Source: Deltaproteobacteria bacterium (GTDB taxonomy: Bacteria; Desulfobacterota; Syntrophia; Syntrophales; UBA8958). Taken from it: DNA of 50,972 bases. Shown one piece after another: positions 1-50,972 of this stretch. Both the position numbers and the translations under genes were made by a program. The notes beneath the pieces are model-generated. The model was not told the DNA's origin, did no database searches, and worked only from the letters and a program-made list of their open reading frames with translations. The stretch spans positions 1 to 50,972 of the forward strand of contig JAPLJZ010000174.1 in assembly GCA_026388335.1 (NCBI GenBank), in the 5' to 3' direction. How positions within the stretch are numbered: position 1 is the stretch's first letter; the number at the start of each line of letters is the position of its first letter.

Positions 1-706
1 GGATAGTTGGTTCGCCATGCCGAAGACCATAGTCATGCTCAGTCAGTTTCGACCGGTTATCTGCATGGTGAAAAAGACGCCGACAGTGCTCTACGGTTAC
101 AAGAATTGCCGCTGTAACCTGATGGGCCTCTATCAATGCCTGAAGAAGCGCCGAGGCCGGGCACGAATTCTCACCAGCGTTATCGTCACACTCACAGACG
201 AACACAGGGCCAAGGTGGTCTTTGTCCGGGACCGCCGCAAAATTGACTGGCTTGCGTTGCTGTCTACCGATATCCACCTTCCTGACGAAGATGTGGTTCG
301 AATCTACGGCAAACGGTGGGATATCGAAGTGTTCTTTAAAATGGCCAAGCAACATCTTAAACTGGCAAAAGAGATTCAGTGCCGTGACTACGATGCTCTC
401 ATCGCCCATACGACCATTGTGTTCATGCGCTATATGTTCCTGGCTTATCAATGTCGCCTGGAAACGGATGATCGAACCTTCGGCGATCTTTTCTATGCCT
501 GTTGTGATGAACTCAACGACATATCCTTCATCGAAGCATTGTACCGAATCCTTTCCCTCGCGGTGGAAGGCATTCGTAAAATGGGCTCTTACTGTGAGAA
601 AACAGCACAATCTTTCTTTGATATGATAATGGAGGCAGCTCTTGTCTACGTCAATCTGTCAAAGAACAAAATTATTACAAATGAAATCTAAACCCGAAAG
701 TTGAGT
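1..706 (+). mobile_element. Right-hand part of an IS4-family insertion sequence
   Basis: The transposase gene defines the element. Its right boundary is not certain. The bases just after the stop codon, about 692-706 (ACCCGAAAGTTGAGT), look like a terminal inverted repeat of this kind of element, but the left end is outside the window, so the repeat and the target duplication cannot be paired. Confidence 0.5.
2..691 (+). CDS. IS4-type DDE transposase, 3' part only
   Basis: This is the C-terminal part of a transposase that enters from outside the window. The frame is open to base 2 and reads D-S-W-F-A just before the first visible ATG at 17, which fits the second catalytic Asp region of IS4-family enzymes. 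Further on, Y-G-K-R-W-D-I-E followed by a Lys seven residues later is a perfect Y-(2)-R-(3)-E-(6)-K signature, supplying the catalytic Glu. The ATG at 17 is therefore not the real start. The C-terminus looks intact and ends in a TAA. Whether the element is complete depends on sequence to the left. Confidence 0.85.
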   Translation, partial: DSWFAMPKTIVMLSQFRPVICMVKKTPTVLYGYKNCRCNLMGLYQCLKKRRGRARILTSVIVTLTDEHRAKVVFVRDRRKIDWLALLSTDIHLPDEDVVRIYGKRWDIEVFFKMAKQHLKLAKEIQCRDYDALIAHTTIVFMRYMFLAYQCRLETDDRTFGDLFYACCDELNDISFIEALYRILSLAVEGIRKMGSYCEKTAQSFFDMIMEAALVYVNLSKNKIITNEI

Positions 707-1196
707 TATAACTTGTTGATGTTGGCATTTCCGCGCTAACATCGCTATTTCACTAAAAAGTCTTGTTGATTTACAAGAGAAAGGTGGCGAATAATTTCGT
801 CTTAAACTGTCTCCTGTCTTGTCTTAATGCTTGCCCCTTACCGCATCGCCAAGCCGGGGCCGGGAGAGATCGCCCCATACCACCAGGGTCAAGCGGAAGA
901 CGGCGGGCGATCCTACTTATGACCCACAAAAGTTTATGCGCGCAGGCATGCTCACCTAATACAATTAGGTTTACGATCGTCAAACAAATTGAAGCTAATT
1001 TCCAAAAAGACAATGCACGAAAAGAGGCGATCCAAAAAAGATGCCGCCGTCATCAAAGTTAACTATTCGATATAATTAAGCGAAAACGGACGTTGCGGGC
1101 CAGTGCGGCTTCAGAGACTTATATATTAATATCAATGGCTTATGCTATCGGTTCCCCGTGCTGTCTCCCCTTCCCCGGAGCCTCATTTTTCACCGG
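692..1196. other. Gene-free stretch between the IS end and the reductase operon
   Basis: I see no convincing gene here. Short open frames on both strands lack ribosome sites and recognisable motifs. A hairpin at 718-743 (GATGTT with GGC, pairing with GC, a bulged T and AACATC) follows the transposase and may stop its transcription. The rest holds no recognised RNA gene or repeat. A terminator for the minus-strand reductase operon is expected near 1140-1190, but no strong stem with a T run is visible. Confidence 0.4.
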
Positions 1197-4100
1197 TCAG
1201 GTTTTGTTCAGCCTTACCATCGTATCGTAAAAGGAGGCGCTGCCGCCCAGGGGGTCCATAACGCAGGTGTTTCTCAAATCCGGATCCACCCACATGGCGG
1301 CGTTGGCGTTGAATCCCGCCCCCCGTCTCGGGTCTCCCTTGATGACCTTGCCGTTGATGACCGTATCCTTAGCCCCCGTGGCCCAGTGGCCGTAGCCGTG
1401 GGCGAAGGTAATTACGCCGGGCTGGATGGAGGCCGTCACCTGGACAGCGGCAATCATAGGCTTTTTTTCGCCGGTCCCGACGATCCAGACGCCGTCCGGG
1501 TTGGTGGCCGAGGAGATCCGGACCTTATCGCCCGTCTTGATCTTCAGCCGGGCGGCGTCCCGCTGGTTCACGAGGATGCTGTTTTCCGGGCAGATAGCGT
1601 CCAACCAGTAATCCACGATGGTCCGCGATTTGGTCTGCGTCACATCCTTCTGCGTGATCATCCGCAGTCCGTAACCCTTGGTCAGACCGGCCTTTTCCGG
1701 GGTCTTTCCCATATTCGTCACGATGGGAACGTAGAGGGGATAGCCGGGATTCGGCGCTCCCGTGAAGGCGTTTTTCGTCTGGGCCGTTTTCTCCTGATAG
1801 ATATTGATCAACTTTCCATACTTATTCGCCGCCTGTTCCCCCTTATACTGATCCTTATAGTCCTGGAAGCGGCCGCCCCGATTCAAGAGGTGAACCACTT
1901 TCCGCCAGTTAGCCCCGCAGATCTTTTCCCAGCGGGCCGGATCGAAAACCGTCTTCGGTAGATGGGCTCGTGAATCCAGAAAGAGTTTGAGTTCCTTATC
2001 GTCTGCGTCGGGAACCGCCGTGCCGGCGTCGGTGGCGATATTGGCCACCATCCGGATGTAGAGGTCATCCCAACGGGTGAAATCCTGCCCTGGTCCAAAG
2101 CCGTCTTTGCCGTAGCCTTTCATCCCCAACCGCTCCGCCAAGGACATGAACAGCGCCTCGAGGCAGCAGGGCATTTCTTCACCGAAGACCTTTACCGTCT
2201 CCGTCAGGGGGGCGATGACTGGTTGCCGGATGGGTTGAACCTTGGTCGGCATGTTGGGATGGCTGCCCTGGAACTCCCATTTCTCCAGGTAATTGAGTTC
2301 CGGGAAGATGTAATCGGCATACAGGGAGGTAGAACCCACCAGGACGTCGGTACAGAAATAGAGGGGGACCTTCTGGAGGTCCATCAATACCTCCGTGTTG
2401 GTCTGCCCCGCCGGCAGGGAGAAATTGGGGGCTCCGTGATAGAGGAACAGGGCCTTGGCGGCGTAGGGATACTGGTCGCCCATGGAGGGAATGATTTCCT
2501 GATAGATGTCGCTGGCCAGGGGCCACCAGTTCCGCTTCGCCGGATAGCCCGCGAAGAAGGTTGTATCCTCGTATTTGATGTCGTGGCGGATGATGCTGAT
2601 TCCGAAGTTCCCCACTCGGCCGGGGTTCATTTTGCTCAAATCAAAAGGCTGCCCCGCCTTGTTTCCCGCCTGGCTGAAGGTGGAGGCGGCGATCATCCCA
2701 CCTTTCCAGTCGTAGTTGCCCAGGAGCATATTGATCGTCCAGGCGAGAAAGACGTTGTAGAATCCGTTCGTATGCTGGGAGACGCCCCGGTGGATATCCA
2801 GGCAGGCCTTCTTCCCGTGGGCGGTCAGTTCCCGGACCACGGCTTCGATATCCTTTTTCGGGATACCGCAGATCTTGGCCCAGGCATCGAGAGATTTCCC
2901 GTTGACCTCCTCGAAGATGATCTGGAGGGGCGTCTTGACCTTCATGCCATTGATTTCCGTATTGACGAATAGATCTCCGGTCACGGGGTTCTTTTCGTCA
3001 TTGGGGTCCACGGCGACAGGTTTTCCACCTGACATGGCCACCAGGAATTCGAACGAATGCTCCTTCCCGGCCTTATCCTTCCGCTTTTCCATTGCCGCGA
3101 GGCCGATCTCATGGGCTCGCAGGAACTTGCCCGGCTTGCCGTCGGGACCGATCTTTACGAGCCAAACCGCATTGGTCATGGTCGGCTCGCCGGCCTTTTT
3201 TGCCGCTCCCCGGTTGGCGTTCGCCAGATATTTGGCATCGTATCGTTTCTCCTTGAGCATTACCTGCAGGATGGCCGAAAAGAAGGCCCCATCCGTTCCA
3301 GGCTTGACGGGGAGGTAGCGATGGGCCTTGGCGGCCAGCTTGCTGAACCTGGGATCGGCCACGGCAAGTTTGATCTTCCCGGAGGTGATGTTCGGCATGA
3401 GCCGGGCGCCCCGGTTGGGGGGGCCGTAATTGGCATCCAGGAGGTTGCTGCCCACAAAGAGGGCGTAGGCGGAGTTTTCGATATCCCCCTGCCAGTAGAA
3501 CTTCTGGCCGCCGGTAAATTTATTGTATTCATACTGGTCGCTGCAGGCCTTGCTGCCGAAGTAGAGGGACCCCTGGCAGACCGTGGTATGGCCGTGAAAA
3601 TTGGCGGTTCCGAAATAATCGCGGAAAAACCGCAGGGCAAACTCGGATCGTCCCGCCTTTTTCCGTCCCCAGGCGTAGATCATCTGGTTGTTCTTCGGTC
3701 CCGCATCGGGGTGCTCCGGATCGATCAGATATTGGAGGTTGGCGGCGTGCTTCTTCCGGAAGGCCTCCACAGCCTCTTTTTTGTTCTTGCTGCCGGCGAT
3801 GGCCTTCGCGTCGTCTCCCAGAGCCTTCATGATCTTCGGATCCCGCAAGGCGTAGATGTCCTTGAGCCCCATGACCTGCCGGGTTTCCTCGCCGGGGACA
3901 TGGCCAAACAGGAGGCCTCCGTTGACGATCTCATCAACGGCCTGATCGAAGGAGACTGTCAGCCACTTGCTTTCCCCGCGCTTTCCCGCCCGTTTCAGGA
4001 CCTTGACAACCCGATAGGGGTCGTAGGTCGTCTGAAGCCCCGCGTGGCCCTTGGGGCAAACCGGCATATCGATGGCAGCTGCCTCGGCCATGGGCGTCCG

Positions 4101-4415
4101 AAAGGGAAGATGGGGGACGGCGACAAAGGGGTTGTATGGATTCCCGTCGATCTTCAGTGCATAGGCCTTCCCGTTCTTCCGGAAAAGCTTGACCTTGATG
4201 CCACAACCGGTGTTGCACTGCAGGCAGGAGGTATAAAGGATGTTTTCGGCCCTCATCAGTTCATAGGTTTCTTCCGGGGTCAATTGCCCCGCCTCGGCCC
4301 GCCGGATCAGGTCATGGGCCCATTCGATCTCCGTTGCGAGCATGGCGCCTCCCAGAACGGCGGTGCATTTCATGAAATCCCGGCGGGATATTCCCTTTTT
4401 GTCGTGATCTTTCAT
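1197..4415 (-). CDS. TtrA-like molybdopterin oxidoreductase, catalytic subunit, Tat-exported
   Basis: Large catalytic subunit of the DMSO reductase superfamily, about 1072 residues, near the length of tetrathionate reductase TtrA and longer than arsenate reductase ArrA. The N-terminus has a twin-arginine signal (S-R-R-D-F-M-K, then a hydrophobic stretch), so it works outside the cytoplasmic membrane. Counting from the upstream GTG at 4424, Cys67, Cys70, Cys74 and Cys123 form the C-x2-C-x3-C-xn-C site for a 4Fe-4S cluster, and Cys283 in H-T-T-V-C-Q is a possible Mo ligand. I placed the start at the ATG at 4415, about nine bases after a G-rich ribosome site; the GTG at 4424 is the alternative. 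It lies 15 bp after the Fe-S subunit gene. Substrate is inferred: tetrathionate or another sulfur oxyanion is likely, selenate or arsenate cannot be excluded. Confidence 0.8.
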   Translation of the reverse strand: MKDHDKKGISRRDFMKCTAVLGGAMLATEIEWAHDLIRRAEAGQLTPEETYELMRAENILYTSCLQCNTGCGIKVKLFRKNGKAYALKIDGNPYNPFVAVPHLPFRTPMAEAAAIDMPVCPKGHAGLQTTYDPYRVVKVLKRAGKRGESKWLTVSFDQAVDEIVNGGLLFGHVPGEETRQVMGLKDIYALRDPKIMKALGDDAKAIAGSKNKKEAVEAFRKKHAANLQYLIDPEHPDAGPKNNQMIYAWGRKKAGRSEFALRFFRDYFGTANFHGHTTVCQGSLYFGSKACSDQYEYNKFTGGQKFYWQGDIENSAYALFVGSNLLDANYGPPNRGARLMPNITSGKIKLAVADPRFSKLAAKAHRYLPVKPGTDGAFFSAILQVMLKEKRYDAKYLANANRGAAKKAGEPTMTNAVWLVKIGPDGKPGKFLRAHEIGLAAMEKRKDKAGKEHSFEFLVAMSGGKPVAVDPNDEKNPVTGDLFVNTEINGMKVKTPLQIIFEEVNGKSLDAWAKICGIPKKDIEAVVRELTAHGKKACLDIHRGVSQHTNGFYNVFLAWTINMLLGNYDWKGGMIAASTFSQAGNKAGQPFDLSKMNPGRVGNFGISIIRHDIKYEDTTFFAGYPAKRNWWPLASDIYQEIIPSMGDQYPYAAKALFLYHGAPNFSLPAGQTNTEVLMDLQKVPLYFCTDVLVGSTSLYADYIFPELNYLEKWEFQGSHPNMPTKVQPIRQPVIAPLTETVKVFGEEMPCCLEALFMSLAERLGMKGYGKDGFGPGQDFTRWDDLYIRMVANIATDAGTAVPDADDKELKLFLDSRAHLPKTVFDPARWEKICGANWRKVVHLLNRGGRFQDYKDQYKGEQAANKYGKLINIYQEKTAQTKNAFTGAPNPGYPLYVPIVTNMGKTPEKAGLTKGYGLRMITQKDVTQTKSRTIVDYWLDAICPENSILVNQRDAARLKIKTGDKVRISSATNPDGVWIVGTGEKKPMIAAVQVTASIQPGVITFAHGYGHWATGAKDTVINGKVIKGDPRRGAGFNANAAMWVDPDLRNTCVMDPLGGSASFYDTMVRLNKT

Positions 4416-4430
4416 CGCCTTCACCCCCCT

Positions 4431-5273
4431 TTACAGAATATAGAAAACTCTTGGTTTCGTGCTGGAGCTGCCGAAAACAGGCCTGACGCCGGGGTAGGCC
4501 CGGACGGCCTGACCCACAATGGATTTCCATTCCGCGCTTTTAAGGCGGTAGCCGGCGGCGGCAACCGGGGCGGCAATTTTCCCCGCTTCGCTGACTTCCT
4601 TGAGGGTGGTTACTTTGCCGGATTTAATCACTTTGCTGATCAGGCTTTCCGGGTCTTCCGCATCACCGAAATAGGTAGCCCGTCCGATGCAGGTTGTCAC
4701 GCAGACGGGAAGGGCGCCGTTTTTCAGACGATGGGAACAGAACTGGCATTTCCGCGCCGCACCGGCGGGTAGTTTCTTCCCTTCCCGGAACCATTTGCGG
4801 TTATACTCCCAGACCGGACCTCGTTCCATATCGGGGATTTCCGGCGTACCGCTGGTATAAAAAGCGCCGCTGTCCAGATTCCGGGCGCTGTAGGGGCAGG
4901 CGGCGATACAGCGGCCGCAGCCGATGCACTGTTCGTAATTGATCATGACGATGCCGTCTTTCCCTTTCCAGGTGGCCTTGCCTACACCCTGGTTGGGGCA
5001 GGCGTGGACGCAGGGTGGATCATCGCACTGCTGGCAGGGCCGGGCTACGAAAAGACGTTGCACCTGTGGATATTTACCCTGCTCCACTTCGTACATGGGA
5101 CGGTAGCGGATTCCGGGGGGAGATTTGTATTCCACCATGCATCCCACGGTGCAGGCATGGCATAAAATGCAACGCCTCGTGTCGATCAGCATGGTCCAGT
5201 GCGGGTTGCCTTTCTTCAGCGCCCGCCGGAGATCATCCTGCATGACCATCAATTCGTCTTTTCCCTCGAACAT
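4431..5273 (-). CDS. Four-cluster ferredoxin-like electron-transfer subunit (TtrB/PsrB/NrfC type)
   Basis: Electron-transfer partner of the molybdoenzyme encoded just downstream, 280 residues. Four cysteine sets for 4Fe-4S clusters are visible: C-x2-C-x2-C-x3-C at Cys35-45, then the C-Q-Q-C-D-D-P-P-C set, then C-I-G-C-G-R-C, and a C-terminal C-Q-F-C set completed by C-V-T-T-C. This is the usual TtrB/PsrB arrangement. There is no signal peptide, so it would be carried out with the Tat-exported catalytic subunit. The start follows an AGGAGG site. No NrfD/TtrC-type membrane subunit is encoded nearby; the three-haem cytochrome immediately upstream probably takes that electron-donor role. Confidence 0.85.
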   Translation of the reverse strand: MFEGKDELMVMQDDLRRALKKGNPHWTMLIDTRRCILCHACTVGCMVEYKSPPGIRYRPMYEVEQGKYPQVQRLFVARPCQQCDDPPCVHACPNQGVGKATWKGKDGIVMINYEQCIGCGRCIAACPYSARNLDSGAFYTSGTPEIPDMERGPVWEYNRKWFREGKKLPAGAARKCQFCSHRLKNGALPVCVTTCIGRATYFGDAEDPESLISKVIKSGKVTTLKEVSEAGKIAAPVAAAGYRLKSAEWKSIVGQAVRAYPGVRPVFGSSSTKPRVFYIL

Positions 5274-5286
5274 GATCTGGTTCCTC

Positions 5287-5598
5287 CTATTTCTTATGGC
5301 AGGTGGTGCAGTTTCCTTTGACTGTAAATGCCTGTTTCCCGTTGTGACAAAGTCCGCAGGATGCCCCCTGCTCCATCTCCTTCATCGTTACGGTCTTGTG
5401 CTTCTCAGCCGTCACATAAGGCTCAGGATGGCACTGCTGGCAGGTGAGTCCTTTCCCGGCATGGCGTTCATGGCTGAAGGCAGCGTCACCGAAGCTGTTT
5501 TTCATGACGATGTCGCCGCCGCCGACCTGGGCTCCCAGGGTCAGGGCAAAGGCAATCAGAAATACTGGTATTAAAGCAAAAAACAGTGTCTTTTTCAA
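5287..5598 (-). CDS. Periplasmic three-haem c7-type cytochrome
   Basis: Small secreted c-type cytochrome of 103 residues and first gene of the reductase operon. A signal peptide covers about the first 23 residues. Three C-x-x-C-H haem sites are present (CQQCH, CGLCH, CTTCH), with extra histidines such as F-S-H-E-R-H and E-K-H-K suitable as sixth ligands. This fits the c(7)-type cytochromes of Geobacter and relatives. It lies 13 bp upstream of the Fe-S subunit gene, so I infer that it feeds electrons from the periplasmic cytochrome pool to the Fe-S and molybdopterin subunits. Confidence 0.85.
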   Translation of the reverse strand: MKKTLFFALIPVFLIAFALTLGAQVGGGDIVMKNSFGDAAFSHERHAGKGLTCQQCHPEPYVTAEKHKTVTMKEMEQGASCGLCHNGKQAFTVKGNCTTCHKK

Positions 5599-5730
5599 AT
5601 CGTCCCTTCCTTTCTGATCTTGAAGTCGGCTTTAACATCCCTGTTGTTTTTCAAAGATAGTCTCTTTTCAGCCCACAGGAAATTCAAACGCCTTTGTTAA
5701 GTAATCTCATAGAATGTTCGTTTATATTGA

Positions 5731-5758
5731 ATAATACTATCTTTTCATGATTGTGCAA
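5731..5758 (-). promoter_or_regulatory. Candidate sigma-70 promoter of the reductase operon
   Basis: On the minus strand TTGCAC and TATTAT are separated by 16 bp, in front of the three-haem cytochrome gene with a leader of about 130 bases. It lies just beyond the methyltransferase stop codon, so it would start an independent transcript. The match is fair and not tested. Confidence 0.4.
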
Positions 5759-5774
5759 GGATTTTTTCTGAACT

Positions 5775-6293
5775 TTATTTCTGACAAATAAACATAAAAT
5801 TATATTCCGTTTCAAATTTACGAATGGACGACGTATATTCCATCAGGCAGAGTTCCACTGTTTTCATAAGTTTGCAGTCATCCGATTCGTGTTGATATAA
5901 CTTGAGCCCGTTTTCATTGAGGTCTGCAATGAGAACAAAGCCCAAAGGCTTACAGACCCTGAACATTTCTGCTATGACCAGCTCGACGTTCTCCATGTGG
6001 TGTAGGGCATGATAGGCAACAACCGCATCGAATTCATGTGCTCCAAAGGGCAGATGTTCTCCATTCGCGACCCGTGCCTCAAATGTCCCAGAAAAGCTTT
6101 CTTCTTGTGCATCCTGTCTGGATTTGCGCACAGCTTCAGGCGAGTTATCAATCCCGACTACCTGAAAACCATCGCTGGCTAAAAAAAACGCCATACAGCC
6201 GCAATTACCCATACCAACATCTAAAACGCGGCCTGCTTTTAACCCTGACGCCTCAATCAAGGCCTTTCTATCAGCAATATCATCTATGATCAT
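5775..6293 (-). CDS. Small class I SAM-dependent methyltransferase
   Basis: Methyltransferase of the Rossmann-fold type, 172 residues, shorter than most. Motif I is V-L-D-V-G-M-G-N-C-G near residue 25, followed by the acidic V-V-G-I-D-N-S strand end and a motif IV-like region D-A-V-V-A-Y-H-A-L-H-H. The substrate is unknown. The gene is visibly richer in A and T than its neighbours, and it sits alone between two cytochrome units, separated from the octahaem gene by a terminator hairpin. That suggests it was acquired separately. The ATG at 6293 follows a GAAGG-like site at a spacing slightly longer than usual. Confidence 0.7.
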   Translation of the reverse strand: MIIDDIADRKALIEASGLKAGRVLDVGMGNCGCMAFFLASDGFQVVGIDNSPEAVRKSRQDAQEESFSGTFEARVANGEHLPFGAHEFDAVVAYHALHHMENVELVIAEMFRVCKPLGFVLIADLNENGLKLYQHESDDCKLMKTVELCLMEYTSSIRKFETEYNFMFICQK

Positions 6294-6325
6294 TAGTTAC
6301 TACCTTCAGGTAATGGTGAATGCAA

Positions 6326-6363
6326 AGAAGGCGGCAGCCGGTAGGTTCCGGTTGCCGCCTTCT
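6326..6363 (-). terminator. Hairpin terminator after the octahaem cytochrome gene
   Basis: A 16-bp stem with one G-T pair (AGAAGGCGGCAGCCGG against CCGGTTGCCGCCTTCT) and a 6-base loop lies 35 bp beyond the octahaem stop codon. On the minus strand it is followed by CTTTG, so the T run is short. The position supports termination of the cytochrome transcript before the methyltransferase gene. Confidence 0.7.
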
Positions 6364-6398
6364 TCTGAGTCAAGATTGAGGGCTTTCCCTCTTAGTCG

Positions 6399-7706
6399 TC
6401 AGGGTTTGTATTTTGCATCTGCCCCGTTGGTGAGCTGTTTGACTCTGTCCGGACTGTAGCCCAGTTTGTCGAAACTTATGTAATTCTTGTCGGAATGGCA
6501 GTCCGTGCACGTTAGCGCCTTAGTTTTGGTAATATCGTGGGAGAGGATAAAATACCCGGTAAGGCTTCTCGGTTCCCATTTCCCGGAATATTCTTGTTTG
6601 CGTTGTTTGAATCCCTGAGCCAGGGCCTGATCCACGCTCCCCGTCTTGAACAGGACGGCCAGATTCTGGAAGAGGAGTTTCTTGGTCTTGGCGTCCTGGG
6701 GGGCGATGGTGGTCAGGGGCTTGAAAGCGGTGATCTTGCTCTTCGGGTCATTTATTGAACCGAGGGGTTGGACCTCCTGGGTCCCCATGCCGTTGAAGAA
6801 CTTGTAAGTCGGCTTCGTGCTGTAGGTGCTGTCGAAGGAGTCCGCCTTGGGCATATACATGCCGGTCTTGGGATTTTTCACCACATTGACCAAATCACGG
6901 GTAACAACGCCGCCGATGGTCGGGATGTGGCAGACGTTGCAGGAAATCTTCGCCAGATGGTTATTGACGGCCGGATTCTTGTGCTTCACACCGGCATGGC
7001 AGGTTTCGCAGTTCAGGGTTCTATCCGTGGCCTCCTTGGCCCATCCGCCCGGATCATTACCGTTCGGGAACTTGTGTTTTTCCGCCTTGTGACAATCGAC
7101 GCAGGTCATGCCTTTGGCGACGTGGACATCGCGCTCCGGAGAAAAATTGATCCCCCGTTTCCACCAGAGTCCACCGGCGGGCAGATTATGGCAGCGCAAG
7201 CAGGACTCGCTGGTCGGCTTGCCGCCGACGGTGCGGGCAGACTCCAGGGATCGGTCCTGGGTGACACGGAATCCTTCCGGTGTATCCGGAGTGGGGACGA
7301 CGGTTCGCTTGCTGTAATCGTATTTGGCGGCATGGCAGATCAGGCAGTCAATGCCTTCCCGTTCCCGGGCCGTGGGCTTGTCGGTGACAGCGGCGCCGTT
7401 TCCGATGTGGCATTGTTTACAGCCGGCATTGAGTTTATAGATGGAACCAGGCAGGCCGCATTCCCGGTTGATCTCGCCCCATTCGCCGGTCAATCCCTGG
7501 ATGGTGCTGACCGGCCCCTTGAGCTTGTAGTGGACCGACTGCAATACGTCATCCACGGCGCCGGGATGGCACTGTTCACAGGTCTTGGGTCCTTCGTAGC
7601 TGTTGATGAGCTGTTCGTGGGACATCGTTTTTGCCGTCACTCCATAACTACACAACAGGGCGACGGCCGCCGCGATGATCAAGCTGATGAATATAACCCT
7701 TCTCAT
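6399..7706 (-). CDS. Octahaem c-type cytochrome, tetrathionate reductase (OTR)-like
   Basis: Secreted multihaem cytochrome of 435 residues. The signal peptide spans about residues 1-25. Exactly eight C-x-x-C-H sites are present, starting at Cys43, 96, 121, 169, 202, 233 and 256, with the last near residue 400. Length and haem number match the octahaem tetrathionate reductase family known from Shewanella. It has its own promoter and terminator but sits beside the TtrA-like operon. I infer a role in reduction of sulfur or nitrogen oxyanions or as an electron relay; the active-site haem cannot be assigned from sequence alone. Confidence 0.85.
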   Translation of the reverse strand: MRRVIFISLIIAAAVALLCSYGVTAKTMSHEQLINSYEGPKTCEQCHPGAVDDVLQSVHYKLKGPVSTIQGLTGEWGEINRECGLPGSIYKLNAGCKQCHIGNGAAVTDKPTAREREGIDCLICHAAKYDYSKRTVVPTPDTPEGFRVTQDRSLESARTVGGKPTSESCLRCHNLPAGGLWWKRGINFSPERDVHVAKGMTCVDCHKAEKHKFPNGNDPGGWAKEATDRTLNCETCHAGVKHKNPAVNNHLAKISCNVCHIPTIGGVVTRDLVNVVKNPKTGMYMPKADSFDSTYSTKPTYKFFNGMGTQEVQPLGSINDPKSKITAFKPLTTIAPQDAKTKKLLFQNLAVLFKTGSVDQALAQGFKQRKQEYSGKWEPRSLTGYFILSHDITKTKALTCTDCHSDKNYISFDKLGYSPDRVKQLTNGADAKYKP

Positions 7707-7805
7707 AATATGCCTCCTCTGCTGTCATTCAATAAAAACCCCGAACGGCCGCGATTACTGGGTATTACAAGATCAAAAGCACATTCTTCAAGATTGCTGT
7801 TTGGA

Positions 7806-7834
7806 AATATAACAAAAATTTACCTGAACTTCAA
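7806..7834 (-). promoter_or_regulatory. Sigma-70 type promoter of the octahaem cytochrome gene
   Basis: On the minus strand TTGAAG and TATATT are spaced by 17 bp, and the start codon lies about 95 bp downstream. The surrounding sequence is A/T rich. No operator palindrome was recognised next to it. Confidence 0.5.
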
Positions 7835-7889
7835 TAGAATATTTTGAAAACGGCTCCCTAGTTTTTTAATTTTATTTCATTTTTCATAC

Positions 7890-8627
7890 CTATCCCAAGA
7901 GGGTATAAATTTTATAGGCGGTCATGACGACGATAAGGACGCCGAAGATCTGCTTGATCCGGCCGCTGGGGACGTAGAGGCTCGTCAGTCTGGCCCCCAG
8001 GAAAGATCCGGCTGCTCCGACGAGGAGGAGAGCGGCCGTGAGCTGGAGATCGAAGCGTGCCGTGGACATGTGGGGAATAAGGGACGAGAAGGAAGGGGGC
8101 ATGACGGCAAAGGCATTGATGCCCGCCGCTTTTTTGGGCTCGAACCCGACGAGGATCAGGGTCGGCATGAGGAGAAAACCGGGACCGACGCCCAAAAGGC
8201 CGCTCAAAACGGAGATGGGAACGGCCAGGATCAAAGCCAGTTTGAAATTCTCTTCCCCCGGTCTGGCCCGGACGGGCCGGAAGAGTCGGTAAGCGAGGTA
8301 GATCACCGAGAGCAGGTAGGCGATCCAGACAATCATGACGGGTGTATAAAGGACAAGCCAGGCGCCGAAGGGGGCGGACAGGGTAGTGACGACGGCCAGG
8401 ATAATGGCCTTCCGCCAGTCCACGTAACCGCTCTGTGCAAAACCGAAAACGGCAAAGAGGGCCGTAATGCCGTTAAGTAGCAAACTCAGAGGCTGGACCT
8501 GGTGAATAAGATCGGGAAGAAAAAACGCCAGAAAGGGCACGGCGGCAAAGGCTACGCCGAGGCCCAGCATCCCCGAGGCAACAGCGAGAATGCCCAGACC
8601 GATGACCATAATGACCATTGGACTCAT
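7890..8627 (-). CDS. TSUP-family (TauE/SafE) anion permease
   Basis: Integral membrane protein of 245 residues with about seven to eight hydrophobic segments. It carries the TSUP pattern: glycine-rich G-M-L-G-L-G-V near the N-terminus and G-L-L-G-V-G-P-G-F in the second half, the internal repeat of the TauE/SafE fold. Members move sulfite, sulfoacetate, thiosulfate or other organosulfur anions. Lying beside the TtrA-like and octahaem genes, it probably handles a sulfur-oxyanion product. It is one of three TSUP genes in the window. The start follows a GGGGG site. Confidence 0.85.
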   Translation of the reverse strand: MSPMVIMVIGLGILAVASGMLGLGVAFAAVPFLAFFLPDLIHQVQPLSLLLNGITALFAVFGFAQSGYVDWRKAIILAVVTTLSAPFGAWLVLYTPVMIVWIAYLLSVIYLAYRLFRPVRARPGEENFKLALILAVPISVLSGLLGVGPGFLLMPTLILVGFEPKKAAGINAFAVMPPSFSSLIPHMSTARFDLQLTAALLLVGAAGSFLGARLTSLYVPSGRIKQIFGVLIVVMTAYKIYTLLG

Positions 8628-8652
8628 AGTTCGACCCCCTGTGAAGCTGCCA

Positions 8653-8684
8653 TATCATTTTTATACATTGCTGTAAAGTAATAT
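8653..8684. repeat. 32-bp near-identical repeat, copy 1
   Basis: This intergenic segment upstream of the TSUP gene matches 38284-38315 at 29 of 32 positions in the same orientation. The core holds TACA-N4-TGTA. The second copy covers the 3' end of a VWA-protein gene. The match is longer than chance predicts for a window of this size. Its meaning is unknown: a regulator site, or a remnant of an old duplication or rearrangement. Confidence 0.5.
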
Positions 8685-8730
8685 GGCAAAGGAGGAAATC
8701 AGAATGGTCTTGTCAAGTCAATAAGGGACA

Positions 8731-10029
8731 TTAAAAGTAGTACCCGACTCGGAATTCAAAACGGTAATCATTGGCTTTTTCTCCGAATTCCGTGTCCCGG
8801 CTTCCCCGGATAAAACCTGCCCTGAGGCGGAGTTCCAGATTGGTAATGCCCGTGTAGAGCAGTTCCGGCGTGATGTTGTAACTCTGGTCATCCAGATTGA
8901 ACATAACCGTCACAGCGGGGGTAAAGTAAAGAATATCAAAGGGTTCCTTCTGACTCAGGCGCAGTTGCAGATAATCCTCCATCGGGCTGAGTCGCCCGTA
9001 GCCGCCCGTGGCAAGGTTCTGGGCAATATTGAGCATCTGGGCATTCCCCGTGCTGCTGTAGCGGTTGTAACCCTGACGGATGTAGTTGTAATAATTTTTC
9101 ATGTCATCGGCGCTGAACCCCATTCCATTGTGGTAATATTCCAGGATCGTCGTCAGATCAAAGGTGGTCAGGTGGCGGATCCCCATAAGGCCGCTGACTA
9201 CGTCCTGGCTCCGTGATTGCAGGACTCCGGCGTTATCCAGAAATGGCTGCTGGTAATCCTTGATATAGGCGAGCTCGCCGTGGATCTCGAAGCTCGTCGT
9301 GATATTCCTTGAAAAATCCATGCCCATGCGGGCCGTGCGGCTGCCGTCGGCGGCAAAGATAAAGTCCAGATCCGTATCGTAGAGGAGGAGATAAACTTTA
9401 CCGGCGGCGTTGATGCGGTTGTTCACACCGAAGTCGTCGTTGATATGATCATAGACGGGAACAATGACCGGAGTGAAAGAAAAGGTTTTCAAGGGACCGT
9501 CGAAGCTCCGGATGTAATCCATCGTCGCCATGATGTACCCTTCGATCGGCAGGTCCGGGTCATAGGGATCTTTAGGGCGGTCAATGAAATTCACCGGGTT
9601 CCAGGCGTACCCCTTCCCCCATTTCAAGGTCTTCTTGCCGACCTCGAACTTCCATGAAGGCGAAGGTTTCAGGGTTCCGTAGCCGTCAAAGATCGCCGTC
9701 CGCTCGTTGCCGTTGGCAAATGACGAGTAGCGCAGGTCCGTATTGGTTTTTACAAAAACGCTGCCGATGCCCTTTTCATAGCTCCCCTCCAACTGGAAGC
9801 GACCGTTCCATTCCATCAGGGTCGAGCGCGGATACTGATAATACTGGAGCTTGTAGAGGGCGGCGTCCTTGTCCAGGACGTACATAACGGGTCGTAACTC
9901 CACATAGCCGCCGAAATGATAGGGCTTCTTCTCGATCTCAGCGGCATCGAAGGTGTAGGATTCCTCGGCAAGGACCGCGGCAGGAAAGAACAGCAGGAGG
10001 ATGAAAAGCAGGATTATATTTCTTTTCAT
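8731..10029 (-). CDS. Predicted outer-membrane beta-barrel protein
   Basis: Protein of 432 residues from the ATG at 10029 (an in-frame TTG 45 bp upstream gives no signal peptide at the N-terminus). A signal peptide covers about 20 residues and ends in V-L-A-E-E. The rest is rich in alternating hydrophobic and aromatic residues and ends in F-E-F-R-V-G-Y-Y-F, the terminal-Phe signature of outer-membrane barrels. It follows the LolA-like gene and the ABC pair in the same direction. In known clusters such a barrel is the outer-membrane partner of an envelope lipid or lipoprotein export system; that role is an inference here. Confidence 0.7.
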   Translation of the reverse strand: MKRNIILLFILLLFFPAAVLAEESYTFDAAEIEKKPYHFGGYVELRPVMYVLDKDAALYKLQYYQYPRSTLMEWNGRFQLEGSYEKGIGSVFVKTNTDLRYSSFANGNERTAIFDGYGTLKPSPSWKFEVGKKTLKWGKGYAWNPVNFIDRPKDPYDPDLPIEGYIMATMDYIRSFDGPLKTFSFTPVIVPVYDHINDDFGVNNRINAAGKVYLLLYDTDLDFIFAADGSRTARMGMDFSRNITTSFEIHGELAYIKDYQQPFLDNAGVLQSRSQDVVSGLMGIRHLTTFDLTTILEYYHNGMGFSADDMKNYYNYIRQGYNRYSSTGNAQMLNIAQNLATGGYGRLSPMEDYLQLRLSQKEPFDILYFTPAVTVMFNLDDQSYNITPELLYTGITNLELRLRAGFIRGSRDTEFGEKANDYRFEFRVGYYF

Positions 10030-10085
10030 ATGTGCCTTGCCGAAGAAGTTTATCGGAATTACGATAACCTGCAATATTCAGCCCG

Positions 10086-10814
10086 TCACCGGAGGGACTC
10101 CAGATTCGGCATATAGGTCAGGGTGAAGACCTCATCCTTGAAGGAGCGCTTCTTGATCTTCGCGTAGATCATCACCGACTTGTAGCCCTTGTAAAGAGGG
10201 CTATCCGTTTCAATGACCGCCGGCCGGACGATTCCGCCTCCGAAATCCTTGTGATCTTTGAAATACAGGGTTTTGATGAGCATGCTGGCCTCTGTGAGGC
10301 ACTCGATCTTCATCGGCAGCTTCTTCCCTTTGTCCACCCACATCTTCAACCGGTCATAGGCAACGGTTTTGGTCCTGGCCTTCAGCAGGAGAAGATAATT
10401 TCCGGCGGCTTCCGAAACGCCTTCAACGTCGTACTCCGCGGAATAATCCAGGTTCATGATATCGGCGTTGTTGAAGACGCCGCCTACCACAGATTGGAGA
10501 CTGGTGATCCGGATCGGTTTGCCGATGTTGGGGATATTGAGCCACATGTTGTCGCCAAGCCTGAGGGTGCTTCTCCCCTTGTCGCTGGCCGGGGCGAGAA
10601 AGAGGACGACGATCTTGTCCTGCCCTTTCTTGGCTGAATACATGGTAAATTCTTTCCTCTTGCCGTCAGGTTCGATATTAATCAGCTTGCGATATGCTTC
10701 ATAGGATTCGGGGTTAAGGTTCCGGTCCACTTGCTCCAGAAGCTTCTTGCCGTCCACGGCATAAGCAGGGAAGGCCATCAGGAAAGTCATTATAAAAATA
10801 ATTGTCTTGAGCAT
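10086..10814 (-). CDS. LolA-like outer-membrane lipoprotein-sorting protein
   Basis: Periplasmic protein of 242 residues with a signal peptide ending near A-Y-A-V-D. The sequence has the layout of the outer membrane lipoprotein-sorting family: a helical start (L-L-E-Q-V-D-R-N), then beta-rich sequence with D-N-M-W-L-N-I-P-N and the late G-Y-K-S-V-M-I-Y. Such proteins bind acyl chains and ferry lipids or lipoproteins. Placement between a MacB/LolCDE-type ABC pair and an outer-membrane barrel suggests that the four proteins act together as an envelope-spanning route. The cargo is unknown. Confidence 0.7.
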   Translation of the reverse strand: MLKTIIFIMTFLMAFPAYAVDGKKLLEQVDRNLNPESYEAYRKLINIEPDGKRKEFTMYSAKKGQDKIVVLFLAPASDKGRSTLRLGDNMWLNIPNIGKPIRITSLQSVVGGVFNNADIMNLDYSAEYDVEGVSEAAGNYLLLLKARTKTVAYDRLKMWVDKGKKLPMKIECLTEASMLIKTLYFKDHKDFGGGIVRPAVIETDSPLYKGYKSVMIYAKIKKRSFKDEVFTLTYMPNLESLR

Positions 10815-10840
10815 ACTGCTAACTCCTTTTCTTATTAGGC

Positions 10841-10865
10841 GGGGACAGATTTAAAATCTGTCCCC
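10841..10865. repeat. Palindromic repeat GGGGACAGATT type, copy 1
   Basis: A perfect inverted repeat with 12-base arms (GGGGACAGATTT and its complement) around one base, located between the ABC permease and the LolA-like gene. A sister copy with 11-base arms lies at 30608-30632. It is strong enough to form an mRNA hairpin between the two genes, and looks like a dispersed REP-type element. Confidence 0.65.
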
Positions 10866-10879
10866 GGAATTACAGAATT

Positions 10880-12118
10880 TTAGACATGCCGCAGCGCCGC
10901 AATGGGCTCCATGCGGGATGCCTTGAAGGCCGGTTGCAGGCTGGCCAGCACGGCGACAACAATGACGATGGCCGAGATGACCAGCAGATCGGACGGGGCA
11001 AGCGTCGTTGTCAGGAGGAGCCCCTTCTGCTGGGCAAAGTCGAAACGGATTCCGATCACATTGATGATCAGAACAATGGCGCTCCCAACGATATCGCCGA
11101 TAATCGCCCCTAAAACGCCGAGACAGAACCCCTCGATGACGAACATGGACAGGATCCGGCCGGGTAGAGTTCCGATGGCGGCGATGGTGCCGATCTCCCT
11201 GATCCGCTCATAGACGGCCATGATCATGACATTCATGATGCTGATGAGGACAATGGCGATGAGCATGATCTTGATGAAAAAGGTCATCACATCGATCATC
11301 CGGGCGATGTTGAAGAAAGGCGAGAGCTGTTCCCAGGAGTGGACCTCGAAGATGGGATGCCCTTCCTTGTTGACTTCTCCGGCAAGCTGTCCTTCCAGAT
11401 GGCGGACGGCAGCAGGGAGACGGCTGAAATCCTTCAGCCGGACGGCCACTTCACTGATCTCAGCCTCGGGCATGCGGAGGACCTCGGCGGCGTCCTCGAT
11501 ATGGAGATAACCGTCCCGGCCGCCGGGGCCGGTGGCGCTCTCCAGGATACCGGATACGACGAATTGCTTACCGTTGACGGAGCCATCTACATTGGTCGCT
11601 ACGACGACAACGGTGTCACCCACCTTGATCTTCAACCCCTTCGCCAACAGGGTGGGAATCATGATCTCGCCCCGGCTCAGGGTTTTCTTGCCATCGGAGA
11701 TGCGGGAGGTCAGGAGGGGAACGGTCTGGAACTCCCGATCGGGATAGATGCCGTTCAGGCGGATGTTCGTTGTCTCCGTAAAGTTACTGAACATGCCGCC
11801 GAATTTGAGACGGGGCGAAAAGGCCGCGATCTCCGGCGCCGCCTTGAGCGCCTCCGTGAGCTTCTGATAGGCCTTCGGTTTGATATTCAGATTAAGGGGC
11901 AGATTATCAATAGAAGCAACGTACCCCTTCCGGTGGACCTGGAGGTGACCCAGCATAGAGTCGGTGATCTGTCCGATCATCATGGCCTTGAAGGAGCCGG
12001 TGACGGAGGTGAAAACGAGGACGAAAACGACACCGATGGTGATCAGCGAGGCAGTAAGCAAGGTCCTCCGTTTGTACCGGAGCAGATTGCGGACGGCGAT
12101 CTTGAAGAGATTATTCAT
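10880..12118 (-). CDS. ABC transporter permease, FtsX/MacB/LolCE type
   Basis: Membrane subunit of 412 residues. One membrane span at the N-terminus is followed by a large periplasmic domain of about 230 residues (MacB periplasmic core) and three C-terminal spans, the standard FtsX-like arrangement. N-terminal A-V-R-N-L-L-R-Y-K-R-R-T and the late I-R-E-I-G-T-I-A-A-I-G coupling region are typical. The start codon lies inside the end of the ATPase gene (8-bp overlap), so the two are translated together. These transporters do mechanotransmission or extract lipoproteins rather than pump small solutes. Confidence 0.85.
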   Translation of the reverse strand: MNNLFKIAVRNLLRYKRRTLLTASLITIGVVFVLVFTSVTGSFKAMMIGQITDSMLGHLQVHRKGYVASIDNLPLNLNIKPKAYQKLTEALKAAPEIAAFSPRLKFGGMFSNFTETTNIRLNGIYPDREFQTVPLLTSRISDGKKTLSRGEIMIPTLLAKGLKIKVGDTVVVVATNVDGSVNGKQFVVSGILESATGPGGRDGYLHIEDAAEVLRMPEAEISEVAVRLKDFSRLPAAVRHLEGQLAGEVNKEGHPIFEVHSWEQLSPFFNIARMIDVMTFFIKIMLIAIVLISIMNVMIMAVYERIREIGTIAAIGTLPGRILSMFVIEGFCLGVLGAIIGDIVGSAIVLIINVIGIRFDFAQQKGLLLTTTLAPSDLLVISAIVIVVAVLASLQPAFKASRMEPIAALRHV

Positions 12119-12815
12119 GGCTCGCCCCTCCTTTCATTTCTTTAGCGACAATAGATCCGTCCTCCAGCCGGAAGATTCCCTCCGCCTCCCCGACGATCTT
12201 CTGATCGTGGGTCGAAAAGATAAAGGTAGTCGCAAGCTCATCCCGCATCCGCTTCATGAGGTTGATGACGGCGTAGGCCGTCTGGGAATCGAGGTTGGCC
12301 GTCGGTTCGTCGGCCAGGACCAGCGCCGGGTGTGTCACCAGCGCCCGCGCGATGGCAACCCGCTGCTTCTGGCCGCCGGAAATCTGATCGGGATATTTGT
12401 CACGCTGATCCGCCATACCCACTGCATCGAGGAGCCTTTCGATCCTTTCTTTCCGCTCCGCCGGGGGGACGTTCTGGACCATCAGGAGGGGGTATTCGAT
12501 GTTCTCATAGACCGTCAGGACGGGAAGCAGGTTGAAGTCCTGAAAGATGAACCCGAGATGACTTCCCCGGAAAGCGGCGCTCTCCTTCCGATCCAGCCGG
12601 GCGATGTCCGTATCGGCCACCGTCAGGGTCCCCGCCGTGGGTTTGTCGAGGCAGCCGATGAGGTTCAGGAGGGTCGTCTTACCGCTCCCCGACGGTCCGA
12701 CGAAAGAAACGAAGGATGCAGGTTCGATTTCGAACCCCACGCCCTGCAAAGCGTGGACGACTACATCGCCCACCTGGTAATCCTTGCGAATGTTATCCGC
12801 GATAATCAATGCCAT
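12111..12815 (-). CDS. ABC transporter ATPase, LolD/MacB type
   Basis: ATP-binding subunit of 234 residues. Walker A is G-P-S-G-S-G-K-T-T near residue 40, the Q-loop region F-I-F-Q-D-F-N-L-L is typical of the LolD/MacB/FtsE group, the signature is I-S-G-G-Q-K-Q-R, Walker B is A-L-V-L-A-D-E-P-T and the switch His follows in F-S-T-H-D. It energises the permease encoded downstream and probably delivers cargo to the LolA-like protein. The FmdE gene ends 18 bp upstream. Confidence 0.9.
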
Positions 12816-12833
12816 TTTGTGTGTCTCCCTTCC

Positions 12834-13442
12834 TTAACTCTTACTATCATAACCAGAGCAGGGGATGCAGACCGGCTGGCCGTCCTTGATTCGGACGTAG
12901 CGCTCGAAAACATATTCCTGGCAGAGACTGCATTTTGCCTTGTTGAAGGACCCTTTGACCGGCGTAAACTTGAAGTCGGGCTTTTCCTCTACCTTAAAAA
13001 GGAAATCATCCGGCTGGTCGTAGACCCACTGGATAATTTCATCTCTGACTGCTTCCGGAATCTGGGACGGTTCGATGCCCTTCTTCCGATAAACGAAGAA
13101 TTCAAACTTGCCCATGGCGTCGATAAAGTCCGGCTTGAGGGCGTAGCGCACGGCACCCACTTTTGGATGGTAGAAAGTTGCCGCCAGCTTGCCGTAAAAG
13201 GTTTTGGCCATCAGGAGTTTCCCATAGGTGGCGCCGGTCGATGCCTGCAGGCCGTCCATCATGCAGGCCTGGGGATGTCCTTCGCCGATTTCCGGGAAGA
13301 TAAAAAACCCGTGGTCCGGTTCCGGTCTGAGACCCCAGTAATCCAGGGCCAGTTTGCCCATCCGGTAGCCGATGGGCATGAAAGGGCAGCGGTGGCCGTG
13401 AAACTCGAAGGCCCATTCCGGTGGTACATGTTTCGTCATCAT
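12834..13442 (-). CDS. FmdE family protein with C-terminal zinc ribbon
   Basis: Cytoplasmic protein of 202 residues. The N-terminal FmdE domain shows the hallmark F-H-G-H-R-C-P near residue 15 and later Q-A-C-M-M-D-G-L-Q. The C-terminus has C-S-L-C and C-I-P-C pairs forming a zinc ribbon. FmdE-domain proteins are found beside formylmethanofuran dehydrogenase and in many anaerobes next to metal or molybdate transport genes; the exact activity is not established. Here it is flanked by a TSUP permease and an ABC pair. It begins after a clear AGGAGG site. Confidence 0.8.
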   Translation of the reverse strand: MMTKHVPPEWAFEFHGHRCPFMPIGYRMGKLALDYWGLRPEPDHGFFIFPEIGEGHPQACMMDGLQASTGATYGKLLMAKTFYGKLAATFYHPKVGAVRYALKPDFIDAMGKFEFFVYRKKGIEPSQIPEAVRDEIIQWVYDQPDDFLFKVEEKPDFKFTPVKGSFNKAKCSLCQEYVFERYVRIKDGQPVCIPCSGYDSKS

Positions 13443-13457
13443 AGTAAATACCTCCTT

Positions 13458-14219
13458 TTAAGTTAATTTGATGATATCAAAAATCATCTTGGCAGCGATC
13501 GCCATGAGCAACGCGCCGATGATCTTCTTCAATTGTAAACTAGAAACCCTGGTCTTCATCAGCTGCGAACCGATGATGGAACCCAGGGCGCTCATGATGG
13601 CCATAATTCCGAGAAACATGGGGCTCAGCCCCCCCAAGGTGACATGGCCGAGGAATCCCGAGAAAGAGGCGAAGACTACCACCATCGCCGTGGTTCCGGC
13701 GGCAACCTTGGCATCGATGCCGAGCCAGTTGAGAACGGGGACGATGAAATTTCCACCGCCCACGCCCAGCAGGCCGCCAAGAAATCCGGCCACGCCGCCG
13801 ACGACTGCTCCGGCGCCGGACTCGACGGCGCGTTTCAATGGTTTCATCCGTAGCGCAGGTTTGTAGAAGAGCATCATGAAGCCCGCAAAAACCAAAAAGC
13901 CTGCAAACATGCTTAGGAAAAGACGTTTGTCCACAAAGGGCGTCGTGTGGGCGCCCAGAGGCGCCAGAAGTACCGCTGTGATCACTATGGGCACACCGAT
14001 CCGCCAGTTGATCAGCCCGCCGCGATAATAATTCACCGTCGCAAAAATCAGGCTGACGACATTGAGCAGCAGCGCCGCCGGTACAGCCTCGGCCAGGGGA
14101 ACGCCCAGATAGTAGAACAGGGGCACGAAAATGAAGGCCGCGCCCAGCCCGGCCATGGCCAGAAGGCCCGAGAAGAAAAAGACGGAAACGGCGCTCACGA
14201 TGTATACGGTTAAAGGCAT
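13458..14219 (-). CDS. TSUP-family (TauE/SafE) anion permease
   Basis: Membrane protein of 253 residues with about eight hydrophobic segments. The paired TSUP motifs are clear: G-L-G-A-A-F-I-F-V-P near residue 25 and G-G-L-L-G-V-G-G-G-N-F-I-V-P in the second half. The family exports sulfite or organosulfur anions. It lies 15 bp upstream of the FmdE gene and 16 bp downstream of the CDF exporter, so these form one operon. Substrate is unassigned. Confidence 0.85.
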   Translation of the reverse strand: MPLTVYIVSAVSVFFFSGLLAMAGLGAAFIFVPLFYYLGVPLAEAVPAALLLNVVSLIFATVNYYRGGLINWRIGVPIVITAVLLAPLGAHTTPFVDKRLFLSMFAGFLVFAGFMMLFYKPALRMKPLKRAVESGAGAVVGGVAGFLGGLLGVGGGNFIVPVLNWLGIDAKVAAGTTAMVVVFASFSGFLGHVTLGGLSPMFLGIMAIMSALGSIIGSQLMKTRVSSLQLKKIIGALLMAIAAKMIFDIIKLT

Positions 14220-14235
14220 TTCCTGTCGCCTGCTT

Positions 14236-15141
14236 TCAATTGCAGTGGTTGCAGTGTTCCAGTTCCCCGGCCGTGTCGGGCAGGATCTGGAGGGTGGTAT
14301 GGTTTATCCCGTGTTTATGCAGGAGCATCTCCTGGGCCGTGCGGATGATCGTTTCGCTGTCCGATGCTTCCTCAGTCATCCGGATATGGGCGGACAGCAG
14401 CTTCTGCGCCGAGCCGGTCTGCCAGATGTGGAGATCGTTCACTTCCCCTACGAAAGGGATCGCCAGCAGATCATTCCGGACTTCTCCGTAATCGATGTCC
14501 GGCGGGACGGCGTCCATAAGGGCATTGACCGTCTGCCGGACGATCTTGTAGATTTCCCGTGCAATGACGATGCAGATGGCCATCGAGATGAGGGGGTCAA
14601 CGAGACGCCAGCCGAAGAAGGTGATCAGCAGGGCGCCGACAATGACCCCGAGGGAAAACAGGGCGTCTTGAAGGGAATGGAGCCAGGCGCTTTTCATATT
14701 GAAGTTCCGCGCCGAGATTTTCTGCAAAAGCAACGTGGCCGCTCCGTTGCCGACAAATGCCACGACGGCTACCCAGAGCATCGTCTGCCCGGGGATTTCC
14801 GGAGGCGCCGTAAGCCGCTGGAGGGATTCCCAGAAGACAAAGGCAATGACCACCGACAGGACGATGCTGTTGACAAAGGCGGCGATAAACTCGATTTTGC
14901 GGTAGCCATAAGTTTTTACCTCATTCGCGGGACGGCGGGCGACCTTTTCCGCCCAGTAGCTGAAGCCCATGGCGGCGATATCGCTCAGATTGTGGACGGC
15001 GTCGGAGATCAGGGCCATGCTCTGGATGAGGAGGCCGAAAATCATCTCGAAGACGACGATCCCACCGTTGATCACCATGGCGAAAAGCAGGTTCTTCAGC
15101 GACGCCGGCGGTTCGTGATTATGATTGTGGTTGTGTTCCAA
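14236..15141 (-). CDS. Cation diffusion facilitator, zinc/cobalt/cadmium type (CzcD/ZitB-like)
   Basis: Membrane metal/proton antiporter of 301 residues with six spans. The transport site is visible as Asp47, His50 and Asp54 in D-A-V-H-N-L-S-D on span 2 and His155 with Asp159 in L-H-S-L-Q-D on span 5, the HD-HD set typical of zinc exporters. The N-terminus is His-rich (M-E-H-N-H-N-H-N-H) and the C-terminal cytoplasmic domain ends in H-C-N-H-C-N, both likely to bind metal. It is the first large gene of an operon running through TSUP, FmdE and perhaps the ABC genes. Confidence 0.9.
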   Translation of the reverse strand: MEHNHNHNHEPPASLKNLLFAMVINGGIVVFEMIFGLLIQSMALISDAVHNLSDIAAMGFSYWAEKVARRPANEVKTYGYRKIEFIAAFVNSIVLSVVIAFVFWESLQRLTAPPEIPGQTMLWVAVVAFVGNGAATLLLQKISARNFNMKSAWLHSLQDALFSLGVIVGALLITFFGWRLVDPLISMAICIVIAREIYKIVRQTVNALMDAVPPDIDYGEVRNDLLAIPFVGEVNDLHIWQTGSAQKLLSAHIRMTEEASDSETIIRTAQEMLLHKHGINHTTLQILPDTAGELEHCNHCN

Positions 15142-15172
15142 AATTATTTACCTTTCCATAAATATTATACAG

Positions 15173-15316
15173 CTAATCATTACGTTTTGTAAATGAATCC
15201 GTTGCGCTTCCGTCGATGGTTTCCCCTCCGACTCCGTGCGTCAGCGTCGCGATGGGACGGACGGCCAGATTCCTGAGCATAACATCTCCTTTTTCGTGGA
15301 CAATTACTTTCTTCAT
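15173..15316 (-). CDS. Short open frame (47 codons) ahead of the CDF gene
   Basis: A short frame on the minus strand reads M-K-K-V-I-V-H-E-K-G-D-V-M-L-R-N from the ATG at 15316. The in-frame ATG at 15280 has an AAAGGAG site five bases upstream and gives a 35-residue product ending T-K-R-N-D. The composition is protein-like, and the frame ends 31 bp before the CDF start. It could be a leader peptide, a small protein, or the remains of a truncated gene; V-R-P-I-A-T-L-T-H-G faintly recalls cupin N-termini. I do not recognise it. Confidence 0.35.
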   Translation of the reverse strand: MKKVIVHEKGDVMLRNLAVRPIATLTHGVGGETIDGSATDSFTKRND

Positions 15317-15358
15317 CAATGCGAGGATCGCTGGTCCGCGAATACACTGATTTATTCG

Positions 15359-16006
15359 TCAGTCGTCGGATATTTTCAGAGGATTTCCATTCAAAAACGC
15401 CTCGTACTCGGCTATCCCTTCCAAAAACACCTCATGCTCGGATATCACTCTTATAGAAGGAGCTATTCCGGTTGTTACTTTCTTCTTTTTATAAACCGGT
15501 CTGAATTCAAGTAAACACTCACGCCCCTGTTCCAGAGTCAGCTTCAGCTCTGCAGAGTAATTCTCTTCGGGTAACAAGAAAGAGACATTGTGCATCCCTC
15601 CCGGCAACCTGATTTTTTTTTCAAGGACGTATTTCATACCTTCTCCCACTTCAGGATCGCGGCTTTTTCCCCCATCCTTGTCGTAAGCGGGTTTGTTGTC
15701 ATAAGAACCGTCAATCTTCCATATAATTGCCTGTCCATCGATATTGATCAAGAAGGGATATCCCTGTTTTCCATGGAGCGATTTTTTTGATTCTCCAATG
15801 TAACTGCCTTCAATGTGGGTTTTTATGTTTGCCTTTATCGTCAAACCGGTGAACCCTTTGGGGATGGGATCTCCTTCCCTGACTTCGGTAAAAATGTCGG
15901 ATCTTGAACTCTCGGACTTTCTTTGTATCTCCCGGGCCGCCGCACCGCAACCCAAAAAAATCACGACGGTCATAAGTACCACGCTTGTTTTTAGGAACCT
16001 ATCCAT
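15359..16006 (-). CDS. Lipoprotein of unknown function
   Basis: Predicted lipoprotein of 215 residues from the ATG at 16006, which follows a GGGAGG site. The signal peptide ends in the lipobox F-L-G-C, so Cys20 would be lipidated. The mature part contains repeated beta-rich stretches and lysine-rich K-K-K-K-V near its end; no catalytic motif is seen. The start proposed further upstream (16078) would place the signal peptide internally and is unlikely. It lies about 155 bp after the RND pump gene and may be a late member of the efflux operon or separately expressed. Confidence 0.65.
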   Translation of the reverse strand: MDRFLKTSVVLMTVVIFLGCGAAAREIQRKSESSRSDIFTEVREGDPIPKGFTGLTIKANIKTHIEGSYIGESKKSLHGKQGYPFLINIDGQAIIWKIDGSYDNKPAYDKDGGKSRDPEVGEGMKYVLEKKIRLPGGMHNVSFLLPEENYSAELKLTLEQGRECLLEFRPVYKKKKVTTGIAPSIRVISEHEVFLEGIAEYEAFLNGNPLKISDD

Positions 16007-16090
16007 TGCTATGCCTCCCTTTTTCTCATTTGATCGGGACTCTTCCGATCTTGTATTCCTTTTCCACATCAAGGTCATAAATATTGCCGT

Positions 16091-16108
16091 GGTCCGGACG
16101 CCCGGACC
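16091..16108. repeat. Short perfect palindrome between RND pump and lipoprotein genes
   Basis: GGTCCGG and CCGGACC form a 7-bp perfect stem with a 4-base loop in the spacer after the RND gene. On the minus strand no T run follows, so it is a poor rho-independent terminator. It may instead protect the 3' end of the RND message. Confidence 0.4.
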
Positions 16109-16163
16109 TGATAGTTCAGCTCTCTCGAAGCGGGAAGGCTGTATGACACCGAAGTCAGCGCCG

Positions 16164-19100
16164 CTATCTGTATTTACGTACCTGCCCGGTGAAGATCACA
16201 TAGAGGGAGGGCAGGAGGAACAACGTCACCATCACACCTACCGCCAGCCCGCCGATAGCGCCAACCGCCATGGGCTGGAGCATATCCCCGCCCTCCTCGA
16301 TATTGAGGGCCAGGGGGATGAGCCCGGCGATGAAACAGAATGAGAGCATCAGGACCGGACGCAGGCGAATCTTGGCCGCGGCGATTATCGCCTCTGCCAC
16401 GGGCAGTTTATCATCGGCTCGTAGCGATTCAGCGAAAGTGATGAGCAGGACGCCCTGATTGACCGTCAGCGCAATGACCACCAGAACGCCGATAATAAGC
16501 GTGGCGCCCATGGGAATGCCGGTCAGGAAAAGGGCCGCAACCGTCCCGGCCAGGCAGAAGGGGATCACCGAGAGCACAAGCGCCGGAAGCTTCAGGCTGT
16601 TGAACTGGACTGCCAGAACGGCAAAGGCGAAGAACAGGGCGAATCCCATAATCATCACCACCGCCCTCGTCATGTCCCGCATCATCTGTGCCTGGCCGCC
16701 GTAGAAGACCTCGTAGCCCCCCGGCAGTTCGAACTTCCCCATGGCCTTCTTCAATTCGTCGAGGGCCTGCCCGACGCTCACATCGGCGGCGTCACCGCGG
16801 ATAATTACCTCTTTGACCTGATCTTCCCGGAGGATCTCGACGGGTCCGGTGGCCTGGACAACCTGGGCGACGTCCCGCAATCTCAGATAACCGCCCCGGG
16901 AACGGCTGATGATGAGATTCTCGACATCCTGCCGGGAAACGATATCCTTTTCGGGCATTCTCACACGGATGTTGTAAAAATCCTCTCCATCCTTGAAGCG
17001 CGTCGGCACGGCGCCGCTCAGGAGCGTCTGCGCCGCTGAAGCGACATCGGCCACGGTGACGCCGAGACTGGCGGCCCTGGTGCGATCGACGCGAATCTGG
17101 TATTCCGGTTTCGTCAAATCCATGGAAACGTAAACATTGCGAAAATACTTGAGCCCGTTCATGGTTTCCGAGGTCTTCCGGGCCAGATCGAAAAGGATCT
17201 TCATATCATCTCCTTTGATCTTTACCTCGATGTCCGCTTCGCCGATCTTGCGCATCCCCTTCATCTTCATCTGGGCGACGATAAGATTGCCCCCGGGAAC
17301 GGGGACCTTCGAGACCACTGACCTGACCTGCCTGATATATTCCCCGGTGCCGATCTTCCGCTTGTGACGGGGGACAAGCTGAATGTTGATTTCTCCCTCG
17401 TTGGCGATCTCAAAGGCATAGAGGCCCACCACCTTGGCCCCGGCCAGGGTGAAGTAACTTTCGATCAGAGGGTCCTTGGCGATTTTCCCCTCAATATCGC
17501 GGAGGATGCGATCCGTTTCGGCGACGGAGGCCCCAGTCGGGAGCTTCACCTTGACCAGGACCCGGCCGTCGTCCATGGCGGGGAGAAACTCGCTCCCCAC
17601 CCAGAAGAAGAGCAGGGCTGCCCCGGTCAAAAAGGCAGAAAACAAGCCCAGGATCACTTTCCTGCGGAAGAGCGCCGTCCTCAACAAGCCCTCGTAGCGT
17701 CCCTTGAGGCCTTCAAAAAACCGCTCGAAGAAACCAGACTCGGCTGATCGGGAGGCCCTTTCTCCCAGGAGGAGCGCCGTCAGCATGGGGGTAGCCGTCA
17801 GGGCCAGCAGCAGGCTGACCAGGACGATCCCGGCAATGACGAGGATCAACTCCTTGAACAGCAGGCTGATCAAACCAGGCACGATCAGAAAGGGAAGAAA
17901 AACGGCCAGAAAGGCAAGCGTCGCGGCAATAATGGCCGGACCGACCTGGGCGGCGCCGGAGACGGCCAGCGCTTCCATGGAACCCGCCTCACCTTCATGC
18001 CGCAGGCGGGTGATGTTTTCCACCACCACGATGGCGTTGTCCAACACGACCCCCAGGGCGACCACGAGCCCCCCGAGGGAAAAGATATTTAGGGAAAAGC
18101 CGGCCAGCTTCATCAGTGCGAAGTTGACGATCAGGGTGATCGGCAACACCAGCATCATGATCAGGGCCTGCCGCCAGCTTCCCAGGAAAAAATAAACCAC
18201 GAGGATGATGAGCACGGCGGCTTCGATGGCGGCGTTGCGGACCCCCTTGAGGGCGGCGGTAACGTAATCCGCCTGATTTTCCACAACGCCGAGGCGAATG
18301 TCGCCCGGGAGGGAAGCCTTCAAATCCCGGATTTTCCGTTCCACGGCTTGGGCGACTTCGACGGTATTGGCGTTAGCCTGTTTGATGATGCTCAGCTTGA
18401 CGCAGGCTTTCCCGCCGATGCGGGTGATTACCCGTGTCTCTTCATGACCGTCTTCAATCTGGGCCACATCACGCAGATAAACTTTTCCCCCCGCATCGCC
18501 CCCCTTCAGAACCACCGCCCTGATCTCCTCCAGCGAGCGGAACTCGCCTACCGTCCGGGCAATGAATTCGCGTTGGCCGACGGTGATCCGACCGCCGAAT
18601 TGTTCGATGTTTTCCTCCTGAAGCCGCTTGGTCACCGCCGGCAGGGAAAGTCCGTATTTTTCCAGGGCGGCGTTATCCAGATGGACAAGAATCTCTCGTT
18701 TGAGGCCCCCGGTAATATCCGTCCCGGCAACCCCCGGCACGGATATGATCTGGTTCTGGAGCCACTTGTCCACCCAGGTGCGGAGTTTGACCAGATCCCA
18801 CTGATCGGAAGAAACTGTAAGCTGAATCACGGGAAGTTGGGAGGGGTCGGCCTTAAACACGATGGGCGGATCGATATCCTTGGGCAGCTTCCTGGCCACT
18901 CTCGCCATCGCCGCCAGGGCGTCCTGGTAAGCGGTGTCAATGGAAACCCCGTACTGGAAGTTCGCCGTCAGCGTATACATGCCCTCGATAGAAGAAGATT
19001 CGAGATAGTCCAGTCCGTCAACCGACGCCATCTGTCGCTCGACGGGGTCGGCGACGTTCACGTCCAGTTCCTCTGGGGTGGCGCCGCGGGCATAGATATA

Positions 19101-19241
19101 GACCTTGATCATGGGATAGGTCATATCGGGAAGGAAATTAGTCGGCAACTGCCAAAGACCGTAGGCGCCCAGGATCGTAAGTGTTATAACGAGAACAGCG
19201 GTGGCGATGCGCCGTTTGACGGCCAGAGCGGTGATCTTCAT
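16164..19241 (-). CDS. RND efflux pump inner-membrane subunit
   Basis: Twelve-span proton-driven exporter of 1025 residues and the pump of a complete tripartite system. The first span starts near residue 13, followed by the porter domain, the internal duplication, and W-V-G-S-E-F-L-P-A-M-D-D-G after span 7. Span 4 reads V-V-L-D-N-A-I-V-V-V-E-N, with a single acidic residue in place of the D-D pair of AcrB-type drug pumps; it is also not the classical CzcA/CusA signature. The substrate class therefore stays open (drugs, lipids or metals). Its ATG overlaps the adaptor stop by four bases. Expression is likely driven by the sigma-54 promoter at 23028-23043. Confidence 0.9.
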   Translation of the reverse strand: MKITALAVKRRIATAVLVITLTILGAYGLWQLPTNFLPDMTYPMIKVYIYARGATPEELDVNVADPVERQMASVDGLDYLESSSIEGMYTLTANFQYGVSIDTAYQDALAAMARVARKLPKDIDPPIVFKADPSQLPVIQLTVSSDQWDLVKLRTWVDKWLQNQIISVPGVAGTDITGGLKREILVHLDNAALEKYGLSLPAVTKRLQEENIEQFGGRITVGQREFIARTVGEFRSLEEIRAVVLKGGDAGGKVYLRDVAQIEDGHEETRVITRIGGKACVKLSIIKQANANTVEVAQAVERKIRDLKASLPGDIRLGVVENQADYVTAALKGVRNAAIEAAVLIILVVYFFLGSWRQALIMMLVLPITLIVNFALMKLAGFSLNIFSLGGLVVALGVVLDNAIVVVENITRLRHEGEAGSMEALAVSGAAQVGPAIIAATLAFLAVFLPFLIVPGLISLLFKELILVIAGIVLVSLLLALTATPMLTALLLGERASRSAESGFFERFFEGLKGRYEGLLRTALFRRKVILGLFSAFLTGAALLFFWVGSEFLPAMDDGRVLVKVKLPTGASVAETDRILRDIEGKIAKDPLIESYFTLAGAKVVGLYAFEIANEGEINIQLVPRHKRKIGTGEYIRQVRSVVSKVPVPGGNLIVAQMKMKGMRKIGEADIEVKIKGDDMKILFDLARKTSETMNGLKYFRNVYVSMDLTKPEYQIRVDRTRAASLGVTVADVASAAQTLLSGAVPTRFKDGEDFYNIRVRMPEKDIVSRQDVENLIISRSRGGYLRLRDVAQVVQATGPVEILREDQVKEVIIRGDAADVSVGQALDELKKAMGKFELPGGYEVFYGGQAQMMRDMTRAVVMIMGFALFFAFAVLAVQFNSLKLPALVLSVIPFCLAGTVAALFLTGIPMGATLIIGVLVVIALTVNQGVLLITFAESLRADDKLPVAEAIIAAAKIRLRPVLMLSFCFIAGLIPLALNIEEGGDMLQPMAVGAIGGLAVGVMVTLFLLPSLYVIFTGQVRKYR

Positions 19242-20377
19242 CGTGGCGTTCCTTTCGTAGCTTCCGGCGCCGGCTTGGCTGTATCCGCCTTGACGTCCGG
19301 CCCGCCTTTCTTCGCCAGCAGCTTGACCGCCGCCCCATCTTTCAATTTTTCATTGCCCGCCACGACAATCTGCTCTCCCGGCTTTACTCCACTGACGATC
19401 TCGATCAGGCGACCCGCTTCGATCCCCGTCGTGACCTTTCTTGTTACGGCTTTTCCATCCTGGACGACGAAGGCCATCCGCTCGCCCGTTGCATTGACGA
19501 GGACGGCCTCCGCGGGGACCAGTACGGCGTCTTCATGTGTCTCCACACGCATTTTGATTCTGGCAAACAAGCCTGGCGTGAGGGAAATATCCTCCCCTAT
19601 CTTGGCCTCGACAAGGCGGGTGCGAGTGCTCGGGTCGAGCTTGGGATAGATGCGTAGAATCCTGGCCGGAAAGGTTTTCCCTGGGTAGGCGTCCAGGGTT
19701 ACGGAAATAGTATTCCCGTTCCCGATATGGACATTTTGCGATTCCGACTCGGGGATGGCGAAGCGGACGACAAGACTCACCGGGTCAAATATTTCCACTA
19801 GCGGCGTCCGGGGCGCTACATAATCTCCTTCGATAACCATGACCTTGGAGACGACGCCGCTCCAGGGAGCCCTGATCATATAGTCCGTGCGGTTCTCCTC
19901 AAGCCTGGCCAACTGCGCCTTGACGTTTTCATGCCTGGCCAGAGCGATTTCCAACTGATCGCCGGAGATGGCGCCGTTTTCGACCAGTTTTTTCACCCGG
20001 TCCAGTTCACCCTTCTCCCTGGTCAGATCCGCTTTTGCTGCTGCATATTGAGCGGTAACAGTCTTGTCCCTGCCGATGCAGACGATCTGCTGGCCTTTTT
20101 TAACGTGGTCACCCTCACGGACAGAGGCGCCGCAGTTGATAATCGGCCCTTCGGCAGGAGACGACATCCGGGCAATTCTCGCCGCTTCCACCGTGCCGTC
20201 CGGTTCGATAGCCCGACTGATGGATCCGGACGTTGCCGCCGCGACCAATACGGAGGGAAGGCTTTTTGCTGTGGATGTTTCCGGCGCTTTACTCTGTCCT
20301 GCATATTTCCATACTGAAAAGGCGGCAATAATCAGTAGTATAAGGATGCCAGTGCTAAGTAAGATCCTTTTTTTCAT
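19238..20377 (-). CDS. RND periplasmic adaptor (membrane fusion protein)
   Basis: Adaptor of 379 residues linking pump and outer-membrane channel. An N-terminal membrane anchor (about residues 4-24) is followed by a lipoyl half (G-T-V-E-A-A-R), an alpha hairpin (residues about 110-160), the second lipoyl half ending in I-R-A-P-W-S-G-V-V-S, and beta-barrel and membrane-proximal domains with G-L-F-A-R-I. It starts inside an AGGAGG context shared with the TolC stop codon (ATGA overlap) and its own stop overlaps the pump start, so translation is coupled across all three genes. Confidence 0.9.
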   Translation of the reverse strand: MKKRILLSTGILILLIIAAFSVWKYAGQSKAPETSTAKSLPSVLVAAATSGSISRAIEPDGTVEAARIARMSSPAEGPIINCGASVREGDHVKKGQQIVCIGRDKTVTAQYAAAKADLTREKGELDRVKKLVENGAISGDQLEIALARHENVKAQLARLEENRTDYMIRAPWSGVVSKVMVIEGDYVAPRTPLVEIFDPVSLVVRFAIPESESQNVHIGNGNTISVTLDAYPGKTFPARILRIYPKLDPSTRTRLVEAKIGEDISLTPGLFARIKMRVETHEDAVLVPAEAVLVNATGERMAFVVQDGKAVTRKVTTGIEAGRLIEIVSGVKPGEQIVVAGNEKLKDGAAVKLLAKKGGPDVKADTAKPAPEATKGTPR

Positions 20378-21780
20378 AAACTTCCTCCTGTCGCCAATTT
20401 CAGTCTGGCCGTGGATATGTGATAATCGATGCAGGAACGGCAGTTGTTGGTTTCCGCCTGGAGCAAGGCGCTCTGGGCGTCGAGGACGTCTGTGATGTTC
20501 CCCCTGCCCAGATCGTACTTCAACGACTCGATGCGCAAGCTCTCCTTCGCCTGCTCAATAGATTTTTCCGTCGCCTTGAAGCGCTCCCTGGCAGACAGCA
20601 CGTCGAGGAGGGCGGACTCCGCTTCCTGCCGGATCTGGAGATCCAGTTTTCTCAACCGGTCCCGGGCCGCGGCGAGAATAGCCATCTCTTCACTGACTTT
20701 CGCTGAAACACGCCCGCCCTCGAACAGGGGCACCGACATGATGACGCCGATGGAGCCGACGTCCTCCGTCTGGCTGGTGCCTTTCCCCACATCGGACGGG
20801 TCCGGGGCGTTTCTCACGCCGTATGTCCCTACCAGGTTGATACTGGGTAAGTGCCCCGCCCTCGCTACGGCCACCCGCAAGGTTTGGGCATCCAACCTGT
20901 CTTTGGCTGCCTGGTAGTCGGGGCGGTTTTTCAAAGCCCCTTCAATCAACATTCCCTTGTCGAATGTTCCTGCCGCCGGTTTTTCGGCCTGGTCGTCCAG
21001 CCGTACGTTTTCCGGGACGGCTTCGTAGCCCATCAGGCTGAAGAGAAGGCGTTTCTGTACGGCCAACACATTTTCTTCCTTGATGATATTCTGATTCAGG
21101 TCAACGATGCGAACCTCGGTACGAAGGAGATCAACCTTGGCGACCCGCTGGGCGTCAAAGAGTTGTGAAACACGTTTTCTTTGCTCTTCGAGGGCTTGGC
21201 GAGAGAATTCCAGGGAGGCGATAATCTTCTGCTGACCGAGAACGGAAAAATAAACGCCTGTGACGCTGTAGATCAGTTCATCCCGTGTCCGGATGAACTT
21301 TTTCTTCTCCGCTTCGGAGAGCTTGCCTACGGCATCGGCTTCACTGGTGATGCGCCCGCCGGCATAAAGAGTCAGTCTCGCCACGAGGTCGCCCCGGAGG
21401 ATACTGCGGTCGAAGACGCCCAGCTCCCCGTTGTACCGGGCCTGGATCAACCGCTGGGGATCCACGTAGCGATTTGCCCCACCTTCGGCGCTTATCTGAG
21501 GCCAGAAGGCGGATTTGGCGCCGTCGAGCCTGGAATCGGCCGCTGCTATATCCCACTTTGCGGCGGCAATCTCGGGATTCTTTTCGAGGGCGATCTCGAT
21601 ACAGCGCGCCAGTAAAAACAGCTCGCCTGAGGCCGCGACGCCGGGCGGCGTTTGGTATATGACGGGCTTTACATTGTTTTCCGCCGCAATGGCTATGCCG
21701 ATGCCAGCCGGGATGACAACGGCGGCAAGGGTGATCAGAACGGCAACTAATAACATCGTTTTTATTTTGACTCGGATCAT
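20374..21780 (-). CDS. TolC-family outer-membrane efflux channel
   Basis: Outer-membrane channel protein of 468 residues from the ATG at 21780, which has a GGAG site and places the signal peptide at the N-terminus; an upstream start at 21837 adds 19 unlikely residues. Two repeated OEP domains are visible, with long helical stretches around K-N-P-E-I-A-A-A-K-W-D and again around L-K-N-R-P-D-Y-Q-A-A-K-D-R. The C-terminal half contains S-V-P-L-F-E-G-G-R, a common TolC-family motif. It completes the tripartite exporter with the adaptor and pump encoded downstream. Confidence 0.9.
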   Translation of the reverse strand: MIRVKIKTMLLVAVLITLAAVVIPAGIGIAIAAENNVKPVIYQTPPGVAASGELFLLARCIEIALEKNPEIAAAKWDIAAADSRLDGAKSAFWPQISAEGGANRYVDPQRLIQARYNGELGVFDRSILRGDLVARLTLYAGGRITSEADAVGKLSEAEKKKFIRTRDELIYSVTGVYFSVLGQQKIIASLEFSRQALEEQRKRVSQLFDAQRVAKVDLLRTEVRIVDLNQNIIKEENVLAVQKRLLFSLMGYEAVPENVRLDDQAEKPAAGTFDKGMLIEGALKNRPDYQAAKDRLDAQTLRVAVARAGHLPSINLVGTYGVRNAPDPSDVGKGTSQTEDVGSIGVIMSVPLFEGGRVSAKVSEEMAILAAARDRLRKLDLQIRQEAESALLDVLSARERFKATEKSIEQAKESLRIESLKYDLGRGNITDVLDAQSALLQAETNNCRSCIDYHISTARLKLATGGSL

Positions 21781-21924
21781 GGGTCTATAACTCCAAATAT
21801 ATTCATTACTGATAATATATATAAAGCAGTATAACAATTAAACGGCAAAGATCTTGCGCGGGTTCCATCGGTTCTGATTCATGACCATTATTGGGGGAAA
21901 TGGATATCCTGTGAGACCGGTTGA

Positions 21925-21960
21925 GGGAAAGGGCGACACCTGCTTGCGGCGCCCTTTCCC
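21925..21960 (-). other. Intercistronic hairpin between the stress genes and tolC
   Basis: A perfect 11-bp stem (GGGAAAGGGCG with CGCCCTTTCCC) and a 14-base loop lie 10 bp after the OB-fold gene. No T run follows on the minus strand. It likely acts as an mRNA-stabilising or partial stop element, giving more of the two periplasmic proteins than of the exporter. Confidence 0.55.
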
Positions 21961-21970
21961 TGGAATCCGA

Positions 21971-22429
21971 TTATCTTCGCCAGCCGGCCCAGACGGGGAC
22001 GCCGGAGGCGTCTCTGAGGACAAGAACACTGTCGCCTTTCTTCACCTCCGCAGCAAGCACGACGGACTTGCCAGCCAGGGTGGTGCGGACCCCTTTGACT
22101 TCCACCTTATCGCCCTTGACAATTTTTGCATCGAGGCGTTCCATGTACCAGCTTGGTCCGAGGTGGATGGTGACCGTTTCTGTTTCCGTTTTGACCACAA
22201 GGGCGATCCCCTGGTTCATCCGTTTCATGGGAACCGTCTGTTCCAGGCCAATCACTTCACCCGAGAAAGTTTCGAGATTGGCGGGGTTATACATCCCCTG
22301 GTAGGGGGTGCCCATGCCCCAGCCGCCGCTCCCGCGCCCGCCCAACTTCCCCGGGCCAGCAAGGGCCAAAGATGAAGTCAAAAGAAACACCATTACGATC
22401 ATCAAACCCGTAAGCCACTTTTTTTTCAT
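21971..22429 (-). CDS. Secreted OB-fold-like protein, paralogue of 26209-26736
   Basis: Periplasmic protein of 152 residues with a signal peptide ending near L-A-L-A-G. A glycine-rich linker leads to a beta-rich domain from about residue 55: F-S-G-E-V-I, E-T-V-T-I, G-P-S-W-Y, G-D-K-V-E-V-K-G and V-L-R-D-A-S-G-V-P-V-W. The pattern suggests a small OB-fold of the DUF5666 or YdeI/YgiW kind; ligand unknown. The same motifs in the same order occur in the protein encoded at 26209-26736. It is the second gene of the sigma-54 operon, 46 bp after the Spy-like gene. Confidence 0.7.
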   Translation of the reverse strand: MKKKWLTGLMIVMVFLLTSSLALAGPGKLGGRGSGGWGMGTPYQGMYNPANLETFSGEVIGLEQTVPMKRMNQGIALVVKTETETVTIHLGPSWYMERLDAKIVKGDKVEVKGVRTTLAGKSVVLAAEVKKGDSVLVLRDASGVPVWAGWRR

Positions 22430-22475
22430 AGGTCTTCTCCTTTCCTAGGACATTTCTATTGTCCCGCAACGATGA

Positions 22476-22985
22476 TTAGTAACCTCTCATGCCCATACCC
22501 TGGCCCATTCCGGGAGCCATGACCATGCCGCCCCCCTGACCTCTCATGCCTTTAGCGTAACCGTAACCTCGCCCCGCTCCGTAAGCCTGGAATTTAGTCA
22601 GCTGCTCCGGGGTCAGAACCTTTTGCGACTCCAGCCGATAGGAAGTCTGTTTATCCGCGAGTTGATCACGGAGGTTCCGGACTTCCGTCTGCACGCTCAG
22701 GATCTTCTTTTGATCCACGGTTTGCTGCAGCCACAGGAGCCTGAGTTCGCCTCTTTTGCTGTAAATCTGATCCTGAAGGGGTTTGGCTTCCCGCAGATGG
22801 TTCTCCCGTAGGGAGGTGAGTTTTGCGGACTGTTCCGCCGTCAGATTTAAACCCGGCGTAGCGGTAAGGTCATAATAGCCCCCGACTGGATAACCGCCCC
22901 ACGATCCCCGGCGGGCCTCCGCCGGGGACGATACCACGACTGCCGCGATGGCGATCACTGCCATTACTGCCATCAGTTTCTTCAT
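22476..22985 (-). CDS. Spy/CpxP/ZraP-like periplasmic stress protein
   Basis: Secreted helical protein of 169 residues, first gene of the efflux operon. After a signal peptide (ending S-P-A-E-A) come two LTxxQ motifs, L-T-A-E-Q near residue 53 and L-T-P-E-Q near residue 131, bracketing helices rich in Arg, Lys, Glu and Gln. This is the layout of the Spy/CpxP/ZraP (metal resistance) family of periplasmic chaperones. The Gly/Met-rich tail (G-M-R-G-Q-G-G-G-M-V-M) may bind metal. In enterobacteria zraP is under the sigma-54 activator ZraR; the sigma-54 promoter upstream of this gene fits that model. Confidence 0.8.
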   Translation of the reverse strand: MKKLMAVMAVIAIAAVVVSSPAEARRGSWGGYPVGGYYDLTATPGLNLTAEQSAKLTSLRENHLREAKPLQDQIYSKRGELRLLWLQQTVDQKKILSVQTEVRNLRDQLADKQTSYRLESQKVLTPEQLTKFQAYGAGRGYGYAKGMRGQGGGMVMAPGMGQGMGMRGY

Positions 22986-23027
22986 TGTTCTTGTCTCCTT
23001 TCCAATAAAATTATTTACTGGCTATAT

Positions 23028-23043
23028 AGCAAGAGACATGCCA
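23028..23043 (-). promoter_or_regulatory. Sigma-54 promoter of the Spy-like/OB/RND operon
   Basis: On the minus strand the sequence is TGGCATG-TCTC-TTGCT, an almost exact match to the sigma-54 consensus, with GG and GC at the required spacing. The predicted start is near 23017, giving a leader of about 30 bases before the ATG at 22985. A sister promoter is at 29831-29846. Confidence 0.85.
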
Positions 23044-23126
23044 AGACGGCAATATTTCATAACCTACTTATCTTGTTGTGTTTATGCTTCATTCGAAAGC
23101 CATTCGCAGGAAAGATAAATAGCTAT

Positions 23127-23177
23127 ATGGATATATTCGATCCATTTAGAAGTATCCAGTTGCATAAAAAGTATCCA
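23127..23177. promoter_or_regulatory. Upstream activator array (four GGAT/ATCC boxes), copy 1
   Basis: Four boxes occupy 51 bp: ATGGAT at 23127, ATCCAT at 23140, GTATCCAG at 23152 and AGTATCCA at 23170. The first two form an inverted pair and the last two a direct repeat 18-19 bp apart. The array lies 84 bp upstream of the sigma-54 promoter. The array at 29928-29978 has the same boxes at offsets 0, 13, 25 and 43. It is very likely the binding site of a sigma-54 enhancer-binding protein. Confidence 0.8.
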
Positions 23178-23288
23178 CATGTCGAAGAATGCCATTCTAT
23201 CCTCTTAACGGACAGCTTAAACATATTCCCACAATACGCTACGACAAGTAATGGGACTGAAAACGCGGCGGCAAAAATATTCTATCAA

Positions 23289-23317
23289 ATTAATAGTTGA
23301 CATAATCAACAATTAAT
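23289..23317. promoter_or_regulatory. Operator palindrome upstream of the MarR gene
   Basis: An inverted repeat with 12-base arms (ATTAATAGTTGA and TCAACAATTAAT, 11 of 12 paired) around CATAA lies 72 bp before the MarR start. Its core GTTGA-N5-TCAAC recurs at 23884-23900 before the permease gene. Best read as the autoregulatory operator of the MarR protein. Confidence 0.7.
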
Positions 23318-23388
23318 GAAAAAAGGCTGCTAGAGATTCCAGTGGTACCACATCGAAGAATTTCGGTAATGGAAAGGAGGATGAGTTG

Positions 23389-23850
23389 ATGGACGAACAG
23401 GCCAGACAGCTTGCCGGGTTGATTGAAAATATGATGTATTGTTTCGGTACGCAAAGCCTGGACGGGGAATGCTGCGAAAACATTTCCCATGGCGAATTTC
23501 GCGCCCTTCATACCGCATTGCACCAGAGCACATGTACTATGCAGGATATTGCGAGGAAGGCGGTTGTAACAAAAAGCGGGGCGACCCGCATTGTCCACCG
23601 CTTGGAAGAGAAAGGGCTAGCGCGTCGCGAGCAGGATCAAAAAGATGGACGGATCTGTTGCGTCACATTGACGGAAGAGGGCAAATCGCTAATGAATCGG
23701 ATAGATGACCAGCTCACGAATAAGATGCAAACGATTCTGGCGACGATGGACCCGGCCATGCGGGAAATACTCATCATAAGCCTTGGGGCTTTTCTCCAGG
23801 CTGCACAAGGGCAAATGACCGCCAGGGATAAACGACTGGAAGTAGATTAG
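23389..23850 (+). CDS. MarR-family regulator with vicinal cysteine pairs
   Basis: Winged-helix repressor of 153 residues, starting at the ATG at 23389, eight bases after AAGGAGG. The recognition region is M-Q-D-I-A-R-K-A-V-V-T-K-S-G-A-T-R near residues 51-67 and the wing follows at Q-K-D-G-R-I-C-C-V. It has six cysteines, unusual for the family: Cys18, Cys28-Cys29, Cys49 and Cys90-Cys91. The two vicinal pairs, one at the start and one in the wing, suggest thiol-based sensing of an arsenic- or heavy-metal-like inducer. It precedes the cysteine-rich permease gene on the same strand and is flanked by two matching operators. Confidence 0.85.
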   Translation: MDEQARQLAGLIENMMYCFGTQSLDGECCENISHGEFRALHTALHQSTCTMQDIARKAVVTKSGATRIVHRLEEKGLARREQDQKDGRICCVTLTEEGKSLMNRIDDQLTNKMQTILATMDPAMREILIISLGAFLQAAQGQMTARDKRLEVD

Positions 23851-23883
23851 ACCAAGTAGCGAAAAAATCGGCTAACCGATAAC

Positions 23884-23900
23884 GGTTGAAATACTCAACC
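23884..23900. promoter_or_regulatory. Second GTTGA-N5-TCAAC operator, upstream of the permease
   Basis: A perfect inverted repeat GGTTGA-AATAC-TCAACC lies 33 bp after the MarR stop and 100 bp before the permease start. It shares the core and spacer length of the palindrome at 23289-23317, so the MarR protein probably controls the permease as well as itself. Confidence 0.7.
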
Positions 23901-23999
23901 ATCATTGAAATTACAAATTCATCCGGCAGACGACGAAGAAGCGGACATACGTCTCTCAGGGAAACAAGAAATCAAAGGATGAACTCAGGAGGAAGTATA

Positions 24000-24425
24000 A
24001 TGTTTGAGATGAATAATTTTGTTATTGCCGGCCAATTTTTTTTGGTTATTGCCGGAGAGCTTATCTTGATATTTGTTGCCGTTTCCTTTCTTATCGGAAT
24101 GCTGACGGAATATCTTCCTCCGTCCCGCATCCGGGATTTTCTGTCCAACAAGCTGACCTGGGTGCAATACCTCCTCGGGGCTGGTCTGGGGGCCATCACT
24201 CCTTTCTGTTCCTGTTCCACTGTTCCGATCACGGCCGGATTGCTAAAGGGCGGTGTCCCTTTTGGCCCCACCATGGCCTTTCTTTTTTCCTCCCCCGTGC
24301 TGAACCCGATCATTATCGCATTGCTGCTCTCCCTCCTTGGCTATAAAGTTACTGCGGTTTATGTAGTTATCACCTTTTTCGGTTCCATGGTTGCAGCGGC
24401 CCTGCTGTCAAAACTCGAAATGTAA
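24000..24425 (+). CDS. Permease (DUF318/YraQ-ArsP family), N-terminal half, cut by an in-frame stop
   Basis: First half (141 residues) of a membrane permease of the family that includes ArsP. It contains the family hallmark I-T-P-F-C-S-C-S-T-V-P near residue 62 and S-S-P-V-L-N-P after it, with four hydrophobic spans. A GGAGG site lies in front of the ATG at 24000. The frame ends at a TAA at 24423, yet the same frame continues open to 25121 and encodes the rest of the permease. Full-length relatives, such as the one at 44288-45238, are single chains. A nonsense mutation, a sequencing error or a true two-chain protein are all possible. The stop is TAA, so selenocysteine does not apply. Confidence 0.75.
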   Translation: MFEMNNFVIAGQFFLVIAGELILIFVAVSFLIGMLTEYLPPSRIRDFLSNKLTWVQYLLGAGLGAITPFCSCSTVPITAGLLKGGVPFGPTMAFLFSSPVLNPIIIALLLSLLGYKVTAVYVVITFFGSMVAAALLSKLEM

Positions 24426-24443
24426 AACCAAGTCAAACCACTG

Positions 24444-25121
24444 GTGGATATAAAGCCATCCTGTTGCACCGGTGAAGCAAATACGATCGCTCCGCCGGTG
24501 TTAATTCAGCCGGTAGCCGCCGGTTGTTGCACTGCCGATAGCGGTAAGGAGCCCTTAACCTTGATAAACTTTTCCACCCTGCCTGCGTCCGGCGGCTGCT
24601 GTGCAACAGCTCCAACGACGGCCACAGGAAAACCAACGCTGGCGTCATGTTGTGAGGTCAACTTCACCGCGGACAACGGGGCAACCGATTGGGAGCGGAC
24701 GTCATTCAAGGATAAATTGAAAAGGGCCTCGTTTTCAGCGGTTGACACCTTCAAGGGGGTGTTCTGGTACCTCTTGTTGGGCGCGGGAATTGGAGCCTTT
24801 ATCTACGGCTTTTTCCCGCAGGATCTCGTCGTTAGATGGGCGGGTCCAGATAACCCCTGGTCCATTCCCATCGCGGCTGCTATCGGCGTGCCCATGTACA
24901 TCCGGGCGGAAACGGTGATTCCCATCAGCGCCGCCCTCGTTGGAAAAGGCATGGGGGTGGGCACGGTGCTGGCGCTCATAATCGGCGGGGCCGGGGCTAG
25001 TATCCCGGAGATGATCATTCTCGGTTCGATGTTCAAGAAGAAACTGATAATTGCTTTTGCTCTGAACGTTTTCCTGGTTGCCATCGTTGCAGGCTATCTT
25101 GTCGATATCCTGATATATTAG
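24444..25121 (+). CDS. Permease C-terminal half with a linker of four vicinal Cys pairs
   Basis: Second half (225 residues from a GTG at 24444) in the same frame as the preceding part. The first 75 residues form a linker with four Cys-Cys pairs at about residues 7-8, 28-29, 52-53 and 69-70, which relatives such as 44288-45238 lack. Then come the second permease repeat and its spans: F-K-D-K-L-K-R-A-S-F, Y-L-L-L-G-A-G-I-G-A, G-V-P-M-Y-I-R-A-E-T and G-A-S-I-P-E-M-I-I-L. No ribosome site precedes the GTG, so the piece was probably made as part of one 373-residue chain. The cysteine pairs could hand a thiophilic metal or metalloid to the pore. Confidence 0.75.
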   Translation: MDIKPSCCTGEANTIAPPVLIQPVAAGCCTADSGKEPLTLINFSTLPASGGCCATAPTTATGKPTLASCCEVNFTADNGATDWERTSFKDKLKRASFSAVDTFKGVFWYLLLGAGIGAFIYGFFPQDLVVRWAGPDNPWSIPIAAAIGVPMYIRAETVIPISAALVGKGMGVGTVLALIIGGAGASIPEMIILGSMFKKKLIIAFALNVFLVAIVAGYLVDILIY

Positions 25122-25150
25122 AATGTTTTTTATTATCGCCGGACAGGATG

Positions 25151-26212
25151 TTATTTCCCCTTCTCCATTTCATAAAGCGCCAGGAGCTCTTGGGACTCGG
25201 CCCTTGCCTCGTGGATAGGCTTGCCGCCGCCGGCTAACAGTAGTTTCCCGAATCGGATGGGGACGCCGTAATTCCCGCCCAGGAATTCTTCCAGGTAGGC
25301 GGAGTTTACTCCAATAACCGTGCCGCTCCAATCCAGAAGCGGTCCGCCGCTGCCGCCGCCAATGGTCCGGGCATCATAAACCAGGAGGTGCGGCAGGACA
25401 TCCCAGAGAAAACCGCTGGTAATCGAAGCGCGCAGCCGTTTCTGCTCGGACAGTCGTTCCGCTGTTTTATAGGTGCAATCCCCTGTTTGTTCTTCCAGAA
25501 CAGCCTGTTCCCCTTCATCCAGTTTAGCCATGACCGCTTCGAGCCCCGTCGGGTAGCCAATAAGGAGGATGGGCTGTCCTTCCTCTGACTTGTCAGGATG
25601 GGGATGCAAGGATAGGGGTTGTGCAGCGGGCGTCCAGCTGACAGTCCTGACCAGAGCAATGTCTTGTTTCTCATCGATGCGCAGGACCTCAATGGGAACG
25701 CCTGCTGAGCGTTCCTGGAAAAAGGCGCGCAACCTTAAAAAAACGGGTTTCAGGCCGGCCGCTAAAAGGGGCGCGCTCTGATCGTCTTCCCACCAGGGTT
25801 CGGCAATATGGCGGTTGGTCAACATCTCTCCCTTGGGACCGACTAAAAAGGCCGTCCCGCAATAATTTGTGAAGGCAATCGGCCCGGTTCCCTTCACATC
25901 CACCAGGGGAATTCCCTGGGGATCGGCCACAGGTTCACCCAGCTCACTGACGACCTGTCGGAGGGGACGTCCATCTTTATCCACAAAAGTATATGTTCCC
26001 CATATAAAGGCTACTGCCCCCCTCGTCCTGGCCAAAAGGTCCACCATATTCCTCTGACGGGCCTCTACGGCTTCCATGCGCCTTTCGAGGTTCCCGACAT
26101 GTTGCGAGAGGTCTGCCAAGGCATCCTTACGAGTGACCGCGCTTGCTGAACATCCTACCATGACGACAATCGCCGCCACAAAAAGCAACCGGATAAAGGC
26201 ATTGCTGATCAT
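25151..26212 (-). CDS. Lipoprotein trypsin-like serine protease
   Basis: Envelope-anchored S1-type protease of 353 residues. A lipobox V-G-C places lipidated Cys21 at the N-terminus. A short coiled coil (about residues 31-62) is followed by the protease domain with His135 in T-N-R-H-I-A, Asp184 in Q-D-I-A-L-V-R and the nucleophile Ser288 in G-G-G-S-G-G-P. No PDZ domain is seen, unlike DegP. It is the last gene of a protease operon; its ATG overlaps the OB-fold stop (ATGA). It probably degrades damaged or misrouted proteins near the membrane. Confidence 0.85.
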   Translation of the reverse strand: MISNAFIRLLFVAAIVVMVGCSASAVTRKDALADLSQHVGNLERRMEAVEARQRNMVDLLARTRGAVAFIWGTYTFVDKDGRPLRQVVSELGEPVADPQGIPLVDVKGTGPIAFTNYCGTAFLVGPKGEMLTNRHIAEPWWEDDQSAPLLAAGLKPVFLRLRAFFQERSAGVPIEVLRIDEKQDIALVRTVSWTPAAQPLSLHPHPDKSEEGQPILLIGYPTGLEAVMAKLDEGEQAVLEEQTGDCTYKTAERLSEQKRLRASITSGFLWDVLPHLLVYDARTIGGGSGGPLLDWSGTVIGVNSAYLEEFLGGNYGVPIRFGKLLLAGGGKPIHEARAESQELLALYEMEKGK

Positions 26213-26736
26213 GGTTTCCCCTCCTGGGTTCCTTCCTTGTCGAAGCGCCGACCGGACGACCAGCGGGGACGACCGTTTTCATCCCTAAGCTCCAACAGAT
26301 GACCCGTGCGCATATTCTTTATAGTCGCCGCCGCCAGATAAATTTTCCCTTCCCGGGTTTTCATTTTTGAGCCCTTGACCTCAAGCTTGTCACCGATCTT
26401 GATATCGGCACCCTGGCTTCGGAAATACCAGTTAGGTCCCATCGTGACAGTGACGGTCTCGCTACCGGTCTCCATGCGCAACGAAGAACCACCGCCGCCG
26501 CGCGTTGAAAGATCTACATGTAAAACAACACCACTGACCTCGACAACAGTGGCACGGTCATAGCCGGGCGTAACGGGGGAACCCCAATACCATCCCTGCG
26601 CCGCCGCTATCGCCGGGAAGGCAAATAACCATAAAGCCAGGGCAAAAAACATTCTCCAATCATTACCAATCGTCTTTGCCTCACGGCGGCCGAACCGTGG
26701 TTCCCGTAAATTGCTTTTCTGCATCCACGCCTTCAT
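26209..26736 (-). CDS. Secreted OB-fold-like protein, paralogue of 21971-22429
   Basis: Protein of 175 residues from the ATG at 26736, which has AAAGGAG eight bases upstream and lies 13 bp after the M16 stop; a longer version from 26793 would overlap that gene. A hydrophobic signal segment (about residues 30-48) precedes a beta-rich domain: V-S-G-V-V-L, E-T-V-T-V, G-P-N-W-Y, G-D-K-L-E-V-K-G and L-R-D-E-N-G-R-P-R-W. The same motifs in the same order mark the protein at 21971-22429. Both genes are under sigma-54 promoters with the same activator array, so they probably do related envelope jobs. Confidence 0.7.
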   Translation of the reverse strand: MKAWMQKSNLREPRFGRREAKTIGNDWRMFFALALWLFAFPAIAAAQGWYWGSPVTPGYDRATVVEVSGVVLHVDLSTRGGGGSSLRMETGSETVTVTMGPNWYFRSQGADIKIGDKLEVKGSKMKTREGKIYLAAATIKNMRTGHLLELRDENGRPRWSSGRRFDKEGTQEGKP

Positions 26737-26749
26737 CTTAAGTACTCCT

Positions 26750-28204
26750 TTAGAAACCGTCGCTCTTGATGTCTTTTTCGGAAAGTTCGCCATATTTTTT
26801 TACCTGGTCACGGATCGCTACGGCTTTCCCAATCAGGACGAATTGCAGGTTACCTTTAGGGAAGTGCTCCGCAATAACTCCCCTGGCTTTCTCAACGGTT
26901 ACGTCCTCGACATTTTTTTGAAAATTGTTAACGAAGGAGGCGTCGAAATCATAGACAAACATGGCAGCGAGCAGACTTGCCAGACTCCCCGGGGTTTCGT
27001 AAAGGGGAGGAAATTGACCGATGAGGTACTTTTTGGCGGCGCTCAGCGTTTCCTCATCCACACCTTGGATATGGAGCCGGTACAGGACGTCATGGGCAAG
27101 ATCGAGGGCGGCGGCGGTGGATTCCGTACGGGTAAAGCTGCTAATTGCGAAGGTTCCGGATGTCTTGAAGGTATCGAAATAGCTGCTTGCACGGTAAGTA
27201 AGGCCGGCGTCAACACGGAGCGCGTCATTTAACCAGGAGGTAAAGCGGCCGCCGAGAATCGCATTGACCACCTGTACCGCCACATAATCATGATGATTCC
27301 GCGGTATGCCCAGGCCGCCGAAGGCGAACTGGGTTTCCGTTGCATCGCTTTTATTGACCAGCAGAACCCGGGACTTGGCAAAGACTGGCAGCGGTGTTTG
27401 TTCTTGTGGCAGCGGCGAATTTTCTTTCCCTCGCCAGCCCGCAAAGGACTCCAGAACCTTCTCTTTCATCGGCCCGATCTGAAAATCTCCAACGATCACA
27501 AGGGCCGATCCTTCCGGCCGGTAATGGGCATTATAAAAGGCCTTGGCTTCAGTGCTCCTGATTTTCTTGACGGCGGCACGGGTGCCGTAAATAGGATTTC
27601 CATACCCATGCTTCCCGAAAATGAACTTCTTGAAATAGGAGCCCAGGACAAGGGAGGGCTGCTCTTTTGCCTGCACAAGTTCTAGCAGAAGACGCTTTTT
27701 TCTCTTTTCAAATTCCAACGGACCGAAAGCGGCGTTTTGGATCACTTCCTTCAATATGGGAAACACCTGATCCTGGTCCGTGTTAATAAAAGACATGGAA
27801 ATGCCTGCCGTATCGAGATCCGCGTAGGCATAATAATTGGCCCCCAGAAATTCCAGTTTCTCTTCAATTTGTCTTTTACTGTAACTTTTAGTTCCCGAGA
27901 AAAGCGCCTCGGCAGTTAGATAGGCCAGACCGGGTTTCCCGCCGTCTCTTAAGGCCCCGGTGGGAAACACTGCGGATATGTATATCAGGGGCACGCTGTG
28001 GTGTTCCATCAGATATACGGTCATGCCATTTTTCAGCTTGATTGTCTCATAGGCGGGCAGCGTAAAGGAAGGAGTTTTGCGGTGCGCGGCATAAACATTA
28101 GCCACCGGCAAAGTAAAGCAGACCATTGACATCCAGGCCCCCAAAAAGGCCATGATGAGTATTCTCAAAAACAGGTTGCGGCTGCGTCTTTTTTTCAAGA
28201 TCAT
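26750..28204 (-). CDS. M16-family protein, inactive-type subunit
   Basis: Pitrilysin-family protein of 484 residues with a long N-terminal signal or anchor (hydrophobic residues about 11-38). The M16 fold is recognisable (Y-E-T-I-K-L-K-N-G-M-T-V-Y, G-G-K-P-G-L-A-Y-L-T-A-E-A-L-F-S-G-T) but the H-x-x-E-H zinc site is missing: the aligned segment is L-A-Y-L-T. The C-terminal R/Y-type M16 half is retained. In two-chain M16 systems an inactive subunit pairs with an active one, and the active partner is encoded directly upstream with an ATGA overlap. Confidence 0.85.
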   Translation of the reverse strand: MILKKRRSRNLFLRILIMAFLGAWMSMVCFTLPVANVYAAHRKTPSFTLPAYETIKLKNGMTVYLMEHHSVPLIYISAVFPTGALRDGGKPGLAYLTAEALFSGTKSYSKRQIEEKLEFLGANYYAYADLDTAGISMSFINTDQDQVFPILKEVIQNAAFGPLEFEKRKKRLLLELVQAKEQPSLVLGSYFKKFIFGKHGYGNPIYGTRAAVKKIRSTEAKAFYNAHYRPEGSALVIVGDFQIGPMKEKVLESFAGWRGKENSPLPQEQTPLPVFAKSRVLLVNKSDATETQFAFGGLGIPRNHHDYVAVQVVNAILGGRFTSWLNDALRVDAGLTYRASSYFDTFKTSGTFAISSFTRTESTAAALDLAHDVLYRLHIQGVDEETLSAAKKYLIGQFPPLYETPGSLASLLAAMFVYDFDASFVNNFQKNVEDVTVEKARGVIAEHFPKGNLQFVLIGKAVAIRDQVKKYGELSEKDIKSDGF

Positions 28205-29529
28205 TTCCTCTCGCTTTTTTCCATGATCCCGACGGTGCGGTTGGTCTTCCGGAAATATTTGGCGGCCGCGCCCTGGATATACGCTGCCGTCACTTGCTTA
28301 TAGGCATCCGTTGCTGTGAAGAGCTTTTGATAACCGCCGGAAAAGATCTCATAGGTCCCGATCAGATCGGCTTTATTACTCATCGTTTCCAGGGAACGGT
28401 AAAAGGAGGCGACCACGTTGTTTTGGGCTTTCCGGAGTTCTTTTTCCGTTACGCCCCGGTTGATTACTTTATCTATTTCCATGAAAATTGCATTTTCCAG
28501 GGTATTCACGCTCACACCGTCAGTACAGATGGCGTAAACATAGAATAGTGTCGGGTCCAGCGCCTGGGGCATGTAGGTTGATATTTCCGTTGCCAGTTGT
28601 TTTTCGCTGACCAGGGTGCGGTAAAGTCGCGATGATTTACCGGTGGAGAGGATGGAACTCAATAGATCGAGGGCGTAATAATCGGCGGTTCCGGTTTCCG
28701 GCACATGATAGGCGATGAGGATATGGGGGGAAGAGACGTCTTTATAGACGAGAAGCCTTTTCTCGCCCCTTTGCTCTGGTTCCCGTGTGTGCACGGGGCG
28801 GGGTGGCAGGCGGGCGGGGAGGGGTTCCAGATACCTTTCCGCCACGGCCTTAACCTGCGCCAAGGTCACATCACCAACAACAACGGCGACGGCGTTATTC
28901 GGCGCGTAGTACCGATCAAAATATTCCTTTATATCGCGGTGCTGCCAATTCCTGATATCCGATTCATAGCCGATGATCGGCCAGCGATAGGGGTGCGACT
29001 GATAGGCAACGGCGCGGAGTTGATCATACAGAAGCTCGTAATCGCTGTTTTCATAGCCCGTTGTATACTCCGACAAGACGACGCCCCTTTCACTTTCCAC
29101 TACTTTCTCATCAAGGGCTAGGCTACATATCCGGTCCGCCTCCATTTCGAAGATCAATTCGAGGGCGGATTTGGGGACCCAATCCTGGTAGGAGGTGACA
29201 TTCTCGGTCGTATAGGCGTTACTGGAGCCCCCAGCGTTTTCCAGGACCAGGTCGAACAGTTTCGGGCCGTACTTTGCGGCGCCGTTGAACATCATGTGTT
29301 CGAGAAAGTGGGATAACCCCGTAATCCCTGGATATTCATTCCGGGAGCCGACCTTGAAGAAGATTTGCAGCGTGACATTGGGAATCCCGTGATCTTCCAG
29401 AACCAAAACCTTCATCCCGTTTTTCAGGGTAAAGGTCTGCACGTCTGCGACCGCAGGCATGGCGTGGAGCGGGGAAGCTGCCGCTGTCAGTAAGAACGCG
29501 GACAGTAATATGGTCAGGATGCGATTCAT
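28201..29529 (-). CDS. M16-family zinc metallopeptidase, active subunit
   Basis: Secreted pitrilysin-type protease of 442 residues from the ATG at 29529. A signal peptide ends near P-L-H-A-M. The zinc site H-F-L-E-H lies at about residues 74-78, and the third ligand Glu is in S-E-R-G-V-V-L-S-E about 75 residues later. The start codon shares one base with the stop of the preceding short gene (TGATG), and the stop overlaps the second M16 gene, so the three are translated together. It likely forms a heterodimer with the inactive M16 chain to clear peptides in the envelope. Confidence 0.9.
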   Translation of the reverse strand: MNRILTILLSAFLLTAAASPLHAMPAVADVQTFTLKNGMKVLVLEDHGIPNVTLQIFFKVGSRNEYPGITGLSHFLEHMMFNGAAKYGPKLFDLVLENAGGSSNAYTTENVTSYQDWVPKSALELIFEMEADRICSLALDEKVVESERGVVLSEYTTGYENSDYELLYDQLRAVAYQSHPYRWPIIGYESDIRNWQHRDIKEYFDRYYAPNNAVAVVVGDVTLAQVKAVAERYLEPLPARLPPRPVHTREPEQRGEKRLLVYKDVSSPHILIAYHVPETGTADYYALDLLSSILSTGKSSRLYRTLVSEKQLATEISTYMPQALDPTLFYVYAICTDGVSVNTLENAIFMEIDKVINRGVTEKELRKAQNNVVASFYRSLETMSNKADLIGTYEIFSGGYQKLFTATDAYKQVTAAYIQGAAAKYFRKTNRTVGIMEKSERK

Positions 29530-29747
29530 CAAACCTTACTGAAGTTGGGAGTCCAAGCTCCCCGGCTGAGGAGGAAAGCTGCGCCGAGCAACCGCTCGCA
29601 AGAGGCGCCCCGTCCCACGACGCCAAGTCCGAGCAACCTGGACAGACCGGCCCATTCTTCCCAGGGACGGGAAAAGACCATTTCGGCAATGAACAGCGAC
29701 GCAATAAGGAAAGTGATTATCAGCAGTCCCAGGATTTTTCCTTTCAT
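29529..29747 (-). CDS. Short membrane or secreted protein heading the protease operon
   Basis: A 72-residue protein with a strong hydrophobic segment at about residues 6-25 (I-L-G-L-L-I-I-T-F-L-I-A-S-L-F). The rest is moderately hydrophobic and includes one Cys. It is the first gene after the sigma-54 promoter, has a TAAGGAGG-type ribosome site, and is coupled to the M16 gene by a TGATG junction. I do not recognise it. It may be a membrane anchor or a small modulator of the proteases. Confidence 0.6.
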   Translation of the reverse strand: MKGKILGLLIITFLIASLFIAEMVFSRPWEEWAGLSRLLGLGVVGRGASCERLLGAAFLLSRGAWTPNFSKV

Positions 29748-29830
29748 GACATCTAACCTCCTTATAGCTATGTTTCTGTTTTTATTTCAATTCATTCTTT
29801 AACGCCCGTCTTGTCCTTTGGCTTACATAA

Positions 29831-29846
29831 CGCAAGAGCTGTGCCA
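29831..29846 (-). promoter_or_regulatory. Sigma-54 promoter of the protease operon
   Basis: On the minus strand TGGCACA-GCTC-TTGCG matches the sigma-54 consensus, with GG and GC at the correct spacing. The predicted start is near 29820, leaving a leader of about 70 bases. It is the sister of 23028-23043. Confidence 0.85.
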
Positions 29847-29927
29847 TGCCCTATACAATATACAGTGTATCGTAATCATGTGGGTATTTGGCGGTGGTAT
29901 TCGATAAGCGCCGGGCACGCTTATTAT

Positions 29928-29978
29928 ATGGATAAAAAGAATCCATATTTACGTATCCAGATGACTAATAAGTATCCA
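29928..29978. promoter_or_regulatory. Upstream activator array (four GGAT/ATCC boxes), copy 2
   Basis: ATGGAT at 29928, ATCCAT at 29941, GTATCCAG at 29953 and AGTATCCA at 29971 repeat the array at 23127-23177 with identical offsets. It lies 82 bp upstream of the sigma-54 promoter, the usual place for an enhancer-binding protein. Apart from the rhodanese end and a short gene-free part at 29980-30110, nothing else is seen in this spacer. Confidence 0.8.
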
Positions 29979-30111
29979 GAAGTCTGTCCCCAACCCGTTG
30001 AGCGGCGACGCCCAACACGTCAAGATCGTCCTGCACTATTAGGTACGGCTTGTCTTTCGATTGCCGCGCTATCAGACAAGGCGATCTTTATGATTCAAAA
30101 TTGCTTAACAA

Positions 30112-30561
30112 TTAAGGTTTCATGTCGTTAATAAAAGCTTTTGCCCGGTCTCCGCGCAGATAGTCGGCCAGCCCGAGCAGTCCCTCGACAAGGTAACGTG
30201 AACGGTAGCCCTGCAAGGTCAGATAGGTCCTGGCAATCTCGGCGCGATCGTAGTGGGGGCAAACAGTGACAATAATTTTCGATTTATCTATCTCTTTAAG
30301 CCGGTCGGGAAGTTCGTTGAGGGGGATGTTCTTGATGAAACCAAAGCGCCAGGCCTGGTACTCTTCGGGAAAACGAATGTCGATGATCTGCGCCTGCCCT
30401 TGTTTGTAAAGATTAAGCATTTCCTGAATGCCGATTTTCATGTCGCTACGTTCCCGATAGTCAAACACCCTGAGATAATTATCGAAAGTTAGCGATTCCG
30501 CCGCTAGGGCGGGCGCGCCCATCAGAAAACAGGTCAGAAGAGTTGCCCAGAAGATTTTCAT
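30112..30561 (-). CDS. Periplasmic rhodanese-like sulfurtransferase
   Basis: Secreted single-domain rhodanese of about 149 residues from the ATG at 30561, which follows a GGGAG site. The signal peptide ends at A-L-A-A-E. The active loop is C-P-H-Y-D-R-A with the catalytic Cys after I-I-V-T-V, and the CDC25-like entry I-I-D-I-R-F-P-E-E-Y is clear. It could move sulfane sulfur in the periplasm. Its neighbours upstream are VKOR and DsbA genes, pointing to a common thiol-redox function. Confidence 0.8.
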   Translation of the reverse strand: MKIFWATLLTCFLMGAPALAAESLTFDNYLRVFDYRERSDMKIGIQEMLNLYKQGQAQIIDIRFPEEYQAWRFGFIKNIPLNELPDRLKEIDKSKIIVTVCPHYDRAEIARTYLTLQGYRSRYLVEGLLGLADYLRGDRAKAFINDMKP

Positions 30562-30607
30562 GTGCTTGCTCCCTTTCAGTTTGTCTAAAATATCGTTCAA
30601 AAAGTGG

Positions 30608-30632
30608 GGGGACAGATTGCAAATCTGTCCCC
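30608..30632. repeat. Palindromic repeat GGGGACAGATT type, copy 2
   Basis: Inverted repeat with 11-base arms (GGGGACAGATT) and a 3-base centre, between the VKOR and rhodanese genes. It is nearly identical to the element at 10841-10865. Both sit between co-directional genes, as expected of dispersed REP-like hairpins that stabilise or end transcripts. Confidence 0.65.
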
Positions 30633-30649
30633 TTTATATGAAGCAGCGT

Positions 30650-31105
30650 TCAACCGTACAGCGGCAGTATCGATCCCTGGAAAAAAATGGCAAAGGTCCC
30701 GATCCCTGCGCAAAACGCACCCAGAGCCAGGTATTTGTTCATGCGCATGAAGTTGACGGCAAAAAGGGCCAGGACGCAGAGACCAAAGGCCATACAGAAC
30801 GGGCAGTAGGTGTCATTGACAATCTGAAACCGTACGAGGAGCATTTCTCCGCCCACGGCCCCCGCCAACATCATCGTTTGCAGGTGTTCGCTGGAGGCGT
30901 AGAATCGCGACTTGCGCAACGGGATCATAGCCAAGAGAGCAACCATAAAGAGGATGCCGACGATCTTCAGATCCACGTCCAGGAAAGTCCCGCGCAGGGT
31001 GGAACAGGTGGTGTCGCAAACCTCGTAGGAGATCATCAACCCAATGCCGATTACTGGAACGATTATGTTAGTTAATTTCTGCATTTTATCCCATGTCATA
31101 TCCAT
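30650..31105 (-). CDS. Vitamin K epoxide reductase (VKOR)-family protein
   Basis: Membrane thiol oxidase of about 151 residues with four to five spans. The loop cysteines are in C-D-T-T-C-S-T-L and the quinone-side pair in D-T-Y-C-P-F-C, the VKOR pattern. It reoxidises DsbA-type proteins and passes electrons to quinone. I placed the start at the ATG at 31105; an ATG six bases on has better spacing to GGGAG, and an upstream TTG at 31138 is less likely. The DsbA-like gene immediately upstream is its natural partner. Confidence 0.8.
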   Translation of the reverse strand: MDMTWDKMQKLTNIIVPVIGIGLMISYEVCDTTCSTLRGTFLDVDLKIVGILFMVALLAMIPLRKSRFYASSEHLQTMMLAGAVGGEMLLVRFQIVNDTYCPFCMAFGLCVLALFAVNFMRMNKYLALGAFCAGIGTFAIFFQGSILPLYG

Positions 31106-31144
31106 TTTCTCCCGCTGTTTTTTTACCGCACACAGCAAAATATC

Positions 31145-31747
31145 CTATGGATGCATTGCCTTGAGAGCGTTGATGATGTCCGGTCCACCGACAAATTTCT
31201 CCTTCTTCCCGGCCCGGATGATCACGCATGTCGGCGTCGCATCGACATTGTCCTCCTTGATCAGGGAGTTGTAGCGGTCGAAGGCGGGCTTGGGTTCAAA
31301 GGCCTGCCAGGGGATCCCCTTGCCTTTAAAGATCTCTTCAAGGCGCTCTTTCGTCGTAAAGTGTCGGTTGGTTGCCGCATCAAAGAGGGTATTACGAAAC
31401 AAAAGGGCATGCTCGAAGTCATTTTTTGCATTCAAGGCGTAGAGAAAGTAGCGGGCGTAGAGGGGGGTGTATTTGCTGAAGGGGGTGTCCACCAGGGTCA
31501 ACTGGATCATGCCTCTTTTGATCAGATCCCGGAGCATTGGCTCCAGCGCCGGTTCCATTCCACGGCAAGGGGGGCAGAAATAGTCGGTATAGATCCGAAC
31601 CTGAACCGCTCCGGCGCCGTAAGTCGGAAACGGCATCTCGTCCCCCCGAGCATAACCACTCGTTAAAAAAAATACAATGCTTATTGCGGCAAGCAGGGCC
31701 GATGAGAAACATCCTTTAAATTTCATGTCCGTTTTAGCAAATCTCAT
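31145..31747 (-). CDS. DsbA-like periplasmic thiol-disulfide oxidoreductase
   Basis: Thioredoxin-fold protein of 200 residues with a signal peptide in the first 35 residues. The active site Y-F-C-P-P-C follows V-R-I-Y-T-D near residue 55, and the cis-Pro region is D-A-T-P-T-C-V-I close to the C-terminus. A helical insert lies between, as in DsbA. It is encoded directly upstream of VKOR and is probably reoxidised by it. An alternative start seven codons on would also keep the signal peptide. Confidence 0.85.
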   Translation of the reverse strand: MRFAKTDMKFKGCFSSALLAAISIVFFLTSGYARGDEMPFPTYGAGAVQVRIYTDYFCPPCRGMEPALEPMLRDLIKRGMIQLTLVDTPFSKYTPLYARYFLYALNAKNDFEHALLFRNTLFDAATNRHFTTKERLEEIFKGKGIPWQAFEPKPAFDRYNSLIKEDNVDATPTCVIIRAGKKEKFVGGPDIINALKAMHP

Positions 31748-31856
31748 TCCAAATCTATCCTTTCAATGTTTTAGACAAACTGGCAAAAAGTAACTTTCTT
31801 TCTCCTTCGTCAAAGGGGAAGGGGAGGGCGGATTTATGCGAATCCCTTAAAATATA

Positions 31857-32123
31857 TTATTTATCCTTCGGCGCCAGGTACTCTGCTATCTTCTCGTAAC
31901 CATCTTCAACCTTGGTTTTAAAGTCCTCACGGCCCTTCTTATAGGTATTCACCCATTCACCGATGGCCTTTCTACCTTCCTCGGGAAACCACTTGTTCTG
32001 CTCCAGCCACATGACGAACATCTTTTCCGCCTGATCCTGCATGACTACCATAGCCGAGAAGGACCTTTCAAAAGCCGTCTTGTTGAAATCGAACATCTGT
32101 CTGGAAATCTGCTTCGGATCCAT
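31857..32123 (-). CDS. Small phasin-like helical protein
   Basis: An 88-residue helical protein without a signal peptide. The layout M-F-D-F-N-K-T-A-F-E-R-S-F and later W-F-P-E-E-G-R-K-A, E-D-F-K-T-K-V-E-D-G-Y resembles short phasin-type proteins that coat polymer granules or associate with enzymes. Sequence similarity is weak, so the family name is a guess. A GGAGG site precedes the ATG. Confidence 0.55.
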   Translation of the reverse strand: MDPKQISRQMFDFNKTAFERSFSAMVVMQDQAEKMFVMWLEQNKWFPEEGRKAIGEWVNTYKKGREDFKTKVEDGYEKIAEYLAPKDK

Positions 32124-32228
32124 AATCTTATCCTCCTTCTTAACTTAAATTAGGCTATTTGGCCGCTTTCATCTTGTTCTCTTTAGTCGGTTTTTCGGAG
32201 CCCGTAAAATAAAATAATCTTCCGCTTT

Positions 32229-32600
32229 TTATCCTTCTTCCGCAACCAGATATTCCATGCCTTCTGTCGCCGCGGCAAAGACCGTGGAGCCCAGGGCGAA
32301 GCGGGCCGTAATGATCGCCTCTGTGATTTCCTCTTTGCTGATCCCCGCCCGGCTGGCCAACTTGATGAATGTCTCGGTGCACTTATGGCTGCTTACCGCC
32401 GCCGCCACAGCGATCATGATCAACTGTTTGTACTTCGGCGGGATATGGGGTAATTCCATGACAAATTTTCGGTCCTGCGCCTGCCTGGGTACCATTTCCG
32501 GAATGAGTTTCGACATCAGGACCATAGGTTTGGGCTCCTCCCCCAGGTTCTCCGCCATGTGTTTCAGAATCTGCTCGACGCTCGGTTTTTGGTCTTCCAT
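32229..32600 (-). CDS. Carboxymuconolactone decarboxylase (AhpD-like) family protein
   Basis: All-helical protein of 123 residues. The CMD core reads A-A-A-V-S-S-H-K-C-T-E-T-F near residue 75, followed by A-G-I-S-K-E-E-I-T-E-A-I. AhpD-type members have a C-x-x-C pair; here only one Cys with the nearby His is present, so a peroxidase-type thiol relay is less certain. It may be a stress-linked or carbon-metabolism enzyme. It lies between the phasin-like gene and the DUF169 gene. Confidence 0.75.
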   Translation of the reverse strand: MEDQKPSVEQILKHMAENLGEEPKPMVLMSKLIPEMVPRQAQDRKFVMELPHIPPKYKQLIMIAVAAAVSSHKCTETFIKLASRAGISKEEITEAIITARFALGSTVFAAATEGMEYLVAEEG

Positions 32601-32691
32601 TGAATAACCTCCTATAAGTAATAATTTATTATTAGATCATCCGGTTGATCAGGGTATCCTGGCCATCGCGGCAATCATGGTCTCCATATTG

Positions 32692-33480
32692 TTATTCTTG
32701 CCCCTGCTTTTTCTCCAGCGCCCGCCACGCCTTCTTCCCCCGCGCGGCGGGAATGGCTTTGGCGTTCAAGTATTCCAGATGGCTCACGATGGGGGCGAGG
32801 AAGGAGGCGGGAAAACCGATGATGGATTCCCCGGCGTCCAGATCCGTCGCATCCCGGCAACCATAGCAGCCGAACCCGAAGTTCAGTCGTTCCTCCAGAA
32901 AAGGAATGATCGTCGCGTCCACGCAGGTGGCCTGCAAAACGGCGGTAGAAGCCGTTACCCGCTGCCCGCCCGTGGCATGAAGATAACCCAGAACCAGCCA
33001 CATAAGTTGCTCCACTTCACCCTCGACAACGACCACCTGGGGGATACAGTTTGCTTGTTTCAAGGGATAGAGTTCGAGATGGTGGATGCGGGCGGCCATC
33101 AAATGGGGCATATCGGCAAACATTCGCCGGCCCACGGCGGGATCGGAGACAATGCCGAAGCCGACGAGTCCCTTTCCCGAGCGCAGGCCCTCCGGCAGGT
33201 GGTGAAACCCGAAGGCCGCCGTTGCCGCCGGGCAGGCCATGCCCTCTTTGTCAAGGACGACATGCTGACCCTGTCGGGCCAGCATGAGGGCCTGACAGTA
33301 GCGATGATTATCCAGACGTAGCGCCTCTGTCGGCAGGACTGTGTCTGTAGTGAAATTGACGCCCACAGGAAAGGTGGCGAGTTCGAGGATCGAAACGATC
33401 TTCTGGCCGCATTCCTGCACGTCGTTCACGGTCAGAGGGCTGTCTTTGGATGTTCTTTCTTTGGTTGCCTGTTGATTCAT
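32692..33480 (-). CDS. DUF169 family protein
   Basis: Cytoplasmic protein of 262 residues from the ATG at 33480, with GGAG seven bases upstream (a GTG at 33486 is the alternative). It shows the DUF169 arrangement: C-Q-A-L-M-L-A-R-Q-G near residue 85, G-M-A-C-P-A-A, a central G-G-Q-R-V-T-A-S-T, and a late cysteine pair N-F-G-F-G-C-Y-G-C-R-D. DUF169 proteins are common in anaerobic bacteria and archaea, but I know of no proven activity. The conserved cysteines suggest metal or Fe-S binding. It follows the TSUP gene in the same direction. Confidence 0.75.
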   Translation of the reverse strand: MNQQATKERTSKDSPLTVNDVQECGQKIVSILELATFPVGVNFTTDTVLPTEALRLDNHRYCQALMLARQGQHVVLDKEGMACPAATAAFGFHHLPEGLRSGKGLVGFGIVSDPAVGRRMFADMPHLMAARIHHLELYPLKQANCIPQVVVVEGEVEQLMWLVLGYLHATGGQRVTASTAVLQATCVDATIIPFLEERLNFGFGCYGCRDATDLDAGESIIGFPASFLAPIVSHLEYLNAKAIPAARGKKAWRALEKKQGQE

Positions 33481-33525
33481 TCGCACACTCCAAAAATATT
33501 CGCTGTAAAGGTTAATTTCATCTTC

Positions 33526-34302
33526 TCATATATGGATTCCGAAATACAGCAGGATATATTTCAGGGAAACATACAGGAAGAGAAAGCCGAAGAGGGCCTT
33601 CAGGACGTTCGGCTTGAACTTGGCCACCAACTTAGCCCCGTAAATAGCCCCGATCAGCGCGCCTACCCCCAGGGTGACAGCGACGGGGATATTCACCACG
33701 CCCTGATAAATCTTGAATATCGCCCCCACGAGGGCCATCCAGACGAAGGAAGCCATAGACGTACCGATTGCCAATTTCATCGGCGCCCGCAGGAAATAGA
33801 GGAAGGACGGTACTAGGGCGTAACCACCACCGAGTCCGATAATCCCGGTGAGAAAGCCGATGCCTGATCCGAGCAGGGATTTGGAAACGACCGTCCCCGG
33901 CATTTCCGTTCCCACCGGCGGGGGTGGCTTCTTTCCCAGCAGCCCCTCGTAGAGCATGCGCACGGAGACGATGATAAAGGCAATCCCGATGATAAGATCG
34001 ATGATGTCACCATAGTCCTTGATGTAACCGAAAACGACGGAGCCGATAATAACCCCCAGGACGCCGCTGAAGCCGACCTGAAGGGCCGTCGATTTGTCCA
34101 CATTTTTCATCTTCAAATGTTGATACGCCCCCGAACCGGCGGTAAAGACCACGGCCGTAAGCGTCGTGCCCACGGCAAAGGCCGGATCGAAATCAAAGCC
34201 GAAACGGATCACCGGCATGATGAGGGCGCAACCGCCCGTACCGAGCAAGCCGCCGACGACTCCCGCCAAAAGTCCCGTAATGAGATAGGCGATGAATATC
34301 AT
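33526..34302 (-). CDS. TSUP-family (TauE/SafE) anion permease
   Basis: Membrane protein of 258 residues with about eight spans. G-G-L-L-G-T-G-G-C-A-L-I-M-P near the N-terminus and G-I-I-G-L-G-G-G-Y-A-L-V-P in the second half are the TSUP repeat motifs. It is the third TSUP gene in the window and lies 28 bp after the NifX-like gene, under the candidate sigma-54 promoter at 34700-34715. An AAAGGAG site precedes the ATG. Sulfur-anion export is likely. Confidence 0.85.
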   Translation of the reverse strand: MIFIAYLITGLLAGVVGGLLGTGGCALIMPVIRFGFDFDPAFAVGTTLTAVVFTAGSGAYQHLKMKNVDKSTALQVGFSGVLGVIIGSVVFGYIKDYGDIIDLIIGIAFIIVSVRMLYEGLLGKKPPPPVGTEMPGTVVSKSLLGSGIGFLTGIIGLGGGYALVPSFLYFLRAPMKLAIGTSMASFVWMALVGAIFKIYQGVVNIPVAVTLGVGALIGAIYGAKLVAKFKPNVLKALFGFLFLYVSLKYILLYFGIHI

Positions 34303-34330
34303 TGTTTTGTCTCCTTTCAGATCGAAGTGT

Positions 34331-34627
34331 TTATTCGTTCAGATGCCCGTTGAACATTTCCATGGCATTCCCCATGCGGTTGTCCTCCACGCGGATGCCC
34401 CGTTTTTCGAACCAGCATCGAGTCAGCCTGTCGATGCCGCCGCAGAAAATGACATCGACTCCCAAGGCAAGTATCCTGGCTTTCCGCTCCGGCAGGGAGA
34501 GGAAAGCCAGGTCGATCTTCAAGGTTGAAATGATCCCGGCGTCCTCGGTCTGGATGAGGAGCGCTTCCGGGGCCGTGGAAAAATGCGGCGATATTCTGTC
34601 CTTAAACAGGGGAATGACCATCTTCAT
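34331..34627 (-). CDS. NifX/NifB-type small cofactor-binding protein
   Basis: Protein of 98 residues of the dinitrogenase iron-molybdenum cofactor superfamily. The start M-K-M-V-I-P-L-F-K-D-R-I-S-P-H-F is characteristic, followed by the late D-V-I-F-C-G-G-I. Such small members bind Fe-S or Fe-Mo clusters and occur outside nitrogen fixation in sulfate reducers and relatives. The ATG at 34627 follows GGAGG; a longer version from 34657 is less likely. It is the first gene after the sigma-54 promoter that the upstream regulator probably controls. Confidence 0.75.
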   Translation of the reverse strand: MKMVIPLFKDRISPHFSTAPEALLIQTEDAGIISTLKIDLAFLSLPERKARILALGVDVIFCGGIDRLTRCWFEKRGIRVEDNRMGNAMEMFNGHLNE

Positions 34628-34699
34628 TTGAAAAACCTCCTGCCGCCCTTGTCTCACCGGTCAAGACAACGGAAGACGGATTACTCGTCGAATAAGATC

Positions 34700-34715
34700 T
34701 GCACAATCCGCGCCA
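34700..34715 (-). promoter_or_regulatory. Candidate sigma-54 promoter of the NifX-like/TSUP operon
   Basis: Minus-strand TGGCGCG-GATT-GTGCA keeps the GG and GC at the correct spacing, with two departures from the consensus. It lies about 75 bp before the NifX-like start and 97 bp from a pair of palindromes that fit an activator site. Confidence 0.55.
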
Positions 34716-34811
34716 GCGGCACCGATCGACGATCTTTATAGTATATGCTCTGATATTAAAATGTTACAGTAAAAATACGGACGAGGCATCCCCGAAAAGG
34801 GAGTGAAATCG

Positions 34812-34847
34812 TGAAACTGTTTCAGATCGGTGTTTCAATGTTGAAAC
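34812..34847. promoter_or_regulatory. Twin GTTTCAA/TTGAAAC palindromes, likely activator site
   Basis: TGAAAC-T-GTTTCA at 34812-34824 and GTTTCAA-TG-TTGAAAC at 34832-34847 lie between the regulator gene and the sigma-54 promoter. Their position about 100-130 bp upstream of the promoter suggests that the adjacent PAS/sigma-54 regulator binds here to activate the NifX-like/TSUP operon. Confidence 0.65.
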
Positions 34848-34866
34848 GTCGGGGGGACAAGGAACG

Positions 34867-36264
34867 TTAATGATCCCGATGGAGATCGTGTTTCTTGATC
34901 TTCCTCCAAAGGGTGGTGCGGCTGACGCCGAGCTGACGGGCCGTGTTCACACGGTTGCCGCCCAGCTCCTTCAGGGTCTCCCGGATGAGCTTCCCCTCCG
35001 AAGACGCCAGGGGTGCCGGTTCTACCGGAATGCGATCATCACGATTCGTCTTTTCAAGAAAATCATGGGGCAAGTGCTTTTCTTCAATCTGGACGCCGCG
35101 GCACAGGACGCAGGCGTGTTCCAGAATGTTTTCCAGTTCCCGGATATTGCCAGGGAAGAGGTAATTCATGAGGCGAGCCATCACACCTTCGGAAACGCCG
35201 GATATTTGCCTGCCCTTGAGGGCGTTCAGGCGGGTCATGATGTTTTCTGTGAGGAGGGGGATGTCTTCCTTCCGTTCGCACAGGGGCGGAAGATCGATCT
35301 TGATGATGTTGATGCGGTAGTAGAGGTCCTCGCGGAACAGACCGTCCCGGATCATGGCGGTGATATCCCGGTGGGTAGCCGCCACAATCCGGACATTGAC
35401 CTTCACAGGCGTAACGCTGCCCAGGGGGACGAAGACCTGGTCCTCCAGAACGCGCAGGAGCTTGACTTGGAGGGATGGCGAGGTGTCGCCGATTTCATCG
35501 AGGAAAATGGTCCCCCCATCGGCCAGGGAGAAGCGTCCCGGCTTGTCTTTTTTGGCGTCCGTAAAGGCCCCCCGGACGTATCCAAAAAGCTCAGATTCCA
35601 GCAGGGTGTCGGGTATGGCTCCGCAGTTGACCTTGACGAAGGGCTTTTCTTTTCTCATGCTCAGATCGTGAACCGCCAGAGCCAAGAGACCTTTTCCTGA
35701 TCCGCTGGGTCCCTGGACCAAGAGATGGCTGTCGCTCTCGGCGATGTCCGGGAGGATCTCGAATATATCCTGCATCCGCGGGCTCTTGCTGATCATATCC
35801 CCCAAGCTGTACCGACCGACGACGGCCTTACGGAGGGTCTCAATCACTGAAAGGTCTCGGAATATCTCCATCGCTCCAACAACCTCGCCAAGGCGGTTCC
35901 TGATTAGAGCCGTTGTTGCACTGACGGAGATTTCCCTGCCTCCCTTGGTAATGATAACGGCGGGATGATTATAGATCGGCTCACCTGTTTTCAATGTCCG
36001 TTCTAGGGGACAGTTGGTCTGGCAGGTGCTGGACCGGAGGATGTCAAAGCAGTATTGGTTCACAGCCTCCTGGAAGGTGAATCCTGTAATCTCTTCGGCG
36101 GCGCGGTTGAAGAACGTATTGATTCGGCGCTCAAGATCCACGGTAAAAACGCCGTCCGTCATGCTCTCCAGGATGGCGCAGCAGGGTAGACCGTCGTCTC
36201 CGCTCCGGCACGGCGCAGAACTCTGTACAAATATTTCATTCTTTTTACGAGTTATTCCGGGCAC
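34867..36264 (-). CDS. PAS-domain sigma-54-dependent activator
   Basis: Enhancer-binding protein of 465 residues. The N-terminal PAS domain (about residues 25-145) holds Cys72, Cys81 and Cys85 in the pattern C-x8-C-x3-C-P-L, which may bind an Fe-S cluster or metal or sense redox state. The AAA+ domain has Walker A at 185-192 (G-P-S-G-S-G-K-G), the sigma-54 contact loop G-A-F-T-D-A at 232-237 (usually G-A-F-T-G-A), and D-E-I-G-D. The C-terminal Fis-type helix-turn-helix is N-R-V-N-T-A-R-Q-L-G-V-S-R-T-T-L. It starts at a GTG 10 bp after the reductase gene upstream, and probably acts on the palindromes at 34812-34847. Confidence 0.9.
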   Translation of the reverse strand: MPGITRKKNEIFVQSSAPCRSGDDGLPCCAILESMTDGVFTVDLERRINTFFNRAAEEITGFTFQEAVNQYCFDILRSSTCQTNCPLERTLKTGEPIYNHPAVIITKGGREISVSATTALIRNRLGEVVGAMEIFRDLSVIETLRKAVVGRYSLGDMISKSPRMQDIFEILPDIAESDSHLLVQGPSGSGKGLLALAVHDLSMRKEKPFVKVNCGAIPDTLLESELFGYVRGAFTDAKKDKPGRFSLADGGTIFLDEIGDTSPSLQVKLLRVLEDQVFVPLGSVTPVKVNVRIVAATHRDITAMIRDGLFREDLYYRINIIKIDLPPLCERKEDIPLLTENIMTRLNALKGRQISGVSEGVMARLMNYLFPGNIRELENILEHACVLCRGVQIEEKHLPHDFLEKTNRDDRIPVEPAPLASSEGKLIRETLKELGGNRVNTARQLGVSRTTLWRKIKKHDLHRDH

Positions 36265-36274
36265 TATATCCGTC

Positions 36275-37054
36275 TTATCCCTTCAGTTTGGCGTAAAGTC
36301 CCTTCAACTTGGTGCGATAGATGGTCCGGATCGCTTCCTCGTCCTCACCGATGGGCTTGAGGGGCACAAGGTCCATGACCTCTGCGGGGGTCCGCTGTGA
36401 CTGGAAGAGTGTCTTCACGGTCCCCTTGACCATCTTGGAGAGGGCCTTTTCGGTCTCTTTAGCTGACAGACCGAAGGACAGGCCGAGGGCCTTCAGTTCT
36501 TCGATTTGAAACCAGAGATAGGTGGGTCCCATAGCCGTAAGAATGGCGTAGGCCTCCAGATTCTCTTCCCTGACCTCCGGGCAATCACCGAGAACCTCAA
36601 AGAATTTTCTGATTTCTTTCTTCTCGTCCCCAGAGAAGGCCGGGGAAAAGGCTATGGGGTTGAAGCCCTTGTTGATGACCGACGGGGCGTTGGGGATCAT
36701 CCTGACGATCCGGTTGAAGCCGCCCAGGCCGGCGGATATTTGGGCGATGGAGAGCTTGGGGGCCAGGGACACCACGATGGCGTCCTTTTTTAAATGCCCT
36801 TTAATGCTTTCCAGTCTGGCCATCACCGCCGGGGGATGAAGGGCGATGAAGACCATCACCGCCTCCGCGGGGTCTTTGACATCGCCGGAACTCGTTTTGA
36901 TCTTGGGGAAACGGCCCGCCAATTTTGAGAGAACCTCGGGATTCGTCTCGCTGACAAAGACGCGCTCCGGACGTTTGTCCTTGCGATCCAACCCCTCCAA
37001 GATGATGCCCGTGACCCTGCCGCCGCCGATAAAGCCCAATGATTTGATCTTCAT
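36275..37054 (-). CDS. Pyrroline-5-carboxylate reductase-like NAD(P)-binding protein
   Basis: Rossmann-fold oxidoreductase of 259 residues of the ProC/F420-dependent reductase superfamily. The nucleotide site is G-F-I-G-G-G-R-V-T-G at the N-terminus, and R-M-I-P-N-A-P-S-V-I-N-K-G in the middle is the ProC-type substrate-domain motif. The C-terminal helical domain is present. Length is close to ProC. The final proline step is possible, but the location next to a redox regulator rather than other proline genes leaves the substrate open. It is upstream of, and nearly touching, the activator gene. Confidence 0.75.
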   Translation of the reverse strand: MKIKSLGFIGGGRVTGIILEGLDRKDKRPERVFVSETNPEVLSKLAGRFPKIKTSSGDVKDPAEAVMVFIALHPPAVMARLESIKGHLKKDAIVVSLAPKLSIAQISAGLGGFNRIVRMIPNAPSVINKGFNPIAFSPAFSGDEKKEIRKFFEVLGDCPEVREENLEAYAILTAMGPTYLWFQIEELKALGLSFGLSAKETEKALSKMVKGTVKTLFQSQRTPAEVMDLVPLKPIGEDEEAIRTIYRTKLKGLYAKLKG

Positions 37055-37111
37055 GAAGAACCTCCTTTGTTTTATTGGTTTTTCATTTTTCCCTATTATG
37101 CCATGCCATGA

Positions 37112-37819
37112 TTAATTTCCCCAAAAAGGATTCCCGATAAAATAGACCGCCAGGAGCATAATCATGACCCCCGCCCCCTTCCGGAACCAGTCGCCGGTAC
37201 GCTGCCAGGCCTGGTTTTCGATCAATTTCCCGACCAGGGCCGTGGAGGTCCCCGCCACCAGGATGGGAAGGCAGTGGCCGACGGCAAAGAGGGTGATGAG
37301 AACCAGTCCCATGACAACCTGCCCCTGGATGGTGATGATCGCCAGGATCGGCGCGATGAAACCGAAGGTGCAGGAACCGGAGAGAATCCCGTAGGCCAAA
37401 CCGAGGAGAAAGGCCCCGCTGTGTCCTTTCAGATTAAGGCGCTGTAGGATGCCGCCTCCGGAAACCGAGCAGGCCTGGACGCCGAACATTCCGAGGGCGA
37501 CCCACAGGAGGACCAGTCCCACCAGGATCTGCCAGTAAGGACCCACATCCCCTAACATGCGTCCCAGGAGGGCGCAGGTAATCCCTACCGCTGCAATGGA
37601 CAAGAAGAGACCGCCCGTAAAAAGGACGGCGTAAAGTCCCGCCTGGCGAGGCGCTAAAACCTCGCGCTGCCCGGCCACATATGCCACCATGAGGGGAATT
37701 GAGGCCAGATGGCAGGGACTGAACAGGACACTGATCATCCCCCATAGGAAGCTTCCCGCAGCAGCGAGGAGGGGCTCACCCGTCAGCCACTGGTTCACTG
37801 TGAGAAAAAAGGTTTCCAT
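37112..37819 (-). CDS. CcdA/DsbD-type membrane thiol-electron transporter
   Basis: Membrane protein of 235 residues with six spans. The two conserved cysteines lie in F-S-P-C-H-L-A-S-I-P near residue 36 and in S-G-S-C-T-F-G-F-I-A-P in the second half, as in CcdA and the DsbD core. It carries reducing equivalents from cytoplasmic thioredoxin across the membrane, for cytochrome c maturation or periplasmic reductants. The secreted thioredoxin gene lies 14 bp upstream and is its probable acceptor. The multihaem cytochromes elsewhere in the window would need such a path. Confidence 0.85.
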   Translation of the reverse strand: METFFLTVNQWLTGEPLLAAAGSFLWGMISVLFSPCHLASIPLMVAYVAGQREVLAPRQAGLYAVLFTGGLFLSIAAVGITCALLGRMLGDVGPYWQILVGLVLLWVALGMFGVQACSVSGGGILQRLNLKGHSGAFLLGLAYGILSGSCTFGFIAPILAIITIQGQVVMGLVLITLFAVGHCLPILVAGTSTALVGKLIENQAWQRTGDWFRKGAGVMIMLLAVYFIGNPFWGN

Positions 37820-37833
37820 GCCGATCGTCTCCC

Positions 37834-38208
37834 TCAGTTTACGCCAAGCTTCTGGAGGACGGCCACAATCGCTTCCTCGTTCATGAAGCCTTCGTGTCGA
37901 TAGACTTCTTCACCTTTTTTGTTGAAGAAAACCTGAGTGGGAATGGCCCGGATGCCGAAACGCTGCGCCGGTTTGGGATCTACCCAGACGTCGAGAAAGA
38001 CGATGGCTGCCTTGCCGGCGTAACGCTTCTCCAATTTCTGCAGAATCGGCGCCATCATCTTGCAAGGGATACATCTGGTCGCCCCGAGGTCCACCATTGT
38101 CACCATCCCCTTTACAGGAACGGTCTTTGCCGGTTCACCGGACGCGCTTGTTGATGTGGCGATTAAAAACAAAACGGTCAACAGCAGGTATTGTAATTTT
38201 CTTTTCAT
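37834..38208 (-). CDS. Secreted thioredoxin-like protein
   Basis: Thioredoxin-fold protein of 124 residues. The ATG at 38208 follows AAGGAG and starts a signal peptide ending near S-T-S-A-S-G. The active site R-C-I-P-C-K lies near residue 47 and the cis-Pro loop is A-I-P-T-Q-V-F-F. It is encoded directly upstream of the CcdA-type transporter and is probably reduced by it, giving a periplasmic reducing branch opposite to the oxidising VKOR/DsbA pair at 30.6-31.7 kb. Confidence 0.85.
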   Translation of the reverse strand: MKRKLQYLLLTVLFLIATSTSASGEPAKTVPVKGMVTMVDLGATRCIPCKMMAPILQKLEKRYAGKAAIVFLDVWVDPKPAQRFGIRAIPTQVFFNKKGEEVYRHEGFMNEEAIVAVLQKLGVN

Positions 38209-38283
38209 TATATTCTTTAACTCCTTAATCATTGCCGTACTTCGCTGGTGATGTGACTATCTCCAAGGCTTTGCGGGGCTGAT

Positions 38284-38315
38284 TATCATTTATGTACATC
38301 GCTGTAAAGTAATAT
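38284..38315. repeat. 32-bp near-identical repeat, copy 2
   Basis: This segment spans the stop codon of the VWA gene and matches 8653-8684 at 29 of 32 bases in the same orientation. In this copy the sequence is coding (the last residues, ending in L-L-Y-S-D-V-H-K). In the other copy the same frame continues only briefly before a stop. Confidence 0.5.
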
Positions 38316-39758
38316 TGAAAAAAGATCGGACACGAAGGCCGCAAGCTCCCTGAGATTGCCACAGGGGCGCAATTCCTGGAGGTAGGGCCGGTAAGCCGAC
38401 ATCTCGCTGTCCCCGTCTCCCCAGAGCGGTTCCGGTTCCGGATTTAACCAGACTACCCGCCGGCACTTCTCCCTTATCTTTCCAAGGATATCCGCCTTGG
38501 GGGCAAGGAAATTACTCCGGCCGTCGCCCAGGATGATCAAGGTCGTCCGGTGATCCAGAACTTCGGAGAAATTTTCCATGAATTGGGCGAAAGCGGTCCC
38601 ATAGTCGGATATTTCTGGGTCCTGATCTCCGGGGTACTTGTCCTTCTCATCGCCGTATACAGCGCTGCGGGGGTATTGGAGCTGATAAGAATCCATGACC
38701 TGGTCGATCGCCGCCATGGTTTCATGGTGGGCAAAAATATCACTGACCGCGGCGACCCGGGCGATAAAGACGAAGCTTTTCACCTGCCGAAAGCAGTCTT
38801 GGAGAGAATAGAGGATATTCAGCATGAAGGGAACGGCGGCCCATACGGAATAGGAAACATCGCAGAGGGCAACAATCTTTGGCTTTTGGGGCAGACGGCG
38901 GCGCCAGGCCAATTTCATCGGCATACCTTCATACTGGGCTGATTTGCGGATGGTGCGCTGAATATCGACGGCCCCTTTTTTGCTGCGGCTATAACGACGG
39001 ATGATCCTGTCTTTATATTTCCCAGCCAATCGGGAAATGATGTCGTGGACCGCTCTGGCTTCTGCTGCCGTCAGATGCTGAAAGGGCACTTCCCCAAGAT
39101 TCGCTGGGCCTGGTCGCGCTACACCAGGCTGGAAATAGGCGGGAAGATCGGGATGCGAATCGTCCCCATCTCCCTTCTGAGCCCCTTCCGGAAGGGTGTC
39201 GAGGAGATATTCCTGTAGATAAAAACGGAGTGATTCATCCCCGGAAGGGAAATTTTTGGAGAGGAATTCCCGGAGACGTGCCTGCATGCGGTTGCGGCTG
39301 GCAAGGGAAAATGTTCCCTCCCCGGAAGCTGAAAACCGGGACATGTCAACCTCGGGGATATCCAACTCGGCGCTTTGCATCTTTAGAAGAAGGTCGAGAT
39401 AACTCACGGGATCATGGGCCAGGAGGTCCATCAGGGCCTGGAAGTCTTCTCTCCCCGATGATCCTTCGCCGGGGTCGTCTATAAGGTTCAACAGATCTTC
39501 CCTTGCCGCCGGGGTTCGCTTACTCCGTCTCATCCCCGGCAAACGATGGAAAAAGAAGTCGTAAAGCCCCTCAAAAGTATCCTGATCATAGTGGTTTTTG
39601 ATGAAATTGGCCTTGAGGACGGTTTTAAACTGCTTCTCCTCAGACAGATCGATACATTCCATTTGTCCCACGGCGTCGATGACTTCCACGGGGGAAACGG
39701 GGATTCCCACCGCCCGGCAGATTTGGGCGAATTGGATAATTGCCGTGACCATTCCCAT
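38286..39758 (-). CDS. CoxE-like VWA-domain protein
   Basis: Cytoplasmic protein of 490 residues with a C-terminal von Willebrand A domain. The metal site is D-V-S-Y-S near residue 300, a D-x-S-x-S MIDAS motif, and N-terminal sequence contains several helical blocks and an acidic linker. Such CoxE-like proteins work with MoxR AAA ATPases in assembly or maturation of metal enzymes (known for CO dehydrogenase and others). It begins two bases after the MoxR stop codon. The target enzyme is not encoded beside it. Confidence 0.8.
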   Translation of the reverse strand: MGMVTAIIQFAQICRAVGIPVSPVEVIDAVGQMECIDLSEEKQFKTVLKANFIKNHYDQDTFEGLYDFFFHRLPGMRRSKRTPAAREDLLNLIDDPGEGSSGREDFQALMDLLAHDPVSYLDLLLKMQSAELDIPEVDMSRFSASGEGTFSLASRNRMQARLREFLSKNFPSGDESLRFYLQEYLLDTLPEGAQKGDGDDSHPDLPAYFQPGVARPGPANLGEVPFQHLTAAEARAVHDIISRLAGKYKDRIIRRYSRSKKGAVDIQRTIRKSAQYEGMPMKLAWRRRLPQKPKIVALCDVSYSVWAAVPFMLNILYSLQDCFRQVKSFVFIARVAAVSDIFAHHETMAAIDQVMDSYQLQYPRSAVYGDEKDKYPGDQDPEISDYGTAFAQFMENFSEVLDHRTTLIILGDGRSNFLAPKADILGKIREKCRRVVWLNPEPEPLWGDGDSEMSAYRPYLQELRPCGNLRELAAFVSDLFSILLYSDVHK

Positions 39759-39760
39759 GG

Positions 39761-40702
39761 TTATGCTGTTATTTTATCGTGATGGGGGTTGCTCAATCCT
39801 TCTTTTGCCAGGAGGTGATCCTTAACCGTGTCAAGATCGGACCGGTGTTTGCACAGCACATTCAACGTCCTGATGATCAGATCCAGGGGTATATCCGTTA
39901 CCTGGAGGGCCAGCAGGGAGCGTGTCCAGTCCAGGGTCTCGGAGATGCAGGGCTTTTTTTTCAGGTCGAGGCTGCGGATGTCCGTCACTACGGTGACGAT
40001 CTTTTCCAAGAAGCGCGCTTCGATGCCGGGAAACTTAAGGGCAACGATTTCCCTTTCCCGTTCCGGGCTCGGGTTGTCGATGTACAGGTAGAGACAGCGT
40101 CGCTTCAGGGTGTCGCTCATCTCCCGGGAACTGTTGGAGGTCAGGGCCACGAAGGGGATATGTTTGGCCCGGATGGTTCCCAACTCGGGGATGGAAATCT
40201 GATAGTCGCTCAACAACTCCAGGAGAAACGCCTCAAATTCCGGATCCGATTTGTCCACCTCGTCAATGAGGAGAACGACGGGTTCCGGGGAGGTAATCGC
40301 CTTGAGGAGTGGCCGGGGTTGGATAAAATGCTCGGAAAAGAAGGCGTTTTCCTGGGCGCTAATCTTCTTCACCGCGGTGGGTAGGGTGTCCTCCGCATCA
40401 ATGATGCCGTGGATTTTTTCCTTAAGCATCTGGGTATAGAGAAGCTGCTTGGCGTATTCCCATTCATAGATGGCCTTGGCTTCGTCAATGCCCTCATAGC
40501 ACTGGAGGCGGATAAGCTCCCGACCCAGGGCGCGGGCCACTGTCTTCGCCAGTTCTGTTTTCCCCACCCCCGCCGGGCCTTCGATGAGCAGGGGCTTGCC
40601 GGTGGCGCCGGCAAGAAAAACTAAGGTGGCGATCTCCAGGGAGCTGATATAGTTATTCTGTTTTAGTTTCTCCAAGGTTTCTTCAATGCTGTGAAAGTCC
40701 AT
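39761..40702 (-). CDS. MoxR-type AAA+ ATPase
   Basis: AAA+ ATPase of 313 residues. Walker A is G-P-A-G-V-G-K-T-E near residue 41, Walker B is V-V-L-L-I-D-E-V-D-K-S-D and the sensor region L-T-S-N-S-S-R-E follows. MoxR proteins act as chaperones for metal-cofactor insertion with VWA partners such as the one encoded downstream. A strong sigma-70 promoter lies about 75 bp upstream. The substrate could be a molybdenum or nickel enzyme encoded elsewhere. Confidence 0.85.
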   Translation of the reverse strand: MDFHSIEETLEKLKQNNYISSLEIATLVFLAGATGKPLLIEGPAGVGKTELAKTVARALGRELIRLQCYEGIDEAKAIYEWEYAKQLLYTQMLKEKIHGIIDAEDTLPTAVKKISAQENAFFSEHFIQPRPLLKAITSPEPVVLLIDEVDKSDPEFEAFLLELLSDYQISIPELGTIRAKHIPFVALTSNSSREMSDTLKRRCLYLYIDNPSPEREREIVALKFPGIEARFLEKIVTVVTDIRSLDLKKKPCISETLDWTRSLLALQVTDIPLDLIIRTLNVLCKHRSDLDTVKDHLLAKEGLSNPHHDKITA

Positions 40703-40776
40703 TTTTCCATCCTTGCTGACGATTTCTCTCTCATAATGAGGGACGAAAAAGGCAAAATCACTAGTATTGCCGAATT

Positions 40777-40805
40777 AGAATATAGCCTACGATACCCCTT
40801 GTCAA
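40777..40805 (-). promoter_or_regulatory. Strong sigma-70 promoter of the MoxR/VWA pair
   Basis: On the minus strand TTGACA and TATTCT are separated by exactly 17 bp. The predicted start near 40770 leaves a leader of about 68 bases before the MoxR ATG. It is among the best constitutive-type promoters in the window. Confidence 0.7.
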
Positions 40806-40878
40806 CAAAAATGACCGAACCACAGCACACATTCAATCTTGATCGGTTTCATGAACATGAATTTCGAGCCAATTCGGT

Positions 40879-42093
40879 TTAGTAAAGAAACCCGAATAGC
40901 CACAGGGGTATTTTATTACCAAAACCAGTTTCTATCTCATCGGCAGCAATGAAACTGTTGCTCATTTTACTGATTTGATCATAGGATTTGGATTTCCCAC
41001 CTATTTCAAAAGAGTAGAGCGATTTGACAAAAAAGTCTCCCCGTTCGGAAAGTTCAATAGTGGCATTGATCAGCGTGGGGTGGCCGGAAAAGGCGTTACG
41101 GATCTGGTTTACGAAAAAGAGTTCGCGTAACGTCCCTGCTGCCATTCCTTCGCCGATGGCATACATCAGGTTGCCGTTTTCCAGATAGATTTTGTCCGGC
41201 TTGGTAAGAATCGCATAGCCTCTGCCCCGCTGCCTTAGTAAATTCAGCAGTTTGGCATCCTGGAGATGCTCAAGATACTCATAAAGCTTGGGACGCGATA
41301 TCTCTGTTGCCTCTGCAAGCTTGACAATGTTGGGGACAAACGGCAAACTTATGGCAAGCATATAGAGGAGCTTCTTGATCTTGGCAATCTGTCGGATTTC
41401 GACCCCGCTGATATAGGGTAGATCCACCTCAAGGATGTGGTTGATAATCTCCCTGAGTTTGAAGTGGTAATGGGTTTCTCCTTCAAGGAAAAAGGGGTAA
41501 TAACCGCTCTTGAGGTACTGCTTGAAATGACGCAGGATCTTCAGGTCCTTGCAGATATCTGTTGCCACGGTCTGGTGGTTCTCAAGAATCTCTTCGAGCG
41601 ACAAGGGCGGGAATGCCGTATGCCTGGTAAAATTCAAATATTCCCGGAATGACAGCCCATGGAGATGATAAATGACAGCCCGACGGCTAAGATCTCCCTT
41701 CTGTTGGGTAATCTTGAGCATGCTGGAACCTGTAAATACGATCTTCAGGCCGGGAATGGCATCGTAGATCGACTTGATGTGAATGGACCAATCGGGGTAC
41801 TTGTGGACTTCATCGACAAAAAGGACTTCCCCGCCGTGCTGGTGAAAAGTCCGGGCAAATTCGAACAAGTCATGGGCCTGAAAGTAGGGACTGTCGATAG
41901 ATATATAAAGAACCTTATCACTGCCCTTGAATCGCTCTTTGATCATCTGCAACATCAGCGTCGTTTTTCCAGTTCCCCGGGCGCCAAGAATTCCGACGCA
42001 GCGCAGATCCTGATCAATGGCTTCGTAGAGATAGCGTTTTTTGTTGCCGACTGCTTTTATGAGCCGGCCCTGTTCTGTAAAAAATGTTTCCAT
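40879..42093 (-). CDS. Orphan AAA (AAA_14/DUF4143-type) ATPase
   Basis: Protein of 404 residues from the ATG at 42093, preceded by GGGGGT (a GTG six bases upstream is an alternative). Walker A is G-A-R-G-T-G-K-T-T near residue 36 and Walker B is V-L-F-V-D-E-V-H-K-Y-P. A winged-helix-like segment (I-V-K-L-A-E-A-T-E-I-S-R-P-K-L-Y-E-Y) links to a C-terminal DUF4143-like domain. These ATPases are common in genomic islands, and their function is mostly unknown. The gene is richer in A/T than its neighbours and has its own pair of palindromic operators. Confidence 0.75.
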   Translation of the reverse strand: METFFTEQGRLIKAVGNKKRYLYEAIDQDLRCVGILGARGTGKTTLMLQMIKERFKGSDKVLYISIDSPYFQAHDLFEFARTFHQHGGEVLFVDEVHKYPDWSIHIKSIYDAIPGLKIVFTGSSMLKITQQKGDLSRRAVIYHLHGLSFREYLNFTRHTAFPPLSLEEILENHQTVATDICKDLKILRHFKQYLKSGYYPFFLEGETHYHFKLREIINHILEVDLPYISGVEIRQIAKIKKLLYMLAISLPFVPNIVKLAEATEISRPKLYEYLEHLQDAKLLNLLRQRGRGYAILTKPDKIYLENGNLMYAIGEGMAAGTLRELFFVNQIRNAFSGHPTLINATIELSERGDFFVKSLYSFEIGGKSKSYDQISKMSNSFIAADEIETGFGNKIPLWLFGFLY

Positions 42094-42108
42094 AGTCACC
42101 CCCTAATA

Positions 42109-42160
42109 TGTAAATCCTCATTTACACTTTATGGGCATGATTGTAAACCTTAATTTACAA
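42109..42160. promoter_or_regulatory. Twin TGTAAA/TTTACA palindromes upstream of the AAA gene
   Basis: TGTAAAT-CCTC-ATTTACA at 42109-42126 and TTGTAAA-N6-TTTACAA at 42141-42160 are both perfect. Their centres are 33 bp apart, close to three helical turns, as for cooperative binding. The first overlaps the region just before the start codon, which fits repression. The regulator is not identified. Confidence 0.65.
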
Positions 42161-42195
42161 CATAGCATGAATACTCTTTTGCTCCGCTCTGACTG

Positions 42196-43110
42196 TCAAG
42201 GTGTTTTATGCTCATCCTGATCGCGGGGAACGATCAAAACCGGCCGGACATGATGCTGGGCGACCTCTTCCGTAACACTTCCCAGCAGCGCCTCTCTGAT
42301 GTTACTTTTCCCGTGAGAAGCCATAACGATGAGCGTGACATCCTCCGCTTCGGCGGTTTTATTGATTTCCATAAAAGAGATGCCTGTCTTCACCTCGGAA
42401 CGAACGGAATAGCCTGCAAATATCAGTTGTCTTTTCAGCTCTGCCAGTCTTTCCCGGTCGATGCGGTCGAATTCAACCATTTTATCTTTCAGATAAGGAA
42501 GCAATCTCCTGGTATCCTGGACATGAAGAAGGATCACTTCCTTTTGACCCTCCTGTTTACAGGTTTTCAAGAGTTGAAAGGCCCGAAGGGCGTTTTTGGA
42601 AAAATCCGTTGGATACAGGATCTTTGCGCAGATGTCCCGGGGGAAAAAATGAGGATTTTCTTCAACTTTGTCCTCGGGGTTATGAAAGCGGGCAATCAGC
42701 AGGGGTGTCTTTGTCCGACGCAGGACATTCTGAGTCACGCTTCCCAGCAGCGCCCCCCGGATGTAGCTGCGCCCGTGCGCCCCCATGACAATGAGTGATG
42801 CGGCCTGTTCTTCGGCTGCTTTGATGATCTCCTGGTCGGTAACGCCGATCTCGACCCGGTATTCCGCAGCTATCCCGTGCTGGGCGGTTAGACGTTCCGA
42901 AATGTCCCGCAGTTGTTGTTCGGCATCCGCTTTCAATCTATTGATCTTTGTTTCATCCACATCCATCCAGCGGACAGCCTTGATGGGATTAATCACATGC
43001 AGCAATACCGCTGCTTCCATTCCCACCCGTTTCAAGTCGGGAAGCCGGTGGACAATCCTTTCTGTATGGCGGGAAAAATCGATGGGAAAGAGAATCTTTG
43101 CGAACATCAT
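42196..43110 (-). CDS. Tandem-domain universal stress protein
   Basis: Cytoplasmic protein of 304 residues made of two UspA domains (about 1-145 and 155-300). Each ends with a nucleotide-binding type loop: I-V-M-G-A-H-G-R-S then G-S-V-T-Q-N-V in the first and I-V-M-A-S-H-G-K-S then G-S-V-T-E-E-V in the second. Both have the G-2x-G-9x-G(S/T) type pattern for ATP binding. Its start overlaps the acr3 stop codon, so it is made with the arsenite transporter, and it may act as a stress-linked accessory of arsenic resistance. Confidence 0.85.
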   Translation of the reverse strand: MMFAKILFPIDFSRHTERIVHRLPDLKRVGMEAAVLLHVINPIKAVRWMDVDETKINRLKADAEQQLRDISERLTAQHGIAAEYRVEIGVTDQEIIKAAEEQAASLIVMGAHGRSYIRGALLGSVTQNVLRRTKTPLLIARFHNPEDKVEENPHFFPRDICAKILYPTDFSKNALRAFQLLKTCKQEGQKEVILLHVQDTRRLLPYLKDKMVEFDRIDRERLAELKRQLIFAGYSVRSEVKTGISFMEINKTAEAEDVTLIVMASHGKSNIREALLGSVTEEVAQHHVRPVLIVPRDQDEHKTP

Positions 43111-44225
43111 GATTTCCTCCTTTTGCTATTGCGAGTAGGTTCCTTCGCCGGAAACATGACCCCGGCCTTTTCGGTTGCCGGGGATTCCTTGAACAGAACA
43201 AGTCTTGTCCGTCTGGCCCCCCAGACGAGAACCAGCATGACGGGCACCTCGATCAGGGGGCCGATGACCGTCGCCAGGGCCACCGCGGGACTGAAGGCCG
43301 TAATGGCGATGGCGATGGCGATCTCAAAATCCCGTCCCGTGGAATTGAAGGCCACGGCGACGGAATCCTTATAGTTCAGTCCCAGTTTCCAGCTTACCAG
43401 ATAGACCACGGCGAACATGACCCAGAAAAAGAGCGTCATGGGAATAGCCATATGGACGATCAGCATGGGGTTTTCCAGGATCAGGTCTCCCTTCAGGGCG
43501 AACATGACGATCAAGGTAAAAAGGAGCCCGATGATGGAAAGAGAGTCCAGGTAAGTCTTGAAATTCTTAAAGCCTTCTTCGCCCAGCTTGCTCACGGCGA
43601 TCCGCCGGGTGAGAAAACCGGCCACCAGCGGGATGCCGAGATAGAGAAGAACACTCTCCCCGACCACGAGGACGTCAAAGGAGACGTCTCCCAGGAGCAT
43701 TTTTGCGTAAACCGGGATCAGGAGCATCTGGCAGATCGAGTTGATGGCCACGAGCACGATGGCCAAGGCGTTGTTGCCCAGGGATAGAAAGGTGAAGACA
43801 ATGACCATAGCGATACACGGCGCGAGGCCGTAAAGGACAAGGCCCACATACAGATCCGGGTAAGCGGACAGAAAGATCTTCGCCAAAAGGAGCATGAAGA
43901 ACGGGGCGACAAGATAGTTGAAGACCATGACAATGATCAGCTGCTTCGGCGAGGCGGCGGCCTTGCCGAGATCTTCGATCTTCACATTCGTCATGGCGGG
44001 ATAGATCATTAAGAACAGGCCGATCACTACGCCGAGGGCGAGGCTGTTGGCCAGGGTGAACTGATAGGTGCCCTGGAAAATGGCCTTGATGGCGTCAATG
44101 GGCGGTGTCAGGGCAAAATTAGAGATGCCGTACCACTTGCCGACGGCCATGCCCACGGCCATGCTGACGATGACAAAAACCGGTAAAAAACGAAAATCCT
44201 GCACTTTTTCCAAATACTTCCGCAT
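43107..44225 (-). CDS. acr3: Acr3-type arsenite efflux transporter
   Basis: Membrane transporter of 372 residues with ten spans. The conserved metalloid-thiol Cys is Cys137 in L-Y-G-L-A-P-C-I-A-M, and G-P-L-I-E-V-P-V-M provides the Glu near the C-terminus, both hallmarks of Acr3. It exports arsenite or antimonite. Beside it are an ArsP-like permease and a universal stress gene, and the ArsR, ArsD and tandem ArsA genes lie upstream in the same direction. The ArsA ATPase is better known to work with ArsB, but genomic co-occurrence with Acr3 is also common. Confidence 0.9.
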   Translation of the reverse strand: MRKYLEKVQDFRFLPVFVIVSMAVGMAVGKWYGISNFALTPPIDAIKAIFQGTYQFTLANSLALGVVIGLFLMIYPAMTNVKIEDLGKAAASPKQLIIVMVFNYLVAPFFMLLLAKIFLSAYPDLYVGLVLYGLAPCIAMVIVFTFLSLGNNALAIVLVAINSICQMLLIPVYAKMLLGDVSFDVLVVGESVLLYLGIPLVAGFLTRRIAVSKLGEEGFKNFKTYLDSLSIIGLLFTLIVMFALKGDLILENPMLIVHMAIPMTLFFWVMFAVVYLVSWKLGLNYKDSVAVAFNSTGRDFEIAIAIAITAFSPAVALATVIGPLIEVPVMLVLVWGARRTRLVLFKESPATEKAGVMFPAKEPTRNSKRRKS

Positions 44226-44287
44226 TTGTTTCTTTTTCCTTTCAAATTAATGCCTTGACGGTTTACTGTTTTGATATACTTGTTGAC

Positions 44288-45238
44288 TCAGAGGATCGCG
44301 TTGAAAAGATAGCCCACCATGATGATGGCCACCGTCATAATGGCGGTAAAGATGACGAGCAGCTTCACTTTCAGCACCTTTCTTAAAATAACCATTTCCG
44401 GGAAAGAGATGGCGGTGACGGCCATCATGAAGGCCAGGACTGTTCCCAAAGGCATGCCTTTACCCATCAGCGCCTGGACAATGGGGATTGTCCCGGCAGC
44501 GTTCGAGTAGAGAGGGATGGCGATCAGAACAGCTAAAGGCACCGCAAGGGGATTTTCACGCCCGGCATATTTGGCCACGAAATCGATCGGCGCGTAACCG
44601 TGAATGATTGCCCCGACGCCAATGCCAAGAATCACGTAAAGCGTGACCCGTTTCAAGATGTCCTGAGTATGGAACGAGGCCTCTTGGAAACGGTCTTTCC
44701 AAGTCAGTTCCGGCATTTTGACTTCTCCCATCCGTATCTCCCAAACGTAGTCTTCGACCATCTTTTCCACGGCAGGGATACGGCCGAGAGTGATGCCGGC
44801 TATAATCGCCACGGCCATCCCGGTCCCGATATAGATCAGGGAAATCTTAGCGCCAAAGAGCCCCCAGAGCAGCACCAGGGCCACTTCGTTGATCATCGGT
44901 GACGCGATCAGAAAGGATAGCGTGACACCGAGGGGAACCCCGGCCTCCAGAAAACCAATAAAAACCGGTACGGCAGAGCAGGAACAGAAGGGTGTAACGA
45001 TGCCCAGCAGCGAGGCCAGAATATTCCCGACAAATTCCGACTTGTGGGCCAGGACGTTCTTGACTTTTTCCGGGGGGAAAAAGCTGCGGATAATGGAAAC
45101 GATATAGATGATCACTGTCAGCATCAAGATGATTTTGATGGTGTCATAGACGAAGAAATTGACGGCATCGGCCAAGTGTGTGTCCGCTGTCATCTTGAAC
45201 ACTGTATATGTGAGCCAATCGGCAAAAGCCTTAATCAT
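44288..45238 (-). CDS. Permease of the DUF318/YraQ-ArsP family
   Basis: Membrane permease of 316 residues with eight spans. It shows V-T-P-F-C-S-C-S-A-V-P in the first repeat and A-I-S-F-P-E-M-V-I-L in the second, the family hallmarks. Related proteins include ArsP, which exports organoarsenicals. In arsenic loci a thioredoxin-like gene is often found beside it, as here (62 bp upstream). Unlike the copy at 24000-25121 it is uninterrupted and has no cysteine-rich linker. Confidence 0.85.
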   Translation of the reverse strand: MIKAFADWLTYTVFKMTADTHLADAVNFFVYDTIKIILMLTVIIYIVSIIRSFFPPEKVKNVLAHKSEFVGNILASLLGIVTPFCSCSAVPVFIGFLEAGVPLGVTLSFLIASPMINEVALVLLWGLFGAKISLIYIGTGMAVAIIAGITLGRIPAVEKMVEDYVWEIRMGEVKMPELTWKDRFQEASFHTQDILKRVTLYVILGIGVGAIIHGYAPIDFVAKYAGRENPLAVPLAVLIAIPLYSNAAGTIPIVQALMGKGMPLGTVLAFMMAVTAISFPEMVILRKVLKVKLLVIFTAIMTVAIIMVGYLFNAIL

Positions 45239-45300
45239 GATAAATCTCCCAAATATTCACTTTTGTTTCACTTATTTTTACAGGTACAGTCGGGGACGAC

Positions 45301-45537
45301 CTATGCTTTCCCGATCCAGGTTTTGACGTCTTCCTTCTTCGGGATTTTCCCGACGGATTTGACTTGGCCGTCTACCACAACCGAGGGTGTGCCGAGAACA
45401 CCGAACTCGGCGATCTTCCTGAAATCCGTCACATGCTCGATCCTCGCGTCAACGCCGGCTTCGGCAACGGCTTCTTTGACGATCTTTTCCACTTGATGGC
45501 ATTTCGCGCATCCTGGACCTAAAATTTTGATTTCCAT
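45301..45537 (-). CDS. Small thioredoxin-like protein (redox-active disulfide type)
   Basis: Cytoplasmic mini-thioredoxin of 78 residues. The redox site is G-P-G-C-A-K-C-H near the N-terminus and the cis-Pro loop is G-T-P-S-V-V-V. Such proteins commonly neighbour permeases of the ArsP type and may donate thiols or transfer metalloid. It lies 62 bp upstream of the permease gene and is probably co-transcribed with it. Confidence 0.8.
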   Translation of the reverse strand: MEIKILGPGCAKCHQVEKIVKEAVAEAGVDARIEHVTDFRKIAEFGVLGTPSVVVDGQVKSVGKIPKKEDVKTWIGKA

Positions 45538-45904
45538 GATAAAATTCTCCTTTCAGCAGATGTTATGTATGGATTGCATCTATGATCCTGAGTTGGGTGA
45601 TGCTTCCTTCCGCCACGGGAGATCCTTCGGCTGTTCCAAGGGTCTGCATTTCTCAGTGGCAATAGGCATAGACCAGTCAAATATTTCTATATAATTTTTG
45701 CCCTTATATCAAGAGGTTGGTTCTCGATATATTTACGTGCGGCAATATATCTTTTCTCAAATCATGTCAAGGGGAAAAGATATAGACAATAGTTACGCTA
45801 CGATTGGAAAGGATTACTTTGCCGTGGATCAGCGATCAATCAATAACTGTATGAATTTCACTGTATAAACTCCGAGCGGAAAGCTGCTTCGGCGTTTCCC
45901 TGAG
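45538..45904. other. Gene-poor spacer of 367 bp with an inverted repeat
   Basis: No gene was found. A perfect 11-bp inverted repeat, TATATCTTTTC and its complement, lies at 45746-45784 around a 17-base centre, in an A/T-rich region expected to contain the promoter for the thioredoxin-like/permease/acr3 unit. A second weaker pair, TATATC and GATATA, lies near 45704-45732. These may be operators, but no regulator can be assigned. Confidence 0.45.
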
Positions 45905-46243
45905 TTAATCCTTCCTCTGCCGCTGTTCCCTTGCTAAAGCAATCCGGCTTCTTGCGAGATAGCCCAGACCGAATAATATGACCAGACCGGAATGGATCGC
46001 ATTGAAATACAGCATCTGACCTGTGGCGCCCGAAAAAAGAGCGATCCAGAAAAACGGGCAGAAAAAGCCCACCAGCACAATCGCCCATCCGATGCGGACC
46101 TGTCCTTCCAGATGACGCGCCCGTTCGTTTACCGGCCTTACAGGTTTTGTATCTCCGCGAACCGACTGAAGGACCTTTTCCCCCAGCATGGTATAGGGAC
46201 AGGCCGCCCAGAGCGTGGACAACCAGCGTAAAATGACCTTCAT
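45905..46243 (-). CDS. Small membrane protein, two spans, unknown function
   Basis: Protein of 112 residues with two hydrophobic spans (G-W-A-I-V-L-V-G-F-F-C-P-F-F-W-I-A-L-F and Y-F-N-A-I-H-S-G-L-V-I-L-F-G-L). The N-terminus has one Cys in A-A-C-P-Y. It starts 11 bp after the HesB-like selenoprotein stop, so it is probably the next gene of the same transcript. An overlapping frame at 45858-46250 is not supported. It is unrecognised; the location suggests a membrane partner of the selenoproteins or the arsenic pump. Confidence 0.6.
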   Translation of the reverse strand: MKVILRWLSTLWAACPYTMLGEKVLQSVRGDTKPVRPVNERARHLEGQVRIGWAIVLVGFFCPFFWIALFSGATGQMLYFNAIHSGLVILFGLGYLARSRIALAREQRQRKD

Positions 46244-46253
46244 CGTTCACATT

Positions 46254-46568
46254 TCAGCAACTGCTGCATCCGTCTCCAAATGCCGGCCTTTTGGAGAGGT
46301 TCGATGTGAGCTGAAAGCCTGAGCCTCTGAAAGACCTTGTGAAGTCAACCTTGACGGGTTTTACTTCTTCAAATAGATTTTTTTCGATGAGATACTGAAT
46401 CCCTCTATCCGTGAAAACCACATCGCTTTCCTGTGACTCGTCCAGAGTCATGCCCAGCGAGGGGCCGCCTCAGCCTTTCTGTAGGACAATCCGTATGGCG
46501 GGCGGGATTTTATGACTTTTCAGGGCGTCCTTAATCATTTCGCTCGCTTTTTCAGTGACTTCTAACAT
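46254..46568 (-). CDS. HesB/IscA-like selenoprotein with UGA-encoded Sec33
   Basis: A 104-residue protein when the in-frame TGA at 46470-46472 is read as selenocysteine: the site is Q-K-G-U-G-G-P-S-L-G-M. The rest matches the A-type Fe-S scaffold family, with the cysteines after F-G-D-G (C-S-S-C) as the other ligands, so Sec33 replaces the first Cys. HesB-like selenoproteins are a known family in Desulfobacterota. The ATG at 46568 follows AGGAGG. Right after the TGA, GCCC-CTCGCT-GGGC forms a small hairpin (46452-46465), consistent with a SECIS element. Reading TGA as a stop truncates the gene to 32 residues. Confidence 0.85.
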
Positions 46569-46641
46569 TGTTTCCTCCTAATCTCACACCCCTGATGGGG
46601 CATAACAATGAATGATATTAAAATGCTTGCATCTTTCTTTG

Positions 46642-46660
46642 GGCTCCTCAACGAGGAGCC
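46642..46660 (-). other. Hairpin after the glutaredoxin-like selenoprotein gene
   Basis: GGCTCCTC and GAGGAGCC pair over 8 bp with a 3-base loop, 12 bp beyond the stop codon. There is no T run on the minus strand, so it looks like an intercistronic mRNA hairpin rather than a full terminator. Confidence 0.45.
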
Positions 46661-46671
46661 TGATTCACCGG

Positions 46672-46917
46672 TCAAGTGCCGCCAAAAAGGGGAACAGCGC
46701 CCCGCAGGGTTGCTTCGCCGTGGAAACCGACGGTCACCCTGTCTCCTTCCACGATCACGGGAACCTGCCGCTTGCCCCATGACAGGGCCAGCATTTCTGC
46801 CAGCTTGGCATGATCTTTATCGACATTAATATAGATCGCCCTGTCCCCGTAGGCCTCCCGAGCCTGGTTACAGAAGGGTCAGGTGTCTGTTCCGTATATT
46901 ATTATCTTTGGCTCCAT
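46672..46917 (-). CDS. Glutaredoxin-like selenoprotein with UxxC active site
   Basis: An 81-residue thioredoxin-fold protein when the in-frame TGA at 46879-46881 is read as selenocysteine. The N-terminus reads M-E-P-K-I-I-I-Y-G-T-D-T-U-P-F-C, so the active site is Sec13-Pro-Phe-Cys16, replacing the usual C-P-x-C. The cis-Pro region is R-Q-V-P-V-I-V. The ATG at 46917 has AAGGAG seven bases upstream; one at 46923 is too close. Downstream of the TGA, AGGC and GCCT close a G-rich loop (46851-46865) within an outer CCC/GGG stem, a SECIS-like shape. It probably reduces arsenate, a mixed disulfide, or the HesB-like partner. Confidence 0.85.
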
Positions 46918-46929
46918 AACCATACTCCT

Positions 46930-47454
46930 TTAATTCTCAGTCGTTGCTGATGATATTTCCGTCGGATCAATCAATGCGTACTCAACGGCGTCCTGGAGAT
47001 TGGCTACCTCGACTATATCGATGCCCTTTACTGGGAGTGCCTGGTTTTCTGGAACAAGAAGCCGTTCGGCCTTGCCCAGAACAGCCCTGATTTTTTCCGC
47101 CAAATCGCCGACCGGGGTGATTTCGCCTTTGTCGTTGATACAACCGGTGGAATAGGCCCCTGGTTTCAGTTCCAGACCGCGGATACTGGCATACATTCCC
47201 AGATAGACGGGGAGGGCAAAACTGCCACTGCAAAGGCAGAAATCCTTTTCCCCGACGAGGCGCACCAGAATGTCTGTTTTCCCCACATCAAGCAGAGAAA
47301 ATGCTGTTTTCAGCGCCGTGCGGGCCACCTCATCCAAAAAAAGCCGGGATTCGAAAAAAAGCTGACCCTTGCCCTCCTTGATAGCATCGATCTCAAGTTC
47401 CAGAATCGTTCCCTGGCCGCCTGTCAATACGGCCAAAACGGGTATTTTGATCAT
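46930..47454 (-). CDS. Stand-alone Lon-type Ser/Lys peptidase domain
   Basis: Protein of 174 residues that corresponds to the proteolytic domain of Lon without its ATPase or N-terminal parts. Ser78 in C-S-G-S-F-A and Lys121 in G-D-L-A-E-K-I-R are the candidate dyad; their distance of 43 residues equals that between Ser679 and Lys722 in E. coli Lon. N-D-K-G-E-I-T-P-V-G-D is the typical loop before the Lys. It lies between arsA and the two selenoprotein genes, with a GAGG ribosome site. A peptidase without ATPase would act on small, exposed or tethered substrates. Absence of activity cannot be excluded. Confidence 0.75.
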   Translation of the reverse strand: MIKIPVLAVLTGGQGTILELEIDAIKEGKGQLFFESRLFLDEVARTALKTAFSLLDVGKTDILVRLVGEKDFCLCSGSFALPVYLGMYASIRGLELKPGAYSTGCINDKGEITPVGDLAEKIRAVLGKAERLLVPENQALPVKGIDIVEVANLQDAVEYALIDPTEISSATTEN

Positions 47455-47493
47455 TTCGTCAACCTCTCTATACGATGCTCTTGGATCAAGACG

Positions 47494-49335
47494 TCAATTT
47501 AGTCCGCACATGTCCTGTCCCATCAGTCTCAGCGCTGCCAGTCCTTTTGGCTCGTGATCGAGAAGGTGGGCAAAGATCATCGGTTTGTTGAATCGCTCCT
47601 CGATTTCGCCAAGATATTTTTCCTGCTGCTTTCTCCGCTTGCCGAAAAAGGCGTTATTCCCTGCATCCTTGGGCAAAATATAATTGACGGCCACCATCGC
47701 CGTTTCGATGCCCACCTGTTTCTTCAGGTCTTCAGAGGCACGCCAGGCCTCGATCATGGGTGTGTACTCGGGATACATGACAAACACAAAGGAGCTCTTG
47801 TCACGGTTGCGCATTTTTTCAATGACGTCGGCGTACTTGTTTTGTGTTGCCTCGGAGGTCTGCTTCGTTAGAGTCCCCAGATCGATAAAGCCCTTCCAGT
47901 CCGTCGGCAGTTCCAGCAAGCGCAGGGTATGACCCGTAGGGGCCGTATCGAAAACGGTGATGTCGTATCCGTTGGTATCGAAATAGCTCATGAATTTCTC
48001 GAAGGCGGCCATTTCCTCAGCACAGGGGGAGTTCAGATCCTCCTCCACGGATCGTTTCGTTTCTTCGCTCTGATCCTTGACCGATTCAAGTATCCGCTCC
48101 TTATACTCCTCCAGAGCCTGCCGCTGATCGATCCGCGCCGCATAAAGGTTGTCCACACCGTTGATCTTCGTGGGCTCATGGTTGATCGCCTGGCCGAAGA
48201 TGTCGTGGAGATGGGACGCCGGGTCCGTGGTCACGATAAGCGTTTTGTAGCCCTGATCGGCCATGTACAAGGAGGTCGTGCTGGCAATGGTGCTTTTACC
48301 CACGCCGCCTTTTCCCGTAAAGAAGATGAACCGCTGGCCATTGGTTGGTTTCAGCATATCATGGCAGTTTAGTTTCCGATACGACTTCTGGTTGAAGAAA
48401 ACAGCGGACCGGCTTGGTGAAGATTTGATCCCCGTTTCGTCCTTTTTATCTTCATAAACGAAGCGGGCCACGGCGTTCAGCAATTCCGTTCCCGTCACTT
48501 CGCTGTCCTGTAGGGGATAATAGACCTTCTCCAGGTCGGGAAACTCGGTCTCGATCCGGGCAATAATCCGCTCCTCTCCCGCCTTTTTCTTGCGGAAGAA
48601 ATCGTCCGTGCAGGCTTCCTCGGGAAGGAGACCGTTTACGATGAGGAAACTGGTAGCGATTCCCAGCTTGGATAACTCTTCCGCGCTTCTTTTCGTTTCC
48701 AGAATGGAGGAGTTCTCGGGCTTCAGGACAAAGACGAAGGACGTGCGGTTCCGATCCTGAAGATAATCAATCGCCTTCTCGTACTTCACCTTGGCAGTCT
48801 GGAGGGACGCCCCCGGGCCGATGCAGGTAGCGGCGCTTTGGTTCAATGTATCCGTCCAGCCACTAGGAAGTTCCAGAAGACGGATGGTGTGCCCCGTGGG
48901 CGCTGTGTCGAAGACCACGACGTCATAGCTGGGGTCGTCCATGAATTCGATAAATTTGTCAAAAGCGGCCACTTCCTCCACGCAGGGGCTGTTGAGTTGC
49001 TCCTTGATTATCTCAAGATTCTTTTCATCCAGCAGGTCCCGCAAGGGGCCGACTATTCTTTCCCGGTATTCCTCCGACGCAATGTCGGGATCGATCTCGA
49101 TGGCATGGAGATTCTCTATATTCAGGATCGGAGTGACTTGATGGCCGATCGCCTGACCGAAGATATCCGACAGATTAGGAGCCGGATCGGTCGTCACAAG
49201 CAGGGTCTTATATCCTGCCTTCGCCAGCCATACCGCCGTGGCGCAGCTCATCGTGCTTTTGCCGACGCCGCCCTTGCCGCTGAAAAATATGAATCTTACC
49301 TCTTTCCCGTTGGGGATGATTTGATGTTTAAGCAT
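47494..49335 (-). CDS. arsA: ArsA arsenite-stimulated ATPase, tandem two-domain form
   Basis: ATPase of 613 residues with two homologous halves. P-loops G-K-G-G-V-G-K-S-T lie at residues 20-28 and again near 340, and each half has a D-T-A-P-T-G-H-T signature. Metal-binding type cysteines occur in L-N-S-P-C-V-E-E and L-N-S-P-C-A-E-E, as in E. coli ArsA. It drives arsenite or antimonite efflux and takes the metalloid from ArsD. Its start overlaps the arsD stop by 8 bp. Confidence 0.95.
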   Translation of the reverse strand: MLKHQIIPNGKEVRFIFFSGKGGVGKSTMSCATAVWLAKAGYKTLLVTTDPAPNLSDIFGQAIGHQVTPILNIENLHAIEIDPDIASEEYRERIVGPLRDLLDEKNLEIIKEQLNSPCVEEVAAFDKFIEFMDDPSYDVVVFDTAPTGHTIRLLELPSGWTDTLNQSAATCIGPGASLQTAKVKYEKAIDYLQDRNRTSFVFVLKPENSSILETKRSAEELSKLGIATSFLIVNGLLPEEACTDDFFRKKKAGEERIIARIETEFPDLEKVYYPLQDSEVTGTELLNAVARFVYEDKKDETGIKSSPSRSAVFFNQKSYRKLNCHDMLKPTNGQRFIFFTGKGGVGKSTIASTTSLYMADQGYKTLIVTTDPASHLHDIFGQAINHEPTKINGVDNLYAARIDQRQALEEYKERILESVKDQSEETKRSVEEDLNSPCAEEMAAFEKFMSYFDTNGYDITVFDTAPTGHTLRLLELPTDWKGFIDLGTLTKQTSEATQNKYADVIEKMRNRDKSSFVFVMYPEYTPMIEAWRASEDLKKQVGIETAMVAVNYILPKDAGNNAFFGKRRKQQEKYLGEIEERFNKPMIFAHLLDHEPKGLAALRLMGQDMCGLN

Positions 49336-49660
49336 TTAAGGTCTCCTGCTCCAGCACGTCCTTGATCTGGTCATAGGTCATGTATTTTTGCCTGGCGACA
49401 ATAGTTCCATTCATGGTGGTAATGGGCAGAACAGCCGGACCGCTCTCTTTCACCAGCCGGACAACCTCCGGGTTGGCAAAGAAGAGTAGGCTGTTGAAAA
49501 CCAGGCTGGCGCGCATGATTTTCAGGTTGCCGTTGTATTCACCCGTCAGACGTTTCAGCGTCTCATTGAATTCGATCAGTTCGCGGTCCGGCTCGGGTCC
49601 GCATACTCCGGTGGCGCAACACATGGCCCCTTCGTAAATTGTTAATTCCTGTTTACTCAT
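49328..49660 (-). CDS. arsD: ArsD arsenic metallochaperone
   Basis: Small metallochaperone of 110 residues. The thiol cluster Cys14, Cys15 and Cys20 in M-C-C-A-T-G-V-C matches the C12-C13-C18 site of E. coli ArsD with the same spacing. It delivers arsenite to ArsA, encoded just downstream with overlapping genes, and can act as a weak repressor. It follows arsR by 24 bp. Confidence 0.95.
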   Translation of the reverse strand: MSKQELTIYEGAMCCATGVCGPEPDRELIEFNETLKRLTGEYNGNLKIMRASLVFNSLLFFANPEVVRLVKESGPAVLPITTMNGTIVARQKYMTYDQIKDVLEQETLNA

Positions 49661-49684
49661 TTATCTTTATCCCTTTCCGAAGAT

Positions 49685-50104
49685 TTATTTTTCGTTGATA
49701 TCATTCTTGCCGTTGACCTTATTAACGACCCGCCGCCAGTTGTTGCTTTTTACCCCATCCACACACCGGTTGCCATCCCGCAATGATAACCGTAACTGCA
49801 AGCGTGCGGCCATTTCAAGAAAGGCATCTGCGGGGATTGTTGCCAGGGCCTGCATTATATAGCCCTGAACCTGGTCCTGCGGCTTCGCTAGATCAAAGTA
49901 AACCCACCGGCCCTCTTTCTTTTCCTTGACCAGCTTGGCTCCTTTGAGGATCTTCAGATGCCGGGAAATGTTGCAGTGGCTTTCCCCGATGGCGTCGGTG
50001 ATTTCACAGACGCAAAGATCCCCCGGGACGGAATTCAGGAGCCAGATAATGGCAAGGCGGGTCTTGTCTCCTAAGGCTTTAAATTGTTCGATGTAGAGTT
50101 CCAT
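49685..50104 (-). CDS. arsR: ArsR-family arsenic-responsive repressor
   Basis: Winged-helix repressor of 139 residues and first gene of the arsenic operon. The metal site is D-L-C-V-C-E-I with Cys31 and Cys33, next to Cys44 in the recognition helix region S-H-C-N-I-S-R-H-L-K, the ELCVCDL-type sensor of ArsR. The C-terminal extension of about 40 residues is rich in Arg and Lys. It probably binds its own promoter, where TTCATATATTCAA lies at 50113-50125. Confidence 0.9.
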   Translation of the reverse strand: MELYIEQFKALGDKTRLAIIWLLNSVPGDLCVCEITDAIGESHCNISRHLKILKGAKLVKEKKEGRWVYFDLAKPQDQVQGYIMQALATIPADAFLEMAARLQLRLSLRDGNRCVDGVKSNNWRRVVNKVNGKNDINEK

Positions 50105-50112
50105 GTTCCACT

Positions 50113-50125
50113 TTCATATATTCAA
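50113..50125. promoter_or_regulatory. Possible ArsR operator
   Basis: TTCATATATTCAA lies 9 bp upstream of the arsR start and resembles the A/T-rich imperfect palindromes bound by ArsR-type repressors. A minus-strand TATATT/TATTAT region next to it could serve as the -10 box. Identification rests on position and composition only. Confidence 0.4.
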
Positions 50126-50169
50126 GTTTGTGCACATAATATAGACGAAAAAGACGATAAGGAGACAAG

Positions 50170-50206
50170 AAAAGGGCCGGACAGGGATCCCCCCGTCTCG
50201 GCCCTT
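50170..50206 (-). terminator. Rho-independent terminator of the thiolase gene
   Basis: On the minus strand AAGGGCCG pairs with CGGCCCTT around an inner GAC/GTC and GGG/CCC stem, 22 bp after the thiolase stop, and is followed by TTTTCTT. It separates the thiolase transcript from the arsenic operon. Confidence 0.75.
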
Positions 50207-50228
50207 GATTATCTTTTCGTTGCGCTCA

Positions 50229-50972
50229 TTAAGCGACGTTTTCCAGCAAGATGGCAATGCCCTGCCCGCCACCGATGCATAACGATGCCACTCCGAAGCG
50301 AAGTTTCCGTTTTTTCATCTCCATCGCCAGCCCGTAGGTAATCCGCGCCCCGGTGCACCCGATGGGATGACCGATGGAGACCCCGCCGCCGTTTAAATTC
50401 AGCTTGTCCATGGGGATCTCCAGTTCTTTCACGCACGCCAGGGCCTGGACGGCGAAGGCCTCGTTGAGTTCCACCAGATCCATGTCCTTCATGGTTAGGT
50501 TCTGCCCTTTCAGGAGCTTATTTACGGCAGGAATCGGTCCCAGACCCATGTAGTCGGGGTCCACGCCGCCTGTTTCATAGCCCCTGATTTTTGCAAGTGG
50601 TTTCAGCCCCAGTTCTTTGGCCTTCTCCGCAGCCATGACCACCACCGCGGCTGCGCCGTCGTTGATCCCGGATGCATTCCCCGCGGTAACGCTGCCATCC
50701 TTTTTAAAAGCAGGTGCCATTTTGGCCATTTTTTCCAGGTTCGTATCCATGGGGCGCTCATCATCTTTAAATACGATGGGGTCCTTTTTCTTTTGCGGAA
50801 TCACGACAGGGACGATTTCATCGGCTACCCTGCCGGATGTAGTGGCAGCGCGCGCCCGCTGATGGCTCAGCAGGGCGAATTCGTCCTGTTCCAGCCGGGA
50901 TATCTTATAAAGGTCCGCTATCTTCTCTGCTGTGACTCCCATGTGGTAACCGTAGAATATCTCAAATAAACC
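50229..50972 (-). CDS. Thiolase (acetyl-CoA acetyltransferase type), C-terminal part
   Basis: The gene runs off the right edge; the frame stays open beyond the ATG at 50942, so the start is outside. The visible 247 residues contain the acid/base signatures [21 protein letters not shown] (His) and C-I-G-G-G-Q-G (Cys) of thiolases. The nucleophilic Cys region is not in the window. It serves fatty-acid beta-oxidation or acetoacetyl-CoA metabolism, consistent with a syntrophic fatty- or aromatic-acid degrader, and is unrelated to the arsenic genes. Confidence 0.9.

Follow-up and report, generated by a model that had tools for sequence, protein, structure and literature searches.

The two arrays found upstream of sigma-54 promoters in the window (the whole 50,972-nucleotide stretch of contig analysed here) are very probably enhancers, as predicted from their sequence, for one NtrC-family activator, the ZraR-like protein P0003, which is encoded beside the ZraS-like kinase P0004 and a ZraP-like gene on contig C2. 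At least seven operons in this genome seem to be activated by one ZraR-like protein, and together they would constitute an expanded ZraSR-like envelope-stress regulon. The proposal of the earlier note that a single enhancer-binding protein (EBP) controls both operons in the window is thus strongly supported, since the same array with the same spacing stands at at least seven promoters here and at about 100 in relatives, with the promoter on the same side. A single stress regulator would then account for the control of two hitherto unexplained operons and of at least five others.

Both sigma-54 sites that had been reported on the minus strand were confirmed exactly, at 23028-23043 (TGGCATGTCTCTTGCT) and 29831-29846 (TGGCACAGCTCTTGCG), each with a GG-to-GC spacing of 10 bp. 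The four-box array described upstream of them, ATGGAT / ATCCAT / GTATCCAG / AGTATCCA, is likewise exact in both copies; its boxes start at 23127, 23140, 23152 and 23170 and at 29928, 29941, 29953 and 29971, giving the same offsets of 0, 13, 25 and 43. When up to three mismatches are allowed, the 51-bp pattern matches exactly these two places in the window (none in 100 shuffles) and only these two in the 4.06-Mb genome (none with the reversed control). The sigma-54 consensus alone, at two mismatches, is found 22 times in the window against 21.3 expected, which is not above chance, so that the evidence lies in the pairing of promoter with array. The four-box element is better read as five half-sites, namely two 17-bp dyads TGGATACttaTTATCCA and a central half-site. 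In the direction of transcription the order is TGGATAC-N4-(TATCCA, often degenerate), a TGGATAC half-site at +19 and a TGGAT-N6/7-ATCCA dyad at +32/33, with the dyad starts 32-33 bp apart. Array 1, a putative enhancer on the minus strand (23128-23177; genome-wide profile score 40.8 bits, E 8.9e-10), comprises dyad I TGGATACTTTTTATGCA (23161-23177), the TGGATAC half-site (23152-23158) and dyad II TGGATCGAATATATCCA (23128-23144), the end of which lies 84 bp from promoter 1. Array 2, also a putative enhancer on the minus strand (29929-29978; 46.2 bits, E 1.9e-11), comprises dyad I (29962-29978), the half-site (29953-29959) and dyad II TGGATTCTTTTTATCCA (29929-29945), which ends 82 bp from promoter 2.

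All genes of the two operons are on the minus strand. Operon A begins with a gene (22476-22985) for a ZraP-like periplasmic protein (Metal_resist / LTXXQ), whose start codon lies 58 bp past the start of the -24 element. It is followed by genes encoding a hypothetical protein of 152 aa without a family match (21971-22429, overlapped by an antisense ORF), a TolC-type outer-membrane efflux protein (20374-21837), an RND periplasmic adaptor (19238-20377, scoring above the TIGR01730 cut-off) and an RND efflux permease (16164-19241). Operon B starts with a 72-residue ORF (29529-29747) that has a strong ribosome-binding site and a hydrophobic N-terminus (MKGKILGLLIITFLIASLF...), and continues with two M16 peptidases (28201-29532 and 26750-28204), a hypothetical protein (26209-26793) that is kept with the M16 pair in three relatives (G093, G091 and G001), and a trypsin-like serine protease with weak DegP/HtrA similarity (25151-26212). 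Between the two array operons, and divergent from operon A, are a MarR-family gene and a two-part permease on the plus strand (23386-25121); the N-terminal part of the permease (23886-24425) resembles the SaoE / SO_0444 Cu/Zn efflux proteins, and the second part occupies 24444-25121.

The search suggested earlier, for the array upstream of sigma-54 promoters across the whole genome, returned at least seven clear arrays with a relaxed pattern, not only the two in the window. With this relaxed half-site grammar the same array is seen on contigs C2, C193, C90, C20 and C127 as well, and each of the at least seven clear arrays is accompanied by a near-perfect sigma-54 promoter, the first base of the -24 element lying 132-146 bp past the array start. 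Eight places in the genome scored as significant with a sequence-only profile built from 51 arrays, among them a weaker, duplicated one on C90; the C127 array, clear by eye, is the sole one that the profile missed. The genes after the arrays encode ZraP-like proteins (operon A, C2 and C90), RND or TolC-type efflux components (operon A and C20), a ZraP-like protein followed by MacB-type ABC proteins (C193), an ECF sigma factor with a zinc-finger protein (C90), glycine-zipper and DUF6515 envelope proteins (C127), and M16 and serine proteases (operon B). In the C90 operon (L059:6667-7823) the genes for the ECF sigma factor and the zinc-finger (anti-sigma-like) protein precede a second ZraP-like gene and MacB-type genes, an arrangement in which sigma-54 may act through an ECF sigma factor in a cascade; in another genome (L308) an ECF sigma factor is encoded by the first gene past the array. 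The weaker C90 places, at 30119 and 30216 (L060:3740-4240), form a 97-bp direct duplication in which a degenerate array occurs twice before one sigma-54 site and a TPR-protein gene. Perfect dyads also occur at C40:34813 and C12:3424, but these two were not accepted as arrays because they have no sigma-54 promoter nearby and apparently lie inside genes. The genome is a draft with an estimated contamination of 4.9%, and the presence of rpoN in it is inferred from about 26 sigma-54 activator genes.

Conservation was assessed with the gapped pattern and the sequence-only profile in place of the exact four-box pattern. The latter gave no match in the family outside its own genome, because relatives share the half-site grammar and not the exact letters. 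The profile found the array in 110 of 154 genomes of the order (E 0.01), and the gapped pattern in 53 of 155, with one site for the reversed control; two gapped-pattern sites (L080 and L081) were discarded, as they have no promoter and look like chance matches in coding DNA. The comparison of box spacing among relatives that the earlier note called for showed half-sites at 0 and +19 in all 51 arrays of the first set, though +17 to +20 had been allowed, and positions not used in the search are also conserved, such as C16 and the T, A, C and C of the last arm. Since the arrays were found without using promoters, the pairing with promoters is an independent test: 111 arrays had sufficient flanking sequence to be scored, and downstream of 102 of them the sigma-54 score is no lower than 18 out of 20.5, compared with one for the same window upstream. 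Arrays that are widespread without sigma-54 promoters, which the earlier note had named as evidence against its reading, are therefore not what is seen. Outside the order, only four of about 380 sampled genomes of the phylum gave a match at E 1e-4, and in four of the five outside-order matches inspected a strong sigma-54 site is preceded by an array-like element. The array motif can be searched for in uncultured bacteria of the phylum.

Measured from the end of dyad II, the distances to the -24 element form three groups, 74-77, 82-87 and 92-98 bp, with almost none between; the C127 array, at 89 bp, is an exception. The resultant length of the distances peaks at 10.5-10.7 bp. Orthologous promoters are not independent, and the spacers were therefore clustered by similarity; the 35 spacer clusters gave an R of about 0.55-0.57 at 10.5-11 bp, a value reached by 2 of 20,000 random draws. 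The array-to-promoter distances follow the DNA helix, with a period that is not sharply resolved. About 100 natural enhancer-promoter pairs of what would be one regulator make an unusually clean data set on spacing and helical phase in sigma-54 activation.

The search for a ZraR-like activator and its sensor kinase led to a pair adjoining one of the arrays: the array on C2 is flanked by a ZraP-like gene on one side and by a divergent ZraS/ZraR-like pair on the other. P0003, the regulator of this pair, combines a receiver domain with AAA+ and Fis-type HTH domains. The NCBIfam model that matches it best is ZraR (582 bits, below the equivalog cut-off of 760), and among PDB structures its best match is ZraR (1ojl). 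The kinase P0004 has sCache, PAS, HisKA and HATPase domains, with ZraS as its best NCBIfam model (431 bits, below the equivalog cut-off of 479), and the ZraP-like proteins score far under the NCBI ZraP cut-off. As none of the three equivalog cut-offs is reached, the system is called ZraPSR-like without a claim of equivalog status. The layout on C2 is of the ZraPSR type, with a divergent zraP-like gene and, in between, a sigma-54 promoter and predicted activator sites; no strong sigma-54 site facing zraS was found there. The C2 array ends about 30 bp before the likely zraS-like start codon (L058:5660-5740), and binding to it might repress zraSR and not activate it as in E. coli. The C2 ZraP-like gene is followed by one for an N-terminally extended DNA-bending protein of the HU family (L058:4270-4674); this neighbourhood is kept within the genus (G010, G006, G007, G004 and G008) and was not seen outside it.

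Orthologues of P0003 occur across the order, and the nearest named ones are in Desulfobacterales and other deltaproteobacterial bins. A profile search of 19 orthologous loci placed the array just upstream of zraS in 14, all of which carry a zraP-like gene, and at the five loci without an array no zraP was found, one of these (G046) being cut by a contig end. Three further array-zraSR pairs are present in G000, G010 and G006. Across 31 genomes, 20 have both the P0003 orthologue and the array, four the orthologue only, one the array only (G023, probably owing to a contig end) and six neither (Fisher p = 0.0017, which is only a guide as the genomes are kin to each other).

The genome does encode other activators that the arrays might serve. 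The earlier note placed the activator outside the window; there is in fact a PAS-type sigma-54 activator within it (34867-36264, minus strand; TauE, DUF169, DsbD-like and thioredoxin genes lie around it), while the cognate one is most likely on C2. This PAS-type EBP and a NorR/FhlA-type EBP on C193 (6663-8306) are genuine sigma-54 activators near arrays, the latter 1.4 kb from the C193 array. However, across the order the array tracks the zraP-zraSR locus in orientation and distance and not these two EBP genes, and the first genes after arrays are nearly all ZraP-like, as in the ZraR precedent; it is therefore unlikely that either is the activator in question, and the C193 EBP was rejected as the cognate one. 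The C193 EBP (L035:6663-8306) has no recognised sensor domain and adjoins a YaaH-family gene. Somewhat less probable still is that several paralogous activators share the motif, so that the arrays would not form one regulon. The genome holds about 26 or more sigma-54 activator genes, and a motif common to two EBPs is known in Desulfovibrio vulgaris, for example DVU0946/DVU0539 (PMC4641369), but the closest other proteins in the genome share no more than 50% identity with P0003, and a single orthologue explains where arrays occur in nearly all of the genomes compared. That the two arrays are recently duplicated or a repeat element without a regulatory role can be set aside with near certainty: the copies are 6.8 kb apart on one contig, but they have only the boxes in common while their spacers differ, and other families of the order conserve the same boxes, in constant spacing and orientation and together with the promoter, which contradicts this reading.

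The sequences themselves show the arrays, the promoters, their spacing, the gene content, the conservation and the linkage to zraSR. With P0003 as the activator, the binding, phosphorylation, signal and expression steps that we infer for the proposed regulon would run as follows. Envelope or metal stress would lead the kinase to phosphorylate the ZraR-like regulator, dimers of which would bind the two 17-bp dyads and the central half-site at their fixed spacing. The bound dimers would assemble into an AAA+ hexamer, which would contact sigma-54 RNA polymerase at -24/-12 from an enhancer held on a fixed face of the helix, and ZraP-like chaperones, efflux pumps and periplasmic proteases would be switched on together. 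The signal may be zinc, other metals or envelope damage, judging by the ZraSR family and the gene content. More tentatively, and with rather less confidence than we would need to favour it, the five-half-site enhancer might hold exactly three dimers, each on one TGGATAC box, whereby a single array would load a single hexamer, with its promoter a whole number of helical turns away; ZraR in this order could then be a multi-operon envelope-stress regulator, of which E. coli ZraR, with two dyads and few targets, would be a reduced version.

The closest known system is ZraP-ZraSR (HydHG) of E. coli and Salmonella, in which, as here, zraP and zraSR are divergent, ZraR is of the NtrC family, a sigma-54 promoter precedes zraP, an LTXXQ-type periplasmic protein is encoded, and there is a link to envelope stress (PMC7657598, PMC4987338). 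The zraP-zraS intergenic region of E. coli MG1655 contains two 17-bp dyads, TGAGTAAAAATGACTCG and CGAGTCATTTTTACTCG, upstream of the zraP sigma-54 promoter and 31 bp apart, compared with 31-33 bp here. In contrast, the half-sites are TGAGTA/GACTCG in E. coli and TGGATA/TATCCA here, the central half-site is absent in E. coli, and the distance to the -24 element is 41 bp at E. coli zraP as against 65-98 bp here. E. coli ZraR has been classed as a single-target regulator by gSELEX (PMC8249747), ChIP-exo adds only mgtA (PMC7657598), and 25 further ChIP-seq targets have been reported, as cited in PMC8249747; at least seven operons are predicted here. A ZraR-type regulator, usually seen with few targets, would head a regulon that comprises chaperones, efflux pumps and proteases. 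Most EBP regulons of D. vulgaris consist of one to four operons (PMC4641369). DVU3381 of D. vulgaris Hildenborough, filed under envelope stress response, has as its targets its own operon and DVU3384 (PMC4641369); a gel shift has been used to test its binding motif (PMC3333781). Like the system proposed here, DVU3382-DVU3381 / DVU3384 is a two-component sigma-54 regulator, with a small target set; the regulon predicted here is larger than the two target operons listed for DVU3381. No description of the array motif was found in the text, as distinct from the figures, of the literature accessible to us, and a search by letters is uninformative as GTATCCA also occurs in common miRNA primers.

Several fixed sites upstream of a sigma-54 promoter are also a feature of E. 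coli norVW, where they are thought to seed the NorR hexamer. This three-site enhancer differs from the arrays here in regulator class, motif (GT-N7-AC) and signal (nitric oxide).

Whether the array is absent from relatives that keep both operons, the outcome that the earlier note held would speak against it, has a mixed answer. Of the two arrays, the zraP-type one of operon A persists in G093 and G091, two genomes that belong to another family. In G093 the orthologues of the operon B proteases lie downstream of the zraP gene of this array on the same strand, and a single array could serve both functions there. At operon B itself the array is absent in G001, a member of the same family, where the operon begins 80 bp after a rhodanese gene; G001 has the ZraR-like orthologue and a zraSR locus without zraP. 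In G091 no array is listed on the 7.3-kb contig with the protease genes. The results for G001 and G091 indicate that operon B does not always have array 2, whose presence in the window is probably a local addition or retention.
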